Positions 1 through 64,000 of a stretch of DNA of 64,000 bases are shown piece after piece. The DNA is taken from the NCBI GenBank assembly GCA_003116975.1, contig BGKB01000094.1, forward strand, positions 62,001 to 126,000, in the 5' to 3' direction. The first letter of the stretch is position 1. The number at the start of each line of letters is the position of its first letter. Source of the stretch: Aurantiochytrium sp. KH105 (Eukaryota > Sar > Bigyra > Thraustochytrida > Thraustochytriidae). The notes below the pieces were generated by a model, which had not been told where the DNA came from, made no database searches, and saw only the letters and a list, made by a program, of their open reading frames with translations. The translations under genes were made by a program, and so were the position numbers.

Positions 1-352
1 AGCACAGCTGATAGTAGGCCTATACCTATTTGTGTCACTGCCAAGCAAGTGGAAAAGAAATATTTTTAACCACTGCACTGGGTGCACGCGTGCAAACAAT
101 TTTCATGAATCCCTCGCTCGCCAGCAACTCTTCCACGACCAGGGAAATCAGCGCAAGCAAAACTGCATCACCCATTCTAGCGTCTTTCGCTGCGTTTCCC
201 TGCTGGAGTCGCAAGGCGACGCAGCGTCGCTCATTGACATCACTGCGCTCGCGTTAAAAGAAGTGTAAAAGAACAGTGTCAGCTTTTGCCTTTGACAAGC
301 CAACTGCGAGCAGGAGCCGTCTACGCAGCCGTCTTGCGCCAAGCAGAACGCG
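1..352. other. Upstream region of the ART gene
   Basis: No gene is supported here. It should hold the promoter and 5' leader of the ADP-ribosyltransferase gene starting at 353. Short overlapping frames on both strands show no recognisable domain. Confidence 0.5.
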
Positions 353-2398
353 ATGGGCCTGTTCGGGAGAAGGGAGACCACGAAGGAGCGCTACGAGCCG
401 CGCAAGAGCCTCTCGCTGCAGCCGCTGTTCCAGCGTTTCAAGGTCGGGCGCGCAGAAGCCAGAGCGAAGACAGAGGCGTACCTCGAAATGACGAAGGACG
501 AAAACTACAAGATGGCGCGTGCGCTGCACGAGCGCGCCCTCGAAGCCGGCACCTTCGTGCTTGGGCAAGGGACTGTCGCGGACTTCTACAAGGGTCTCAG
601 CGGCTTCCTCGGTGAGCCGAAGTCTCTGATCGCGGAAGCTATGGAGAAGGAGCATTGCGGCAGCGCCGACTCGCAGATTGAGTTTGAAGTTCATCACTCT
701 GGCATTACAACTACGTCTGAGATTGAATGGCATTTTGTGGCGAACCCGCAAAAAGGATTGGAGGAGCTTGGGCTCGATGCTTGGCCCGAAGAGACGAATG
801 ATCGTTTCCTCGAGCACAAGCGCACGCCGACCCCTTTGGATGCATACGACGATGAAATTCTCCGCATCAACGCCGAACTGGAGAAGATGTTCATTCCTGG
901 TCTAACGACCGACGAACTCATTGCTTGCAGGCTCTACACAGGCCCTTTGGGCCTCAAGTATAACAGCATGATTCGTGGTTACACAGCGGCGCATCAAACG
1001 TGGCGCCTAGAGTACCTTGATACATACTGCAAGGACAATCGCTATCCGACAACCATGCGGGTGCTGCAGTCAGCTGTAAGCAAGCTGGGCAAACTCTGCC
1101 CTGTTGAGGTCGCCTATAATGGTCTCACCAAAGGTATGCTTCCCGAACATTATTGGGTTCATCATGAAGGTGCATTTGCGCAAGGTGGCGTTGAGGGTGG
1201 GTTCATGTCGATGACGACCGAATACGATGTAGCTCTCAACTACGCTCGCCAGACAGATTTTGTCGTTCCAGGACCTGGGGGTCGCCCCGCTAAAGATGGC
1301 GGCCACTGCGGTGTGCTCCTCCAAGTAACAATGCCGCCTGTAGACCGCGGCGCAGACTTGGGTTGGCTTTCGCAGTATCCGTTCGAGCACGAGATCCTTC
1401 TTCCGCCTCTCACCTTTCACAGCGTGGATGAGATTATGCTCGAGCCAAACCACGAATCGGTGATCCTGCTCAAGACAACCTGCAGGCTTTCCACCGACGG
1501 AATGATGCGCCCACTCCTCGATTTGGAGGACAGCAAGGTCTTGAAAGATGCTCTGACAACTTCGAGTCTTGCGATGAAGGAGATGGAGTCGCGTTTCAGT
1601 GCGGCCAACAGCTACTTTGTCACGGGCAACCCTTTGGATGCTGTTCTTGGTCTTTCCCACTTTCTCAAGGTGGATGAGGCTACGTTGCATGACGGCCAAC
1701 GCGAAGGCATCGCGGCGATGGAGCGAGAGGTGCAAGAGTACGGCAACGCGGAACTGGAAGAGTGTTTGAACTACGTTCTCTACGAGCCCGTCTCGGAGAA
1801 AGAGTTCCCGAACGGTATTCGCGACAAGGGCCGCACGGAGACGTGCCTCGATGACTTTGTGAACAACGATATTGCAAAGCATTCGAACCTTGAAAAAGCG
1901 CACGTTGTAGCTCTGCGCCTCTACACGACGGCTGCCTTCAAGTACATCAACATGCCTCTGCGCGACCAGGAAGACAAGGAGCCACATCCGCTTCCCGTCA
2001 CGGTGGCTCTGATCACCGAGGCGATCAAAAGGCTGCGCGCCGAGTATGATTCTTCGGAAGGAACCGAGACTGTTCTGTGGCGCGGCGTCAAAAACACGCG
2101 CATTGCTTCTGAGTTTGTCGACCAAAAGATGGGCGGCACAGAGCTTGGCCTCATGAGTACGTCTACAGACCTGCGCGTCGCTGCTTCGTACAGCTCGAGC
2201 TCGCGCGGTCTTCTTCTCAAGATCAAGCTCAATAACCTCATGCAGTTTGGCGCTTCCGTCCGCTGGCTTTCGGCCTTTCCTTCGGAAAACGAGGTTCTGT
2301 ACCCGCCGCTGACGTACTTGCAGCCCACAGGTGGAGTCGACTCCGTCAAGGTGGACAACATCCAGTTGACCATCATCGAGGTTCAGCCTTACGTCTAA
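353..2398 (+). CDS. Tandem mono-ADP-ribosyltransferase (two ART folds)
   Basis: 681 aa. It contains two copies of the ART (R-S-E type ADP-ribosyltransferase) signature about 300 residues apart. The C-terminal copy is canonical: Arg in WRG at about 577, S-T-S at 602-604, and an E-x-E turn (ENE, 645-647) followed by VLYPPLTYL. The N-terminal copy has the matching E-x-E (EHE, 345-347, then ILLPPLTF) and a modified S-M-T-T (286-289). Its first-motif Arg is replaced by Asn (YNG, N256). By family knowledge the second domain should transfer ADP-ribose from NAD+ to a protein; the first looks NAD-binding-impaired. There is no signal peptide, so it is probably intracellular. Residues 1-50 are Arg/Lys rich. 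The start is the first ATG in frame and precedes a basic start region. It could be regulatory or defensive; the target is unknown. Confidence 0.8.
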   Translation: MGLFGRRETTKERYEPRKSLSLQPLFQRFKVGRAEARAKTEAYLEMTKDENYKMARALHERALEAGTFVLGQGTVADFYKGLSGFLGEPKSLIAEAMEKEHCGSADSQIEFEVHHSGITTTSEIEWHFVANPQKGLEELGLDAWPEETNDRFLEHKRTPTPLDAYDDEILRINAELEKMFIPGLTTDELIACRLYTGPLGLKYNSMIRGYTAAHQTWRLEYLDTYCKDNRYPTTMRVLQSAVSKLGKLCPVEVAYNGLTKGMLPEHYWVHHEGAFAQGGVEGGFMSMTTEYDVALNYARQTDFVVPGPGGRPAKDGGHCGVLLQVTMPPVDRGADLGWLSQYPFEHEILLPPLTFHSVDEIMLEPNHESVILLKTTCRLSTDGMMRPLLDLEDSKVLKDALTTSSLAMKEMESRFSAANSYFVTGNPLDAVLGLSHFLKVDEATLHDGQREGIAAMEREVQEYGNAELEECLNYVLYEPVSEKEFPNGIRDKGRTETCLDDFVNNDIAKHSNLEKAHVVALRLYTTAAFKYINMPLRDQEDKEPHPLPVTVALITEAIKRLRAEYDSSEGTETVLWRGVKNTRIASEFVDQKMGGTELGLMSTSTDLRVAASYSSSSRGLLLKIKLNNLMQFGASVRWLSAFPSENEVLYPPLTYLQPTGGVDSVKVDNIQLTIIEVQPYV

Positions 2399-3187
2399 GT
2401 CCTCACGAGACGCAACCGCCTCGTTCATTTCGGAAATGCATTTTGCCTCTGCTCTTCATTCTTGATTTTTCTGTACTTGCTATGTTGGCCGTAAAGTCTT
2501 CGCGGCCAGAAAACGAAAGCAGTTTATCGTCGCATTTTGGGTGCATAGCCTCCACTACCTATTCCCCTTCCGTGGCAGTAGTCCGGCGCCGAGCGAGTCG
2601 TCTTGTTTCACGCCTCTCCACCTCTGCTGATTTTCCTTCCCTTTGCAGCTGCAGGCAGCCGGGGTATAGTAAAGATAAGACGAGCGTGTGCGCTGCGCTG
2701 GGCTCCCTCGCTGAGACGCTCACGCTCTCTCGCTCGCCCGCTCGCTCGTCTGCCTGCGTAGCGCTCGCAGCCCGTGCCCGCTGCTCTCGCGCCTCGCCGC
2801 GCGCGCCCTCCCTCCCCGCTCCCCGCTCGCCCTCCCCGCGCGTGGGCGGGCGGCCGGGGCGGAGCGGAGTCCGCGTCGGAGTCGCCGCGGTGGGCGAGGG
2901 AAGAGCGGCATTCGCCATCTCGTCGTGCCGCAGACCCCGAACTCGCTCGGCCCGAGCCCGCGAGCCGCGACGCCCGGAGGCCGCCCGCGCGCCCGCCAGC
3001 CGCGCCGCGGAGAGGAGAGGAGAGGCGAGGAGAAGAGGCGAACGAAGGCGCCGGAGCCGTGGTACGTGCCGCGGGACCCGCTCTTTTGCGGCGAGGGCGC
3101 GCTCGCGGAGACCGTGCAGCGGCCAGCGCAGGGGGAGAAGCGGGGCAGGAGCAGCAGCAGCAGCAGTCCGCGATCGCCGTGGCCAAG
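2399..3187. other. Intergenic, IST1 promoter/5' UTR
   Basis: Very GC-rich from 2700, with runs of CGCTCG-type repeats and a purine-rich AGGAGAGG stretch near 3010-3045. An open frame runs into IST1 from 2774, but its composition is low-complexity Arg/Ala/Pro. I treat it as leader, because the conserved IST1 domain begins exactly at the ATG at 3188. Confidence 0.5.
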
Positions 3188-4351
3188 ATGGCGTCCTTCT
3201 TTGGCGGCAAGTTCAAGGTGGAGAAGATCAAGCCCGCGCTCAAGATGTCGATCCAGCGGATCCAGCTGCTGAGGAACAAGAAGACTGCGGCGATCAAGAA
3301 GAGCAAAAAGACGGTGGCCGAGCTCTTGCGCGATGGCAAGACGGAGAAGGCGCGCATCACCACGGAACACATTGTGCGAGAGGACTTTCTGATTGAAACG
3401 TACGACATCATCGAGCTCCTGTGCGAGCTCGTGCTGGAGCGTATCCGGCTGCTGGACGCGGAAAAGGAGTGCCCCTTTGACATGCGTGAGGCGGTGTGCA
3501 CGCTGATCTACGCTGCGAACCGGACCGAGATCAAGGAGCTCATCCAGGTCCGCGAGCAGCTGACGAAAAAGTATGGCAAAGACTTTGCCGAAAAGGCAGA
3601 CCGGAACCATAATGGATGCGTGAACGAGCGCGTCGTCGCCAAGCTTTCCGCGCAGCCTCCGAACGCGTTCTTGGTGCTCAACTACATGAAGGAGCTTGCC
3701 GATGAGTACGACGTCGACTGGCAGCCGGACGAGGCCACCATGAGCATCGGCGCGCGCTTTGACTCCGCCATGGCGCCTCCCACGGGAGCCACGGTCACCG
3801 CTGGCGCAGGTAGTGGACTCGGTGCCTCTGGGTACCGCTACACGGATGGCCGCATCCTTGGTCCGGGCCAGGTACCGACCGGGTACTCTGGGGACGATGA
3901 TATTCCGAAAGCACCAGGCGGCGCTCCTGATGGCGCTGGCGCGTCTTCAGGCGGACGAGGTGGTCGCGGAGGCGGACGCGGCGGTGGCTACGACGACGAT
4001 GAGGGTGGCGACTTTGGTGGTGACGGCCGTGGTGGCTATGGCTCTGGTGGCGGTGGCGGAGGCGGCGCTGTCGCGGGCAGCGGTCGACGAAGCAAGCGTG
4101 GAGGACGCGGTGACCGCGGCGGCCAAGGGGGTGGTGCCTACGATGACATTCCTGTTGCACCGTATGCGGATACCGACGAAGCTGATATTCCCTTTGCCCC
4201 AAAGCATTCTCCGTCCCCTGGTCGTGGCGCCCAAGAGCTCGATGCCGAGGACGATGCCGAGGACGATCCATCGACGTATGGCGCTGATACTGGCGCAGTT
4301 CCAGATTATGACGAGCTCGCTGCTCGCTTTGCCAGACTCAAGGGCAAGTAA
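3188..4351 (+). CDS. IST1: IST1-like ESCRT-III regulator
   Basis: 387 aa from the ATG at 3188 (MASFFGGKFKVEKIKPALKM). Residues 1-175 are a clear IST1 domain: helical, Lys-rich, with the conserved core LIETYDIIELLCELVLERI. IST1 binds CHMP1 and VPS4 on endosomes and at the midbody. Residues 200-330 are Gly/Arg/Asp-rich with RGG-like repeats. There are three short I-P-x-A-P boxes (IPKAP, IPVAP, IPFAP). The protein ends DYDELAARFARLKGK, matching the MIT-interacting motif 1 pattern (D/E)xxLxxRLxxLK, so binding to a VPS4-type MIT domain is expected. The RGG-rich linker is unusual for IST1. The last 60 bp lie inside a tandem duplication (4281-4645). Confidence 0.93.
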   Translation: MASFFGGKFKVEKIKPALKMSIQRIQLLRNKKTAAIKKSKKTVAELLRDGKTEKARITTEHIVREDFLIETYDIIELLCELVLERIRLLDAEKECPFDMREAVCTLIYAANRTEIKELIQVREQLTKKYGKDFAEKADRNHNGCVNERVVAKLSAQPPNAFLVLNYMKELADEYDVDWQPDEATMSIGARFDSAMAPPTGATVTAGAGSGLGASGYRYTDGRILGPGQVPTGYSGDDDIPKAPGGAPDGAGASSGGRGGRGGGRGGGYDDDEGGDFGGDGRGGYGSGGGGGGGAVAGSGRRSKRGGRGDRGGQGGGAYDDIPVAPYADTDEADIPFAPKHSPSPGRGAQELDAEDDAEDDPSTYGADTGAVPDYDELAARFARLKGK

Positions 4352-4645
4352 GCGTGTGAGCGTGCCAATCATAACCCATTCAACTTCGATTTGACCTGTT
4401 TTTATTGCAAAGACCGAGACTTGTCCCCTATTCTTTCAATGAGATTGCTTCTTTTTCCTTTTCTGCGCTGATATTGGCGCAGTTCCAATTGCGACGAGCT
4501 CGCTGCTCGCTTTGCCAGACTCAAGGGCAAGTAAGCGTGTGAGCGTGCCAATACTAACCCATTCAACTTCGATTAGACCTATTTTTATTGCACGGACCGA
4601 GACTTGTCCCCATTCTTCCAATGGGATTGCTTCTTTTTCCTTTTC
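4281..4645 (+). repeat. Tandem duplication of the IST1 3' end
   Basis: Two direct copies of about 183 bp: 4281-4463 and 4465-4645. Each carries the codons of the IST1 C-terminal MIM, the stop codon and about 110 bp of 3' UTR. Copy 1 is the functional gene end. Copy 2 lies wholly downstream; it has scattered substitutions and a 1-base loss just before the DELAARF codons, so it is out of frame. Confidence 0.92.
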
Positions 4646-5103
4646 TTTTCTTTCTCAGTAGCCAGCAATTTGGCTACTGTTAGCAGCTGCGCAGATGCCT
4701 TTCGCAACAATCTCTGTATCTTCAGATTTTTGGGCGCCGACAGCCCAGCACAATGAGTAGCCTTACATCTCGTCTTGTCTTAACGCGCTTCTGTCAGCTT
4801 TAACGAGGTCCGCAGCTACGCGTGCTGCCACGTGCAGCTGTTGAGACACGATTCTGATGCTCAGCCTTGCACTAGCACCGGCTTTACCCGCTTTATTATT
4901 GGACTTGCCAACAATCAAACAGACAAGGAAAGCATCGACCAACTACGAAACGATACCGCGGCGGCAGGGCGCGAAGCCGGCGGAGCGGGAAGCGTTGAGC
5001 AGAGCAGCGCAGAGCAGAGCAGAGGAGAGCAGGGCGAACTGCCGCTAGAAGCGCGTTATCTCTCTCTCGCTCACGCGCTCACTCGCTCACTCGCTCACCG
5101 ACC
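4646..5103. other. Intergenic, transporter promoter/leader
   Basis: No gene seen. The last 110 bp contain an AGAGCAG-type purine tract (about 4997-5035) and CGCTCACT repeats (about 5066-5100) directly before the transporter ATG. Confidence 0.5.
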
Positions 5104-6153
5104 ATGATGGACGAAAAGAGCAAGGGCCTGGACATGGCCTTTGCAGCGGAGATCCTGCTGTCCATCTTTGTCTGGTACTCGAGCTCGGCAGTGGCGAACA
5201 CGACGTCGCGCAAGCTCCTGACGCAGGTGCCGCTTCCGCTGCTGCTGACTCTGTCGCAGTTTGTGACCGCGACCATTTTTGGCTTTGTGTGCCTCCATGT
5301 GCTCAAGCTCAAGCCAGTGCTCGATGTGCCGCCTGCGGCGCGAGGCAACCTGATGAAACTGACCATTGTGTACACGCTTGGCTTCATCTTTGTAAACGCT
5401 GGCTATGTTGTGGTCAATGTGTCGCTCGCCGAGACGTTGCGGTCAGCAGAGCCGCTGGTGACCGTGATGCTCGCGATCTTTGTGCTCAAGACGGAGCCGG
5501 TTTCAAAGTTTGAGCTCTGGAGCATGACACCCATCGTTGTGGGCGGCGCGCTGTCTAGTCTGGGAGACAGCTCTTTCAGCGGTCTTGGGCTCCTGTTTGT
5601 GTGCATTTCGAATCTGAGTTTTAGTCTGCGCTCCATGTACGCGAAGAAGCTGAAGGCTGAGTTTGGCGACGCCTTTAACCAGTTTTACCGCGTGTCGCTC
5701 ATGGGCACAATGTTTTTGGTTGTGCTCGTGGTTGTGCTCGAGGTACTCATGACCATGGGCGAGAGTTTTATGGCGGCAATGTCGGATGGCGGCGTTGCGT
5801 CGAGTGCGCAAAAGTCGTACACGTTGAGCTCTAACATGGAGACGATCATGACTGCGGAAATGTTCCAGCTCGCGCTTCTGAATGGCTGCACGTACGTCAT
5901 GTACAACCAGACCTCGTTCTATGTGCTTTCACGCGTGCGCATGGTGACGCACGGTGTGGCAAACGCCTTTCGTCGGGTTGTGACGATTCTCTTTTCCGTG
6001 TGGTACTTTGGCAACCATATCTCGACCATCAATGCCTTTGGTATCTCTCTTGCTGTCGCAGGTGTCGTATTCTACGCCAAGGCAAAAGACGATGCCAAGT
6101 CAAAGGCTGATGGCAAGATCAAGGAAGACAATGTGGCAATGCAGGCACGATAA
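5104..6153 (+). CDS. Triose-phosphate/nucleotide-sugar transporter family protein
   Basis: 349 aa with about ten hydrophobic segments. It belongs to the drug/metabolite transporter superfamily, TPT (plastid phosphate/GDP-sugar transporter-like) group. Diagnostic stretches are NTTSRKLLTQVPLPLLLTLS near residue 35, the VSLAETLRSAEPLVTV helix near 105 (TPT-like substrate helix), SLRSMYAKKL near 175, and the C-terminal THGVANAFRRVVTILFS. The last ends before a GVVFYAKAK tail. By family it is an antiporter of the Golgi/ER or of a plastid-type envelope, exchanging sugar phosphate, PEP or nucleotide sugar for phosphate or NMP. The substrate cannot be read from sequence. No N-terminal transit peptide is seen and the tail is Lys-rich, which favours the secretory pathway. 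Two adjacent ATGs (5104, 5107) could start it. Confidence 0.85.
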   Translation: MMDEKSKGLDMAFAAEILLSIFVWYSSSAVANTTSRKLLTQVPLPLLLTLSQFVTATIFGFVCLHVLKLKPVLDVPPAARGNLMKLTIVYTLGFIFVNAGYVVVNVSLAETLRSAEPLVTVMLAIFVLKTEPVSKFELWSMTPIVVGGALSSLGDSSFSGLGLLFVCISNLSFSLRSMYAKKLKAEFGDAFNQFYRVSLMGTMFLVVLVVVLEVLMTMGESFMAAMSDGGVASSAQKSYTLSSNMETIMTAEMFQLALLNGCTYVMYNQTSFYVLSRVRMVTHGVANAFRRVVTILFSVWYFGNHISTINAFGISLAVAGVVFYAKAKDDAKSKADGKIKEDNVAMQAR

Positions 6154-6289
6154 AATATTTGAGGGAAATTGGAAAAACGTATGATTGCAATCACTTGCAA
6201 TCGATGAATGGATGGACGGATGGACAAAAGGAAAGAAGAAGGGCTGCAGGCGAGAAAGGAGCTCTTCTCACATTAGTTATAGCCACTGA

Positions 6290-7013
6290 AGATATGTTTC
6301 TCTATTTTCTGATTTGGACTCACAACGTAACTTTCAAGAGCAAAGGCAACTCACAAAAATGACTTCACACAAGAACAGTCAATGAAACGGACGATGCCAG
6401 AGCGTAAAATTTATCATCATCAGCAGCAGCAGCCATAGCACTAGTGCTAAATGAGCGAGAGAACACTGGGCTTGGATCGCAAAACTTATTTATAAAAAAA
6501 GAAGAATGCCCTGCAATTCAAGAAAGAAGGATCGCAGACGTGAATTGCTTGCAGTCGTTTTCTTTTTTCTACTCTGCGTTGTGCGTGACCACTTTCAAAA
6601 GACGCACAACGTAGCTTCGATAATAAAGAAAAACAAACAACATGATGTGTCAAAATAACAGACAATGAGACGAACGGATATTTCATCATAAGCAGCAGCA
6701 GTAGGTAGGCCAAGCATCACGAGGCTGAAGCGAAAGAAATGAAAAAGCACTGGGCTTGGATCGCCAACGTCCAGAGGAGACATGTCCAAGAAGGGAAGAA
6801 ATGCAGACGTAGTTTTCTAATTTTCGGGTCTACGTTGTACATACAATTTCAAAAAACACGCACAACATACAACATGTCAGTTTACAAAAAACAGAAGAAT
6901 ACAAGTGTTATAAAATTATGTACAGAGACAACAGCACAGCGTAAAGATCATCATCAGCGGCAGCAGCACAAAGCTGGTGCGGAAGCGAAAGCCCTTGGCT
7001 TGATGCGCCATTG
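6290..7013 (-). repeat. About 270-bp tandem copies at the 3' end of the minus-strand orphan gene
   Basis: At least three diverged copies at about 270-bp spacing. Landmarks are TCATCATCAGCAGCAG-type blocks at about 6410, 6683 and 6950, each followed about 50-70 bp later by the block GGGCTTGGATCGCC or its variant. A CACAACGTA-type block lies between copies (about 6324, 6604, 6860). The copy next to 7014 is the immediate 3' flank of the minus-strand gene; the other two lie further downstream of its stop. The rest of 6154-7013 holds no supported gene. Confidence 0.75.
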
Positions 7014-7718
7014 TCAAAAGGAGCGACGGGGAAGGCGCGCACGGCCACTGCTGGCGCCGTCAAAGCCCTCCGAAAAGATTTCCTCGGAGCCCGAGCTGGA
7101 GAGACCGCTTGAACTGAATGTGTCAAAGTCGTCGAGGATTTCGTCTTCGTGCGCGGCAAAGATGCCAATGTCATCGTCGTCGTCATCGTCGTCCTCGGCA
7201 TGTTCGAAGCGGAAGTCGACGTTGAATGTGCGCATGAAACCGGGGTCCATGCGCTCGTGCACGGCATTGCGACGCGGGCGGTAGCTGCGACGGCCTTCGG
7301 CAAAACTGGCGAGCTTGGGCAGCACGAGAACTGCGCTCGTCGTGGATGCCGCAGTCGCGGTGGACGCCGAGGAGGATGAGGACGCCGCCCTTGCACGCGA
7401 CTGCGACGGCGAGAGACGCTTGAGGGAAGGCTTTGTCGAAGCGGCGGCCTTGGCGGCCTTGGCGGCACCGCCCAGCACACTTGCAGCGCTGCGAACGGAG
7501 CGCAGACTGCCCGCGGCCTTGGCCGCGCTGGCGCTACCAAAGGCCTTGTCGTGGTTGTACGTCTTGGCGGCGTCGTGGCCGTGTCCTGCGGCGGCCACGA
7601 CTGAGGTCTTTTTGGCGAAGTACGCGCTCTTGGTTCTGCGGAGCGGGCCGAGCCCAAAGCTTCCGCGCTCGAGGCCGCTGGCGGCGCCGCTGCCGCTGCT
7701 GCCGTTCAAGAGGAGCAT
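7014..7718 (-). CDS. Hypothetical Ala/Ser-rich protein with acidic C-terminal segment
   Basis: 234 aa from the ATG at 7718 (MLLLNGSSGSGAASGLERGS). The open frame continues upstream, but that part has no conserved look. I recognise no domain. Residues 60-140 are Ala/Lys/Ser-rich and probably disordered. RRSYRPRRNAVHERMDPGFM near 150 is a denser patch. It is followed by an Asp run (AEDDDDDDDD) and an acidic Ser-rich tail. The mix suggests a soluble disordered adaptor or nuclear protein, but no function can be assigned. Its 3' flank is tandemly repeated. Confidence 0.55.
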   Translation of the reverse strand: MLLLNGSSGSGAASGLERGSFGLGPLRRTKSAYFAKKTSVVAAAGHGHDAAKTYNHDKAFGSASAAKAAGSLRSVRSAASVLGGAAKAAKAAASTKPSLKRLSPSQSRARAASSSSSASTATAASTTSAVLVLPKLASFAEGRRSYRPRRNAVHERMDPGFMRTFNVDFRFEHAEDDDDDDDDIGIFAAHEDEILDDFDTFSSSGLSSSGSEEIFSEGFDGASSGRARLPRRSF

Positions 7719-8401
7719 CTTGGCTGGCTGGTGGATTGATGGGTTGCTTTCTTGGTTGCGGATCTGGCTGGCCGTTCGCTGGCTGGTTCTGTTCTCTCGA
7801 CCTGGGGCGCACCCAGATTCTGTTCTGCGCGAGGCTCGTGTGTCTTCTCCGGAGATGGAAAATAACGCGCAGAGAAAATGGCGGAATCTACGAAGAAGTG
7901 CAGCGAGTACTGCAGTATACTTCTGCAGGAACGAATGTGAGAGTGCTTGCGAGTGGATCGACGGTCTGACTGAATGAGTGAATGAAACCAGGGACTGAAT
8001 GAAGGAGGAGACCAAGGCCTGTCTGAATGGGGCTTGCTTGCTTCTTCGAACTCCGTTTTCACTTGATTCCCTGACGGAGAATGAGAATAGATCAGGTGAG
8101 ATCACGGATTGGATTGGGTCGGATCGATCGCGCGAGATCAATCTCCTCCACGCACGCAGTCAGCGCAGAGCTCGGGTCTGGTGTTGCGCCGCCCTGGTCT
8201 AGATTGGCCTGGCTGGCACCCACCCTTGCGTCTTCGGGCGCGGCGTGCGAACGCGCGCTTGACGCCCTTTCTTTCTTCCTAGCTTCCTTCCGGATTTCCC
8301 ACGTGCCTGCTAGTTGTTAATGTGCACCGCGCTGGCTACGGCTGCGGCGGCGCGACGGCGATCCGCACGCACGCACGCAAGCACGCACGACCGCTCGCTC
8401 G

Positions 8402-8485
8402 CCAAGAGCTCGGTCGAGTCGATCGCTCGCCAAGAGCTCGGTCGAGTCGATCGCTCGCCAAGAGCTCGGTCGAGTCGATCGCTCG
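8402..8485. repeat. 28-bp minisatellite, 3 perfect copies
   Basis: The unit begins CCAAGAGCTCGGTCGAGTCG and ends ATCGCTCG. Copies are at 8402-8429, 8430-8457 and 8458-8485. Confidence 0.95.
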
Positions 8486-8705
8486 TTCGGCCAAGTCGGT
8501 CGGCTCGGCTGCCTGGCTGCACGTGCGTGCGGTCTTGTCCGCCTCGCCTACACAGTGCGAGCGCTGCGCGTTGCTTGGGGCTTCCGGGTGCTTGGTTGTG
8601 TGTATGCTCGCTCGCCCGCTTGCTTCCTTGCTGCTGCGCGAGAACGTGTATCCGGTGGGCGCCCGCTCGATCGCGGGTCGATCGCGCGAGCAAGACTTCG
8701 GGTCG

Positions 8706-8775
8706 ACTCTGAATTTGAATTCGAATTCGGATTTGAATTCGGATTTGAATTCGAATTCGAATTTGAATTTGAACT
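8706..8775. repeat. GAATTY hexamer array
   Basis: About eleven head-to-tail hexamers, GAATTT, GAATTC or GGATTT. It is a sharp AT-rich island in GC-rich surroundings, ending directly at the palindrome at 8777. Confidence 0.9.
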
Positions 8776-8776
8776 G

Positions 8777-8800
8777 TCGAGCTCGAACGTTCGAGCTCGA
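8777..8800. repeat. 24-bp perfect palindrome
   Basis: A self-complementary inverted repeat centred on AACGTT, with arms TCGAGCTCG. It could extrude as a cruciform or be a dimeric protein site. Confidence 0.9.
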
Positions 8801-9059
8801 GAGGAGAGGAAGGGGCGAGCCGCGACGGCGCGGGCGAACGCGCAGGCTGCAGCCAGCGAGAGCGCTCTCGCTGCCGCAGACCGGGCCCGCGAAGAAGGCG
8901 CGCGCGCGCAGGAGAGAGGTCTCCGCCGCGCCGTCGCCGTCGCTGTCGCGGCAGCTGCGCTGCGCGGGGCGGAGATGGAGATGGAGAAGAGGATGGAGGA
9001 GGTGAAGATGAGATGAACGGGGAGGCGACAAGGTCAGCCCTGCGGCTGCAGTTCGGGAG

Positions 9060-9085
9060 CGACGACGACGACGACGACGACGACG
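9060..9085. repeat. (GAC)n microsatellite
   Basis: About eight uninterrupted GAC triplets. Confidence 0.9.
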
Positions 9086-9411
9086 CTAGCGACAGCGGCA
9101 GCGCGCGGAGGCCGCGTGCGTACGCGAGGGCGGCCCTCGTCACGGGCGTGAACGCGAAGGGCGTGGACGGCTGGACGGCTGGCTGGCTTGGCACGGAGAA
9201 AGCGGGCTCGACGACGGCGAAGCAGGTTTGGGACGGCGCGGGCGCCCTGCGAAGGGAAGAACTTGCAGTGGCCAAAAGAAGAAGGGATGGAGATCCAGCT
9301 GCTCGTTGGCCGGCCAGGCACCTCGCTTCAAGTTGTGGTGCGCGCACATGCACATACGCGTCCACGCAGCGGTACGCAATTCACAGCACCCGACTCGACA
9401 GCGACGCACCC

Positions 9412-9512
9412 CGACTTGTCCCGACCCGACTCGACCCGACTCGACTCGGCTCGGCTCGGCTCGGCTCGGCTCGACTCGACTCGACTCGACTCGACTCGAC
9501 TCGACTCGACTC
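9412..9512. repeat. (GACTC/GGCTC)n pentanucleotide array
   Basis: About 20 pentamers: variant CGACC units first, then four GGCTC units (about 9455-9474), then a run of GACTC units. Confidence 0.92.
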
Positions 9513-10475
9513 GCGCAATCCTCGCGCAAGCGACGACCAAGGGAGGGACGCGGGACCCTTCGCCGAAGGCCAAGCTCTTATCCTTCCTTCTTTCCTTCCT
9601 TGCCTGGCTGCCTTCCTGCCTGGACGGTTTCGTGGCGGGAAACAGACGAGGGGGGCCGGAGTCCGGGCGGACGGGTCTGCTCACGCGTGTCGTCTACGTG
9701 CCGGTTCTCGCGGGGAGCGAATGGTCTCGGTGCGGCCTCGCCGCCGTCGAACGAAGCCAGGCTGCGCTGCGCGTCCGCCGCGTCGTGCCGGGGTCGCGCC
9801 GTCTCGCTCCCTGGCTGAGCGGGCGGTCCCGGTCGCGACTTCGAACCTTCCTGGCCGCTCGGCCGGCCGCTTCCGGCCACCGTCATGGCGGCGCCGGGCA
9901 GGCAGGCAGGCAGTCCAGCCAGGGTTTTCGTGACACAGCTGGGCGCCGCGCCGGGGTTTTCATGTCCGGTTGCCCGCCGGAAACTTCGACTTGCGCAGCG
10001 CCGCCCCGCACTTGCACCGGCTCGCAGCACACAGACAGTTAGATATAGACAGACACAGCGAGAGAGGCCGCGGCGGACAGACCACGCCGGCCACTGCGGG
10101 TTCCCGCGGGCGTAGGAGGGAGTAGGCGCCGGCTAGCGATAACTGGGTAAAGAATGGAACCGCAGGAACTGCACAGGGCGGGAACCTGGGGAGAACGGAG
10201 AGAACAGGGAGAACGGTTCCCGGGGGAGAGGGGGTGTGGGGGAAGTTTTGCGGATAAGAAAGAGCAGCGAGGCTGGGCGCAAAGCTGGGTGCGTCTGCGG
10301 TTCGAGGCGAAAGAGATATATTGTACTCCCCCACCTAAACGAGAGGGCGACCCCACCTAACTGTAGAACAAGACTAACAAAGCGAAACTAGTTTTGGGGA
10401 AGAGCTAGTTAGTTTTATGCGGCAAACCAAGCCAAGGAGAGCAACCATCCAACCAAAGTTGCATCGAATCATGTA

Positions 10476-12455
10476 TCAAGTTTTCTGACCGTGCGGAGGA
10501 GGCTCGAGCACCATTTCGTGAAGGGGAAGACCTCCTGGGACCATGGGCAGGACGAGGGTGTCCTTGTCGACGAAGACCTCGAGCAGCACGGGGCCCTCGT
10601 TGTAGGCGAGGAAGGCCTCAATTGAGGCCGCGAGCTCAGACTGCGCACGGCAATAGAGTCCCTTGGCGCGCATCGAGCCTGCAAGCGCGTCGAAGCGAGG
10701 GTTGAACATGGCCGTGCCCGAGTAGCGCTGGTCGTAGAAAAGATCCTGCCAGTTTTTCACCATGCCTTGAAAATCGTTCTGCAGCAAGAGGATCTTGACG
10801 CCCACCTTGAACTCGACGGCCGTGATGAGCTCCATGCCCGTCATCGAGTACGAGGCGTCGCCGTCAACGTCGATCACAATGGCATTTGGCCGAGCGACCT
10901 TGGCCCCAATGGCTGCAGGAAGACCGAATCCCATCGTGCCGGCACCGCCCGAGGAGATCCATTGCCGCGGTTTGGTCCACGTGATGAACTGCGCCGCATG
11001 CATTTGGTGGCTTCCCACGCCCGTGGTGAAAAATACCTCTTGCTGAGGATCTTTTGCCTGGATCTCCAAGAGCTGTCGGTCGAGTTCAGCGAGCACTTGC
11101 TGCGGCTTGAGCACCTTTTCGTCCGTGTCCACGGACTCGAGGAGAAAAGGGTGTTTGGATTTCCACTCTGAGATTTGCTCGAGCCACGGCTCTCGCGCCC
11201 GATGCTGCACATGTGGAACAACATTGGCAAGGTTTTCCGCCACGTCGCCAAGGACAGACACGGTTGGCTGGATGACCTTGTGCATGTTCTTGGGTGAAAT
11301 CTCAAAGTGAACAATGCCCCCGCGGCCCTCGCGCTCGGCGCGGCGAGCCTCGGGCGCAAAGGCGTCAATGCGCATGGTCACACGGTCGTCGAAGCGGGCG
11401 CCGAGGGCAAGGATGAGGTCGGCGCTTTGCATGGCGTAGTTGGCGTACGCAGAACCGTGCATGCCAAGCATGTTGAGAGAAAGCGGGCTGCGTTCATCAA
11501 AGGCGCCAAGACCTTGCAGTGATGTGGTCACGGGAATGTTGGCCTTTTCTGCCAGCTCTTTGAGCACGGCAGGCCCGTCCAGCGGGCTCTGCATGATTCC
11601 CTGACCGGCGTAAATGACGGGACGTTTGGCACGATTGATCATGTCTGCGATCTCCGCGAAGTCGGGCGTTTCGGGGCTGCCCAGACGCGTCTTGTGGAAA
11701 AGATTTGCCTTTTGCTTTTGACGAAGGGAAATCCGCGGCATGCTGTCTGGAATCCCCTCGAGCACGGCAGCACTCACGTCCTTGGGCAAGTCCACGAGAA
11801 CGGGGCCGGGGCGTCCACTTGTGGCGATCTCAAAGGCCTCATTGATGCGTCGCGGAAGCTCGCCAACGTCTTTGACCATGACATTCCACTTTGTGCACGC
11901 GCTGCTGATGCCGATAATGTCGCATTCTCGAGCGTCATCCGTGCCCTTGGACGAGGCCGTGACTTGGTCCGTAAAGACAATCAGTGGCGTCCCATCCATG
12001 AAGGCATCCATTATCGGAGTGATGGTGTTGGTGGCGCCCGCTCCCGAACTCACCAGCACGATCCCCGGCTTGCCTGTGGCGCGCGCGTACCCTTCGGCCA
12101 TGTGGCCTGCGCCCTGTTCGTGGCGCGCCAGGATCAACGTGAACTCGTCTTTGCCTAAAGCGTGGTCAAAAATGGGCAAACTGGCACCACCGGGATGCCC
12201 AAAGATGGTGTCGACGTTATGCTTGTGCATGAGCTCGCGGAAAATCTGCGCTCCCGTGAGACCCACGAACGTTTCATCGTCCGATGGTGCTTGAGCTGCC
12301 TGCGCTGATGCCCACGAGCTCTTGTATCTCATTGCGTGCGGCCCGCATGCTGAGATGAAGTCTCTGTCAAACGATGTTGGAGAAGAATGATTTCCTTTTC
12401 GCGGTTGCTTGGCCGCGGCTCTCGCCAGCCTTTGCGTTGCCTTTTTTGCAAGCAT
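10476..12455 (-). CDS. ILV2: Acetolactate (acetohydroxyacid) synthase catalytic subunit, mitochondrial
   Basis: 659 aa from the ATG at 12455. It begins MLAKKATQRLARAAAKQPRK, a typical basic amphipathic mitochondrial presequence. The open frame upstream is not conserved. ThDP-dependent enzyme joining two pyruvates, or pyruvate and 2-oxobutyrate, as the first common step of Val/Leu/Ile synthesis. Seen: GHPGGASLPIFD near 100, the catalytic Glu in LARHEQGAGHMAEGYAR, the yeast-like ISSACTKWNVMVKDVGELP, the FAD-domain LGARFDDRVT, the ThDP-Mg motif VDVDGDASYSMTGMEL, and NWQDLFYDQRYSGT keeping the herbicide-site Trp. At the GQVP segment it reads DQVT (D163, T166), so the Pro equivalent to plant Pro197 is Thr. 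The next conserved GTDAF reads GTDDA. Length matches fungal and plant enzymes. A regulatory subunit is not encoded nearby. Confidence 0.95.
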   Translation of the reverse strand: MLAKKATQRLARAAAKQPRKGNHSSPTSFDRDFISACGPHAMRYKSSWASAQAAQAPSDDETFVGLTGAQIFRELMHKHNVDTIFGHPGGASLPIFDHALGKDEFTLILARHEQGAGHMAEGYARATGKPGIVLVSSGAGATNTITPIMDAFMDGTPLIVFTDQVTASSKGTDDARECDIIGISSACTKWNVMVKDVGELPRRINEAFEIATSGRPGPVLVDLPKDVSAAVLEGIPDSMPRISLRQKQKANLFHKTRLGSPETPDFAEIADMINRAKRPVIYAGQGIMQSPLDGPAVLKELAEKANIPVTTSLQGLGAFDERSPLSLNMLGMHGSAYANYAMQSADLILALGARFDDRVTMRIDAFAPEARRAEREGRGGIVHFEISPKNMHKVIQPTVSVLGDVAENLANVVPHVQHRAREPWLEQISEWKSKHPFLLESVDTDEKVLKPQQVLAELDRQLLEIQAKDPQQEVFFTTGVGSHQMHAAQFITWTKPRQWISSGGAGTMGFGLPAAIGAKVARPNAIVIDVDGDASYSMTGMELITAVEFKVGVKILLLQNDFQGMVKNWQDLFYDQRYSGTAMFNPRFDALAGSMRAKGLYCRAQSELAASIEAFLAYNEGPVLLEVFVDKDTLVLPMVPGGLPLHEMVLEPPPHGQKT

Positions 12456-12874
12456 GTTGTCTCGTTTCGACTTTGGTGGGGATCTTACGTCGCAAATCGC
12501 TTCGGCCCCGGGGAACATTGCAGAATCGCGCGGCGGGACACAGCGAGAGGGTCCACTTTGCTTCCTTTTACTATGAGTGGTATGGTATACTAGGGTGGGG
12601 AACGAAGGGGCAAGGAGAGGAGGGAGGGAGGCACCGTGGAATTTATCGGAAACTCCCTTTTCTTTGGTTGGCTTTCCTCGGGTCCTGAGTTGCCGTTGCA
12701 TGTTTTTGTTTGCGAGGGGGCAAAGCAAATGGGGTTGGGAGTGGGGCCTACATCAGTCTATTCTACAATGCAAAGGTCATGGCGCCTCTTAATCAGTCGT
12801 TCGCAACGCCTTCCCTCTTGGCCCAGATGCCCGTCATTTGGCCGTGCAAGGCGTGTTCCCGCACCGCGACCCTC

Positions 12875-12881
12875 TTTTTTT

Positions 12882-12914
<33 letters not shown>
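12875..12914. repeat. T run followed by (CT)n
   Basis: About 12 T followed by about 14 CT dinucleotides, in the upstream flank of ILV2. Confidence 0.92.
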
Positions 12915-12917
<3 letters not shown>

Positions 12918-14550
12918 CTTTTCTTTTCAGAGATTGCGTCGCGCGAAGCAGGGTGATGAACGTAGCGAAGCGGCCACAGCTATAGCCTGATGAGCCCCAG
13001 CCGCCAGTCTGGTCTAATCTGGCTGGTTTCGTCTCGTCTCGTCTCATGGAGATCAGTTGTCGCCAGTATACGTGTGCGCCCGGCCTCTGGCGCAGCGACG
13101 CGATGCGCTGCAAAAAAGGTGTAAGCGCAGCTCCCTCAACTCGACTCACAAGTCAACTCGACGCGACTCGCTCGACCCGGACGAACACCGCCAGCCGGGC
13201 AGAGCCGCCAGGACGGGACTGGCCGGACAGCGCTGCCACCCCATCCCGCTGCAACGGCCGCGCGCGCAGAGCCGCCAGGAGCGTGCGCTCGCTGGCCGTC
13301 TCTCTGTTGGACGCTGCATGATGGAGGGACTCGACGATCCCGCGCCTCTTCGACCCTCCGGTCGGTCGTGCACCCGGCCGCGTCCGTCGCGTCGCCTGCG
13401 AGCAGCACGACCGGCGGCGGCTCGCAGCGCAGCGCAGCGCAGAGCGGCGCAGGGTGAGCGGCCGCGTCCAGCGCGCGCGCACTCGGGTCCTCGCGGGCTT
13501 GGGCTTGGTGGGCGCAGTGTGCAGACTGACTGACAGACAGACAGACAGGCAGAGCGCGTGCACGTGCACGTGCCCGGCTCGCACTCCTGCCGCACCGTCC
13601 TCAAGTATATTATAATGCGAGGCTAGAACGGGCTACTAGTTTCCCGTCTCACGTCATCGCCAGCGGGAGACGGACGAAGGGACGATCGTGAAGGAGGCGC
13701 GCCCGCGCGCGCAGACTGCTGCAGGCTGCAGCGACCGACCGACCGGGCCGCGCCTCGGCAGCGTGCGTGCGTGCATGCGTGTCGGGCTAGCGAGCTGTCC
13801 GCGCCGAGAGGGCGTGCGAGGGGTGTGAGAAGGCCGCACGCGAACGAACGAAGGCAAAACCCGAAATATCATCACCTTCGCATCCATCCATCCATACCTA
13901 CGTACATACATCGCCCGCCGCTGCCTTCGCGAGACGCCCGCGCCTCCGCAGCCCGCGCAGTGCGCCCGTCTCCGCGCCGCGCGAGCGTGCGCGGCAGAGC
14001 GAGCGGCCGCGAGGCAGAGTGGCGCCGCCGCGTGCCGAGGCGAGGCGAGGCGAGGCGAGAGGTCGAGACAGCAGGCAGGGCTTCCTGGCGACCGCCGGGG
14101 CCCTCGACCCATCCGCCGAGGCGCCGAGGCGGCGCGCGCGAGGACAGCGCCGCGCCCCCTCCGCGGCGAGAGCGGCGCGGTGCCGCGGCCCAGGTCGCCT
14201 CGCCCCGACTCGGCTCGACGGGACCCGAGTCGCCGCGGGGCCGCGCGAGCGAGGCCGAGTCGCGATCGATCGCAGAGCGCTGTCGTCGAGGCGACTCACC
14301 GTGACGGTCAGTCAGTCAGCTCGACTCGGTTCAACCCAAGAAGAAAATAAAAAAGGAGGGAAGGAAAGCGAGAAGCAGGCAAGCAGCCAGCCAGGCAAAG
14401 TAGAGAAAAGAAAGCCCGGAGTTGGAAACGGGAAAGCCCGCGCTCTCTCCCTCCCTTTCTTTTCTTTCGTTCTTTCCTTCGCCGCGGCAAACCCGCTTCG
14501 CTCGCTCGTCGCGGCGCGCGCTGCCCGCCCCTGCCCCGGCGACCGTGCGC

Positions 14551-14594
14551 GAGAGCGAGAGCGAGAGCGAGAGCGAGAGCGAGAGCGAGAGCGA
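14551..14594. repeat. (GAGAGC)n hexamer array
   Basis: Seven uninterrupted copies of a GAGAGC hexamer. Confidence 0.92.
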
Positions 14595-14689
14595 CGCGGA
14601 GAGCGAGTCGAGGCGAGGCAGGCTTTCAGGCCTGGAGGCCCCTGCTCGACCCGCGGTCCTCGGTCGGTCGGTCGGCAGCATCATCCCGA

Positions 14690-14792
14690 GCCTCCCTCGC
14701 GCCTCCCTCGCGCCTCCCTCGCGTTATCCCTCGCGGCCTCGCTCGCGACATCCCTCGCGGCATCCCTCGCGGCATCCCCCGCGGCATCCCTC
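14690..14792. repeat. Imperfect 11-12-bp CCCTCGCG repeats
   Basis: About nine units of CCTCCCTCGCG or CATCCCTCGCGG in tandem, upstream of the gene at 15159. Confidence 0.85.
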
Positions 14793-15158
14793 GCCGGCTC
14801 CGGCCGCGCAGGCGGGCGCGCGGAGAGGCGCGACGCGGCCAGCGGCGGCGGCGGCGGCTCAGAAAGAAGGAAGGGCTGGATCGAGTTGCTCTCTCTCTTG
14901 ATCTGATCTGATCTGGTTGATTGTTTGTTTGTTTAGCTGAGCGGCGCAGGAGACGGCGCGCGACGGGGACGCGCGAGAGGGCGCGGAGGACGGCCCGGGA
15001 GAGAGCTCGGCGAGCGAGACAGCAGGCAGGCAGACGCGCAGAGAGGCCGCTTTCGAGGCGAGGAGCGAGGCGGGAAAGGCCGCTCGTTCGTTTTGCTTTT
15101 CTGTGCGCCGGCAGGCTGCGTGGTGGTGTGCGGCGACGCGACGCGACGCGACGCGACG

Positions 15159-17186
15159 ATGCTGAGCGCAGTGCCGAACGAGGAAGAGCCCAAGACCGCC
15201 GCAGCCGGCGGCGCCGGGAAGCGCGAAGAGGCGGCGCGGAAGGGGGGCGCGCCGGCGCGGAGCAAGGCCGAGATGCTCGCGGCTGCAGAGCGCGCCGAAG
15301 AGTCGAAGGAAGAAGACCGCCGAGCGACGGCCATTCAGGAAAACGCACAAGAGCTGAACGGCGCCTTCCTCCACGTCGGAACTGAAGATCTCGTGGACCA
15401 AGATGACGCAGAGGCCGCGCGCAGCAAACAGACTTTCCGCTCCGGACGCAGGTCCTCGTCGTCCTCGTCCAGATCGAGCATCTCCTCCAGCTTTCGGTCC
15501 AGAAGGGGCAGCAGGATGGAGCGTATCCGCTCCCTCAGCGTCAAGAGCAGGGCCCCCATCCAGGACCAGCTCCTCGTCTATGTTGTTCTCCCCGCCGAGG
15601 TCCATCGGCTCACGTCCATCACCGCCCCGCTCAGCGTCTTTGCGCGCCGCTGCGAGGTCCACACCGTCTCGGCCCAGGACTGTATCCGCAACACCGCGAA
15701 CCGTGTCGACACCGTCATGCAGCCCGAGTTCACCTTTGCCACCGCCCCGCGCAACGCCGATATCGTTGTCGTGCTCGGCAGCTTGCGCAGCCCCGTGCGC
15801 CGCTGGATCCGCGAGTTCAATACGGACCCGGTCATTGTGAAAATTAAGGGGGCCTACATGACGCGCTACCGCGACAACTTTCGAACCAAGACAAAGGTTC
15901 ACATGAACGCGCGCACCGAGCTTGACGCCAGTCTCGACCTTTTGGACATCATCTACAACGAGGCCGCCGGTAATTCGTCGTTCACGACTGCGGCCGCCTC
16001 GCCCCCCTCTACGGCGCTCACATCGCCGAACACTTCACTCTCGCACCCACCCCTCCCTGACTTGGGCCCCCGCTCGCCATCAGACCACGACAACGACAAC
16101 ACATCCATCCCGTCCACCCCGACCTCTGTCGGCGGCTCCATTGGGGATCTGGCCGAACGCTACACAGCCATTGTCACGAACAGCACCTCCTCCTCCTCCT
16201 CCTCCTCCATCACCGTCAACAACAACAACAACAAGGCAAACGAGGAGGCTCATGACATCAGCGATGTCCCACGTCTTCTTTCGTGTTCTTCTAGCGACGA
16301 CCTTGATCGTAGCGAGCACGAGGAAAACCCACAGCCCATCGGCTTGCTCAACGCATCGCCACCCCCTTTGTCTCGTCACCTCGAACACCAACACCGGAAT
16401 CATGCGCGTCTTTCATCCAGTCGAAGCACCGACAACAGCGACGCAGTGCCTGAGACAGTCTTTGAGCAATCGACTGTCCCCTCGCCTCCTCTGCACAAGC
16501 GGGTTGACAGTGGTCGCGAGACTGTGTTTTCCGATGTCATCTCCGAGGTCAGCAGTCACGATGGCCCACCGGGAAACGACATTGCCGAGGAGCTTGGCTT
16601 TTACCGCCACTTTTTCGGCAGCGACCCGGAGCGCACACGGCTTGGCCCACGAGACAAATTTAATCTCTGGACGCTTCGTATGCGTGCCATTGTTCGCGAG
16701 CGCATCATTGGCGTCATTCTCTACGATGGCGTTGACGAACTCGGCGTCTCGGCAGTCCTCGATACCTGGGGCGCCGTCAGCGGAGTCCGGCTCGTCCTTC
16801 TCGGCGTCACCAGACTCGAAAAGGCGGATCCCGCGGAGCCCGGGCCCATTGTGGACACGCCAGTCATCACCTCGGCCAATGGACTTCGCTTTCTCGATGT
16901 GCGTCCGCTCTCGAGTTTTGCGCGCAGCGTTCATTCTGTTCTCAGCCTCCACGCCTGCCTCTTGCCTCCTGCTGGAAAGGGCGTCCGTGCACCTACGGAG
17001 CAATTTGTACGCAAGCGTCTGACTCGCATTGCCGGCGTCGAGAACATTCGCTGTGAAGTCTGGGACCAAACCTTGCTCTTGCCCACGGAGGCTTACACGC
17101 ATCAAATGGATTCAATTCGCGAAAACTATTCCGTGTCTGCCGCAAGAAGCGTGGCGCGGAAGCTGGCCATTGGCTCCAAAAAGTAA
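15159..17186 (+). CDS. Protein with two DJ-1/PfpI-like (GATase1-like) half domains
   Basis: 675 aa, from the ATG at 15159 (MLSAVPNEEEPKTAAAGGAG). An earlier ATG at 15093 is less likely. Residues 1-130 are charged and disordered. Residues 137-260 resemble the N-terminal half of DJ-1/PfpI transcription-factor-type domains: VYVVLPAEVHRLTSITAPLS, then ADIVVVLGSLRSPVRRWI. Where the family has a nucleophile-elbow Cys it reads IVKIKGAYM. A long Ser/Thr/Pro/Asn-rich linker follows (about 270-480). Residues 513-600 again look like this fold: IIGVILYDGVDELGVSAVLD and PVITSANGLRFLDV. Both copies seem to lack the catalytic Cys, so a binding rather than enzymatic role is likely. The assignment rests on pattern similarity only. 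The linker contains a Ser run and an Asn run coded by (TCC)n and (AAC)n. Confidence 0.55.
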   Translation: MLSAVPNEEEPKTAAAGGAGKREEAARKGGAPARSKAEMLAAAERAEESKEEDRRATAIQENAQELNGAFLHVGTEDLVDQDDAEAARSKQTFRSGRRSSSSSSRSSISSSFRSRRGSRMERIRSLSVKSRAPIQDQLLVYVVLPAEVHRLTSITAPLSVFARRCEVHTVSAQDCIRNTANRVDTVMQPEFTFATAPRNADIVVVLGSLRSPVRRWIREFNTDPVIVKIKGAYMTRYRDNFRTKTKVHMNARTELDASLDLLDIIYNEAAGNSSFTTAAASPPSTALTSPNTSLSHPPLPDLGPRSPSDHDNDNTSIPSTPTSVGGSIGDLAERYTAIVTNSTSSSSSSSITVNNNNNKANEEAHDISDVPRLLSCSSSDDLDRSEHEENPQPIGLLNASPPPLSRHLEHQHRNHARLSSSRSTDNSDAVPETVFEQSTVPSPPLHKRVDSGRETVFSDVISEVSSHDGPPGNDIAEELGFYRHFFGSDPERTRLGPRDKFNLWTLRMRAIVRERIIGVILYDGVDELGVSAVLDTWGAVSGVRLVLLGVTRLEKADPAEPGPIVDTPVITSANGLRFLDVRPLSSFARSVHSVLSLHACLLPPAGKGVRAPTEQFVRKRLTRIAGVENIRCEVWDQTLLLPTEAYTHQMDSIRENYSVSAARSVARKLAIGSKK

Positions 17187-17658
17187 ATTAGATCGAATAT
17201 CAAATCTCAATCAAATCATTGTTTCAACCTTTGTTTTCATTTCATTCAGGTCGCACAGACTGTCCGAGCCGCCACAGTGTGGGCAAGCTCTGGGCTTGTT
17301 CAGCAACTTGGGCGCAGGCTCCCCTGGCAACGCCCGTCGAGCGGCGACAAAAAGGGGAACGCACGCACTGACAATCGATCATATAAGAACGGTAGAAAGC
17401 TGAATTCGCCTCCTTTCCTATGTTCTCAGCATGCGATGGGATGGACAGGACAGGACACACACAGTGGCTGGCCGAAAGGAGAAAAAAAAAAAGAAAAAAA
17501 AAGATTGAAAAGAAATATGACCGTTCACCGGATCACCGGGCTCCACTGACTCGGACGCCGTAGGCGTTGCGTGCGACGCAACACTGGCAGGCTGGTACGA
17601 AACAAGTGTCGGCAAATCTCACTTGTGCGCGCCCCGAGCGCGCAGCGAGACAGCGGCA
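17187..17658. other. Intergenic
   Basis: 3' flank of the preceding gene and promoter of the next. A-rich tract interrupted by G at about 17482-17515. No gene seen. Confidence 0.5.
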
Positions 17659-18273
17659 ATGGCTCTCGTGAGGGTTCGCTTTGGGTGCAAGCAGGAGATT
17701 CTCGTGAATGCAAACGTGGCGGCTGATGTTTTGTTGAATCACGTTCGAAACAAGTGCGCGCGAGAGGCTCGTGAGCTACTCACCAAGCGAATTTCCGTCG
17801 TCGCGAGCGAACTCGACGCCTACGCGCGCAGGAAAGCGTCCACGGAGGCTGCGGGCCCGCCCAGACACATCGCCAAAGAAGAAGAAGGAGAAGGAGAAAA
17901 ACAAGACCCTCAAGAGGACAACGACGGCAAAGCAAATGCCGAAGAAAAGGATCCGACCGACGATGCCCGCGAATCGCTTCTGAGCCGACTTGAGGAAGCC
18001 ATTGCTTGTCGTCGCGAGCAACTCGAGAATTTGCAGGCTGCTCTTGCGCAGTGCGCCGCCCTTGAAGATGAAAATGCGCGTGTCGAACTCTTGCTGGATG
18101 GTAATCCAAAGGGATTGGCCGACGCGGGAACTTCCTCCGCACTCGAGTGCCTCGGACCTCTCACACAGCTTGAACTTGCCATGTATCAAGAGAGCCCTGA
18201 GGGCGAAACTAGCGTCCCGCAAAGTTTAATATTTGACATTCCAAACGATGACACGCTTGTGCGCGTCGAATAA
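17659..18273 (+). CDS. Small protein resembling the CXorf65/C22orf15 family
   Basis: 204 aa from the ATG at 17659. The N-terminus, MALVRVRFGCKQEILVNANV followed by AADVLLNHVRNKC, resembles the start of the CXorf65/C22orf15 group of uncharacterised, often cilia-associated proteins, where an I/V-F/L-V-N-x-N core precedes a helical L-L-x-x-I/V-R segment. The middle (65-110) is acidic and Glu/Lys rich. Residues 115-145 form a short coiled coil (LSRLEEAIACRREQLENLQA). The C-terminus (150-204) is conserved-looking with LGPLTQLELAMYQESPEG. No transmembrane segment or enzyme motif. The stop codon is embedded in an AATAAA-type signal. Confidence 0.6.
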   Translation: MALVRVRFGCKQEILVNANVAADVLLNHVRNKCAREARELLTKRISVVASELDAYARRKASTEAAGPPRHIAKEEEGEGEKQDPQEDNDGKANAEEKDPTDDARESLLSRLEEAIACRREQLENLQAALAQCAALEDENARVELLLDGNPKGLADAGTSSALECLGPLTQLELAMYQESPEGETSVPQSLIFDIPNDDTLVRVE

Positions 18274-18732
18274 AATAGTAATTGTAGATGATTATGGACC
18301 TGCCGAAGATAAACTGACGCAGAGGCATGCAGGGTCTAGGTTCGCAACAAGCTCTTGGGGAACAGATGAAAAACAAAATGACGGTGATGACTTTAATGTC
18401 AAGACTCTGAACTGGCAATGATATTTGCATCAATTCTGCTGCGCATCTGATGGTAAAGCTTGGTCACTTTTAGAAAGACACTTGTACACTCGTGCTCGCA
18501 AACATGCATCATGAACAAATACATATGGATGTGGTGCCCGGAAAGACTTCCTTGAAAGTCGTACAAAAATCAAGATCAAAAGCAAAATGAATTGCTATTC
18601 CCGTGCGCGTCGAAGTGCATCTTCCATTTTCTCCTCTATCAAGATCCAGCAAGGCAATTATTCACATATCCGAAATGGAAAATCGAAATGGACAAAGACA
18701 TTTACATTACCTTTTCCGGGCAAAACAGACTG
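18274..18732. other. Convergent intergenic region
   Basis: AT-richer tail-to-tail spacer between the gene ending at 18273 and the minus-strand gene ending at 18733. No gene seen. Confidence 0.5.
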
Positions 18733-20532
18733 TTACTTGCGCAGCTGCGACAGCTTGCGTAACCTTGAGGGCTCACGCGATAAGGCTGCCGGTTTTTTCG
18801 CTGGACGCACAGGCGGCACGCCGTCGCTATCTTTGACCTCCTCATCGGCACTCCGTGGAGGCGGCCCCGGAGGTGGTGATGGTGGAGGCGACGCGAGTTC
18901 GCGCTCCCTCAACGATCTCTTTGCAGGTGAAACGGGAAGACGAACCGGGGCGCGTCGAAGCTGCGCGCAAACGTACTCTTCCAAATGAGCTGCAACCCGC
19001 GGCGAAAGTGCGTGCGTAACGCTAAAGGCAGCAATCGCTTCGGCAGGGTCATCGGTTGACCGCACGACGAGCTCGGCCGAGTCCCCATTCGGTAAGTCCA
19101 CGTCAACGAGCAGCTCTTCAACCTCGGCGATCTCAGCGGGATGGTTTTCGCGTAAAGGTAAATTGCGCGATGACACCTGCGAAGATGCCAGACTGACGGC
19201 GCTCGACGCGACGACATGCTTGCGCGTAGCTTCGGCCAGCTGTGCGCGAAGCGACTCTGCCTCGCGACGCAGGGCATCTGTTTCAGCATTCACGGTCAAC
19301 GTTGTGCGAGCAAACTGCTCGTGCATGTGCTGAAATTGATCCTGGAAGCGTGTCAGTGCAGATGAGCGTTCCGCTTCAGCGGCTTTGGCGCGCTCTTCTG
19401 CTCTCGCCTGACATTCGAGCGCCTCCGTCGCTTGACGCCGCGCCGCTTCCAACTCCTTTCGCGCTTCTTCAAGACTCGACTTGAGCTGTGCTTCAAGCGC
19501 ACTTGCGCGCTCGCGCTCTGCGGCCAGCTGTTCGGAGATCTTGGCAAGCGCGGTCTCGTGACGCTTTGCTTCGCCGCTCTCGCCCTCGAAAGCGGCGCGC
19601 AACGACGCGCATTCCTGCTCGAGCACGCGGCACTTGTCGCTGTACTCCTGACGGCCCAGATTTTCCGCACTAAAGGCCTCTTCGGCAGCACTACATCGCT
19701 CTTCGAACTCGCGAGCGCGCTCCTCGGCCGCCGTGGCACGCGACTCCGCGTCCTCAAGAGACGTTTCGCAATTTTCTAGGCGCTCACGGGTTTGCCCTAG
19801 CGTGGCTCGCACGGCTGCAAGCTCGCGCTCGACGACTTGCACGCGTGTTCTGGCGCTGTGCGCCTCGTTACTCGATGCATCGGCGCGAGAAGCACCATCT
19901 TCAAGCGCCTTTTTCAATTTCTTTTCGAGGCTCGAGACACGTTCCGACAAGGCATACACGCGCTTGCGTGCGACATCTCGCTCGGAAGTGAGGTCAAGTT
20001 TATCCTTGCGTAGCACTTCGATCTCTTCGCGTGCGTTTTGTACCTGATCAGTCAAGTCGTGTTCGTTGCGACTGAGGGTTTCCAATAGGTCGGCCTTTGC
20101 TGTGAGTTCCCGCTCGGCAAAAGCTAGTTTGCGCTCGTGCAGAGAAGCCTTGGCGGCGAGCGCTGCTTCGCGCGCCGTGGCGTTGTGCAAAGCTTTACGC
20201 CGCGGTGTGGCTTCCTCCCTTCCTTGAATCCTTGCTGAAGCTGGCGTTTGCGGTTGCTTGGCTGGCGCTGTGGTCGGTGCGCAGCTCGTCACACGCACAG
20301 ACACGCCCCGTGCTGTTTTCCGCGGACTCCGGTATTCGAACCTCCGGTTGGCTGAGAACTCGTTGAGCTCGAGTCGGCCTTTGCTCTCTGTCGCCATTGA
20401 GCTCGACGAGCTCGACGAGCTCGACGAGATCGTCGACGACGCCAGGCCCAGGTCCCGCCTCCTTCCGCGGAGCCGCTCTTTCGCGAGCGCGAGCCGAGCC
20501 CGCTCCTCGCAGATTCTCGCATCCAGGCTCAT
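18733..20532 (-). CDS. Long coiled-coil protein with a small conserved C-terminal module
   Basis: 599 aa if started at the ATG at 20532 (MSLDARICEERARLALAKER). A second ATG after a nine-Ser run (20398, MATESKGRLELNEFSANRRF) is an alternative start. Residues 130-460 are almost continuous coiled coil rich in Ala/Glu/Arg. After it, DVDLPNGDSAELVVRSTDDP (about 495-515) plus AEAIAAFSVTHALSPRVAAHL looks like a compact beta-alpha module of the kind found at the ends of some stramenopile proteins (a sheet, then a helix aligned with D-P-x-x-x-A-x-x-F). The tail is Pro-rich (SPPPSPPPGPPPRS), then basic. Probably a cytoskeletal or centrosomal scaffold; the function is not identifiable. It is head-to-head with the CENP-S gene. 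Confidence 0.65.
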   Translation of the reverse strand: MSLDARICEERARLALAKERLRGRRRDLGLASSTISSSSSSSSSSMATESKGRLELNEFSANRRFEYRSPRKTARGVSVRVTSCAPTTAPAKQPQTPASARIQGREEATPRRKALHNATAREAALAAKASLHERKLAFAERELTAKADLLETLSRNEHDLTDQVQNAREEIEVLRKDKLDLTSERDVARKRVYALSERVSSLEKKLKKALEDGASRADASSNEAHSARTRVQVVERELAAVRATLGQTRERLENCETSLEDAESRATAAEERAREFEERCSAAEEAFSAENLGRQEYSDKCRVLEQECASLRAAFEGESGEAKRHETALAKISEQLAAERERASALEAQLKSSLEEARKELEAARRQATEALECQARAEERAKAAEAERSSALTRFQDQFQHMHEQFARTTLTVNAETDALRREAESLRAQLAEATRKHVVASSAVSLASSQVSSRNLPLRENHPAEIAEVEELLVDVDLPNGDSAELVVRSTDDPAEAIAAFSVTHALSPRVAAHLEEYVCAQLRRAPVRLPVSPAKRSLRERELASPPPSPPPGPPPRSADEEVKDSDGVPPVRPAKKPAALSREPSRLRKLSQLRK

Positions 20533-21247
20533 CGCGTCCCGCCCCGAGCTCGCGCGCTCCCGGCACCGGCAGCTCGCCCGTCCCGTCGTCCTCGAGGTCG
20601 TCCTCCTCCACCTCGTTGCAGTCGAGAGAGACGTTGAACACGATCTGATCTCGGCGAGGATCGACCAACTCCGCTGTCTCTGCAGCCGCGAGCGGCGCGA
20701 GACGCCGGCGGCGAGCCGCGCGAGCTTGCGCGCGCGCGCGAGAACAGGCGCGCCCGGCGCGAGACTCCGCGCCCGCGCTCCCCGCGGCCCTCGCGAGGCG
20801 GGCTTGCCTGGCAAGAGATTTGATCTGATCTGGGTTTTGCAGACGCCAGGCGAGCTCGGATTTTGACGATGCTGGCCGCCGCCCAGCGCAGAGAGATACG
20901 CGCCGGCACGGTCGCGCTGGTTTGGGCTGCGGCTGCGAACGCGCTCGCGGCCCCGTCGCTGGGCTCGATCCGCAACGCGACGCGACGCGGCGAGAAGCGG
21001 CCTGCAGCTGCGCGTGGGACTGCCTGCCTGCCTGCCTGCCTGCCCGAGCGCAAGGGGGCCGGGCAAGTCACAAGTTTCCGCTTTGCGCGACTGTGCGGAG
21101 CCGACGTTTCACTTGGCGTCGCGCCCATTCTGCACTTGTGCGCAACGCAAATTAGCGGGCGATTTGGGGTCTTGCACATAACGACCAGCAACGCGCCCAG
21201 GGCAGAAGAATCCAGAACGGGAAGCGCGTCGAGCGCGCGAGAGCACG
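20533..21247. promoter_or_regulatory. Bidirectional promoter region (coiled-coil gene / CENP-S)
   Basis: A 715-bp head-to-head spacer. It contains a CGACGCGACGCG tract near 20980 and a four-unit TGCC repeat (about 21024-21044). No core element can be assigned confidently. Confidence 0.45.
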
Positions 21248-22244
21248 ATGGAGGACGCGGACGCGGAGGCGTCGCTGCTGCAGGTACGCGACCACGAGAC
21301 CGGACATGCGTTCGGCATATATTGGGAAGAGAGTTGGAGCAGCTGGGAATGACTGACTGACGAGAGCGACGGGAACGGCGCGATCCGCGTGCGCGCAGGC
21401 GAAAGTGGCGCTCACGGTGGACAAGGCGTGCAAGAAGACAGCGGACGATCAGCTCAACAAGGTCAAGATCTCGCGCGGTGCAGTGCAGACCATCGCCAAG
21501 GTCGTGATGGAGGTCGCAGGTGTCGTTGCGGAGGACTTGTTCATGTTTGCAACACACGCCAAACGCACGGCTATCTCAAGCGACGATGTCAAGCTGTGCG
21601 CGCGCAAGTCGCCCTCCTTGCTCAAAGCGCTCGAAAAGTACGAAACAGAAGAGCTCGGCATCACCCAGGAATCCCGAAAGGCCAAATCTTCCACGATCGA
21701 TAAGGAGAACAAAGCTGCCAAGAAGAAAAAGAGTACTACGTCGACATCCAAAAAAAAATCAACCGAGGCGATGGCCAAGCAAAAATCCTCCTCCAGGTCC
21801 AAGTCCAAGTCTAAAGGTAATGTAAAGTCTGCCAAGTCGAAACGCCGCGACGTTGTTCTCGATAGTAGTGACGAAGACGATGACAAGAGCAGCGAAAGCA
21901 GCGACAGCGATGACGAGGGGGTGCTTCGAAAAGCGAGTCACAAGCGCGGCACAAAACGATCCTCGCGCGAGATTGGTACCAGCAGTTCATCTAGAGGCCG
22001 TTCACACGCGTCTGACGATGACGAAAGCTCGGACTCGGACCGGGACGACTCTTTCGTGAATCGAAAAAAGAAAACGGCGAGCTCCGGGTCTTCCTCCAAG
22101 AAAAAGTCGCGCAAGCAAAAAGGGAAAACAAAGACTAAGCGTTCTACTTTGACGAGCAGTTCCGAGTCTGACAACGATGACAACAATCTTGCAAGACCGC
22201 TTCGTCTCAATGTGGACTCGGACTCTTCGTCCTCCTTGAACTGA
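21248..22244 (+). CDS. CENPS: CENP-S/MHF1-like histone-fold protein (spliced)
   Basis: 293 aa from two exons: 21248-21283 (MEDADAEASLLQ) and 21399-22244. The joined frame gives a CENP-S (MHF1, APITD1) histone fold: KVKISRGAVQTIAKVVMEVA, EDLFMFATHAKRTAISSDDV, KLCARKSPSLLKALEKYE. CENP-S pairs with CENP-X. The complex acts at the kinetochore with CENP-T/W and with FANCM in fork repair. Residues 100-293 form an unusually long tail of Lys/Ser and Asp/Ser blocks (DSSDEDDDKSSESSDSDD), probably disordered and CK2-phosphorylatable. Family members are usually near 110-140 aa. Without the first exon the frame begins at a GTG, which is why the intron is needed. Confidence 0.88.
21284..21398 (+). other. 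Spliceosomal intron in the CENP-S gene
   Basis: 115 bp, GTACGC at the donor and GCGCAG at the acceptor, phase 0 (between codons Gln12 and Ala13). A CTGAC branch-point-like pair lies about 40 bp upstream of the acceptor. Confidence 0.85.
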
Positions 22245-22460
22245 TCATCATACAAAAACAAACTCAAACAAACTCAGAACAAACCGCTACATCTCTTGCT
22301 TGCAGTGCGTGCACCTTGTCAATCGACATTTATTTATCGTCATCGTTTCGGAGCGCGGCGGCCTCGGGCGCGAGGCCAAAGAGGGGGCGGCCGTCGGGGC
22401 CAACGTGCGCCCTCGGTGCAGAGAGCGGTGCAAACAGCAGCGCGGCTTGAGGCTACGTTC

Positions 22461-24458
22461 ATGGAGCAATGGGCACGGTGGCCCCTCCTGCAAGAGCACC
22501 GCACCGCGGTCTTGCGGCGCGAGGCGCTCGCCGGCGAAGGGGATGGCGTGGGGACGAGCGCGCGGGCCGTCGACCCGCACGAGATTGCTCAGCATGCGTG
22601 GGAAACAAGCAGTTTCCATGAAGCGAAGCCAACCGAAGCGCCAGCTCCAATGAGATTGAAACCCACAACGACGATGTCGAACCAGAAATCGAGGCAGCAG
22701 CAGCTCGAGGCGTCACGACCTGTCAAGACAGGTCGCATGAAAATGCGCGCTCTCGAGTTTCTTCGGTACATTCCCATGGATAACGAAGCCGAAATCCTCG
22801 CATCAGCTGGCAATACGGCAGACCCTGCAGCCGGCGAGGTGGGGACCTCGCGCGGCCAAACATCAACGGCAAATCCTGCAACGACGAATACGGCAAAAGC
22901 TCTGACAGCAGTAGACAATGCTGATGCCTCTCCGGACGACGCTGCGGTTCTTGCTCTTTCAGGTTCAAAGGTTGGCGAAAATGAACAGGCCAATATCGAC
23001 GGCGCATCGACTTCCAAGGATAAAAAGTCTGGTGCTGCCTCGGGGGCCGGAGCTTCGCTGCAAGAAACGGATCAAGCCGCTGCGATTCTCGCCAACGCTC
23101 TCGGAGGTGGGACCACGATCGAGGCTGGACCAGACGCCGCAGCGGGCGGCAATGCCTCGCTGCAGACGGCAGAAACGCAAGCCAATGCAGCCGGTGCAGA
23201 TAAAACCACGAACAATGCGGCCGCCCCCATGGGTATCTACGTTCGGGGGCCTGCTGACTTTACCTATGCGTCTGAACGTGAGTGGTTGAAGCGGGGAGGT
23301 CATCGACGCTCGCGCGAGGCGCGAGAAAAGGCTTTGATTCACGCGGGAATCCATGACGACGCGCGCCTTTTCTTATCGTGGGACAAGGGATACCCTGGGA
23401 TGGTCCTCTCTGTAATCAAGTACAGTGAGACGGCGGAATCGCGTCGTGGCAAGATGACGCGCCTCGGTGCCGTCATGATGGACGTACCACGACGACGCCA
23501 AGAGGTGCCCAAAATTTTGTCCGATGCCTCATGGCTCCAACGCGAAGGCACATCGTACGCGAGGTATTTCAACAAGGAGTGGGCCGAGGTCAGTGGCGAT
23601 CGTGTGGATCCCGCCAGGGCTGCGCGTGAAGAGGCTTGGGATCGCGAGTATCATCCCATGGCGCTCGACGATCCGCACATGAGACTTGGCAAGCATCGCA
23701 TTGTGCAGGGACTCGATGGTTACTATTTAAGCGTGCTCCCCTACACGAAGAAGAAGGTGCTCAAGCAAGAACTGAATGAGGTCTTTCGCGAGAAGCATCC
23801 CGAGTTGCCTGCAGAGTTGACGTTGAGCAAGATTCGCAATTTGAAACGCGAGGTCTTGGAGCATGCGCGTACGCTCAACCTCGAACTCTCCACCGCGGCG
23901 CTTGCCATTGTGTATTTCGAAAAGCTCGTCTTTAAAGGTGTCGTCGATAAGCGCAATCGCAAACTGGTCATGTCGGTTTGCTTGCTGCTCGCGTACAAGC
24001 TCAATGAGCCAAAGCTGCCCGAGACGGCAACAGTCGCGGATCTGCTCGAGGATATTGAGCGCGTCCAGGCGCTTGCGCCCCGGCAAGTGCTCGAAGCCGA
24101 GTTCAACGTCTTTGGGCACTTGCTCTTTCATCTCAATGCAAGCAAAGAGCATGTTCTTACACACTTTTCGCGTCTCCTGAAAACGATCGAGACGACGCCC
24201 ACAGAGTATCTGGGCGAGGACTTGGCGCAGTTTTACTTTCCCAAACTTGGCGATGATGACGTAAGCGACGATGAATCTGTCTCACACGCACCGCCGCCAC
24301 CACCGACGGAATCTTCTCGTGCGGACCAGCTTCCTGGCATTCTTGTGCCGCTTCCCGTCCCTGTGCCCAAGCCGCAGCGTCACACCGCGCCAGTTCGAGC
24401 GCGTAAGGCGGCCAAGGCTTTGGTCAATCGCTTCGGAATGCCGTATTCTAATAAATGA
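22461..24458 (+). CDS. CABLES-like protein with C-terminal cyclin box
   Basis: 665 aa from the first in-frame ATG at 22461 (MEQWARWPLLQEHRTAVLRR). The region from about 430 to 600 matches the cyclin-like domain of CABLES1/2 (CDK5 and ABL1 enzyme substrate): LTLSKIRNLKREVLEHARTL, ALAIVYFEKLVFKGVVDKRN, RKLVMSVCLLLAYKLNEPKL, LEAEFNVFGHLLFHLNASKE. A short motif near 95-107 (RALEFLRYIPMD) corresponds to the conserved CABLES motif ahead of the cyclin box. Residues 110-300 are Ala/Thr/Asn-rich and disordered. Family members link CDKs to tyrosine kinases and growth control. A TTG-initiated extension to 22296 is unlikely. Confidence 0.82.
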   Translation: MEQWARWPLLQEHRTAVLRREALAGEGDGVGTSARAVDPHEIAQHAWETSSFHEAKPTEAPAPMRLKPTTTMSNQKSRQQQLEASRPVKTGRMKMRALEFLRYIPMDNEAEILASAGNTADPAAGEVGTSRGQTSTANPATTNTAKALTAVDNADASPDDAAVLALSGSKVGENEQANIDGASTSKDKKSGAASGAGASLQETDQAAAILANALGGGTTIEAGPDAAAGGNASLQTAETQANAAGADKTTNNAAAPMGIYVRGPADFTYASEREWLKRGGHRRSREAREKALIHAGIHDDARLFLSWDKGYPGMVLSVIKYSETAESRRGKMTRLGAVMMDVPRRRQEVPKILSDASWLQREGTSYARYFNKEWAEVSGDRVDPARAAREEAWDREYHPMALDDPHMRLGKHRIVQGLDGYYLSVLPYTKKKVLKQELNEVFREKHPELPAELTLSKIRNLKREVLEHARTLNLELSTAALAIVYFEKLVFKGVVDKRNRKLVMSVCLLLAYKLNEPKLPETATVADLLEDIERVQALAPRQVLEAEFNVFGHLLFHLNASKEHVLTHFSRLLKTIETTPTEYLGEDLAQFYFPKLGDDDVSDDESVSHAPPPPPTESSRADQLPGILVPLPVPVPKPQRHTAPVRARKAAKALVNRFGMPYSNK

Positions 24459-25062
24459 CATGTAATCATAGGACTCCTTTGTGTTCTTGTTGTGAGTTCT
24501 AAAGAAGAAGAAGAAGAAGAAGAAGAAGAAGAAGAGGAATGGTCTACCTACGATGCATTATGACTTTGTCCTCGTCACAATTCTCCTTGATTTATACAAT
24601 CCATACAGACGCTGCGACGTGACATTTCGCATGCTCGCTCTCTCGCTCGCTTGCTCGTTTCAGCCCTTGCGACGCGCTATCCAGGACTTGAGACGCCAAC
24701 CATCTATCTCTGTAATGTAAAGCCGGCCTAGTCTCTTTGCTTTTTTGATCATCATAACAAAAAGGCAGTCCTTGATCGCGGAGATTAAGGCGCCGCACTG
24801 CACGCGAACGCGAACGCGAACGGACCATTCGCTAGGAAAGAGTCGCGGGCGCGGCATTAGGTGCGGCTCACGGGCGCGGGGCACGAGGAGGCCGCTAACG
24901 CGCGCGTGAAAGGGAAAAGGAGACCAACTTACTGTCACGGTAAAAAGGGATTGGCTGCACTTCAACTACTTGCATCAAACACGGCCTTCGTGACCAGGCC
25001 AAATCAGGCACGAAGAGACGAGCAAGCGCACGGCCACACTCGGGGACTCAAGAGAAATCATA
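24459..25062. other. Intergenic
   Basis: 3' flank of the CABLES-like gene and promoter of the next. It contains a (GAA)n tract (listed) and a triple CGAACG repeat at about 24803-24822. No gene or tRNA seen. Confidence 0.5.
24503..24535. repeat. (GAA)n microsatellite
   Basis: About eleven GAA/AAG triplets, 45 bp after the CABLES-like stop codon. Confidence 0.92.
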
Positions 25063-26631
25063 ATGGCGACGGCACAGAGTGGAGGCGGCATGATGCAAAT
25101 GCTCTCGAAAATGTCTGGACGCGTTCTGAACGAGCTGACGGCCGGCGAGGACGACCTGCTTGCCAACTTTTCGGGTAAAAGAGTGCGTAGCATTTGCCCT
25201 GTATCGGAGGATGGCCGCCTCGTGGTGACGGGCTTTCTTGGCGACGATCCTGCTGTCAAGATACCCAACACAGCCAAGGCTCTCGCACGCGTGCGACTTG
25301 CTGATCTTCACGCCCAGATTGCTCACAGACACGGACCCGGGACCTCGATGACAATATGGAATCTTTCCGGGGAGAGGTACGAGTATGGAGACGCCGAGGT
25401 CATTGAGCACAACTTTGGAATTCACCCAGCCCCTCCGCTTGCAACGCTGCAGCGGCTGGTGCGCGAGATCACGGCCTGTTTGCGTGATGACGCGCGGCAA
25501 GTTGCCATCATTCACGATCTCAGTGGTCGCCGCAGCGCGGTCGTCGCTGCATGCTGCTTGCTCGCCTTGGAGGAAGACCTTAGTGCACAAGAAGCGCTGG
25601 CAAAAATTGGTAATGCCCTGGGTGGACCTGGCCAGGCCCTCGTCCCATCGCAGATTCGCTACATTGAGTACTTTTCGCAGCTTTCTGTAGACAACAAAGA
25701 ATGCACTCTCGGTTGCCCCCAACGTCTCGAACGCATCATTGTGAACGGGATCCCTGACTACGTCAACGCGTCCGGAAGCGGGCCGCAGGTTCCTGTAAAA
25801 TGTCGTCCATTTGCCAAAGTCATTCTTGGCACCGAAACCGTCGCGGGAACTCGCCCTGGGCCCATCTTCACTCCCGAGGACCTTTGCTTCTCCTTGGTGC
25901 CTTTGGTGCCTGGAAAGAAATCCAGTGCGCCCGCTGGCGTTGTTGTCCGAGGCGACGTCCTCGTTCGCGTCTACCACGCGGATGAGCAGACGCAGCGCAC
26001 AACACCCATGTTTGCCTTAGCCTTTCACACAGGATTTGTCCAAGACGGCGTCTTGCGCGCGCAAGCTGTCGAGATTGATGGCGCAAAGGATAATGGACGT
26101 TTCCCACCATCCTTTTTTGTGGATCTCATTTTCACGCCACTTCCTCATCTCGCCGAGAACGAGGATGGTCTCGAGGGGGATGTGAATACTACGAACAGTT
26201 TCGAAAACAAGTCACTTGCGGCCAATCGCCGCCGCCGGCGCGACAAGGATCGTGCAGATATTCGCATCGACGACGATGCTGATGAGGCGGCCGGTGTTAA
26301 ACGATCAAGTGGCAATGATGATAATGATGCTCTGGTCAAAGAGCTTCGCAAATATAATACATCGGACTTAACCAGCGCGCTATCGCAAACACGCGAGGCG
26401 ACCCAGTCAGCCAGCTCTAACGCTGTCACTGACGCAACAGAAAGCCTCGAGGAGATTGAAAAGCTCGTAGACGACCTTGACCTTGATGCCCTCGACATGG
26501 ACGATGAGGATGGAATTGGCCAGGTGACAGGGACGAATGGAGAGATGCAAGACGCCGTAGACGACGACATTGAGGACTTTGACGTGGATGCTTTTGCATC
26601 ATCACTGGACCTTGACCTGAACGAGGATTGA
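25063..26631 (+). CDS. PTEN/auxilin-type pseudophosphatase with C2 domain
   Basis: 522 aa. Residues 45-215 form a PTEN/tensin/auxilin-like phosphatase fold: MTIWNLSGERYEYGDAEVIE, then PAPPLATLQRLVREITACLR, then the P-loop region. The P-loop reads H151-D-L-S-G-R-R-S158. The HCxxGxxR catalytic Cys is Asp152 and the terminal Arg is Ser158, so phosphatase activity is very unlikely. Residues 240-360 fit the PTEN-type C2 domain (VPVKCRPFAKVILGTETVAG; GGVVVRGDVLVRVYHADEQT-like strands; FALAFHTGFVQDGVLRAQAV). The tail (380-522) is acidic with no J domain, unlike auxilin/GAK. Likely role: inactive phosphoinositide or membrane binding in vesicle traffic. Confidence 0.8.
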   Translation: MATAQSGGGMMQMLSKMSGRVLNELTAGEDDLLANFSGKRVRSICPVSEDGRLVVTGFLGDDPAVKIPNTAKALARVRLADLHAQIAHRHGPGTSMTIWNLSGERYEYGDAEVIEHNFGIHPAPPLATLQRLVREITACLRDDARQVAIIHDLSGRRSAVVAACCLLALEEDLSAQEALAKIGNALGGPGQALVPSQIRYIEYFSQLSVDNKECTLGCPQRLERIIVNGIPDYVNASGSGPQVPVKCRPFAKVILGTETVAGTRPGPIFTPEDLCFSLVPLVPGKKSSAPAGVVVRGDVLVRVYHADEQTQRTTPMFALAFHTGFVQDGVLRAQAVEIDGAKDNGRFPPSFFVDLIFTPLPHLAENEDGLEGDVNTTNSFENKSLAANRRRRRDKDRADIRIDDDADEAAGVKRSSGNDDNDALVKELRKYNTSDLTSALSQTREATQSASSNAVTDATESLEEIEKLVDDLDLDALDMDDEDGIGQVTGTNGEMQDAVDDDIEDFDVDAFASSLDLDLNED

Positions 26632-26654
26632 CTGCAAGTTGCCCGGAGAGACGG

Positions 26655-26805
26655 CACAGAGTCGATTGTATAGTTAATCTCGCGAGACGCAGCCGATTCT
26701 CTGAGCTCCTCGCCAATTGGCCCAAAGCCGATTGTTTGAGCGCGTCTCTCACGGGATGGCACGAAGCCGATTGTTTGAGTGAGCCCCTCGCTAAATGGCA
26801 CGAAG
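26655..26805 (-). repeat. 35-39-bp tandem repeats at the 3' end of ELM1
   Basis: Successive AGCCGATTNTNTGAG-type cores at about 26660 (diverged), 26691, 26726 and 26765. They are interleaved with CTCGCCAATTGGCCCAAAG / CTCACGGGATGGCACGAAG / CTCGCTAAATGGCACGAAG blocks. The last of these blocks contains the ELM1 stop codon (26791-26793, minus), so the array is built from the gene's own end. Confidence 0.85.
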
Positions 26806-27939
26806 AACAAAGGCTGCAGCTTCTTCGGCGTCCTTGGTTCTGTGCTGTCGGCCAGGACGACCTAGGTCCTCTACCGCTGGGACAACATGCCCTTTGTCAC
26901 GCAAATGCTCTTGAAAGCGCCATAATTTGTTGCCTGGTTTCGTACCATCAACACCGTCACGCAAAACATAAACGGGCATGCCCGTCGAACAGGCATCAGA
27001 CGCGATGGACACCGAATCGCCCGTGACTACAAAGGCGTCTCCACGCGCGAGAGCTGCTCTGTACGGATTAAAAGTCTGCAGCGTGAGTGGATCGCGCGAC
27101 TGGGGCTGCGTCGGATCCAGATACGGTGCCCAGACTCGCACAGGGAGCTCGCTACTCTCTGTCAGGGCGTGCAGCAGAGGCACCATATCTGGTGGCGTGC
27201 GACGCGAACAGACAATGAGTGCTAATTCGAAGTTCCCTTCCAAAGCAAGAAAGATATCATGCAAGTCGTCCAAGACAGTCTCTTGTTCCATTGCCTTGCG
27301 AGCCGTAGACCCTCCTAAAAGGACCACGAGACGTCGCGGCGACTGTCGAGCGTCCGTGCCCGCAAGAAAGCTTGTCTCTTCTGGGATCTCGTGAGCGCGT
27401 TGCTCTGCAAGAGTTTCTGGAGAAACCCATGTGAGCGCGCCTGAGGTGCAAAAGATGTTTCTGCCCTGCACGCCATCGTGCTGAGGCGTAATGACGGCGT
27501 CAAAGTATCGATTACGCAGAAAGGAGCCGAAGCGAGGGTTAAGGATTTGCACATTGACAACGGGGCCGTAGCCGGGCGTCGAGGCAAGGGCGCGCTTGAT
27601 GCCGATGCTCAGCGCCGCGGTCCGTCTTCCGCACGCAATAATCGTGTCGACGTGCGCCTCGCGAGCGGCATTGAGCGCGCGCTGTGCCGCCTCATGCGAC
27701 GCGACGCCCAGGAATGGTCGCCGCGTCACCTCGCTCGCTAGCGCCAGCGCCCAAGCAGGCGCCATGGCGCTCAGTTTGCTCAGCGGCACATGTGCCTCTA
27801 CTGCTTCCGCTGCCGAAGCTGCTGCCGTGGGCGATGCCGGCTTGCTGAAGAGGCTTGCGCTACGTAGCGCCGCGCCCAATGCGCGGCACTGAGCCAAGCT
27901 CGAGAGCGTCCCATCGTGCAGCAGCAGCAATTGACGCAT
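26791..27939 (-). CDS. ELM1-like mitochondrial fission protein (DUF1022 family)
   Basis: 382 aa from the ATG at 27939 (MRQLLLLHDGTLSSLAQCRA). It has the ELM1/DUF1022 (mitochondrial fission ELM1, glycosyltransferase-B-like) signature: LNPRFGSFLRNRYFDAVITP-type segment after VNVQI, the QHDGV box, TSGALTWVSPETL, RLVVLLGGSTARKAMEQE, and the C-terminal VVTGDSVSIASDACSTGMPV then YVL. In plants ELM1 recruits the dynamin DRP3 to mitochondria. Bacterial homologues are common, and the protein may retain a nucleotide-sugar-binding fold. It is tail-to-tail with the pseudophosphatase gene at a 159-bp distance. Confidence 0.88.
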   Translation of the reverse strand: MRQLLLLHDGTLSSLAQCRALGAALRSASLFSKPASPTAAASAAEAVEAHVPLSKLSAMAPAWALALASEVTRRPFLGVASHEAAQRALNAAREAHVDTIIACGRRTAALSIGIKRALASTPGYGPVVNVQILNPRFGSFLRNRYFDAVITPQHDGVQGRNIFCTSGALTWVSPETLAEQRAHEIPEETSFLAGTDARQSPRRLVVLLGGSTARKAMEQETVLDDLHDIFLALEGNFELALIVCSRRTPPDMVPLLHALTESSELPVRVWAPYLDPTQPQSRDPLTLQTFNPYRAALARGDAFVVTGDSVSIASDACSTGMPVYVLRDGVDGTKPGNKLWRFQEHLRDKGHVVPAVEDLGRPGRQHRTKDAEEAAAFVLRAI

Positions 27940-29031
27940 CTTTTGCAATTTGCGGCATCTCGACCAAAAGTCTTCTTTCTTCGTAGACCGACGTCATCAC
28001 AAGCAGTAGTTTAAACCAGCATTAATAGGCGACCGGCGCGTCTCGCACCCTGACGTCAAGCGGAGCCTGCCTCTGGAGATGACATTGCAGACAATGTGCG
28101 CACGTAAATTCCAGTAACACCTCCTAGAGTAAACAGAATGACAAGATTGAGTGAGTATTCAATCGGGCAGTTCGTAGTGCACAAGAACCGAAGTTCGACT
28201 ACCCTTGGCGCTTGAATAACGTCTTTGGCTTGCATGGATGAAGAGGATATCAAAATACGGCGAAACTGATTTTCCTGAAGCGGCATCAACATTTGCGGTG
28301 CTTGGCATCAACGATGGCAAGAACTCATACAATCGCAAAACTTTGGTACATACAAAATTTTCTACCTGACCACCGTCGGTCACAAGGCTTCTTCGCTGCG
28401 CATGAGGCTTTTGCACTTCGGAAACGTCGACTTTGAGCCGCAAGCCGCCGTGTCAGGCGGCTACGAGCCGCCTTGACACCCGGACGCAGAAGATGAGGAA
28501 GGTTTTTGCAACTCAAGGAGACGAGCGCCTGGAACTGGGCTCTGCGCCTTGTGGACGATGACTCGGGAACGGCACCTACAAGACTGATAACGTGATTCAC
28601 GTCCCGGAACCGGCCGTGATAAATGTGGCCTTTGGAGTCTTTCTTACAGCGGGGCGCCGCTGCATTTGATGACTGAACCCGCGTCGCTTGTCAGGGCGAG
28701 CTGGAGAAGTCCTGCATGATGCTCTGCCGATCTCGGCGACCTGAGTGGAGATGTCAAAGAGGATGCAGTCCCCAGCGTTGAGTTTTTGCTGGACTGTCTT
28801 CGCAGAGAACCTACCGAGATCCTCCGCCCGCTTCACAATGCAGATATAGAAAAATGGCGCATCTATTCGTCCTCACTGCCTTTGGGCTATTCTTCCCGTC
28901 CTTTTAGAGTAGGACGAGTATGCGCGTCTCCATCGTGGTTGTCTACAACGCAAGATTTGTAATCGAAGCTGCCAACGTTGGTGTCCTGGCGGACTCCCAT
29001 AAGCTCTTGGTAGTTTGTCGACTTTTCATGA
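27940..29031. other. Intergenic or unresolved minus-strand coding fragments
   Basis: 1.1 kb without a convincing gene. Several short minus-strand frames look partly protein-like: 28597-28836 (KRAEDLGRFSAKTVQQKLNA), 28159-28443, and 28056-28292 with a possible membrane segment (LNLVILFTLGGVTGIYV). None has a full domain. This could be a small spliced gene, a decayed gene or simple spacer between ELM1 and the polycystin gene. Confidence 0.35.
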
Positions 29032-32007
29032 TCATGGTGTGCCGTCCACGATGATCGCATGCACTGCTGTCGCCCAGTCAAATGGTCCACGAATAAAAGT
29101 ACGAGGAGGCAACAAGGCTGCCGTGGCAAAGCTCTGAATATGAACGAGCGTGAGGAGAATGTTGGCAAAGTACACAACGAGTAGACCAAATCCCATGGTG
29201 ATGAAAAGGGACCAGCCAAGCTCGTGCTCCGGAATCTCGAGAGCACCGAGCTGAAAACCGAAAAGAAGACGCATCGAAATAAGCAGACTCGACGCGAAGG
29301 AAATAATCTCCGGATTGTATGGCGCGTAGACAACAAAGATGGTTGTCGCAAAGGCCAGAAAGAGAGGCAGAAAAATAAGAAAAAAGTAGTGCAGGATGTC
29401 GCGCAAGGCCAGCGTCCACGATCGGACGAGTATATCGCCTGAACGGAAGAGTTGCATGAAACGCACACCCCGGAGCAAGACGCAGACAATTGTTACAGCC
29501 AAGAGATTCACCTGATGTCGATGAATAGTGCCATGAAATCCCCAGTTTTGGAAAAAAGGCTCGGCGTTGATGTCGAGAAAGTTGACGAGCTCGCCTGCGA
29601 CCTCGGCTCTTGCGGTGCCTCGGGCTCCCAAAAATTCGAGCGCAAAAACGCTGGCGATTGAGAGCAGACTCAAAATGTCCAGCGTCGTATATACAGGATG
29701 GAAAGCACGCCAAGCTCGTGATTGCCAGAATGATTGCAAACAGCACTTGCAACGCGAATTGCTTGCGTTTTGTACAGAAAGAGAAACAGGCACTGCGAGA
29801 CGACGAATCGCTACAATCACAAGAAGGTACGCCACAATGTACAACATCGCACCGACGCCCAGCACGCTCATCCACGCTTTGGCCTTGCCGGCAAATGAGT
29901 TGAGGAACAAGGAGGGCGGAACTGTCTCTGGAATGTACACGGGCTCGATAGCGCCCATTTCTGTCTGTTGCAGGAGGAAGACGTGTGCTGTTGCCGATCC
30001 GGTGTTGATGTTGATCGTGTTAAAAATGATTTCCACCATTCGTGTGCCTTCATTGATCCAGTCTACATTTTGCAGCTGCGAGACCGTCATTGTCCAATTT
30101 GCGGCAGTTATCTCTCCCTGGTCAGAACTAAGAACAGCAACATATCCCGAGCCGTCGTATCGCGAAACAAGATCGAGAGTGTCAACTGGACCGCGCGGTG
30201 ACGCAGACCTCCAATCATTAAGACTCGTAGCGGTACGTGCGTCGACAAAGGTCAATGGATCGCCTGCTTGCGTCGAAATAGCAGTGCCAGTCATTTCGCT
30301 TTCGTCCCGAATCGACATCGAGTATGGCGCGTAGCAGTTCGTGTCAAAAACGAATGTACATTCTTGTGGCTGAACGCGCACTTGACGCATGCGCACATGC
30401 CCCACGACTTGATGATACTGATTCAAGTAGCATTGCTGTTCCTCGTTCTCACAGTTGATGCTATTGTGAACCTGGCTCTCGAGCGTGAAATTAAGCCAGT
30501 CGTATGCACTCTCATAGTCCGAGACCTCATTCCATGCGACAAGGCGCTCATTGGAATCACGCGCGACTTCCGTGCGCGGAGGTGGTTCATAATCTTCAAA
30601 ATATTGGCGAAATTGGCTCGATACCTGCTGGAAGTTTGCTACAAACACGTAGCGCTGGCAGCCGATGCAAATGGCGACCACGAGGAGTACAAGAACGGGA
30701 AAGAATACCAAGCAGTCGATCACCAAATGATATGTGCGCTGCTTGCGTGCCAAAGATCCGCCATGTCGCCCAAGTTGAAGAGCATTCGGAATCGAAATGG
30801 ACGGCTCATCGAGATCTGCATCAATGTCGTCTGTGGCAAAAATATGCTGCACCTCGCGATCAATCCTTGCTTCCTCCTCAACGGTCAAACTGGGTCTGTT
30901 CTCATTGCTGCTCATTTGGAATTCGTCACTCTCGTTCAGCGAGTCACTTTCCTCTAGTGCATCAATATCCCGGAAAAACGAAGAGGGGGCTCCCCTCTCA
31001 ATGTCAAGGTCTGGAATGTTTTCTTCGTTCTCATCTTCGGTGCTTCCAGGCACCGCTTCTTCGCTTTCTCTGATGCCGCTCCTGCCAACAGAGATTTCTG
31101 CCGCAGCATTACTATGCCGTTGAGCGAGAGCGGCCTCGACATGTTGCGAATGAAGCAACGCGCGGACCTCTTCCGCGCGACGGACACGCGCAGCGACGGC
31201 ACTTGGATGGAATCTCTCAACATCCTCGAAGCGAACCTCGTCTGTACCATGTATTGACCGCGGCAAGAGCAGAATACGTGCCTTGGTCCCGGCATATGCT
31301 TGCATTGTTGTTCGTACAATCAGATCATCGACAAAAAGAGCGCCATCGGCGTCACCCAAGGCGAGTTGTCGCGCAACCGTCGGAGCGAGACTCCAATAAC
31401 TGACGACCGAGACGAAGAGCTCACGGAATGTAGAGTCTGACTTGATCTTGAGACTGCACACCTGTCGATTTGCGTAGACCTCCACCTGAAAGTATCCAGC
31501 TTGATCACTCCTGTCGGGTTTCGAGACATTCTCCGAATCTGCCGGGTTCGGCATTGCGGCCTTGACAGCAACTGGGAGCAATTGGCGTCGTAGAAAACCG
31601 GCCATCATCTCCACGGCTTCGCGCTGCACAAAAGCGTTCTTCTCCTCGTCCTTGTCCTGCTGTCGATTTTCTTGAACAAGGCCTCGTGGAGGACGTTGAC
31701 TCGCCGTGGCTACGGGGAGACGTCGTAAAGAAGCAGCCTTGGCACGCTGCTGCTGTTTCAAAGTGTGTAGCTCGTCCTTACGAAACATCAGCTCGGCCCT
31801 GGCGGCCCTGAGCTGCTCTTGCAGACTCTTGAGCGACTCACGCAGGCCCTCGTCCGCCGTGCTGGCTGGTACGTCGGTGGCGAAGATCTCGCCATCTTCA
31901 TCTTCACCAGCGTCACGCCTCCGTTGCGGCCCCAGCGGTAGTGGCTGCTGCTGCTGCGAGGCGCCCGACAGGCCCAGGTCCGCCTCAAACGCCGCGAGAT
32001 CACTCAT
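29032..32007 (-). CDS. Polycystin (PKD2/TRPP)-like cation channel
   Basis: 991 aa. Soluble N-terminus: coiled coil (about 55-85), then a beta-grasp-like region about 170-250 (YFQVEVYANRQVCSLKIKSD). S1 lies at about 417-441. The large extracellular polycystin domain (450-700) carries the hallmark YDGSGYVAVLSSD, then LQNVDWINEGTRMVEIIFNT. S2 is at about 707-735, S3 775-795, S4 830-850, S5 867-893. The pore helix is SLLISMRLLFGFQLGAL (about 900-917) and S6 WSLFITMGFGLLVVYFANIL. The PKD_channel family comprises Ca2+-permeable channels of cilia and other membranes. The C-terminus is short, with no EF-hand or coiled coil after S6. The shifted frame continues without stops to 28887. The first ATG is used. 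Confidence 0.88.
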   Translation of the reverse strand: MSDLAAFEADLGLSGASQQQQPLPLGPQRRRDAGEDEDGEIFATDVPASTADEGLRESLKSLQEQLRAARAELMFRKDELHTLKQQQRAKAASLRRLPVATASQRPPRGLVQENRQQDKDEEKNAFVQREAVEMMAGFLRRQLLPVAVKAAMPNPADSENVSKPDRSDQAGYFQVEVYANRQVCSLKIKSDSTFRELFVSVVSYWSLAPTVARQLALGDADGALFVDDLIVRTTMQAYAGTKARILLLPRSIHGTDEVRFEDVERFHPSAVAARVRRAEEVRALLHSQHVEAALAQRHSNAAAEISVGRSGIRESEEAVPGSTEDENEENIPDLDIERGAPSSFFRDIDALEESDSLNESDEFQMSSNENRPSLTVEEEARIDREVQHIFATDDIDADLDEPSISIPNALQLGRHGGSLARKQRTYHLVIDCLVFFPVLVLLVVAICIGCQRYVFVANFQQVSSQFRQYFEDYEPPPRTEVARDSNERLVAWNEVSDYESAYDWLNFTLESQVHNSINCENEEQQCYLNQYHQVVGHVRMRQVRVQPQECTFVFDTNCYAPYSMSIRDESEMTGTAISTQAGDPLTFVDARTATSLNDWRSASPRGPVDTLDLVSRYDGSGYVAVLSSDQGEITAANWTMTVSQLQNVDWINEGTRMVEIIFNTININTGSATAHVFLLQQTEMGAIEPVYIPETVPPSLFLNSFAGKAKAWMSVLGVGAMLYIVAYLLVIVAIRRLAVPVSLSVQNASNSRCKCCLQSFWQSRAWRAFHPVYTTLDILSLLSIASVFALEFLGARGTARAEVAGELVNFLDINAEPFFQNWGFHGTIHRHQVNLLAVTIVCVLLRGVRFMQLFRSGDILVRSWTLALRDILHYFFLIFLPLFLAFATTIFVVYAPYNPEIISFASSLLISMRLLFGFQLGALEIPEHELGWSLFITMGFGLLVVYFANILLTLVHIQSFATAALLPPRTFIRGPFDWATAVHAIIVDGTP

Positions 32008-32441
32008 ACTTTACGACGCCGCGCGCGCGCGCGCGCGATGAGTCTTTCTTTCTTGCTTGCTTGCTTGCTTGGAAGCGGCAAAAGCCAACGAAGAGATCGA
32101 AGTTTTGGTGTGATTCTACAACATGGTGGTGCTGCAAAAGATGAGCAAACGTGTGGACATTTGGCAAGGTGATTGCTGAGCTGAGCTGAGCTGTCAATGT
32201 GGATATCGCGGAGAATAGCTGGCCGCAAGTCTGAGCGATGGTAAGGGTCACTTCCTTGAGGGACAACGCACGCTCTGCGAGGGGGGATGCGTGTTTTTGC
32301 AGCTGAAGACCGACCAACCCTGTGGTCCTGCCCGGAAAAAGCAGAGTGATAAGAATTTCTGCGCTTCAATCTTTTTCTGCTAAAAAAAGGATATCAAACT
32401 GGTTGGTAAAGACCTACCACTAACTACTGTGAACATAATGA
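32008..32441. other. Intergenic
   Basis: Promoter of the polycystin gene and 3' flank of the ROC-COR-TIR gene. A (CG)n tract lies at about 32021-32037 and a TTGC(T) repeat at about 32048-32070, both beside the polycystin start. No gene seen. Confidence 0.5.
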
Positions 32442-35400
32442 TCAATTGGCTTCGGCTCCTTCAATGCGCGCAACGAGCTCATTGTAAAAGCCCTGGGCCA
32501 AGTACAAACGGCGCTGAAAGGGCATAGACTCCGCCTCACGAAAAAGATGCTTGGCACTTCGCGGGGCAGTCTTTGGGTACGTGGAGAAATTGGCAAAGCC
32601 AACGCGATTCGGATCACTCTCGTGGACGAGAAGAATGGGCCTCTTTGCCTGCAAGGCTGTCTCGAGCTCCATGCAAACCGACCTGGAGCCGAAAACGGTC
32701 TTTGTAAGAAACAACAGGTAACACTTTGAAGCGCGAATGCTGTTCTGCATTTGCTCCCTCGATAGGTTCCCATCTGCCCGCTGGTCCACCCACACTTTGA
32801 GTCCGCGGCTGATGAGCTTGTCGGCCATGAGGTTGCATGCATCTCCGGCTTCGACCTGCTTATGGCTCAGAAAAACATGATATTGCAGATCCGAGCTCAA
32901 AGGAAAACTAGGAGGACTCTCAGCCGTGCCATCCTGATTTTCCTCCTCGTCCTCCTTGAGAGAACCATCTTCGAAGAACGGCACAAAGTCTGCCAGTTTG
33001 GCATTTTTCGTGCCAATTGCCGGCATGGACTCTACGCCGGACTCGAAAGCATCAACGATGTCGTCGTACGAAACGAGGATGGACGGGTTCTTGGGCGATT
33101 GCAACAAAAGATCCCACGGCAGACCCCGAAACATGGCATCGCGTGCGCCTTGAAACATGCTCACGAGCATCTTGAGCGTGCTTGCTGGCTTGTCCGAATC
33201 TTTTTCCACGCGAATCCAAATCTTGTCGTCTATTTGCTCGAGGGCGAACACAGAAAGGCCGAAACGAATGATGGCCTGCCTTCCTGCAAGCTGGGGTGCA
33301 TGCTTTCGCGATCCAATGTCACCACTGTACTGGGCGCAGAGTGAGAGCAAACGCGCAAAGACGCCATCTGGAAGAAAAAACTCTGAAAAATCGAGCACAC
33401 AAGTCAAGCCAATGTCCATCTCGGCAATCTTTGCATCAAGGTCATCGCTTCTCGCGGTCTTGAGGAGACTGCTCACTAGATAGAGAGGCCCATCATCCCG
33501 CGACTTGCGCAGTAACTTTTCTGAGAATGCCCAATCTGACAGCAGCATTGTATCGCGCATGAACTCCAAGAGATAGGCGACCTCCTCGTCATCCCATAGA
33601 AAACTGAGCAAGGCAAATGTACCGATGCCTTTGTCGCGCAAGAGCTTGAAGTCGTCGTCGAGCTCGAGATCCGAAAGTTTCTCGTCATAGTAAATTTGTT
33701 CCACGTGAATGTCATCCGCGATGACCCGGGCAAGCTTGTTCAAGAGCCACTGTGGGTTCAAGACGACCTTGTCATGCAAGGTATCGGTGGTGCGCAAATG
33801 TACAACCATGCCGAGCTCGTGAAAGTACTTGAGCAGCTCGTCAGTCTGATCGCCGGCGTGATACTTTTCCGCCAGCTCCTGGACCACTTCGAACGGCACG
33901 TGATCGCAATCGAGCATCATGAGGTCATCGATAACCTTGAGCCAGCGCAGCGAGATCTTTTGCGACACTGAGTCGAGCTTTGACGCGGTTCGTTCGACGG
34001 CGTTGCGCAGCTCGACTGCGCGATCCTCCGCAGTGCTCATGTTGTCGAGTGGGAAAAAGCTCACTTTCTGCAACGAGTTTTTGACAAGCTTGACGCCGCG
34101 AAGAGCTTGTAGATCGTTGCGAAGAATCGCTTCCACGGCTTGTAAGCTATCGAGCGCCTGATCGTAGTGAGTTCCGACCAAAATTACGGGGGCCTTGGGC
34201 GCATGGAGCTTGACCGAGTTGAGCCAAAAGCTCAGATAGTCCAGAGCGAGCTCGGTGTCTTGAAGCAGCTCGTTCATGTTGAAGACGAGCATGTAAACCC
34301 CTTCTTGCGTGAGGAAGATGTGATGCAGCGTGTAAAAGACGTCCTGACCGGCATAGTCCCAGATGGTAAAGCTGATCGTCTGGCCGGACTGGGTTTTGCC
34401 GGCCATATTTTCGATCTCTGCGATATCAAAACGTTGGGCTACCTCAGCCTCGGCAACGAGCTCCACCTCCTCCTCAGCAACGAATGTTTGAGCAGAAAGC
34501 CGCCGACGCCCCGGAAGCATGCTCGAAGCGCGTCGACTGATGCGACTGCGCAAAGTTGGACGTTTTCTGGTGCGCATACGCAAGGCTGCCGCACGCATCG
34601 CTTGGCGTTTAAAACCGCTATCAAAGGCTTCCTCACTCCAAAGCTCTGCACTGGTCCTCCTGAGCTCGACGCCCACCGTCGAAATGTGCACCTTTTCCGG
34701 CTTCATGCCCAACAGCGAGCGCACCGTGGATGTCTTGCCGGCGGCGCCCTGGCCAATGATCATGAGCTTGCAGCGGCCCAGCTCGCCTGGGTCTCCGTTC
34801 GCTAGTGCCGCTTTGAGTGCCTCCTGCGCCGCTGCTGCAGCGGCGTCAAGCTCGAGTGCTTCGAGAACATCCGTAATTGGTTGCGCGGCCTCTGTGCCGT
34901 CGAGCGCAAACTTGAGGGCGCCTGTGTTCGCGTTCCAGATACGCACGCTCTTGCCGTACGACCCGCTCACGATTTCTGAACCCAAGAGAGACACCGATCG
35001 CGCATAGTGCGAGAGGCCTTGAAGCACGCGCAGCTGAGCTCCTGTGTGTGCGTTCCAGAGTCTGACCGTCTTGTCGTCGGAACCGCTAACGATGGAATCT
35101 CCCTCGATGGCGACGGACGAGACCGTGGCGGTATGCCCCTCGAGCACGTGGACGAGCGTGAAGGAAGGCACGGCGTAAACTCTGACCTTGCCATCGTTGG
35201 CCCCGCTCACCATGTACATGTTGTCCAATGCAACCGACATGACCCAGCCCGTCGCCTCCCTCAGTTTGTGGCGCTGGTCACCGCTGGCGCGGTCGAAGAC
35301 CCGCACGGTCGCGTCGCTGAGCCCTGCAACGATCCAATCTTCGTTGGCGGCAAGCCCGCGGACCGCCGCTTCGGCGTGAATCGTTTGCGTGCACGCCCCG

Positions 35401-35744
35401 CTGACTGTGTCCCAGACACGAATGGTTTTGTCGTAAGATGCTGACAGCACCTCGTCGCCATCAAGGATGACGCTCCATACGTTGTTGGTGTGACCCTCCA
35501 GCGCGTGCAGGACGGTGGCGGAGCTCAGGTCGATGAGGAAGAGTCCGCCACCTCGCGTCCCCACGGCGGCCAGCATGCCCTGCGCGGCCACCGAGTACGC
35601 CGGCTTTTTGTTGGGCATCTGCATCTCGAGCACCAGGGCGCCCTCCTTGCTCCACGCGCGCAAGGACGCGTCTTGGTCGCTCACGGCCAGGACGAGGTCC
35701 GCGGTCTGCGCGACGCCAAGCACATAGCCCTGAATCAGGCTCAT
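32442..35744 (-). CDS. WD40-ROC-COR-TIR protein (Roco family, NLR-like architecture)
   Basis: 1100 aa from the ATG at 35744 (MSLIQGYVLGVAQTADLVLA). The N-terminal WD40 propeller (about 1-310) has repeats such as LEGHTNNVWSVILDGDEVLS and SASYDKTIRVWD. The ROC GTPase follows: P-loop G331-QGAAGKT-338, G3 D463-YAG-466, G4 THYD 525-528. About 80 residues rich in Arg, then acidic, are inserted between the P-loop and G3. COR covers about 590-900, with LLKYFHELGMVVHLR and VVLNPQWLLNKLARVI. A TIR domain occupies about 953-1090: YHVFLSHKQ at 955, ASKCYLLFLTKTVFGS, then C1024-M-E1026-L-E. Glu1026 is in the position of the catalytic Glu of NAD-cleaving TIRs. The order sensor propeller - GTPase switch - TIR effector suggests a signalling or immune-type receptor. 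No membrane segment. Frames upstream of 35744 lack an ATG. Confidence 0.92.
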   Translation of the reverse strand: MSLIQGYVLGVAQTADLVLAVSDQDASLRAWSKEGALVLEMQMPNKKPAYSVAAQGMLAAVGTRGGGLFLIDLSSATVLHALEGHTNNVWSVILDGDEVLSASYDKTIRVWDTVSGACTQTIHAEAAVRGLAANEDWIVAGLSDATVRVFDRASGDQRHKLREATGWVMSVALDNMYMVSGANDGKVRVYAVPSFTLVHVLEGHTATVSSVAIEGDSIVSGSDDKTVRLWNAHTGAQLRVLQGLSHYARSVSLLGSEIVSGSYGKSVRIWNANTGALKFALDGTEAAQPITDVLEALELDAAAAAAQEALKAALANGDPGELGRCKLMIIGQGAAGKTSTVRSLLGMKPEKVHISTVGVELRRTSAELWSEEAFDSGFKRQAMRAAALRMRTRKRPTLRSRISRRASSMLPGRRRLSAQTFVAEEEVELVAEAEVAQRFDIAEIENMAGKTQSGQTISFTIWDYAGQDVFYTLHHIFLTQEGVYMLVFNMNELLQDTELALDYLSFWLNSVKLHAPKAPVILVGTHYDQALDSLQAVEAILRNDLQALRGVKLVKNSLQKVSFFPLDNMSTAEDRAVELRNAVERTASKLDSVSQKISLRWLKVIDDLMMLDCDHVPFEVVQELAEKYHAGDQTDELLKYFHELGMVVHLRTTDTLHDKVVLNPQWLLNKLARVIADDIHVEQIYYDEKLSDLELDDDFKLLRDKGIGTFALLSFLWDDEEVAYLLEFMRDTMLLSDWAFSEKLLRKSRDDGPLYLVSSLLKTARSDDLDAKIAEMDIGLTCVLDFSEFFLPDGVFARLLSLCAQYSGDIGSRKHAPQLAGRQAIIRFGLSVFALEQIDDKIWIRVEKDSDKPASTLKMLVSMFQGARDAMFRGLPWDLLLQSPKNPSILVSYDDIVDAFESGVESMPAIGTKNAKLADFVPFFEDGSLKEDEEENQDGTAESPPSFPLSSDLQYHVFLSHKQVEAGDACNLMADKLISRGLKVWVDQRADGNLSREQMQNSIRASKCYLLFLTKTVFGSRSVCMELETALQAKRPILLVHESDPNRVGFANFSTYPKTAPRSAKHLFREAESMPFQRRLYLAQGFYNELVARIEGAEAN

Positions 35745-36835
35745 GGCTGCGGCGCCCTCGCGAAGGGGCAGCGCAGCGGAGAGGCCAGCTTGCCTCGGGG
35801 CGCGCAGACGGCGAGCCGCTGCGCGCAAGTGCTCCTCGTTTTGCCCTCGTTTCGGGTCTGTCTATATCCTCGTTTTGCCCTCGTTTCGGGGTCGGTTTGT
35901 CTGTCTGTCTGTTTGTATCACGATTTTGGGCTCGCTTCCGAGTGCGTCGCGGGTGTGCGCTACGCACAAGGGGAACCCCAAGGGGAACCTCACTCTGTCA
36001 GGGACGCCGTCTTCAGCCATGGCCACCTCGACCGCCAGGACGACGAGGACGAGGACGAGGACGGGAGAACGGAGGACGCGTTGGAGGGGGGGAGGAGGGT
36101 AGGCGGGGCGCAGAGGGTGCGTCACGGCAGGTGAGGCTCGAGGTCCGTCGCCGACGCACGTGCAGCCTGCTCCAGGGGAGGGAGTGTGCGTTCCGACCTG
36201 ACAGAGTGTGCGCTCGGCCACTGCGGACCGCGCTTCTCGGGAGAACGCGGAAAGAAAGGTGGAAAGAGAGAAAAACGAACTTTGCGTGCTGCCAGAAGCG
36301 GCGCTGGTGACGCATGAGCAACAAATGGCGTCTCGCGGGCGGACCTCTCTCGTCCCGCATGCTAGCATCATGATGCCAGCATGCCAGCATGCCAGCCAGG
36401 GAGGCGGGCAAGATACGCGGCGGGATGCAGAATTCCTGGTTGATGATAAGATTCACGCAACCCGATCACCAAACCAAGATGCGGCGCTGTGGAAGCACGA
36501 CAGGCTCGCAACTTCTCTGTCCTCACTGTCAGCTCGCTTTATCTTTATTTCTCGTCACGGTGCTGCTGGTTTCGCGCAGACCATTAAATTTCACAAATTG
36601 GGGTCTTCGGATACCATGGCCAGTGCCGCTGTTGGGGCTCGCGTCAACGGCTACATGGCGAGGAGGCGAGAAGAGGCGAGAAGAGGCGAGAAGAGGCGAG
36701 AAGAAGCGAGAAGAGGCGAGTAGAAGCGAGGACCGTAAGGTGATCGTGAACGGGTTTGGGTTGGCGTGCATTCCATTCTATCCCAAGGCCGGACCGAACG
36801 CGGCGCGCATCGCGCGCTCGTGGGTGATTTCTACG
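35745..36835. other. Divergent intergenic region
   Basis: Promoters of the ROC-COR-TIR gene (minus) and the gene at 36836 (plus). Contains two copies of a TTTTGCCCTCGTTTCGGG block (about 35841 and 35871), CTGT repeats near 35900, and nested CATGCCAG repeats near 36375-36400. No gene is supported; the Pro/Arg-rich frames are artefacts. Confidence 0.5.
36656..36722. repeat. 10-bp GAGGCGAGAA array
   Basis: About six to seven tandem units, one with a G-to-A change (GAAGCGAGAA), 115 bp upstream of the gene at 36836. Confidence 0.9.
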
Positions 36836-37438
36836 ATGGCGTATGATCAAGGAGGATACGCCCCCCCCGTGGGGTACGGAAACTATGCGCCTGGTCCGTG
36901 GCAGGCTTCGCCGCTAATGGCTGCAGGGGGAAATGCGGTCCTTTCAGGCAATAATCCGTACGCGGGAAATGCCACAAGATCGCAATTGACGGCGGCAAAC
37001 TTTGGCGGGGGCCAGCAGAGCATGTACGAGCGCGCGCCCGGACGATTTGCTGGCCAGAGTACGCGGTCAAGTATCACGGTTGCCAACTTTGGGGGAGACC
37101 CATCGCTGGGCTTCGTTTCTCGACCCCCGAATGCGTATGCTCCCCAGTATGCGTACACGGCTCAGCAGAGCCCATCGCCGCATCAGTATTCACATCCATC
37201 ATCGTTTGGCAACAGCGGGGGAGGCTATCCCACTGCACATGGATGCACAATCATGTCTTCTCCATCCCATGTGCCACAAGAATCGTGCGTGTCGCCTATG
37301 GGTTCGCCCAAGCTCGGTGTCTCGCCTGCGGTAGAGAAAATGATTCGTGAAATTGCCGAATTGCGTGTGAAAAATGGCGAGCTCGAAGACTATGTTCGCC
37401 TTTTGGAGCAGCGTCTTTCAAGGTACGAAAATGTGTGA
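36836..37438 (+). CDS. Low-complexity Tyr/Gly/Pro-rich protein with C-terminal coiled coil
   Basis: 200 aa from the ATG at 36836 (MAYDQGGYAPPVGYGNYAPG). The open frame extends upstream through the purine repeat and is not conserved-looking. Residues 1-160 are Gly/Tyr/Pro/Ser/Asn-rich and prion-like. They contain a duplicated short motif, TRSQLTAANFGGG and TRSSITVANFGGD, about 23 residues apart. Residues 168-200 form a coiled coil (AVEKMIREIAELRVKNGELE, then DYVRLLEQRLSRYENV). A condensate-forming or cytoskeletal scaffold is plausible. I do not recognise the family. Confidence 0.65.
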   Translation: MAYDQGGYAPPVGYGNYAPGPWQASPLMAAGGNAVLSGNNPYAGNATRSQLTAANFGGGQQSMYERAPGRFAGQSTRSSITVANFGGDPSLGFVSRPPNAYAPQYAYTAQQSPSPHQYSHPSSFGNSGGGYPTAHGCTIMSSPSHVPQESCVSPMGSPKLGVSPAVEKMIREIAELRVKNGELEDYVRLLEQRLSRYENV

Positions 37439-37865
37439 TTTGAATATTTTGCAAATATGTAACTATACCATGGTATGCCAGGCCAGGACGTTCTTCTTTA
37501 TGACGCAAAGCAACTTGAGAAAGCTCCTACGTTCGAGCGCCGACAGACTACATAGGCTATGACAGCACGTCGCGTAAGTTTGGACTGTCCCTGCTATCGC
37601 AAGTTCACCGGAATCGTCGTTGGTGTGCTGGGTGCGGTCTGCAGGGCATGGCTCACCCGCGACGCGTCCGACGTTCTCGGTGCCAAATCTTGTCAAGTCG
37701 TCTATCCTCCAGTCTCAAATCCATATTTCATTTTGCGATTTTCACCCTTTGAGAGAGACTTGGAGATCAGGGCTGCAATCATTGCTTGCCTTCGCTTTTG
37801 CTAGCTACAAGAACAAATGTACCAGCCTCAAGGCTGAGACTCTCAGAATAACATGGAAAAGAAAA
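37439..37865. other. Convergent intergenic region
   Basis: Tail-to-tail spacer before the TyrRS stop codon. No gene seen. Confidence 0.5.
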
Positions 37866-40121
37866 TCACTTTTTGGAGGCACGCTTAATAAAGTTCTGCA
37901 CGAGCTTCTTGGACTTGTCGACGGACTTAAAGCCGGCAGCAAGAGACTTGTAGGTGGCCTCGGCAGCGCGCGTGACAGCGGCCTTGAGGTCGGCAGGGTG
38001 AATTTCTTCGGCAGCAAAACTCGCAGCCAAGTCGTCGGCGCTCTCAAAGGTCTTGGAACCGCCCGACTGAACGACCAAATCAACCTTTTCGCCCTGGTGG
38101 AGCACGAGATCCTGCAGCAAAAGAAGGGGGGGATTCCAGTCCGTATTTTTCGGCTCGCAAAAGGCCTGCTTGAGCTTCTTCTTGACGTCCGGCTGAAAGT
38201 CGTCAAAAACTTCAAGTTGGGTCTTGTTCGCAGCGTCGAGCGCAGAAGTGATTGAGGTAACCTCGGGCACTGCGGTGACTTGAGGCGGGGCAAAGGCGTC
38301 AGCCTGGGAAGCGCACGACTCAATGTAGGTCGCCGCAAGTTCGTGGAGGCTCTTGCGCTGCGGGTTCGACTCATACACGACACGAGGTGCAAGGGAAAGC
38401 ACGCTTCCGACATGCATGAGCGCGGCAAGGACCGGGCCAGCCTGCGTCTCGTCCGGGTTGATGGCCTCCAAGACGTCTTGGAGCTGAAAATGACGGCCCA
38501 CGTTGATGACGCTGACCCAGTAGTCGCTCGGGTCCATAAGCATGACCTCGCTCTGGCGAAGGACCTCGACGCCCTCGAGCGCGCCTAGGGCGCCAAGGGC
38601 AGAAACGAAAACATCGTAATAGGCCGCAACACACTCGGTGGCCTTGAGCTTTTTGTCGCCTGCAAAGGTGTTGCACGCCACAGCGTCGAGGTCCGGGACA
38701 TAGAGAACGACGCGGCTACCCGAGGCATCCTTGCAAGCGGCACGGAGACTAGCGCGAGTGCCGAGAACGTCGCCGAGAGACATGTGTGGAACGCCAAGGG
38801 GCGGAAGCGGCGCAAAGACGGCAGAAACCTCGCCAGGCCCAGCGACCTTGGTGTTGCGCTTCAGCCGCGTGGGTGGCTTGGCGCTTTCGCGCTTGTACTG
38901 GCGGACAAGCGCAAGGATTTCACGAGCGTGGTCATTTGTCTCAAAGTGGTCGCGGACGGGCTGCATGAGGCGGTTCACACAGTCTGCGATACTCTTTTTC
39001 ATGTCGTCTTCCGAGAGGGAGCCGCCCAAGAACGCCTCCTTGACAGCAGCAAAGGTTTCGTACGTCTTGCCGCCTGCCTCAAAGACGGATCCGGGCTGAC
39101 TCATGACAATGTGTTCGACGTAGTCGAGGCAAGGGTTCTTGAGGACTCCGTCCTCCTCGGGCTCCTTTGGGCAGTACGCGATTCTCATCTTGCGCTCGAC
39201 TTCATCGGGCGGGTCCTCCATGAAGATGGCACTGTCTGGGTTCGATTTGCTCATCTTGGCCTGACCCTGCGCGAGGCCGTAGAGCATGTGATGCGAGAGA
39301 ATGACGGGCTTGAGTTTGCGTCCGATCGAGTCGCAGTATTCGCGCGCGAGCATGTTCACCTTGCGCTGGTCCATGCCGAGCTGGCAAATGTCCGCCTTGA
39401 GAAAGAAGATGTCGGTACACTGCATGAGCGGGTACATGATTTGTGCAGCTGTGAGGTTGTTCTCGAGACGGCCCATGATCTGGCAGCACTTTTTGATGCG
39501 GGCCAGCGTGAAGCGCTTGGCAATGTCGAGCATCTGGTCCCAGTACGGCTTGGCATTCTGGATAATGTCGTCCGATGCCCAGTGAAACTTGACATTGGCC
39601 AAGTCCATGCCAGCGCCCTTCCAGACCTCGATAAAGTATTCGCCGACGACCTTGATCTTGTCCAGATCGCCGCCCATTTTGTCATTCATAAGCGCAAACC
39701 AGTCTGCGATCCAGAACACAAAGGTGCCGCCCGACGTCGTGCACTTGTTCACATTGAGCGCCTTGAAGATACCCTGGGCAATGTGCATTCTGCCAGAGGG
39801 CTCGAAGCCGTCGTACATGCGAAAGCTCGCCTGTTTGGTCAGCAGCGTGCGCAGATCATCCTCGGTGACGCATTCCTCGCCGATGCTCTTGACGAGCTCG
39901 AACCTCCTCTCCAGCTCCTCGGGCGACACTGCGGGGGCCGCTGCGCCTGTGCTCGGCGCCTCCTTCTTCTTGGCGTCGTCGCCCTTGCCGCCCTTCTTCT
40001 TCTGCGCCTTGTCGTCCTTCTTCTTCGGCTTGCCGGCCTCCCCCGAGGAGCCCGCCGCCGCCACTCCCGCGGGCTGCGCCGCCGCGCGGAAGAGCGCGAG
40101 TCGCACGTCGCCGTCCTCCAT
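37866..40121 (-). CDS. Double-length (pseudo-dimeric) tyrosyl-tRNA synthetase
   Basis: 751 aa from the ATG at 40121 (MEDGDVRLALFRAAAQPAGV). Residues 20-55 are a Lys-rich linker. Residues 70-420 are a complete eukaryal/archaeal TyrRS: GFEPSGRMHIAQG (HIGH-type, about 100), AKMSKSNPDSAIFMED (KMSKS, about 287), ERKMRIAYCPKEPEEDGVLK and NPCLDYVEHIV. A second TyrRS-like copy follows (about 432-751). It keeps the frame of the fold (QSEVMLMDPSDYWVSVINVG; VKKKLKQAFCEPKNTDWNPP, LLLLQDLVLHQG) but has no HIGH or KMSKS. The two C-lobes align at about 340 residues offset. One chain thus mimics the TyrRS dimer, as is known in trypanosomatids. It charges cytosolic tRNA-Tyr. Confidence 0.92.
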   Translation of the reverse strand: MEDGDVRLALFRAAAQPAGVAAAGSSGEAGKPKKKDDKAQKKKGGKGDDAKKKEAPSTGAAAPAVSPEELERRFELVKSIGEECVTEDDLRTLLTKQASFRMYDGFEPSGRMHIAQGIFKALNVNKCTTSGGTFVFWIADWFALMNDKMGGDLDKIKVVGEYFIEVWKGAGMDLANVKFHWASDDIIQNAKPYWDQMLDIAKRFTLARIKKCCQIMGRLENNLTAAQIMYPLMQCTDIFFLKADICQLGMDQRKVNMLAREYCDSIGRKLKPVILSHHMLYGLAQGQAKMSKSNPDSAIFMEDPPDEVERKMRIAYCPKEPEEDGVLKNPCLDYVEHIVMSQPGSVFEAGGKTYETFAAVKEAFLGGSLSEDDMKKSIADCVNRLMQPVRDHFETNDHAREILALVRQYKRESAKPPTRLKRNTKVAGPGEVSAVFAPLPPLGVPHMSLGDVLGTRASLRAACKDASGSRVVLYVPDLDAVACNTFAGDKKLKATECVAAYYDVFVSALGALGALEGVEVLRQSEVMLMDPSDYWVSVINVGRHFQLQDVLEAINPDETQAGPVLAALMHVGSVLSLAPRVVYESNPQRKSLHELAATYIESCASQADAFAPPQVTAVPEVTSITSALDAANKTQLEVFDDFQPDVKKKLKQAFCEPKNTDWNPPLLLLQDLVLHQGEKVDLVVQSGGSKTFESADDLAASFAAEEIHPADLKAAVTRAAEATYKSLAAGFKSVDKSKKLVQNFIKRASKK

Positions 40122-40708
40122 CCTCCTCCCCGCGCGCGCGCGCAAGCTCCCTCGCGCCCGCTCGCCCGCCCGGCCGCTGCTCGAGCTCGTCCAAGCTGGC
40201 GTCCGAAGCGGCTTTGCTCTGCTGCCTGCTTGCTTGGCTTTGCTCTGCGTCGCTTTGCTTCGCTGTTTGGCCTTCGCTGGCAGCCACGAGAAGAGACACG
40301 CAAGAGACCGACCTGCGCAACCCTTTCTGGCCCAGCTGCGCAACCCCTTTTGCGCAGACCTGCGCAACCCTTTTCCCCGCCGGGCTGGCCGAGCGCACTG
40401 CGCGGAGGAAAGAAAGCTAGGCTGCGAAGGCGCGCGGACGCGCGGGGAAGGCGCGATGGGCGGGCGGCGAGCTCGCGAGCAGCAGCAGGCGCTGCTGGAA
40501 AGAGGCCTGTCGCGAGAGAGCGCCTGGAGACACGCGAGATGAGATTTTTTTTTTCACCTGGACATCGCTGGACACAGATTCTGGATGACGGGAATGTGAG
40601 GGAGAGGGCGCGCAAACGCGGCAGCAGAACACGAATAAGAAAGCAGGCGACGCGCGCGAGCGGCGGCGGCGACGCGGAGACGCGGACGAGAACGAGGCGG
40701 GAGAGAGG
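40122..40708. promoter_or_regulatory. Bidirectional promoter region (TyrRS / M42 peptidase)
   Basis: A 587-bp head-to-head spacer. It contains three or four CTGCGCAACCC direct repeats (about 40315-40375) that could be shared regulatory sites. Confidence 0.5.
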
Positions 40709-42067
40709 ATGCTCGCGAGAAGCTCGCGCCGGGTCGGCGCGACCGCGCTCCGCTGCGGCGCGCGGGGACTCGCGACCGGCAGCGAAGGCGAGCGGCCCTG
40801 GGCAAAGGCGCTCGACGAGGAGACCTTTGGCAGGCTCCGCACCCTGCTGGCCGCGCCGAGCCCCGTGGGCCTCGAGGGCGCCATGACGCAGGGTGTGCTC
40901 GAGCCGCGGCTGCGTGAGATCATCCCCTCGGCTTGGAAAGTGCACAAGTTCCGCAGCCAGGCAGCCATGGTGGTCGATACCGACCCCGAAGCCAGCGATG
41001 ACAAACTCACCGTCATGGTGGTTGGCCACGCCGACAAGATCCGCATGCAGGTGAAAAAGATCGCAAACGACGGCAAGGTGTTCATCGACAGCGACAGTCA
41101 CCTCGCACTCACGCTCCTGGGCCGCGACGTTGCCATCTTTTCCGAGGACGCCGAGACGCCCGGCGAGTACCGCGTGATCCGAGGAGGCACCGTTGAGGCG
41201 CTCGGTGCCATCCACTTTGCTGAAGCCAACATTCGCACCGGCCAGCGTGGTATCAAGGCCGAGCAACTCTACGTGGAGCTCGGTATTCACGGCAAGAACA
41301 AGAAAAAGCAAGTCACCGAGGGACTCGGTCTGCGCCCTGGCGATAGCATCATCATGGAAAAGCCAATTCGCCGCGGCGTCGGCCGCAACACCTTTACGGG
41401 CGCCTACTTGGACAACGGACTTGGTTGCTGGGTGGCGGCTGAGGCCTGCGAGCAAATGGCCCAAGACCCAGCCTTTGCCGAGACCCTCGAAAAGGTCCGT
41501 GTCCTCTTCGCCTTTGCCACGCACGAAGAAATTGGACGCTTTGGCAGCCGCGTGCTCGCACAGACCTTCAAGCCCGACGTCCTCATCGCAGTCGATGTCA
41601 ACCACGACTACGTGGCTGCCCCCGGCATTGCAAGCAAGCAAATGCCAGACCTCGCAATGGGAGAAGGCCCCACGCTCAGTGTTGGCTCCATTACCTCGGC
41701 GCACCTCAATGCCACCATTCAACGTGCCGCCCGTCGCGCCGACATTCCTCTGCAGATTGATGTCGTCGGCCGCGATACGGGCACAGATGCCATGGCCGGC
41801 GTTCTCGCCTCCGTCGATGCTGCCAGCACCTCAATTGGCATTCCCATTCGCAACATGCACACTGTTAGTGAAACTGGATGCACGGATGATCTCGTCGCAG
41901 CCACGCACCTCTTTGTTGAGACTGTGCGCGAGCTTGGTCGCCAAGAGGCCGACGGGGTGGCCTTTGCGCATCCCAACCTCACCGATGCAAAGGAGATCAC
42001 CTCCATCCCTGCTCATCTTTTTGATGACGAGGATGCCGACGGCCAAGATAGCAAGTCCGACAACTAG
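40709..42067 (+). CDS. M42 family metallo-aminopeptidase, mitochondrial-type presequence
   Basis: 452 aa. N-terminus MLARSSRRVGATALRCGARG fits a mitochondrial targeting peptide. The rest is an M42 (glutamyl aminopeptidase/TET/FrvX) dizinc peptidase with all ligands visible: H107 (VVGHADKI), bridging D235 (LDNGLG), the E273-E274 pair (HEEIG; general base plus ligand), D296 (VDVNHDY) and H384 (NMHTVSETG). M42 enzymes form tetrahedral dodecamers that trim peptides. They are mainly bacterial and archaeal, while typical eukaryotic relatives belong to M18. A transferred gene fitted with a targeting peptide is plausible. Asp/Ser-rich C-terminal tail. Confidence 0.9.
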   Translation: MLARSSRRVGATALRCGARGLATGSEGERPWAKALDEETFGRLRTLLAAPSPVGLEGAMTQGVLEPRLREIIPSAWKVHKFRSQAAMVVDTDPEASDDKLTVMVVGHADKIRMQVKKIANDGKVFIDSDSHLALTLLGRDVAIFSEDAETPGEYRVIRGGTVEALGAIHFAEANIRTGQRGIKAEQLYVELGIHGKNKKKQVTEGLGLRPGDSIIMEKPIRRGVGRNTFTGAYLDNGLGCWVAAEACEQMAQDPAFAETLEKVRVLFAFATHEEIGRFGSRVLAQTFKPDVLIAVDVNHDYVAAPGIASKQMPDLAMGEGPTLSVGSITSAHLNATIQRAARRADIPLQIDVVGRDTGTDAMAGVLASVDAASTSIGIPIRNMHTVSETGCTDDLVAATHLFVETVRELGRQEADGVAFAHPNLTDAKEITSIPAHLFDDEDADGQDSKSDN

Positions 42068-42586
42068 ATTGCCCAAGTTACCCTTGTATTACAACTTTGT
42101 ATTGCGTCCCTGTCCCCCCTTTTTCTCTCAAACGGAAGTTTTTTTTGCGAAAAGCGCCTCGGACATGCCAATAGAAAGCTCGTTTCATAGCTGGGCGAGC
42201 GGCATGTGTCGGGGCGTTTCGCGCGAGAAGGCGATTGGCCCAAGTTTCATGGCCTCTTTCGACCGATACGCACTTCCAACATTAGCAGACAAAGAACATG
42301 CCGAGCGTGGTGAGCAGACCTTGCGGGACCCAAGTCATCCTCCCGACAAGGCTAATTGCCACGCCACATTTTGATCCCTGTGCACTGGAGACAGCATCCT
42401 GACAGATCGCGTGAAAAAGTCATCTTCGGACCCGAGTGCCCTTGCCCTGCACAGAGCTTCCCATCGCAGACCCTTCTTTTCCCTTCCCCCGTCTCCTCGT
42501 CCTGGTGCAATCTCACTAACTCATCCGAGCAAAGTAGCTTTCACATGACACAAATTTTCTAATCGTCTTCTCTCTCTTTTTCGATG
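42068..42586. other. Convergent intergenic region
   Basis: AT-richer, T-rich near 42110-42150. Tail-to-tail spacer; no gene seen. Confidence 0.5.
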
Positions 42587-44986
42587 CTATAAACGCCGTC
42601 TTAATTCCGCGGCGGCAGCAAAGCGCGCACGCCGAGCCTCAATGGTCGACTCGTCTCCCCTAGACGACTCGTCTGGGCGAGCATCGTCCACAAGGGTATC
42701 GGCCGCACAATCCTTTGACGCTGACGAACCATCGTCGCTAACATCTGCATCCTCTGCAGTGTTTTCGGGGGTTACAGGCTCGTCGACTTGTACAGTGCTA
42801 TTATTTTGAGCGTCTGGCTCGGCTTCAGCTTCGACTTCGTTGTGTCCGTAATCCACAGTTTCAGAGACAGCGGAAGATGCATCCTCGGCACAGGACTCCA
42901 AAAGATCTTTGATATCCGCACGAGGAATCACATCATGAAGACAAAAGTAGACGCGACAGGTTGGACATTGTCCCTGCCACGAAGGATCAACTTCGTCGTC
43001 ACGCATAACAAGCTCCATGCGCGTCCGATTCCTCGCAAACCACCATTTGATGAGACACGTTTCACACCACGCAGGCTCGCACGGGCAGTCGGCGCGTTCC
43101 TCGCAAGTATCGCACGATTTGCGAATGAGGACATTTGGCGCGTTGCCGCAAGCACCCAAACACTCTTGCGCGAGATTAAACTCATCGCGACGAAAGCTGC
43201 GCCCTTGAAGAGCGCTCTCGCAGAGCATCTCATTGAATCGGGTATGAAAGTTTGCCTCTCTACGACTCACAACAATCTCTTCCCGTTTGCGCACGCTCTC
43301 CACAAAGGTAGAACGCAAGGTTTCAAACTGACCTCGCGGAAGTGAGACATCGAAAGCATACATTGCTCGTGAGCGTTCAGCACCCACGCCCAAAATCGAG
43401 CTCCTGCTCTCAATGCGCATCGTGACAATCTCCACGAGCTCGCCCTTGATCCAGCGCCCCGACACCTGCAAGTCGGCCACTCGGGCGTCTTCAATGGCCA
43501 CAACGTCGAGTCCAAAGTAGGATGTACAAATGAGCCAGTTCGGTGTCACGACTACGATGCGCGCGTTCCATGCGAGCACTAGCGTTGAAGGGTCGAGAAT
43601 CTCACGGTCCATCTCGGCAATGATGCCATCATGCAACGCTTCTGGGCCATGCGCGGCGGCCAGGCGCAGAGCGACAGGATCGAATCCACGAAAGAGGAGT
43701 GCCCCCCTGTACAGCAAGTACGCTGCAGTAGCGCTCAAAGCAGCCGCGCACAAGTAGACGGATGCAGGCGAAAAGGTTTGATCTACGTAGAATGCGGGTT
43801 TTCTGTCCTTTTGATCCGAAGTCCACAGCCACATCGTTGAACGTTGACGAGCTCCCTTTCCAGCGCTAGCCAACGCAGCCGACGAGAGCTCCTTTGTAGT
43901 CTTTTCCACGCGACGTACGATGCCACACGGTGACTTGAGCTCGCTGCTGAATCCCGGGAAGGCGCTGTCCTGGGTCCCCGGCACCTTGACCAGCACCTGT
44001 GTTGGACCTCGAGGATCATCGGCAAGGTCGACGCTTTGCGCGATAAAATGCGCACGGTGCTCGCGGCCTTTGATCGGACCCGTGCTCCAAGTCGGAGACG
44101 CCACCATGGCGGGAAGCAAAATATATGTCTTGGCGCTTGGTCGATCGCGCATGCTTACATCCAATGGTGCCGGACCCCTCACCACATCCCACAGAAAGGG
44201 TCCCATAATTGATAACACCAATAATGCATAGAGAAGGCCAAAAATATAGACGCCGGAAAGTCGTCTGCGCACGAGGTCTCGATGCGCTCGAACGAGCCCT
44301 AGAGCACGCGCATTCTCGGCCGCTGTTCTTGGCGGCTCGACGCGAACCTTGTGCAACTCGATGACGCCCTGGAGACACCTAATCCAGCCATTGATGGAAA
44401 GTTGCGCAAAGATTCCGCCGATAGGAGCCCCTCCGAGGTCAAGGGCAAAGTACTGTCCACCAGAGCCTCCATAGGCTGTCGACATGCGACCTCGATTTGT
44501 GACGAATTGGATCTGGTCTAGGTACGCTCCTTGCTGGCCCCGAACTTCGACGATGTATTCGTCATCTTCGAGCTCAAAAGGAGGGAATTCCGTGCCGCCT
44601 GTTCCGCCAAAGGTGACGCCCTCTGGCACATCCGAATATACAAAAGTGACACCATCAACGAGAGCTCCAGCACGCACAATCACGCTTGTTACCCTGCGCT
44701 GGCTAGCGCGTTGCGCGTTATCTTCAACCTCCTCTTCGCCGCGCGTGGCACCCTCGATCTGCCCATCGCGCTCGCTATTCTGCCGTGCGCCCGCTAAAGG
44801 CACATGCAAAGGCGGCACCGAGCGCGAGGACCAGCGGTGTTGCAGCGCAGCGATGTAGCCTGAGACGTAGAACGTGACCAGACTCACGCCCACAAAGAGC
44901 ATTGTGGCCTGCTGCACGAGGTCGAGACGGTCGTCCAGCGTCAACACCTCGTCGAGATCTTGACGCCCCATCATCCCCTCGGGCAT
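42587..44986 (-). CDS. TMEM129-like RING E3 ligase with inserted jacalin-like lectin domain
   Basis: 799 aa from the ATG at 44986 (MPEGMMGRQDLDEVLTLDDR). TM1 lies about 28-50 (MLFVGVSLVTFYVSGYIAAL). Residues 95-210 form a jacalin-like beta-prism: VTFVYSDVPEGVTFGGTGGT, YLDQIQFVTNRGRMSTAYGG, SGGQYFALDLGGAPIGGIFA. TM2 is at about 241-265 and TM3 about 409-432. Residues 605-690 carry the atypical Cys-only RING of TMEM129: CLGACGNAP, KSCDTCEERADCPCEPAWCE, TCLIKWWFA, CPTCRVYFC. TMEM129 is an ER ubiquitin ligase used in ERAD. The acidic C-tail is variable. The lectin insertion between TM1 and TM2 would face the ER lumen or cytosol depending on topology, and could read glycans on substrates. Confidence 0.85.
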   Translation of the reverse strand: MPEGMMGRQDLDEVLTLDDRLDLVQQATMLFVGVSLVTFYVSGYIAALQHRWSSRSVPPLHVPLAGARQNSERDGQIEGATRGEEEVEDNAQRASQRRVTSVIVRAGALVDGVTFVYSDVPEGVTFGGTGGTEFPPFELEDDEYIVEVRGQQGAYLDQIQFVTNRGRMSTAYGGSGGQYFALDLGGAPIGGIFAQLSINGWIRCLQGVIELHKVRVEPPRTAAENARALGLVRAHRDLVRRRLSGVYIFGLLYALLVLSIMGPFLWDVVRGPAPLDVSMRDRPSAKTYILLPAMVASPTWSTGPIKGREHRAHFIAQSVDLADDPRGPTQVLVKVPGTQDSAFPGFSSELKSPCGIVRRVEKTTKELSSAALASAGKGARQRSTMWLWTSDQKDRKPAFYVDQTFSPASVYLCAAALSATAAYLLYRGALLFRGFDPVALRLAAAHGPEALHDGIIAEMDREILDPSTLVLAWNARIVVVTPNWLICTSYFGLDVVAIEDARVADLQVSGRWIKGELVEIVTMRIESRSSILGVGAERSRAMYAFDVSLPRGQFETLRSTFVESVRKREEIVVSRREANFHTRFNEMLCESALQGRSFRRDEFNLAQECLGACGNAPNVLIRKSCDTCEERADCPCEPAWCETCLIKWWFARNRTRMELVMRDDEVDPSWQGQCPTCRVYFCLHDVIPRADIKDLLESCAEDASSAVSETVDYGHNEVEAEAEPDAQNNSTVQVDEPVTPENTAEDADVSDDGSSASKDCAADTLVDDARPDESSRGDESTIEARRARFAAAAELRRRL

Positions 44987-45732
44987 CACGATACCGTCCT
45001 CTCCCCGTCCTCGACGTGATGTTCCGCTCGTGACAATCAATCGATTCTGGCTGCTCCAGAGAGCTTCTGCAGCCGCAAATCCCCTCTCTCGCGCCTGGCA
45101 CCGGCGGCGTGAGACAGAGCCCGCGTGTGTCACAACACTGCTTTCCTCTTCGCAGTCTCGTACGCGGCCTCCTCGAGCGTCTCCTGCAGGACCCGAGACC
45201 TTCCTCCTTCGTCTGCGCTGCAGCGAGACGCGCGGCCGGGCGCGCAAAATGAGGAGCGCGCGCGAAGGCTCGGCGGAGATTGGTGGCCCTCCGGAGCGGC
45301 CGCGTGCGTCCGCGCGCACGCGGGCGTCGCGGCGGCGTCAGGGTCGCGAGGATCGGGCTCTGCTTTGCTGCTTCCTCGCCATGGCCGCGGAAAAGGAGGG
45401 GAATCATCGCGCCGCGCAAGCGGGCTATGCGCGCCGCGCAAGTGGGCTATGCGCGCCGCGCAAGTGCGCAATGGCGCCTTTAGCCACTTGCGCCGCGGCG
45501 GTGGGACCCGCGCGCGGCAAGTGGGTTATGCGCCCCGCGCAAGTGAAGAATCCGCAGAGAGTTGAGTCTGCGTCGCGGCGGGCGGACGAGAAGCGAAAGA
45601 GGGGCGCGAGAAATGGGGTATTGGGAGACGGCAAGTAGGAAAATGGGCGCCGGAAGTGAAGAATGGCGCGGCAAAGTGGAAATTGGGCGCGGCAACGATG
45701 AAAAGAAGAGCAAAAAACGAATCCCGAGCGCG
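44987..45732. promoter_or_regulatory. Bidirectional promoter region (TMEM129-like / cyclophilin)
   Basis: A 746-bp head-to-head spacer. Its cyclophilin-proximal half is filled by the repeat cluster listed at 45411-45705. The upstream extension of the minus-strand frame has no ATG and is not conserved-looking. Confidence 0.55.
45411..45705. repeat. Cluster of GCAAGTGGG(C/T)TATG-type elements
   Basis: About ten related elements. The first three are spaced 22 bp apart (about 45418, 45440, 45462). An inverted copy, CCACTTGCGCCGCG, is at about 45482. Further copies lie at about 45517, 45538, 45632, 45654, 45671 and 45691, increasingly diverged. Consensus GCGCAAGTGGGNNATG. It probably forms a transcription-factor site array next to the cyclophilin gene. 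Confidence 0.75.
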
Positions 45733-46617
45733 ATGAGGTCGGGACGAAGAAGAAGCCCCTCTCGCGGGGCGATCGCGGCGGTCCTCTTCGCGGCGGCGAT
45801 AGCAGCAGCAGCATCGCTGGTGACGCTGGCAAACGCTGATGGAAGCGTGCGTGGACCTGTGCAGGAACGCGAACCGGTCGTCCTCGAACACGAGCCGCAC
45901 GTGGTCGTGGAGTGCAAGCTGCGTCGCAAGGGCGTCTTCAAGGTGGTCGTCGTCCCGTCGTGGGCGCCCGTGGGTGCAGAGAGGTTTCTGAATCTCGTCG
46001 ACGAGGGATTCTTCGATGGAGCGCCCTTGTTCCGTGCCGTGCGCGGCTTTCTCGTGCAGTTTGGCCTCTCGAGTGATCCAGAAGCCAACAACCGCTGGGG
46101 ACACCTGACGCTTCCGGACGATCCAAAGCAAGGCGTCAGGATACGTCGCGGTACGCTTGCCTTTGCAGGCAGCGGTAAGAACTCCCGTGCGACGCAGATG
46201 TTCATTGCGCTCACCGACAAGGCTTGGCCGCGTCTGGGAAGCGAGCCTTGGGAGACTCCCTTTGCCTATGTGCCTGCAGAGGATTATCAGGCCGTTGTGT
46301 CACTGCTCAACACCGAATACGGCGACATCAAACCCTTTAACAAGCAAGGTGTGGACCCGGGCAAAATTTGGCGACATGGCATGTCATACCTTGAGGATGG
46401 CTTTCCTAATCTCGATTATCTCGCTTATTGCAGACGTCTTCCAAAACACCATCTTGGCTTTGCCGATTCAATCATGCAAGCCCAAGAAGACTTTGCCAAC
46501 GCTGCTCCTGACGACGCGAGCACACGACTCCTATACGTGCTGGCCATTCTGCTCGTCATCATGACCTGCTATATGTGTGTCTCGCTGGTTTATCGGCCAG
46601 CAGTCAAGCGCGCCTAG
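45733..46617 (+). CDS. Membrane-anchored cyclophilin-type peptidyl-prolyl isomerase
   Basis: 294 aa from the ATG at 45733 (MRSGRRRSPSRGAIAAVLFA). Basic start plus hydrophobic stretch (14-35) is a signal peptide or signal anchor. Residues 48-225 are a cyclophilin domain: RFLNLVDEGFFDGAPLFRAV then RGFLVQFGL, replacing the canonical RVIPGFMIQGGD. Later segments are RIRRGTLAFAGSGKNSRATQ and MFIALTDKAWPRLG. The catalytic-region Arg and Phe-x-x-Gln are kept; GGD is not. A second membrane segment is near the C-terminus (LLYVLAILLVIMTCYMCVSL). It likely resides in the secretory pathway with the isomerase domain in the lumen. The divergent catalytic loop suggests altered activity. Confidence 0.85.
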   Translation: MRSGRRRSPSRGAIAAVLFAAAIAAAASLVTLANADGSVRGPVQEREPVVLEHEPHVVVECKLRRKGVFKVVVVPSWAPVGAERFLNLVDEGFFDGAPLFRAVRGFLVQFGLSSDPEANNRWGHLTLPDDPKQGVRIRRGTLAFAGSGKNSRATQMFIALTDKAWPRLGSEPWETPFAYVPAEDYQAVVSLLNTEYGDIKPFNKQGVDPGKIWRHGMSYLEDGFPNLDYLAYCRRLPKHHLGFADSIMQAQEDFANAAPDDASTRLLYVLAILLVIMTCYMCVSLVYRPAVKRA

Positions 46618-46799
46618 CGTTTTTTCGCCGAGCTCTCAGCTACACACGAATTTGCTTTGAAATTGTCTAATGTTCATGAACGCTGTTATCTTTTTGATGA
46701 AAAGGGATTTGCTCGCGATTCGATTGATTGACGTAAAAGACTAAGGAGAAAAAGTCCGCGCGTTCACGATGTCCTCTCCGATAGCATGAGCCTGAGTAC

Positions 46800-47240
46800 T
46801 CGCTCTTCTACATGCTGCATGAACTCTACTCCACGAACAATTGTATCGTTTTGTTTCAAAATGCGCCGCCTCGGAATGCTCATCATGCACGCCTTGTCTT
46901 GCTTGTCTTCAGTATTGCCGGTCATGGCACAACCAAGCATCCATGCACGTATGGGGTGAAAAATCGAATTGCATCGCCCTCACCAAATATGTCTCAGACA
47001 AGGATACCCAGCGCTCTTCCACATGCAGGAAGTTTACTCCACGAACAATCGGAATATTGATGCACCGCCTCGTAATGCTCATCATGCACGCCTTGTCTTG
47101 GTGCCTTCTTCATTGCCATGAGAAGCTGGCAATGGCACAGCCAACAATCCTTGCACAAATGGGGTGAGAAATCGAAGTGCAAGGCCTACACAAATTATCC
47201 CCCAGGCAATCATACCAAGCGCCCTGCCAGGAATAACGCC
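46800..47240 (-). repeat. About 211-bp tandem duplication at the 3' end of the minus-strand membrane-protein gene
   Basis: Copy 1 about 46800-47010, copy 2 about 47011-47221. They share long near-identical blocks: TACTCCACGAACAAT at 46829 and 47037, AATGCTCATCATGCACGCCT at 46875 and 47074, and ATGGGGTGA(R)AAATCGAA. Copy 2 contains the gene's stop codon (47082-47084) and C-terminal codons. Copy 1 is an extra, downstream copy. Region 46618-46799 shows nothing else. Confidence 0.88.
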
Positions 47241-47759
47241 CGCATAGAGCGGATCAAGCGCAATATTGAAGGTCACCACATCATCTCGTGTGGCGCCTGG
47301 GGCCAGTATACCCTCTGCCTCGACACGAACAGTCAAGACGGGACTATGCAAGACAGTTGCATCGCTTTCGCCAGAGATCACGCGGCCTTGGTCATCGGTA
47401 TGCACATGGAAGCGCTCCGTGTTTAACCGTCGTCGACGCAGCTCATCTCTGGGCTCAGGATCACGTTGTGCGTCTCCCAAACTAGTTTCTTCCCCTGACG
47501 CCGCGTCGTGCAGAGAAAAGAAAAATGCCGCCGGCGTCGTCGACAAGTACGAGACCCGGGCCTCGTACTTGGCCGACCTTGCCAGCGGCGTCGCGAGCGC
47601 AAAGTGCGTCTCCCCTCCAAGGCGACACGCTGCGCCTACGATCTCCTCGCCTTCCCGGAGAAGCTTGCCTCGGTCGGTCTCGCCCGCCGCCACGAGCCCG
47701 AGAGCGACCGCGGCGAGAACCGCGAGCGCAGCCACGCCCTGCCTGCGACGCGTCGCCAT
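47082..47759 (-). CDS. Hypothetical single-span secretory-pathway membrane protein
   Basis: 225 aa from the ATG at 47759 (MATRRRQGVAALAVLAAVAL), a clear signal peptide cleaving near VAAGETD. The ectodomain (30-170) is beta-rich: YEARVSYLSTTPAAFFFSLH, FHVHTDDQGRVISGESDATV and LHSPVLTVRVEAEGILAPG. One C-terminal membrane helix follows (ALGMIAWGIICVGLALRFLT, about 180-200) with a short polar tail. Type I topology, ER/Golgi likely. It looks like a conserved eukaryotic ER family, but I cannot name it. The last 45 codons lie within a tandem duplication, so the C-terminal tail may have been remodelled. Confidence 0.7.
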   Translation of the reverse strand: MATRRRQGVAALAVLAAVALGLVAAGETDRGKLLREGEEIVGAACRLGGETHFALATPLARSAKYEARVSYLSTTPAAFFFSLHDAASGEETSLGDAQRDPEPRDELRRRRLNTERFHVHTDDQGRVISGESDATVLHSPVLTVRVEAEGILAPGATRDDVVTFNIALDPLYAGVIPGRALGMIAWGIICVGLALRFLTPFVQGLLAVPLPASHGNEEGTKTRRA

Positions 47760-48389
47760 GCTTCGCTCGGTCTTGGCGTTCCGGGTCGCGACGCGCACGA
47801 GCTCCCCAAGAAAAAGGGCCCACAAGAGCCGAGCCACAAGCACAACAGGTGATCACGTTATGGGCAAGCAAGGGGTGTTCAGGCCCTTTGTGAGTCTGGC
47901 GCGTTCCAGAGTGACGTGAAAGTTGTTGCCGACGTGCTCCCGCTGCCGTGCTCCCCGCAAGCCTGTGCTCGAGGTGAATCCCCATCCCATCCCATCCCAT
48001 CCCATTCCTCTCCACTTCGCCATTTGAGATGTGGCATGCATGCACCATCCAACATCCGGGGTCGCATTCCCGCCAGAAATCGTCGTCTTCGTCTTCGTCC
48101 TCGTCGCCTTCGAGGTCTTCCTCATCGCGGCTGAAGACGCGTGCTCGCTCCTCCAGGGGCTCCTCGCAATCGCCGCGGCCGCGCCTCTCCGGGTCTCGCT
48201 CCTATCCGATGATGGTGGGCCCGCGGCGGCATACGGGAGAGCGCAGCGAGCGGGCGAGCGAGCAAGACCCCGACCGCGAGGCCAAGCGCGGCGCGAAGCA
48301 CGGCCAGCAGCCGCGGCGCGCGAGTCTGGCGCGGCGTGCGCGGCGCGGCGTGGCCTGCGCCGCGTCCAGCGCGGACCGGCGCCGCGGAG
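47760..48389. other. Divergent intergenic region
   Basis: Promoters for the minus-strand membrane protein and the plus-strand GT-sulfotransferase. Contains (CCCAT)5 at 47981-48006. No gene is supported. Confidence 0.5.
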
Positions 48390-50804
48390 ATGGCGTCGCT
48401 CAGAACCCGCAAGCAAGCCGATGCCGAGGAGTGGATGCCCGGCGGCAGGAGGGCGTCCGGGGAGGCGGCGGCAGCGGCGGCGACAGGCGAGGCGCAGAGG
48501 GCGAGGCCCGGGTCGAGAAGGAGCCCGAGGGTGAACGCTGAGGAAACCTCGCTCAAACACAAGATGCTCATCGTCGCCGCCGTCATGGCCCTTGTGGTGC
48601 TGGGATTCGTTGGGCATCGCGGGCAGCAAGAGCACGTCGCCGGAGGAGAAGCACTCATCGTGGGCGAGGCATCGAGCGAGGCAAACAGCAACGTGCAGAC
48701 AGCAGAAACGCGCACATCGCCCATGCTGCGACCCGGGTCTCAAGTCCCAGAAACGACCTTTGATGAGCACGCGGATCCACACGTCCCGGAAACAGAAAAC
48801 TTTTTCGAAGAAAATGGTGACGAAGAAGAACAACAGAAAGAAACCGAAACGGTAGATGAACAACAACAAGAAGAAGAAGAACAGCAACCAGAAGCAGGAA
48901 AGTTCTCGCATCTTCAAAAGCCCGTCGCTGTCCCGAACGCCAACGCAAAGGTCAAGGTCATCAAGGTGTGCGTGCAGGGCCCGAATCCGCGTGTCTCGTC
49001 GCTCTTTGTTCGCAATGGCTTGGGAATCTTTGGGAGCCAACTCGAGTTCGTCATGGCGCCCATGCTGCGGAATCAGCTGTCGCAGTTCGTAGCGAGCGGG
49101 GCCATTCGTGCAGCCGCTGTTCCAGCCGCAGAAACGTGCGATCCTTCGTGGCCGCGACTCAACTTGGCCTTCCAAAAAGGCCTCACGGCCCGCACGCTTG
49201 CAACGCCTGGACAAACCACCTTCGTCGTTGGCGATGAGTACTGCAAGTGCCCATCAGACCTGTGCGGCGGGACGTCCCCCAAGGTCCCCATGCGACAATA
49301 TCATACGACGAGCCTGTCATCTGACTACCTGCCGCTTGGCGCGCGTTTCGAGTTCGAGCCCGTGAGCAGCGATGAAATCGTTGTTGCGGCCGCCCGAACG
49401 CATGTTTACAATTTTGCAGGAGCTCTCACGAGCACCTCGCGCAAGCAGCTGAACGCGATTCTGGAGAATGCCAAGAACAACCCGGCCAGCCCTCTTTCAC
49501 GAGGTTTCGTAAATGTGGCGCCCGCGTGGAAAAAGGATGCCATGGCCGACACCTATGTCTCGCCCACAGCTTATCGAGCAGCCCTTTTGGACTCAATGTT
49601 CACACTGTGCCCGGCTGGCACCAATCCCGAGGCCTTTCGCATTTACGAGGCGATCGAGAGTGGCTCGATCCCCATTCTTGTTCAGGACGCAGAATATGCC
49701 GCGCATCCCTGCAAGGATGCCTTTAAACCCATCTTGGACAGTGGAGCGCCCGTAGTGGTTATGGGCGACTGGTCTGAGTTGGAGGAAACGCTGACGCGCC
49801 TTTTACCGACGGTCAATGCGATGCAAGAGCGTCTGTTTCAGTGGCGCCAAAAGTTCTGGACAAAGGTGGCCCGGCAAGTTGATTGCGCTATTCTAGGGCG
49901 ACACAGCCGTGACACCGGACACTCGTATGACAGGCTGGCCTCGTGCTCAGACCTAGAGGATGACGTGCCTGCTTCCCCGGCCACAACAAACGCAGCCTCT
50001 CCGACGCTCTCTCAGTCTGATGTCCTTGCCATGACGCCATTGACCCTCCCGGTCGTCGGATCTCAGAACTCCATCCCGCTCATTACTGGTTGTGGTCGCA
50101 GCGGAACGCTTTCGCTCATGGAATACTTGCGTTCCATCAATGTCCAGGCCGTGCATGAACAAGTCGCCACGGCGCACGTAAGCGTATCGTGGCTCTACGC
50201 TGCCGAGAGTGATGTGTATCCATTCGAGCTGAAAAATTCACTCGTCTTGCGGAAAAAGCTCAAGGCCTCGCTGCCGCCCGGAAGACCGCTCTTTGGACCC
50301 GTCGTGCACCTTACGCGCCATCCACTCAAGGTCATGAGCAGCACACGACGCTGTTTTTGCGGCAAGGGCGACCGCACCCTCGCTCGCGGCGCCAAAAATG
50401 ATAAGCGGAGCTGGGTCTTTGCGGAGCGCTTCCTTCCTCGCATGCGCGCGGATCTTCCTTACGAGAGTCTCGAGCGCTCTGCCGTGTACTGGCTGGAGTG
50501 GAATAAGATGATTGAAGAGAACTTTCCGGAAAGAACGCACGTGCGACTTGAGGACGTTGATCCCGGTGTTCTCGTGCGTTCACTCGGACTCACCTCGATC
50601 GATACCTCGTCGTTGCCACGCACCATGCCCCGCGCAAAGTTTCACACATCTCCGGACAAGGAAAAGGTCAAGCTCCCCGACGTGACCTGGACGGAACTTT
50701 ACAACATGGATCCTGACATGACCCGGGAAGTCTTCGAGCTTGCTCGACACTATGGCTACGAGCTTGACACGACCCTCGAAGACAATCTAGCGCAGGGCAA
50801 GTAA
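48390..50804 (+). CDS. Type II membrane glycosyltransferase (exostosin/RXYLT1-like) fused to a sulfotransferase domain
   Basis: 804 aa from the ATG at 48390 (MASLRTRKQADAEEWMPGGR). Single TM at 57-76 (MLIVAAVMALVVLGFVGH), then an acidic Gln/Glu stem (to about 185). Residues 195-520 are a GT47/RXYLT1 (TMEM5)-like domain: TTFVVGDEYCKCPSD, then the donor-site segment SMFTLCPAGTNPEAFRIYEA, then IESGSIPILVQD. Residues 560-804 look like a sulfotransferase: PLITGCGRSGTLSLMEYLRS (5'-phosphosulfate loop, about 562), VVHLTRHPLKVMSSTRRCFC (3'-phosphate region, about 645), AVYWLEWNKMIEENFP and THVRLEDV. One Golgi chain could thus add a sugar and sulfate the same glycan. The donor and acceptor cannot be read from the sequence. 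Confidence 0.82.
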   Translation: MASLRTRKQADAEEWMPGGRRASGEAAAAAATGEAQRARPGSRRSPRVNAEETSLKHKMLIVAAVMALVVLGFVGHRGQQEHVAGGEALIVGEASSEANSNVQTAETRTSPMLRPGSQVPETTFDEHADPHVPETENFFEENGDEEEQQKETETVDEQQQEEEEQQPEAGKFSHLQKPVAVPNANAKVKVIKVCVQGPNPRVSSLFVRNGLGIFGSQLEFVMAPMLRNQLSQFVASGAIRAAAVPAAETCDPSWPRLNLAFQKGLTARTLATPGQTTFVVGDEYCKCPSDLCGGTSPKVPMRQYHTTSLSSDYLPLGARFEFEPVSSDEIVVAAARTHVYNFAGALTSTSRKQLNAILENAKNNPASPLSRGFVNVAPAWKKDAMADTYVSPTAYRAALLDSMFTLCPAGTNPEAFRIYEAIESGSIPILVQDAEYAAHPCKDAFKPILDSGAPVVVMGDWSELEETLTRLLPTVNAMQERLFQWRQKFWTKVARQVDCAILGRHSRDTGHSYDRLASCSDLEDDVPASPATTNAASPTLSQSDVLAMTPLTLPVVGSQNSIPLITGCGRSGTLSLMEYLRSINVQAVHEQVATAHVSVSWLYAAESDVYPFELKNSLVLRKKLKASLPPGRPLFGPVVHLTRHPLKVMSSTRRCFCGKGDRTLARGAKNDKRSWVFAERFLPRMRADLPYESLERSAVYWLEWNKMIEENFPERTHVRLEDVDPGVLVRSLGLTSIDTSSLPRTMPRAKFHTSPDKEKVKLPDVTWTELYNMDPDMTREVFELARHYGYELDTTLEDNLAQGK

Positions 50805-51104
50805 AAGCTCGTTTTACGTTTATTAGATCATTGGCGAATCCTTCGGGTTTTCATTGTTTTGACGGTTTTGGGTTGTAACACGACCCACCACGACCTTGTC
50901 TTGCATCCTTACGCAAAATCCCTTATCTTTTTTTCTTAAATGGGGCTCTTGCTTTGATATTGCTTTGACTTGAGCTTCGGTCGCTTTGTGAAAAAATAGG
51001 GCAAAAATTACCCGAATCACGCGCTTCCTCCTCTTCGTTTTTCAAGATTAAAAAATAAAAAAGTGATTCAAGTAGGGAGGCATGTGAATGGGTTTGGCGC
51101 AATC
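50805..51104. other. Convergent intergenic region
   Basis: AT-rich 300-bp tail-to-tail spacer; no gene seen. Confidence 0.5.
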
Positions 51105-52874
51105 CTAGTCGGCGCGGCCTAAATAATTTGCAAAAGACTTTTGGTGCACTGTTCGGAGCTCCCTTTGCAATCTGCGCAGCGAATCCTGCAAACCAGCTAG
51201 CTCCTCTTCTTTGGGAAGCAACGAATCGGGCACTTCCTGATCTGCAATCTGAACGAGTCCAGGATACGTTGTGAGAGCCCTAATGCCCCGCTCGCTGCAG
51301 GGATGCTCGTACCAGCATAACAGAATCCATGCGCCACTCGAGGGTGAAAGGCCATAAACAAATCCAGGACCTCCTTTGGGCTTTAGCGTTCCATTGAGCG
51401 AAGACCATGAATGCAAAATGTGAACCTCATCATGAAGAATGGCTTTACGCACGTGTTCCATCGTCGCCATGACTGTTGTGAGTTTGGTGCGAAGCGAAAG
51501 GCTTGGGGAGCGAAGCGTTTCTTCAATGCGCTCCTGTGCAAGACGATACCGGGACCAGTCGCGCTGAATATCGCGCGAGCTGGATGCCTCATTCTCCTGC
51601 GCAAGAGATTGTCGTGCCTCTTGATGGAGCCTTGCATTAGCCTCGCGTCGGACCTGTTGCCGACGGCGCGCCTCGAGACGAGGAAGTACATAGCGGTCCA
51701 TGAGAACGGCGGGCAGCGCAACATATCGTACAATGAGGACAGACAAGATCATGTGCACCACGGCGCCCAGGCCGATTGCATTTGCAATCATGTACGGATA
51801 GACGGCGTCAATAAAGAGCGCTGGTGTCGCAGTATGTACCACCAATGCGACAAAGTAGGTGTCTGATAGCTCCGCAAATATGCCGTCTGCTCCTTGATTT
51901 TCTGCAAGCGCAGTTCGATACTCCTCAACAAGCCAAAGCTGCTGCTCTTGCGCCTCAGCGCGCGAAAGGAAATGCATTTCGTTTACGGGCCGACTCCCCA
52001 GAGCAAAGTGGGAGCGCACGTCCCAGAAACGAAAGCTGGCGGCCACGAGACCTTTGCGGACAAGCACGTAAATGATTGTCGAGGTGATGAGGAGGTCAAA
52101 GCTCATGACAATGCTAATGAGAAATCCACATGCCATGGTCGCGAGTCCAATCGGCATAAAAAAGGCGTGCTGTGCCCAGGTATCCTTTTTCAATCTCGTA
52201 CGGAGTGATTGAACCGCATCAAAGACGCTGCGTTGCGACACTCGCGCCATGTTTGGCTTCTCGTCTTCCGATCGTTCGCGCGCCGCCAGAAGCATCGATT
52301 CCACCAGACTTGCCACGGGGACGATGTCGAGCAAATAAGCTTCGCTGCGCCCCACCGATAAAAAGACGGCGTCATGATCAAAGAGCAGACCGTTCGAAGT
52401 GTCGATACCCTGGGCTGCAAGGGCCGCGCGCATGCGAGGGGCCGTGACAACGTCGAGAGCGCGATCGAGATGTTCGTTTCGCTCCAAAAGGACGATCAAA
52501 GGTGCCACGAGCGTCCAGACCTCTTCTGGATACACTGCGCCATGACTCAGATAGGCCGAAAAGAGCGCCAGGCCATCGCCGACGCACCTTGGCAAATCGA
52601 GCACAATCGGGGCTGCCATGGTAAAGTAAAACCTGCCGCTCCGCACCTGAATTTGCAGCTCTGCAGGGAAGGCGGCCGCCGTCTCCCGCGCGCACTCCTC
52701 AATGCTCAGGGTCGCAAAGGTTTCTTGGTGGCGCAGCACAAAGCTCGCCCCGCGCACCATCTCGTACACGACGAGGAGCGACATGAGAAACGAGAGCGCG
52801 TTCGCGAAGCGCGTCCGGTGCAGCGTCGCATAGAACCTCGGCGAGCACGCCCGCGCGAGCCTGCGCACCGTCAT
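51105..52874 (-). CDS. Hypothetical multipass membrane protein
   Basis: 589 aa. TM1 at about 25-42 (ALSFLMSLLVVYEMVRGASF), then a roughly 190-residue loop. A hydrophobic pair follows at about 236-275 (FFMPIGLATMACGFLISIVM, then SFDLLITSTIIYVLV), then a further cluster at about 335-385 (YFVALVVHTATPALFIDAVY and LGAVVHMILSVLIVRYVALP). The C-terminal third is cytosolic: a basic Arg/Gln/Glu coiled coil (395-470), a globular patch with HILHSWSSLNGTLKPKGGPG and WILLCWYEHPC, and a final coiled coil. The layout resembles orphan stramenopile TM proteins with a large loop after TM1. No family recognised. It is head-to-head with the P-loop kinase gene. Confidence 0.75.
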   Translation of the reverse strand: MTVRRLARACSPRFYATLHRTRFANALSFLMSLLVVYEMVRGASFVLRHQETFATLSIEECARETAAAFPAELQIQVRSGRFYFTMAAPIVLDLPRCVGDGLALFSAYLSHGAVYPEEVWTLVAPLIVLLERNEHLDRALDVVTAPRMRAALAAQGIDTSNGLLFDHDAVFLSVGRSEAYLLDIVPVASLVESMLLAARERSEDEKPNMARVSQRSVFDAVQSLRTRLKKDTWAQHAFFMPIGLATMACGFLISIVMSFDLLITSTIIYVLVRKGLVAASFRFWDVRSHFALGSRPVNEMHFLSRAEAQEQQLWLVEEYRTALAENQGADGIFAELSDTYFVALVVHTATPALFIDAVYPYMIANAIGLGAVVHMILSVLIVRYVALPAVLMDRYVLPRLEARRRQQVRREANARLHQEARQSLAQENEASSSRDIQRDWSRYRLAQERIEETLRSPSLSLRTKLTTVMATMEHVRKAILHDEVHILHSWSSLNGTLKPKGGPGFVYGLSPSSGAWILLCWYEHPCSERGIRALTTYPGLVQIADQEVPDSLLPKEEELAGLQDSLRRLQRELRTVHQKSFANYLGRAD

Positions 52875-53211
52875 CGTGTCCCACCGTGCGCCCTCAGGCT
52901 CGCACGCGAGGCAACGTTCGAGGTTCTGCTTTCACCTAGGCCACCTTCATCTCGCGCCAGCTCGTCGACGCCCTCGCTTGGGGACTCAAAAAGCGAGCAG
53001 CATAGCCCGAGCAGTATCCCTTGATCGTTCAAAGGATCAGCATTTGTGGGCAGAGGCGACATCGTCGCAACGCCGGCGGCATGCACACCCAGCTCTTGCG
53101 AGAAAAAGGCGACCCCGTGGTGACGCTCAAGGCGAGGAACTCCATGGTGGCGCTCGACGACCTCGCCAAGTCGCGCCAAACCCAGATTTCCGAGCTAGCG
53201 AGGACGCGACC
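52875..53211. promoter_or_regulatory. Bidirectional promoter region
   Basis: A 337-bp head-to-head spacer between the multipass protein and the kinase. Short frames through it on both strands have no recognised domain. Confidence 0.5.
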
Positions 53212-53967
53212 ATGGACGCCGGCAGGGTCTCCGCGCTAGCGGCCGAGCTCGCGGCCCGTGCCAAGGCCTGGGAGGCGGCGCAAACGCAGGACAGCGCGCA
53301 GACCGCTGCGCGCAGACCTTACCTCGTGGGGGTCGCAGGCGTGCCCGGCGCAGGCAAATCGACGCTGGCAATGGCCTGCGCGGCAGCACTGCGTGAAGAG
53401 CTGGGCGTAGGCGCGCTGGCGGTGCCCATGGACGGCTACCACTACAGCAAGGCGGAGCTGGACAAGTTTGAGGACCCGGAGGAGGCGCATTTTCGGCGCG
53501 GAGCAGCTTTTACCTTCAACGGGCCCAAGTTTCTTGCCGATCTGCAGGCGCTCGTCCAGAATCCTGAAAAGGAGCACAAATTCCCCGCCTGGTCTCACGA
53601 GATTGGCGATCCCATTGAGGACGGCATCGTTGTTAATTCGGAACGTGATCGTATTGTTATTGTTGAGGGCAATTACTTGCTCCTCGATACACTAGAGCCC
53701 TGGCCCGAGTTCCGCAAAATCTTCGACGAGACTTGGTTCATCAAGGTAGATATTGAAACGGCCGTGCAACGAACCGCTGTTCGCAATGCAGCTGCCTTTG
53801 GTTGGACCCTCGAACGAACCATGGCACGCACACGCGCAACAGACGAGGTCAACATGCGCCAGATTGTGGCCGCAAATCCGGAAAAGATCGCCACGCTCAT
53901 CATCGAGAACCCCGACCGAGAAGCAGCTGCTTCGACACCAGATGTGAAGAAAGCAGCTTGTGATTAG
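53212..53967 (+). CDS. P-loop kinase of the phosphoribulokinase/uridine kinase superfamily (YFH7/FrcK-like)
   Basis: 251 aa from the ATG at 53212 (MDAGRVSALAAELAARAKAW). Walker A is GVAGVPGAGKST (about 41-52). Then come VPMDGYHYSKAELDKFEDPE (substrate loop, about 72-91), RRGAAFTFNGPKFLADLQAL, the WSHEIGDPIEDGIVV lid-like segment, Walker B-type IVIVEGNYLLLDT (about 145-157) and WFIKVDIETAVQRTAVRNAA. This is the nucleoside/pantothenate kinase-like group that includes yeast YFH7 and bacterial fructose/sugar kinases of the same fold. The substrate is uncertain. The extended upstream frame has no conserved content. Confidence 0.82.
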   Translation: MDAGRVSALAAELAARAKAWEAAQTQDSAQTAARRPYLVGVAGVPGAGKSTLAMACAAALREELGVGALAVPMDGYHYSKAELDKFEDPEEAHFRRGAAFTFNGPKFLADLQALVQNPEKEHKFPAWSHEIGDPIEDGIVVNSERDRIVIVEGNYLLLDTLEPWPEFRKIFDETWFIKVDIETAVQRTAVRNAAAFGWTLERTMARTRATDEVNMRQIVAANPEKIATLIIENPDREAAASTPDVKKAACD

Positions 53968-54589
53968 CACTACCTATCCAGAGAAAACTACGCGCGCGAG
54001 AGACCAACCGTTACGAGCCTGGGCCCCGAAAAAATAGCGTTCGTTGTGTGATTTCGTACGAACTCGTAGAAGAAAAAGCCACTCCGATACCAAGCGCGCA
54101 CAAGCTCGGCTCAGGGCCAAAACAGATCCGCAAAGACGGCTTCGAGCAGCCTTGCACGCGTTGTCTCGGGCGCGATATCTCCAAAGTAGAGCGAGAGACG
54201 CCTGGGAAAGGCGACGTAGTTTCCTTTTTAGGTAAATGTAAAAAGAAAATTGTAGGAGTCCGATTCGCAACACTGAATTCAAGTTGAGAAGAGCCTTGTC
54301 AAAGACTCAGTAGCAAGATGGACAGCAAGCTTGGCAAGAAGGAACTCGCTTTGAAAAACTTGAAACGCGATGTTTCGCTGACAATGTAGACCCAAGGAAA
54401 AAAGAAACAAGAAAATCGCAAAATGGATAAATGGTAAACTTCCAAGGCTCGGCTTCACATCTAAGGCGCGTCGCTCCGGTGCGACTTTCAACGGGCCAGA
54501 GAAGAACTAAGCGCTGCTGGACGCGACGATGCGCGCCCATCACCTGACAAGTCCTGCCTGGTGGTGTACGTACATGATCTGCACACGCT
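53968..54589. other. Convergent intergenic region
   Basis: 3' flanks of the kinase and RuvB-like 2. A GTG-initiated 79-codon frame at 54048-54287 has a CTRC pair but no recognisable domain, so I do not call it. Confidence 0.45.
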
Positions 54590-56707
<2,118 letters not shown>

Positions 56708-57682
56708 ATGGTGCAGCAGGGGCAGGAGCAAGGGCAAGAGCACAAGGAGGAGCTTGGCAATGGACAGGGTACGCAGCTTGAGCGGAAACTGGAAAAAGAG
56801 TGCGTTGTGGAGGAAATCTGTGAAGAGATTCTCCCGGATGGGACGCAACAGTTTACAGATCCTGTGAGCGGCGCGAAGCGCGAGCTCGAGGACGTACAGC
56901 TACCGCCAGGATGGACCTGGAGGTCAAACTGGAAGTGTGACGCGCAAACGGACTCGCATGGTTTAAGACGCTGGCGACGAATTCGTGAAGCGCCCGCGAA
57001 GGCGCGCATCAGCGCCGGAAAAGATCCAAGCGCGGTCCAAAGTCAGCTACTTTCGCTGCAGCAGCTGCTTTGCTCTGACACCGAGCATCTCGAAGCGCTT
57101 ACGGCCCGCATCGGTGGTAATCTCGACTCGGAAGACTTGCGCTCGCGAATTAGGTTACACTGTGCGCTCGCAGACGTCCACCTCTCTGCCGGGCCAGCGC
57201 TTCAACATGCGCTTGCTGTCTTTGAGCACGACGTCAAGGATCCCACGCGCCGTGCGGCACTTGCCCAAACCCGTGCCATGCTCGAGAAAGATTTGGCACG
57301 TCAACGTGCCAAGCTTGAAACCGCGCTCTGGAGCGTTCGAGACCGCATTCGGGTGATTCCTTCGCCGCGTCCTATCAACGTCAAGAGTGTGCAGCAAATT
57401 CACGAAAATGTTCATATACCCTCGACGGCATCAGACCGCGCGACGCGGGATCAAGAGCTAGCATCGGAGATGCTCTTGCAGTCGACCATGGATGTCAATG
57501 CTGAATTCTATCGCGAGCGCGAGACAGATATTCGGGACATCGCGCACGACGTCGCGTTGACCTCTGAAATCATGTCTACCGCTGCTGAGGGCATCTGCCA
57601 GCAGGGCGAAATGGTGGATCGTGTTGATGAGAATCTTTCCCCGGCTCAAGACGACGCCGACGCCTCGTGTGTTTGCTCCTAA
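56708..57682 (+). CDS. Dysferlin-motif plus Qa-SNARE-like protein without a membrane anchor
   Basis: 324 aa from the ATG at 56708 (MVQQGQEQGQEHKEELGNGQ). Residues 60-92 resemble a peroxin/dysferlin (DysF) motif: LPPGWTWRSNWKCD, then GLRRWRRIRE. Residues 105-225 are helical. Residues 250-310 match a syntaxin-type SNARE helix: FYRERETDIRDIAHDVALTS, then ICQQGEMVDRVDENLSPA with the zero-layer Gln in QQGE. The helix stops a few layers after zero. The protein then ends DADASCVCS, with no transmembrane segment. The terminal C-V-C-S could be a CaaX-type prenylation or palmitoylation site. A regulatory or decoy SNARE in membrane fusion is plausible. A missed 3' exon is possible but none is apparent. 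Confidence 0.78.
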   Translation: MVQQGQEQGQEHKEELGNGQGTQLERKLEKECVVEEICEEILPDGTQQFTDPVSGAKRELEDVQLPPGWTWRSNWKCDAQTDSHGLRRWRRIREAPAKARISAGKDPSAVQSQLLSLQQLLCSDTEHLEALTARIGGNLDSEDLRSRIRLHCALADVHLSAGPALQHALAVFEHDVKDPTRRAALAQTRAMLEKDLARQRAKLETALWSVRDRIRVIPSPRPINVKSVQQIHENVHIPSTASDRATRDQELASEMLLQSTMDVNAEFYRERETDIRDIAHDVALTSEIMSTAAEGICQQGEMVDRVDENLSPAQDDADASCVCS

Positions 57683-58248
57683 CAAAAGAATAGAGTAGGA
57701 CTCGCAAGCATTCGTATCCTAGGGCCCCAGCGTGGAAGAAAAAGGGGGAAGGAAATCATCACATTGCGAAATAAGACGAAACGAACAAGCAAACACACAA
57801 AGAAACAAACAACGGGAAAAACGAAAACAAACGAGTGGAGGAAGTAACGACCAAGCTGGCAAACGAGCAAGTCATCGAACCGACGCCGTCTTTGCTTCTT
57901 CGAAAGAGAGAAAAAAATCATCTTTGACAGTCAGGTAGGATCCCCTTTCGCCTGCAGTTGAAGACACAACGTAACATGACAAGTGGAAATACATTTCTTA
58001 TTTTTCTTTCTTTGCTTCTTTCGGCGCGCGTCAGAAGTACCCTGGTGTTTTCCTTGGAGGGGAGACTCTTAAAAAACGTGAAAGCACGTTGGAGAATGTC
58101 GAGAACGATTTCAAACTTTGCATCGGTTGACGTTGCCGACAACAGCACAAGTGTAGACTGGAACGTTTGCTCAGACGGTGGTGCATTTCGGCCAAAATAA
58201 CGTGATGAGAGCATGTCGAGCCACACCTTGTGCTGTGCGTTAATTGGC
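57683..58248. other. Convergent intergenic region
   Basis: AT-rich spacer with an A-rich purine tract at about 57735-57835. No gene is supported; an 80-codon plus-strand frame at 57958 has a hydrophobic start but no conserved domain. Confidence 0.45.
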
Positions 58249-59904
58249 CTAGAATTCATCCTCAGAGGGTGCACGCCAGTAAAGGTGATTCTCGAGGGTG
58301 AAAGGACGAAGCAGCCCCCGTGATACGAGCATGTCGAGCATGAGCTCGAGTCTTGCCTGCCCATACTTGGGCAGACGCTGTCGCAGTTCTGCAAGACAAA
58401 ATGCCTCATGCGAAGCAAATTGACTGTAAACAGCAGTGACTTGCGCGGCCCCTTCGCCAGACTGAAAGAGATGAGGAAAAAGTTTCAAGTCAAAGGCTGG
58501 CGGCGGTCCATCATTCACCATGTCCTCCTCCGCATTCATGTTGAGCAGCTCTTCCTCCGAGTCGTGCTCAGAGCTGCCGTCGCGCCCAAATCCGGTGTTC
58601 TCGGACGAATTACCACCACCAAATACGCCCGTCTCGCCCGTCTCTGCTGCATACTGCATGAGAGAGCGACGCCGTCTGCGCGCGACGGAGCGTGAAATGG
58701 GTGTTCCTGTGACGGCGGCGAGTCTGCGGTCGGTGAGCTTGGCGCTTGGAGCCGTTTTGGTCGAGGGACTTTGTGCCAAGCCTTGTGCGCTTGCGGTGGG
58801 CTGCATTTGCACGTTCTCCGTGTCCTCGTGCAAATCCTCGTAATCAATAGAATGCGAACGCCTTGGCGTTCCAAGCAATTCCTCTTCCGCTTCGCCTTCC
58901 TCTTCTTTGTCTCTTTCGTCGCAGCGACCTTGATCATTTTTGCTATCCGTGTGCAAAAGAGCATCGGTCATGAAGGGGGAGAGCGGCACTGGCGTGGCCG
59001 GATTTGATGAGGCGTCGGATGTGTTTGCCTCCGCATTTGCGCCGAGAGCCGGCGACAAGTTCGAGCCCAAAATCATGTTCGTCACATGCCGTGCCGGCGT
59101 CCCGTACTCGAGGAGCTGCCGGGACTTGACTGCCGAAGAAGGACCATAGTCTCCATCTTGCGGAGTCCCAGGAGTCGCAGCACTTATTTCACTCAAATCC
59201 AAAATGTTCGCGCCCTCTTCCGCAAAGGCAGTAGCATTGTGCTCAGAAGGGGTACGCGCTGCTTGAGGCGTCTTAAAATCCATAATCAAAGACTCATTCG
59301 CATTGCCATCTTCGCTGTCATCGTGCACATCCTCATCTTGAAGCGGAGAGGCCGATGCTGAGCGCATCTTACGAAACATGGGCGTTTTTGCAAATGATTT
59401 GGAAAATACAGGCAGTGTCGGCGTCGGTGGGTTCTGACTCGACAGATCAGACGCAGCCGACTCGTCATGAGCATTCATTTCGCGCTGCGGGTTCCAGGCA
59501 CGTCCAGCACGACGCGCGGGTTTAACAGCTGTCCTCGGCCTTGCGCGTTCTTTGCCGGATTCTTCATCCGCTTCGTCATCCACGATCTCGTCGTCGACCC
59601 CGGCCGGCGTCGAGCTTACATCGCGAACATGGTCAAAAAAGTGGCACCACACCGCAGCGCCGTCTGCAACGTCTTGCATTGCCTTATCAAAGGCTCTCAC
59701 ATGCTGGAGGAGCCCCGTTGCCGCATCGAGCGCCTATTGCAATGGGGGAAAACAAAAACATCACGTCAGTGGCCTTACGTTGCGTACGAATTTTGACCTC
59801 TGATACACATCTTCACGGCAAGAAGACACCTTTGGTGCACCACGTACCTTGACAAAGTTGGCGTCGATTTCCTGCAGCTTCGCGGCGACCTCTTCGCCCT
59901 GCAT
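58249..59904 (-). CDS. Spliced Thr-Pro-rich protein with C-terminal winged-helix-like domain
   Basis: 513 aa from exon 1 (59848-59904, MQGEEVAAKLQEIDANFVK) and exon 2 (58249-59733, beginning ALDAATGLLQHVRAFDKAMQ). N-terminal helical segment (1-60). A long acidic, disordered middle has many TP/SP sites (NPPTPTLPVF, FAKTPMF, DFKTPQAARTP, ATPGTPQDG) and a LLEYGTPARHVTNMILG motif near 225. The C-terminal folded domain (430-513) contains LKLFPHLFQSGEGAAQVTAV, RQRLPKYGQARLELMLDMLV and SRGLLRPFTLENHLYWRAP, which looks like a winged helix. Layout and CDK-type sites are reminiscent of a kinetochore Ska3-like protein, but this is a guess. A cell-cycle-phosphorylated chromosomal protein is a reasonable inference. 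Confidence 0.6.
59734..59847 (-). other. Spliceosomal intron in the TP-rich gene
   Basis: 114 bp on the minus strand: donor GTACGTGG, acceptor TTGCAATAG, phase 0. Splicing joins NFVK to ALDAATG in frame and supplies the only ATG at 59904. Confidence 0.8.
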
Positions 59905-60578
59905 GGCGGGCGAGCCCACTTGGTCCTCGTTCTCAAAACCGCCGTTAGGGGTGGCACCTCGAAAACGTGCAACTCACGCGCGCGCGCGCTTCCTCGAGTA
60001 TCTCTTCAACCTCTCCTACCCAAAGACTTTCGCGTGTCTGCGCTGCCTTGTCCTTCGTCTCGCTGCTGTCCTCGCGAACGACGTAGGACTTGCGCGACCT
60101 CGCTCGCGCCGAAGGGCTTTTGCTGCAAGCGGTTATACATCAGACTGGGTTAACACCAGTAACTCGTTGATAAAACGACGGAAAACCGCCATTTCCGTGC
60201 ATATAGATCCGGTCAACCCGCCTCAGGCATTGCAATGCCTCTGGCACTTGCACGGTACATAACTTGTGACGATGGATGGTAAGTCTTTATTGGCTGTCTT
60301 TCATAGCTACGCCGGGCTCATTCATCTGGCTTTCGGGGCAAAAAACAATCATTCACGCCGTGCGGACAACTTTGGGTCGTGGGAAAACAAAAAGGTCGCG
60401 GGGAGACCGGGAGTAGACTTTGAGGGGGGGGGGGGGGGGGGCACGTGGCTCCCAAGGGTTAGCGAAGCTCGTGAGAGACGCGACAAGAAAATCAAATTCC
60501 ATGAGGGAAATTGAAAAAGGCAACTAGCAGAAGCAGTCGATTCGAAGCGACACACGCGGGCTTCGCGCGTAAGGCAGC
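59905..60578. other. Divergent intergenic region with poly-G tract
   Basis: Promoters for the TP-rich gene (minus) and the ANK-FN3-IQ gene (plus). An uninterrupted run of 18 G lies at 60424-60441. No gene is supported. Confidence 0.5.
60424..60441. repeat. G18 homopolymer
   Basis: Eighteen consecutive G, about 140 bp upstream of the ANK-FN3-IQ start codon. Possible G-quadruplex; the length is sequencing-error prone. Confidence 0.85.
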
Positions 60579-62504
60579 ATGTTTCAACAACCTAGCTCGA
60601 TCTATGCCCCGGGGTTTCCCGGGAGACCCATGAAGGGCAAACCAGGTGACACATTGATGAATGCTTGCTTCGATCGCGATGTTGATGCCTTCCGAGATGC
60701 CCTCAACCAAGAACTCTCCGATCGCGAGGCAGAACAAGAGACCTTGGCCCATCTCACCGAAAATCACGTTGACGAACACGGAAATACCTTTGTACACGTT
60801 GCTGTGTACCGAGGAGCAACAAAAATCATCCGACATATTCTGCAGTCTTGCCCTGCAGCCCGAGCATGGATCCAAAGCAAAAATCATCATGGAATCACAC
60901 CTTTACACTACTCGTGCCGACGAAACCGAACCCAGATCACAAAGACCCTTTTGCAACATGGAGCCAACGCGCGAGCGAGAGATCTGAATGGCAATACGCC
61001 ACTTCACTTTGCCGTGGAGGCAGGAAGCCTAGAGGTGGTCGAGTTTTTCCTCGAGCACAAATTGCCCTTTGACATGAGCAATGCCGGGGGCGTGACGCCT
61101 CTTCTCATTGCATGTCGCGACAATCTGCGCAAAATCGCATTCATTCTGGCAAGTGCAGGCGCCGACATCTGCAAGGCAAACACGACGGGCAACTCGCCAC
61201 TGCAGGTTGCAGCCAAACAGGGCTGGGGTGAAGACCTTCGACGCGCAGGTGCCGTTCCCGAACAGCCAGAACCTCCAGAAATGCTCCGCATGGATGACGA
61301 AAGCGCAATGTTCTCGTGGACAGCACCGGCCGGACGCAGCGCACCCGTGCAGCATTTTCGTCTCCAAGCCAAAAGAATCGATCGTCTCAATCCCGATGCA
61401 CCTTGGGAAACGGTCGCCGACTGCATCAAGGAGAGGCGGCACACCTTTTACACGTGCACAGCTCACTGCAGCACGTATTCACGCGACCCTCGACCCGAGG
61501 ACCTCGCACCAAGCGAAGTCTATGCGGTGAGAGTGCTAGCATATAGCATTGTGGGATGGAGTGAACCGAGCGAACAAAGTCGCATGTTTGTCACCTCTCC
61601 GGCAGCGCCAAGCAGACCCGAGCCTCCGTCCATTCTCCGCACAACGCGCACAAGCCTGACGGTTCGCTGGGAGCTTCCCGAGGCCAACGGGGCGCCCATC
61701 GACCGCTCCGAGCTTCAGTGGAGACTTGCGCATACCCCATACGTGACCTGGAGTAGCGTACCTGACAAACTTGAAGTGGAAAGGCCCGCCTGCTCCGACG
61801 AGGAGCCTTCTTCTTCCGAATCAGACACGGACGAAGAAGAGGATCCTCTGAAGCGAATCCAGGTCCAGGAATACACGCTCAAAGGGCTCAGCCGCGAAGC
61901 CGGATATGTTTTCCGCGTGCGCTGCCATAATCTCATGGGCTGGAGCTACTACAGCGTACCGAGCATCAAGGCTTGCACAAGCTCGCGCGACCCACGAGCA
62001 AGGCGGCACGGTCTTGGCGCCCATCAGACTGACTCCGTTCGCAGAAGCTTTCGAGGAACGGCGTCGCATGCTCAAGCTCGCTTCATGGCCATCTCGCTGG
62101 CTCGTGAGGACGATGACCACAAATCCAAGCTTACCGCCGAAATTATTGCCCATCAGGATCTCGAACGTCGCCAAAAGGCTGCTGTGCTCAAGTTGCAGAC
62201 ATTTTGGCGCGGTAGACGTGCTGCATGGAAGTATCACAATTATCTCAGGGACCGTGTCGTTCGTAAGAGCTTCCTTGTAGAGTACAGTCTGGAACAGTCC
62301 TTTATTGAAGAGTGGCGACTTCACCTCATGCGTTTCGTCATCGAAGCGCGCGATTTGGAGGCTCGGAAACAAAAGGAACTCGATGCGCGCCGACAGAGAA
62401 AGATGGCGCGTGCATTACGACGAGAGAAACGGCAGCTCACGCGCAAAATCCGCGCAGACCGACGCAAGCAGCAATCCGGGGAAATGTCCAAAAACCTAGC
62501 CTAG
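60579..62504 (+). CDS. Ankyrin-repeat, fibronectin III and IQ-motif protein
   Basis: 641 aa. Ankyrin repeats at about 23-225: HGNTFVHVAVYRGATKIIRH, HGITPLHYSCRRNRTQITKT, NGNTPLHFAVEAGSLEVVEF, GGVTPLLIACRDNLRKIAFI. Two FN3 modules follow (about 230-345 and 348-475), with SAMFSWTAPAGRSAPVQHFR and YAVRVLAYSIVGWSEPSEQS, then LTVRWELPEANGAPIDRSEL and YVFRVRCHNLMGWSYYS. An acidic Ser/Glu loop (SSSESDTDEEED) sits in the second FN3. An IQ-like helix is near 538-556 (VLKLQTFWRGRRAAWKYHNY), then a basic coiled coil to the end. Similar ANK-FN3 proteins are scaffolds (vertebrate ANKFN1 type). Calmodulin binding is expected from the IQ motif. Confidence 0.87.
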   Translation: MFQQPSSIYAPGFPGRPMKGKPGDTLMNACFDRDVDAFRDALNQELSDREAEQETLAHLTENHVDEHGNTFVHVAVYRGATKIIRHILQSCPAARAWIQSKNHHGITPLHYSCRRNRTQITKTLLQHGANARARDLNGNTPLHFAVEAGSLEVVEFFLEHKLPFDMSNAGGVTPLLIACRDNLRKIAFILASAGADICKANTTGNSPLQVAAKQGWGEDLRRAGAVPEQPEPPEMLRMDDESAMFSWTAPAGRSAPVQHFRLQAKRIDRLNPDAPWETVADCIKERRHTFYTCTAHCSTYSRDPRPEDLAPSEVYAVRVLAYSIVGWSEPSEQSRMFVTSPAAPSRPEPPSILRTTRTSLTVRWELPEANGAPIDRSELQWRLAHTPYVTWSSVPDKLEVERPACSDEEPSSSESDTDEEEDPLKRIQVQEYTLKGLSREAGYVFRVRCHNLMGWSYYSVPSIKACTSSRDPRARRHGLGAHQTDSVRRSFRGTASHAQARFMAISLAREDDDHKSKLTAEIIAHQDLERRQKAAVLKLQTFWRGRRAAWKYHNYLRDRVVRKSFLVEYSLEQSFIEEWRLHLMRFVIEARDLEARKQKELDARRQRKMARALRREKRQLTRKIRADRRKQQSGEMSKNLA

Positions 62505-62527
62505 CACTAATGTATTGATGTTAAAAA

Positions 62528-63982
62528 CTAAAACACTGCCGAGGCGAGTGAGGCGTTGCCGCCGTCAAACGATTGGTACCGACTCGAAGCGAGATCATGC
62601 TCCGGAGGCGGAACTGGGTCCATCACAAAGTGATCGATTGAAACGAGACTCGGGGTCCTTGGCTTCGCGCGGCGAAGTGGGCCTCGAGGCTTTGCTCGTT
62701 CACGCCGGTGCACGGAGGCGCGACTATTGTGGCTTGGCGTTCCCGCATCGCCAAACTCTGAGCTCTCGCGCGACTCCCGCTGACGAGGGCGGAGCGGGTG
62801 ATTCGATGTTGTCGACTCTCGCGCCCCCGTTGCTGTCGATCTCATCTCCCCGCGGGCTCGTTGCGGCGCCAAAACTGCGGGTGAGGAGAGAATCGGGGTC
62901 AGTGGCGCGTACATGTGTTGGTCCCTTTCTTTCGCGCTTTTGGGTGTGAGTGGCGTCGGCGTCGGGGGGACCACTGTCTCGCTCAAAGGAGGCGGGGGTA
63001 GCGGCGGAGACGGCGGGGGCGGGGGTACCTCGTGTTCTTGCGAATCATGCAACACACTTGGAGGTTGCCTAGGATCGTCTACTGTGACCGCGGAGAGATA
63101 GCTTCTGTCCAGCTGAAATGCTGGGCGCGGCGAAAGCTCGCCGCGAAGCATGAGCTCTAGCTGCTCTTGGCGAGCTCGAGCCTCTCGCTCAGCCATGTCT
63201 TGCCCCGTATCTTGAACGAGAGCGGACTGCACCAAAGATTCGAGACGAAGGTTGCTGCTATCGTGCGATTGCCTTGCCGCGTGAGCCTTGCGGCGTTCGA
63301 GGAGATATCGCCGTTCCTCTGGCGCGCGCTCATTCAGCGCGCGCGACCGTGCGAGGTCCGCCGTTAATTGCACCACACCCACTGCATCGTTCTCGGTGGA
63401 GACACCACTTGCCTGGAAGCGGCGCCGTGTCGCCTGCTCCCTCAAAATCTGTGTTCGAGTTTTGCGCACGCGCAGGATGCGGCGCTTGTGCCCGTGCGTT
63501 GGTGGCATTCCCTCTCTGATGACCGGTGCTGGTGCTACAGAATCACCGCGGGCCGAACGTTTGTGATCCTCTGCTCCTACGCTCTTTTCATCGCTTGAGC
63601 GCTCGCGACTTTTGTGCGTACGACGCCCCTTGTTTCGTGCAATTTTCGTAGATGGACGACCGCGCGAGTGGCGCCCTTGCTTTTGATTGAGCTGGTGTTG
63701 TGCGGGGTTGTCCAATTGCGACGGCAGTAATTTGAGGTGAGTCGCGAGGGCACGCAAAAGGTCATGTGGTGCTGAATCATCGCCCCAAGCCATTGTTGTG
63801 TGCGCGAGTTCGTCCTCAGAGCCATCAAGGGAAGCAAAGTCCGAGTCAGAAGCCCCATCCGACTCGTCCTCCTGTTCACCTCTTCCACCCACGGAATTAC
63901 AAAAATACATGGCAGGTGGAAGACACGAGGCCTCGTCCTCACCTGGTCTGGGAAGCCAGCCTGAAGAACTTTTGCCTGCCAT
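62528..63982 (-). CDS. Proline-rich, basic hypothetical protein
   Basis: 484 aa from the ATG at 63982 (MAGKSSSGWLPRPGEDEASC). The start lies near the window edge, so a further 5' exon cannot be excluded. Acidic N-terminus (35-60), a basic Arg/Lys/Ser stretch (95-190), a helical Arg/Glu-rich segment (195-285; LNERAPEERRYLLERRKAHA, AEREARARQEQLELMLRGEL), a short formin FH1-like polyproline run (EVPPPPPSPPLPPPPLSET, about 322-340), then TP-rich and Arg/Ser-rich disordered tail. No catalytic domain recognised. It may be a cytoskeleton-linked adaptor binding SH3, WW or profilin partners. It ends 23 bp from the ANK-FN3-IQ gene, tail to tail. Confidence 0.65.
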   Translation of the reverse strand: MAGKSSSGWLPRPGEDEASCLPPAMYFCNSVGGRGEQEDESDGASDSDFASLDGSEDELAHTTMAWGDDSAPHDLLRALATHLKLLPSQLDNPAQHQLNQKQGRHSRGRPSTKIARNKGRRTHKSRERSSDEKSVGAEDHKRSARGDSVAPAPVIREGMPPTHGHKRRILRVRKTRTQILREQATRRRFQASGVSTENDAVGVVQLTADLARSRALNERAPEERRYLLERRKAHAARQSHDSSNLRLESLVQSALVQDTGQDMAEREARARQEQLELMLRGELSPRPAFQLDRSYLSAVTVDDPRQPPSVLHDSQEHEVPPPPPSPPLPPPPLSETVVPPTPTPLTPKSAKERDQHMYAPLTPILSSPAVLAPQRARGEMRSTATGARESTTSNHPLRPRQRESRESSEFGDAGTPSHNSRASVHRRERAKPRGPLRRAKPRTPSLVSIDHFVMDPVPPPEHDLASSRYQSFDGGNASLASAVF

Positions 63983-64000
63983 TGGACTTGACTGAGACGC

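Follow-up and report, generated by a model that had tools for sequence, protein, structure and literature searches.

Plants, fungi and animals carry intracellular receptor repertoires that are both large and diversified. Other Roco proteins function in chemotaxis, in cell shape, and in stress signaling. TIR domains serve as non-catalytic adaptors in TLRs and MyD88, and those of SARM1 and plant TIR-NLRs are carried on ARM-SAM or NB-ARC scaffolds. In the HNWD/NWD family of the fungus Podospora anserina (HET-E, HET-D, and HET-R), the top-face WD40 codons 7, 9, 25, and 27 are under diversifying selection, and the dispersed family undergoes concerted evolution, according to PMC1805685 and PMC2873952. 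Top-face contacts of WD40 propellers fall at three positions per blade, R1-2, R1, and D-1, according to PMC3419727. Brown algae carry an expanded family of LRR-ROC-COR proteins, proposed to be immune receptors; PMC11378527 describes 9 to 47 genes without TIR, with LRR sensors varied by exon shuffling, as well as no more than four ROCOs in unicellular SAR relatives and a TPR-ROCO-TIR protein in the red alga Chondrus. ROCO-TIR proteins are also described in Aplysia, with TLR-like and MyD88-like partners, in PMC9334734. Finally, PMC10907252 describes NACHT sensors of multicellular bacteria that are diversified by retroelements (DGRs), which randomize sensor residues on a constant scaffold joined to a conflict-system switch.

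The gene analyzed here lies in a 64,000-nucleotide stretch (the window) of Aurantiochytrium sp. KH105 contig BGKB01000094.1. The initial annotation had described a protein with WD40, ROC, COR, and TIR domains in that order, and both its position and the domain order were correct (Table 1). Each domain type scored above its Pfam curated cut-off (WD40, 91.3 bits versus 27; Roc PF08477, 74.8 versus 27; COR-A PF16095, 44.7 versus 35.3; TIR_2 PF13676, 41.1 versus 28), which, together with a TIR model and fold search, rules out chance or artefactual domain calls. The same protein has been deposited for Hondaea as one continuous sequence, P0002, which departs from it at 2 of 1100 residues (99.8% identity). 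Such a single record argues against the ROC-COR and TIR domains being on separate mRNAs. Seven propeller blades were read from the repeats, a reading supported by a 40-residue period in family diversity over 285 residues.

Table 1. Features of the WD40-ROC-COR-TIR gene, in window coordinates
Feature	Position	Strand	Residues	Basis or remark
Whole gene, single-exon WD40-ROC-COR-TIR	32442..35744	minus	1100 aa + stop	Uninterrupted ORF; ATG at 35744, stop at 32442-32444
WD40 propeller, presumed sensor	34890..35744	minus	1-285	Pfam WD40; 40-residue periodicity of family diversity
Hypervariable codons (21), span	34956..35726	minus		Match R1-2, R1, D-1 top-face contacts; blade 1 off by one
Hypervariable residues, by blade			7,9,23 / 48,50,64 / 88,90,104 / 127,129,143 / 167,169,183 / 207,209,223 / 247,249,263	
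ROC GTPase	33975..34790	minus	319-590	Pfam Roc, 74.8 bits; LRRK2 and bacterial Roco structures matched
P-loop GQGAAGKT	34731..34754	minus	331-338	Conservation in 30 family copies
Switch II motif DYAGQ	34344..34358	minus	463-467	30/30 copies
COR domain	32940..33974	minus	591-935	Pfam COR-A covers 600-680; family profile matches bacterial Roco chains
TIR domain	32445..32885	minus	954-1100	
E1026, Glu at NADase catalytic position	32667..32669	minus	1026	30/30 copies; aligned with tir-1 HKEL Glu; in modeled helix

What the initial annotation missed, and what matters most, is that the gene belongs to a large and diversified family. With 42 of 601 candidates scored, the assembly contains at least 42 near-full-length copies, this gene included, the others being 63 to 98% identical to it; among the matches listed, 41 of the 42 have no stop within the matched stretch. 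When 116 COR-A matches above the cut-off (of 124) were paired with 150 scored TIR_2 matches (of 258 candidates), at least 86 COR-A/TIR_2 pairs were found, spread over 69 contigs; 46 of the pairs lie in frames of at least 1139 aa. The assembly, with its 116 COR-A matches, apparently holds both haplotypes. Thirty of the copies were read and aligned for family comparisons. The copies are dispersed, with mostly dissimilar downstream flanks, and K337, D463, W985, D987, and E1026 are kept in all 30. Ratios of pN to pS were 0.39 in ROC, 0.30 in COR, and 0.26 in TIR (L010 was left out of these and of the family-wide periodicity, pN, and composition figures below). Three of the 30 look damaged: L013 by a stop and, by our reading, L027 and L034 by a shifted 5' end. 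A close bacterial relative was sought and rejected: a contig scan gave 41 matching stretches, and the one confirmed was a weak cyanobacterial match (Xenococcus MAG L039; 34% over query residues 173 to 282), and the sole frame of at least 350 aa there misses the matched stretch.

Diversity among the copies is concentrated at regular positions in the propeller. Over codons 1 to 285 it recurs with a period of 40 residues (autocorrelation, 0.469; maximum in 1000 shuffles, 0.289). The variable residues match R1-2, R1, and D-1, an assignment made from the published WD40 pattern after the diversity had been seen; in blade 1 the pattern predicts residue 24 as the third contact, one residue beyond the variable position, 23. 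The top-face assignment follows sequence pattern and literature because a single-sequence AlphaFold2 model of the whole protein (pLDDT 35) was unusable. Mean pN, a simple count and not a likelihood-model estimate, with recombination complicating its reading, was 0.597 at the 21 contact positions and 0.084 elsewhere; none of 100000 random 21-site sets reached the contact-site value, and all 21 positions rank within the 32 most variable of the 285 sites. Tyr, Trp, and Asn make up 10.1, 9.6, and 9.4% of the contact residues versus 1.6, 2.2, and 3.2% of the whole propeller. A 20-locus pool was defined by a median third-position distance below 0.1, after which L020 and L038 were dropped; L009, L010, L015, L016, L023, L024, L030, and L034 fall outside it by distance. 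In this pool the nucleotide difference was 54% at the 21 contact codons versus 4% in the propeller scaffold, and removal of L013 and L027 (18 copies) left the contrast unchanged (0.537 versus 0.038).

The 30 loci carry 27 distinct combinations of the 21 contact residues (barcodes); across 427 non-allelic pairs, the mean number of shared residues is 3.0 and the highest is 8, out of 21. Among eight probable allelic pairs, three differ at 16 to 19 contact residues and five at 0 to 4. Six separately deposited Hondaea proteins differ from one another at 15 to 21 of the 21 (a gap in the alignment being scored as a difference), and the barcodes of two, P0003 and P0014, are exactly those of L023/L024 and L030. 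Blades within one protein are 5 to 63% identical (means of 22 to 28% in the 30 copies), and the propeller region is 283 to 295 residues long across copies. As judged by counting methods and a pattern-based top face, the propeller diversity shows diversifying selection of the HNWD type at putative top-face codons. The copy in the window falls outside the homogenized pool (median third-position scaffold distance, 0.37), and its two alleles carry identical contact residues; this copy may thus bind a fixed ligand.

The 5' part of the gene is otherwise uniform. Across the 20 pooled loci, the propeller scaffold shows a synonymous divergence of 0.05 versus 0.60 to 0.65 in COR and TIR, and GC3 drops along the gene, from 0.90 to 0.64. 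L019 and L038, mostly 91 to 99% identical, contain a tract of 62 to 81% identity at about codons 501 to 800. The observed pattern of diverse contacts in a uniform 5' part is provisionally attributed to selection on contact codons combined with gene conversion among dispersed copies: selection would repeatedly alter the contact codons, and conversion would homogenize the region from the promoter side to the P-loop. Blade block shuffling was rejected as the main source of diversity because R1-2/R1 linkage is near zero. Identical blade triplets number 18 versus 6.6 in permuted data, where counts of up to 22 occur, and some block exchange between copies is likely.

A dedicated process that rewrites contact codons, like bacterial diversity-generating retroelements, would be an alternative to slow selection and conversion; it concerns the origin of the diversity and is compatible with any of the functional readings considered below. 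L021 and L035, which lie on different contigs, match at every third position of the propeller scaffold yet differ at 18 of 21 contacts, often by 2 to 3 bases per codon, and the number of contact differences barely tracks how far the scaffolds have diverged (on average 17.2 of the 21 for third-position distances below 0.03 and 18.6 for 0.3 to 0.5). Linkage is close to equilibrium for residues 6 bases apart (per blade, 19.4 distinct pairs versus 20.1 when permuted; SD, 0.47), whereas variable sites at most 3 codons apart elsewhere are strongly linked (9.96 versus 12.74; SD, 0.07); L010, L016, L020, L024, and L038 were left out of the linkage, blade-triplet, and codon-sharing tests. However, synonymous diversity falls, though not evenly, from 0.072 at one codon's distance from a contact to 0.016 at distances of at least 8 codons, which fits old linked variants under recombination. 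Within a blade, sharing of codons from the first contacts to the third slightly exceeds chance (ratio, 1.30, versus a 95% permutation bound of 1.26 and a permutation maximum of 1.45), so short blocks appear to travel jointly, and P0003 and P0014, though deposited separately, carry barcodes found at family loci. In the 20-locus pool, variability at the 121 scaffold positions whose consensus base is A is roughly double that at other positions (0.07 versus 0.02 to 0.03) but far below that of the contact codons; selection could mask changes. Adenine-directed mutagenesis of the bacterial type is weakened, though not rejected, by this comparison, and we regard targeted rewriting as decidedly unlikely. 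If a copy-and-diversify system for germline receptors did operate in this protist, improbable as we judge it, a locus's propeller would be rewritten from the shared scaffold and its 21 contact codons replaced singly by a process aimed at them. Each locus would thereby acquire its own novel binding face with an unchanged ROC-COR-TIR output, giving a unicellular eukaryote an anticipatory receptor repertoire without gene-segment recombination or repeat shuffling.

Next to the variable propeller, the switch and effector domains are conserved. The initial annotation had noted an intact P-loop and DxxG motif; in the family K337, T338, DYAGQ, and T525/H526/D528 are identical in all 30 copies, G336 in 29, and G333 in 28. 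Solved structures matched by ROC include LRRK2 and bacterial Roco, and the family profile matches the bacterial Roco chains 3dpu, 6hlu, and 8r4b across ROC-COR. With predicted ROC and COR domains in tandem and intact GTP-binding motifs, the protein is a Roco protein. Residues 319 to 939 gave only Roc, COR-A, and Ras (Pfam, E ≤ 0.001) and no NB-ARC or NACHT STAND NTPase, which rules out STAND/NLR membership; the protein would work like an NLR yet is not a member of that class. The C-terminal model resembles NAD-cleaving TIR domains most closely, SARM1 chains being the top Foldseek and VIA matches. The non-catalytic TIRs of TLRs and MyD88 also match the fold, and PADLOC gave weak TIR-type matches only. 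E1026, the Glu singled out in the initial annotation, lies within a helix modeled at residues 1021 to 1032, is invariant in the 30 copies, and aligns with the Glu of the C. elegans tir-1 HKEL motif, which we take to be the catalytic residue of SARM1/tir-1. The position is Glu in 12 of the 13 ROC-COR-TIR proteins of alignment A1, of which one (P0007) belongs to the present family, and Gln in P0032. From the modeled fold and the conserved Glu we infer that the TIR domain cleaves NAD.

We consider it probable that this thraustochytrid has a large family of intracellular recognition receptors that is diversifying and includes the present gene. The propeller would display a contact surface of 21 residues, dissimilar in sequence between copies and placed on the top face by the published WD40 pattern. 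A ligand on this surface would, by analogy with Roco proteins, shift the GTP or oligomeric state of ROC-COR, and this change would gather TIR domains, leading to NAD cleavage and then cell death or a signal. Molecules of parasites or viruses, or markers by which other strains are told apart as self or nonself, are the most likely ligands. The self-contained sensor, switch, and effector receptor of the initial annotation fits these data, in that variation sits on predicted contact positions and the TIR model is nearest to NAD-cleaving TIRs; ligand binding, GTP switching with dimerization, NAD cleavage, and cell death are steps that we infer. Because thraustochytrids are unicellular, suicide would require a kin-level benefit, and a signaling role without cell death is equally open.

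A narrower form of this explanation is allorecognition instead of defense, in which the repertoire tests same-species cell identity and the TIR domain blocks fusion or kills mixed cells. Similar contact codons are under diversifying selection in the Podospora WD40 incompatibility genes (7, 9, 25, and 27; PMC1805685 and PMC2873952), and the three strongly divergent allelic pairs would suit such a role. The other five pairs are nearly or fully alike, however, and dozens of loci exceed the needs of fusion control, so that we view allorecognition as possible but not likely; we know of no vegetative fusion in thraustochytrids. An ordinary signaling role, with a Roco-TIR scaffold or adaptor whose propellers bind many endogenous partners and whose diversity reflects subfunctionalization, would accord with the match to adaptor TIRs and with the unchanged contact residues in the alleles of the window copy. 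The invariance of E1026, the NAD hydrolases as top fold matches, and a near-total turnover of contacts on almost identical scaffolds, which endogenous partners would not lead one to expect, make this reading unlikely. Homogenization of copies by assembly or polishing, pseudogenes, or a mobile element could also have produced artefactual patterns, since near-identical scaffolds make assembly difficult, the propeller is missing from several deposited Hondaea models, and three of the 30 copies look damaged. But the separately deposited Hondaea proteins repeat the pattern, two with barcodes of the present family; the contact/scaffold contrast survives removal of L013 and L027; pN is far below pS in ROC, COR, and TIR; and the copies are scattered with mostly distinct downstream flanks. 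An artefact is very improbable.

The diversifying receptor family proposed here resembles fungal HNWD proteins in its variable top-face WD40 residues and dispersed copies. The fungal proteins differ in having NACHT and, in several, a HET effector, in place of a ROC-COR switch and C-terminal TIR; their repeats are near-identical, shuffled, and variable in number, whereas such internal repeats are absent in the 30 copies, whose blades are dissimilar and whose length is nearly constant. The brown-algal family is likewise a stramenopile ROCO expansion with a diversified repeat sensor, but of LRR type and TIR-free, and the 116 COR-A matches contrast with the few ROCOs of unicellular SAR relatives in PMC11378527. 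SARM1/tir-1 and plant TIR-NLRs share the TIR fold and the catalytic Glu position but lack ROC-COR and a propeller sensor. Bacterial DGR NACHT sensors also vary residues on a constant scaffold; they are retroelement-driven (PMC10907252), and adenine-directed change is not evident here. The Chondrus and Aplysia proteins likewise join ROC-COR to TIR, with other partners and no hypervariable propeller repertoire described in the accessible parts of PMC11378527 and PMC9334734. Since the combination also occurs in further database sequences, its novelty had been overstated. ROC-COR-TIR is thus already known, and what appears new within the searched open-access literature is the hypervariable WD40 repertoire; that search found nothing on thraustochytrid TIR domains and, for thraustochytrid WD40, only transcriptome and diatom lipid-droplet work, by title.

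The pattern looks like a diversifying nonself-recognition repertoire of the fungal HNWD kind on a ROCO-TIR chassis with seven dissimilar blades, and the family looks like a second, independent case of the fungal solution of varying WD40 top-face residues. Because the blades differ, binding codes may be readable from a 21-residue string. Such a repertoire would extend to a unicellular stramenopile, on a ROC-COR GTPase chassis instead of a STAND ATPase and with an apparent NAD-cleaving TIR output. ROC-COR gating of a TIR NADase, the benefit of suicide-type receptors to single-celled hosts, and the divergence of contacts on a uniform scaffold can now be tested.

The order WD40-ROC-COR-TIR that the initial annotation had assigned to a single protein is borne out by the Pfam domains, which lie in one uninterrupted minus-strand frame (35744-32442) encoding 1100 residues without an intron. 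The window protein combines this architecture with a TIR fold and conserved motifs. A database search recovered a counterpart from Hondaea fermentalgiana, by taxonomy a thraustochytrid stramenopile, with 2 differences across the 1100 residues. The counterpart is labeled "WD repeat-containing protein pop2," and relatives are labeled Rab, F-box/WD repeat protein, or LRRK; the family is therefore obscured by its current names.

Pfam domains of the window protein (residue positions)
Domain	Position	Support
WD40 repeats	N-terminal part	Pfam, above curated cut-off
Roc	best stretch 433-528, P-loop 331-338	Pfam, above curated cut-off
COR-A	600-680	Pfam, above curated cut-off
TIR_2	957-1042	Pfam, above curated cut-off

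The window is C94:62001-126000 of a 76-Mb assembly. DNA flanking the gene has one other full-length occurrence, on contig C82 at 95% identity; the assembly was therefore read as carrying both haplotypes, and the family and COR-A/TIR_2 counts span two apparent haplotypes. A genome search with the window protein returned at least 42 near-full-length matches including the window gene (42 of 601 candidates scored), the others being 63-98% identical to it. The COR-A profile gave 124 genome matches, 116 of them above cut-off; 86 of these 116, on 69 contigs, had a TIR_2 match on the same strand within 1.8 kb downstream, and 46 of the 86 pairs lay in a frame of 1139 aa or more, a length that corresponds to the WD40 class. 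The other 30 had no partner among the scored TIR_2 matches, which does not imply true absence. The family size given here is a lower bound. Figures given in PMC11378527 are 9-47 ROCO genes in brown algae and four or fewer in unicellular SAR relatives. The TIR_2 profile had at least 150 genome matches above cut-off (150 of 258 candidates scored). Sixty-four of these 150 were without a nearby above-cut-off COR-A match, and the organism seems to have many further TIR genes outside the COR-A/TIR_2 pairs.

Variation among the genes is concentrated on the predicted contact sites of the propeller. In an alignment of 30 family copies (L009-L038), propeller diversity was periodic at 40 residues, with an autocorrelation of 0.469 at lag 40; the maximum was 0.289 in 1000 shuffles and 0.219 in three other gene stretches. 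A published description places WD40 top-face contacts at R1-2, R1, and D-1 of each blade (PMC3419727), and the variable residues coincide with these positions. The assignment of 21 contact positions from the published pattern, made after the diversity data had been seen, agreed with picks by eye at 20 of 21 positions, one in blade 1 being one residue off. Mean pN was 0.597 at the contact positions versus 0.084 at the remaining propeller sites, a mean reached by none of 100,000 random site sets. All 21 were within the 32 most variable of 285 propeller sites, the contrast with the scaffold (the other propeller codons) was present in each blade, and contact residues were rich in Tyr, Trp, and Asn.

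Twenty loci with similar scaffolds were pooled. Within this pool, pN was 0.605 and pS 0.278 at contact codons, the latter probably inflated through multi-step paths, versus 0.033 and 0.050 in the scaffold. The output domains are under constraint (pN and pS of 0.148 and 0.405 in ROC [361-590], 0.178 and 0.602 in COR, and 0.163 and 0.649 in TIR). With damaged copies removed from the pool, nucleotide difference was 0.537 at contacts versus 0.038 in the scaffold (bootstrap ratio, 10.9-20.1). The window-gene propeller is an outlier, with a median third-position distance of 0.37 versus below 0.1 for pool members. The combination of 21 contact residues, or barcode, took 27 distinct forms among 30 loci, the three repeated barcodes belonging to allele pairs L009/L010, L018/L020, and L023/L024; 427 nonallelic pairs shared a mean of 3.0 of 21 residues and a maximum of 8. 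Six deposited Hondaea propeller proteins repeated this pattern, differing from one another at 15-21 of 21 contacts (gaps counted), and two were identical to L023/L024 and L030 over the whole barcode; barcodes therefore agree across separately deposited sequences, an agreement that does not prove independent samples.

Eight pairs of loci are probably allelic, although recent segmental duplication is possible for any of them. Seven were alike in their downstream flanks (91-95% across 1.38-1.51 kb), and L032/L036 was a weaker eighth (upstream, 88%; downstream, 84.5% over 413 bases); upstream similarity was low for L018/L020 (78%, 681 bases). The three pairs with repeated barcodes had 0/21 contact differences, L019/L038 had 1, L015/L016 had 4, L032/L036 had 16, L026/L027 had 17, and L012/L013 had 19. 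In L012/L013, 40 of 63 contact-codon bases differed versus 20 bases across the other 248 propeller codons. Of the divergent pairs, L013 carries a stop and L027 a shifted 5' end; L032 and L036 both read intact. The alleles of the window gene have identical contact residues.

Several observations support gene conversion focused on the 5' part of the gene. Synonymous divergence was low over codons 1 to ~360 and rose afterwards, and ~450 bases upstream were alike in most copies, with L009/L010 differing from the rest; long downstream similarity was largely limited to the probable allelic pairs. GC3 fell from 0.90 in the propeller to 0.64 in the TIR in the pool, and from 0.80 to 0.64 in the window gene, as biased gene conversion would give, and in L019/L038 a diverged tract is embedded in nearly identical sequence. 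Conversion alone does not account for L021/L035, in which scaffold third positions are identical and 18 of 21 contacts differ; scaffold first- or second-base differences occur in few codons (28, 40, 229, and 234), and several contact codons are altered at two or three bases.

That pair would also fit an alternative, targeted diversification of contact codons, codon by codon. Contact differences grow hardly at all with scaffold distance, third bases are nearly fixed in several contact codons (for example, G in 24/25 at residue 48 and T in 21/24 at residue 88), and neighboring contacts at a spacing of 6 bases show almost no linkage disequilibrium, in contrast to ordinary variable sites. Two results speak against such a process: the third contact of a blade is shared together with the first contacts slightly more often than expected by chance, and synonymous diversity is higher beside contact codons, at 0.072 one codon away versus 0.016 from eight codons outward, although it climbs to 0.055 at seven. 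This rise favors a history in which selection would keep old contact variants while short exchanges erase scaffold differences. Variability at consensus-A scaffold positions was roughly double that at other scaffold positions (0.07 versus 0.02-0.03) and far below that at contacts. On balance, we prefer selection plus conversion as the source of diversity, with targeted diversification as a less probable alternative. Fungal HNWD genes use the same diversification strategy, but the family here lacks their internally near-identical repeats of variable number.

The search for relatives covered the candidates with the most words in common with the query. Among 50 relatives of residues 310-1100 (7,999 candidates scored), WD40, ROC, COR, and TIR occurred together only in Hondaea. 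With a wider profile, the best 120 of 162 relatives included one possible exception, P0233, an lgn metagenomic protein of 1781 aa with Roc, COR-A, and a C-terminal SAM above cut-off; its N-terminal propeller match was below cut-off (40 bits versus 80), and its TIR_2 was in the precomputed list only, being absent from the scan at E <= 1e-5. P0233 may be a related architecture outside Hondaea. ROC-COR-TIR without WD40 occurred in Mucochytrium quahogii (P0164) and, including TPR or SAM variants, in many metagenomic proteins among the listed matches. P0244 had short WD40 and Roc matches just over cut-off and COR-A but no TIR, and Hondaea P0044 combined LRR, ROC, COR, and TIR (precomputed list).

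Other combinations were also observed. P0052, P0053, and P0158 have the family's propeller type without ROC-COR-TIR; by eye, they consist of two propellers in tandem, two propellers with a C-terminal hydrophobic segment, and a coiled-coil-like stretch with a propeller, respectively. Hondaea P0019 (1621 aa; two consecutive ROC-COR-TIR units), P0042 (608 aa; EF-hands and TIR), and P0005 (1753 aa; WD40-ROC-COR-TIR and a kinase) are either odd architectures or gene-model fusions. P0027 (jgi) is ROC-COR-TIR with an extra N-terminal TIR-like stretch by eye, Pfam placing TIR only C-terminally. Hondaea also has an NLR-like gene of another kind, encoding P0079, a protein labeled G-protein beta-like with NACHT-type NPHP3_N above cut-off and many similar WD40 repeats.

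Elsewhere in the window, a frame at 353-2398 (+), ~30 kb from the WD40-ROC-COR-TIR gene, has a C-terminal ADP-ribosyltransferase domain and is presumably another NAD user. The minus strand also has a polycystin-like channel frame (29032-32007) downstream of this gene, and a single minus-strand frame at 42587-45319 with a jacalin-like lectin domain and a Tmpp129 (PF10272) region is possibly two genes.

In its presumed working the system resembles an NLR; having a ROC and no STAND NTPase, it is not itself an NLR, in line with the independence from NB-ARC/NACHT NLRs proposed in the initial annotation. In such a system, the top face of the propeller would bind ligand, GTP-linked switching would cluster the TIR domains, and these would cleave NAD, presumably for an immune purpose.
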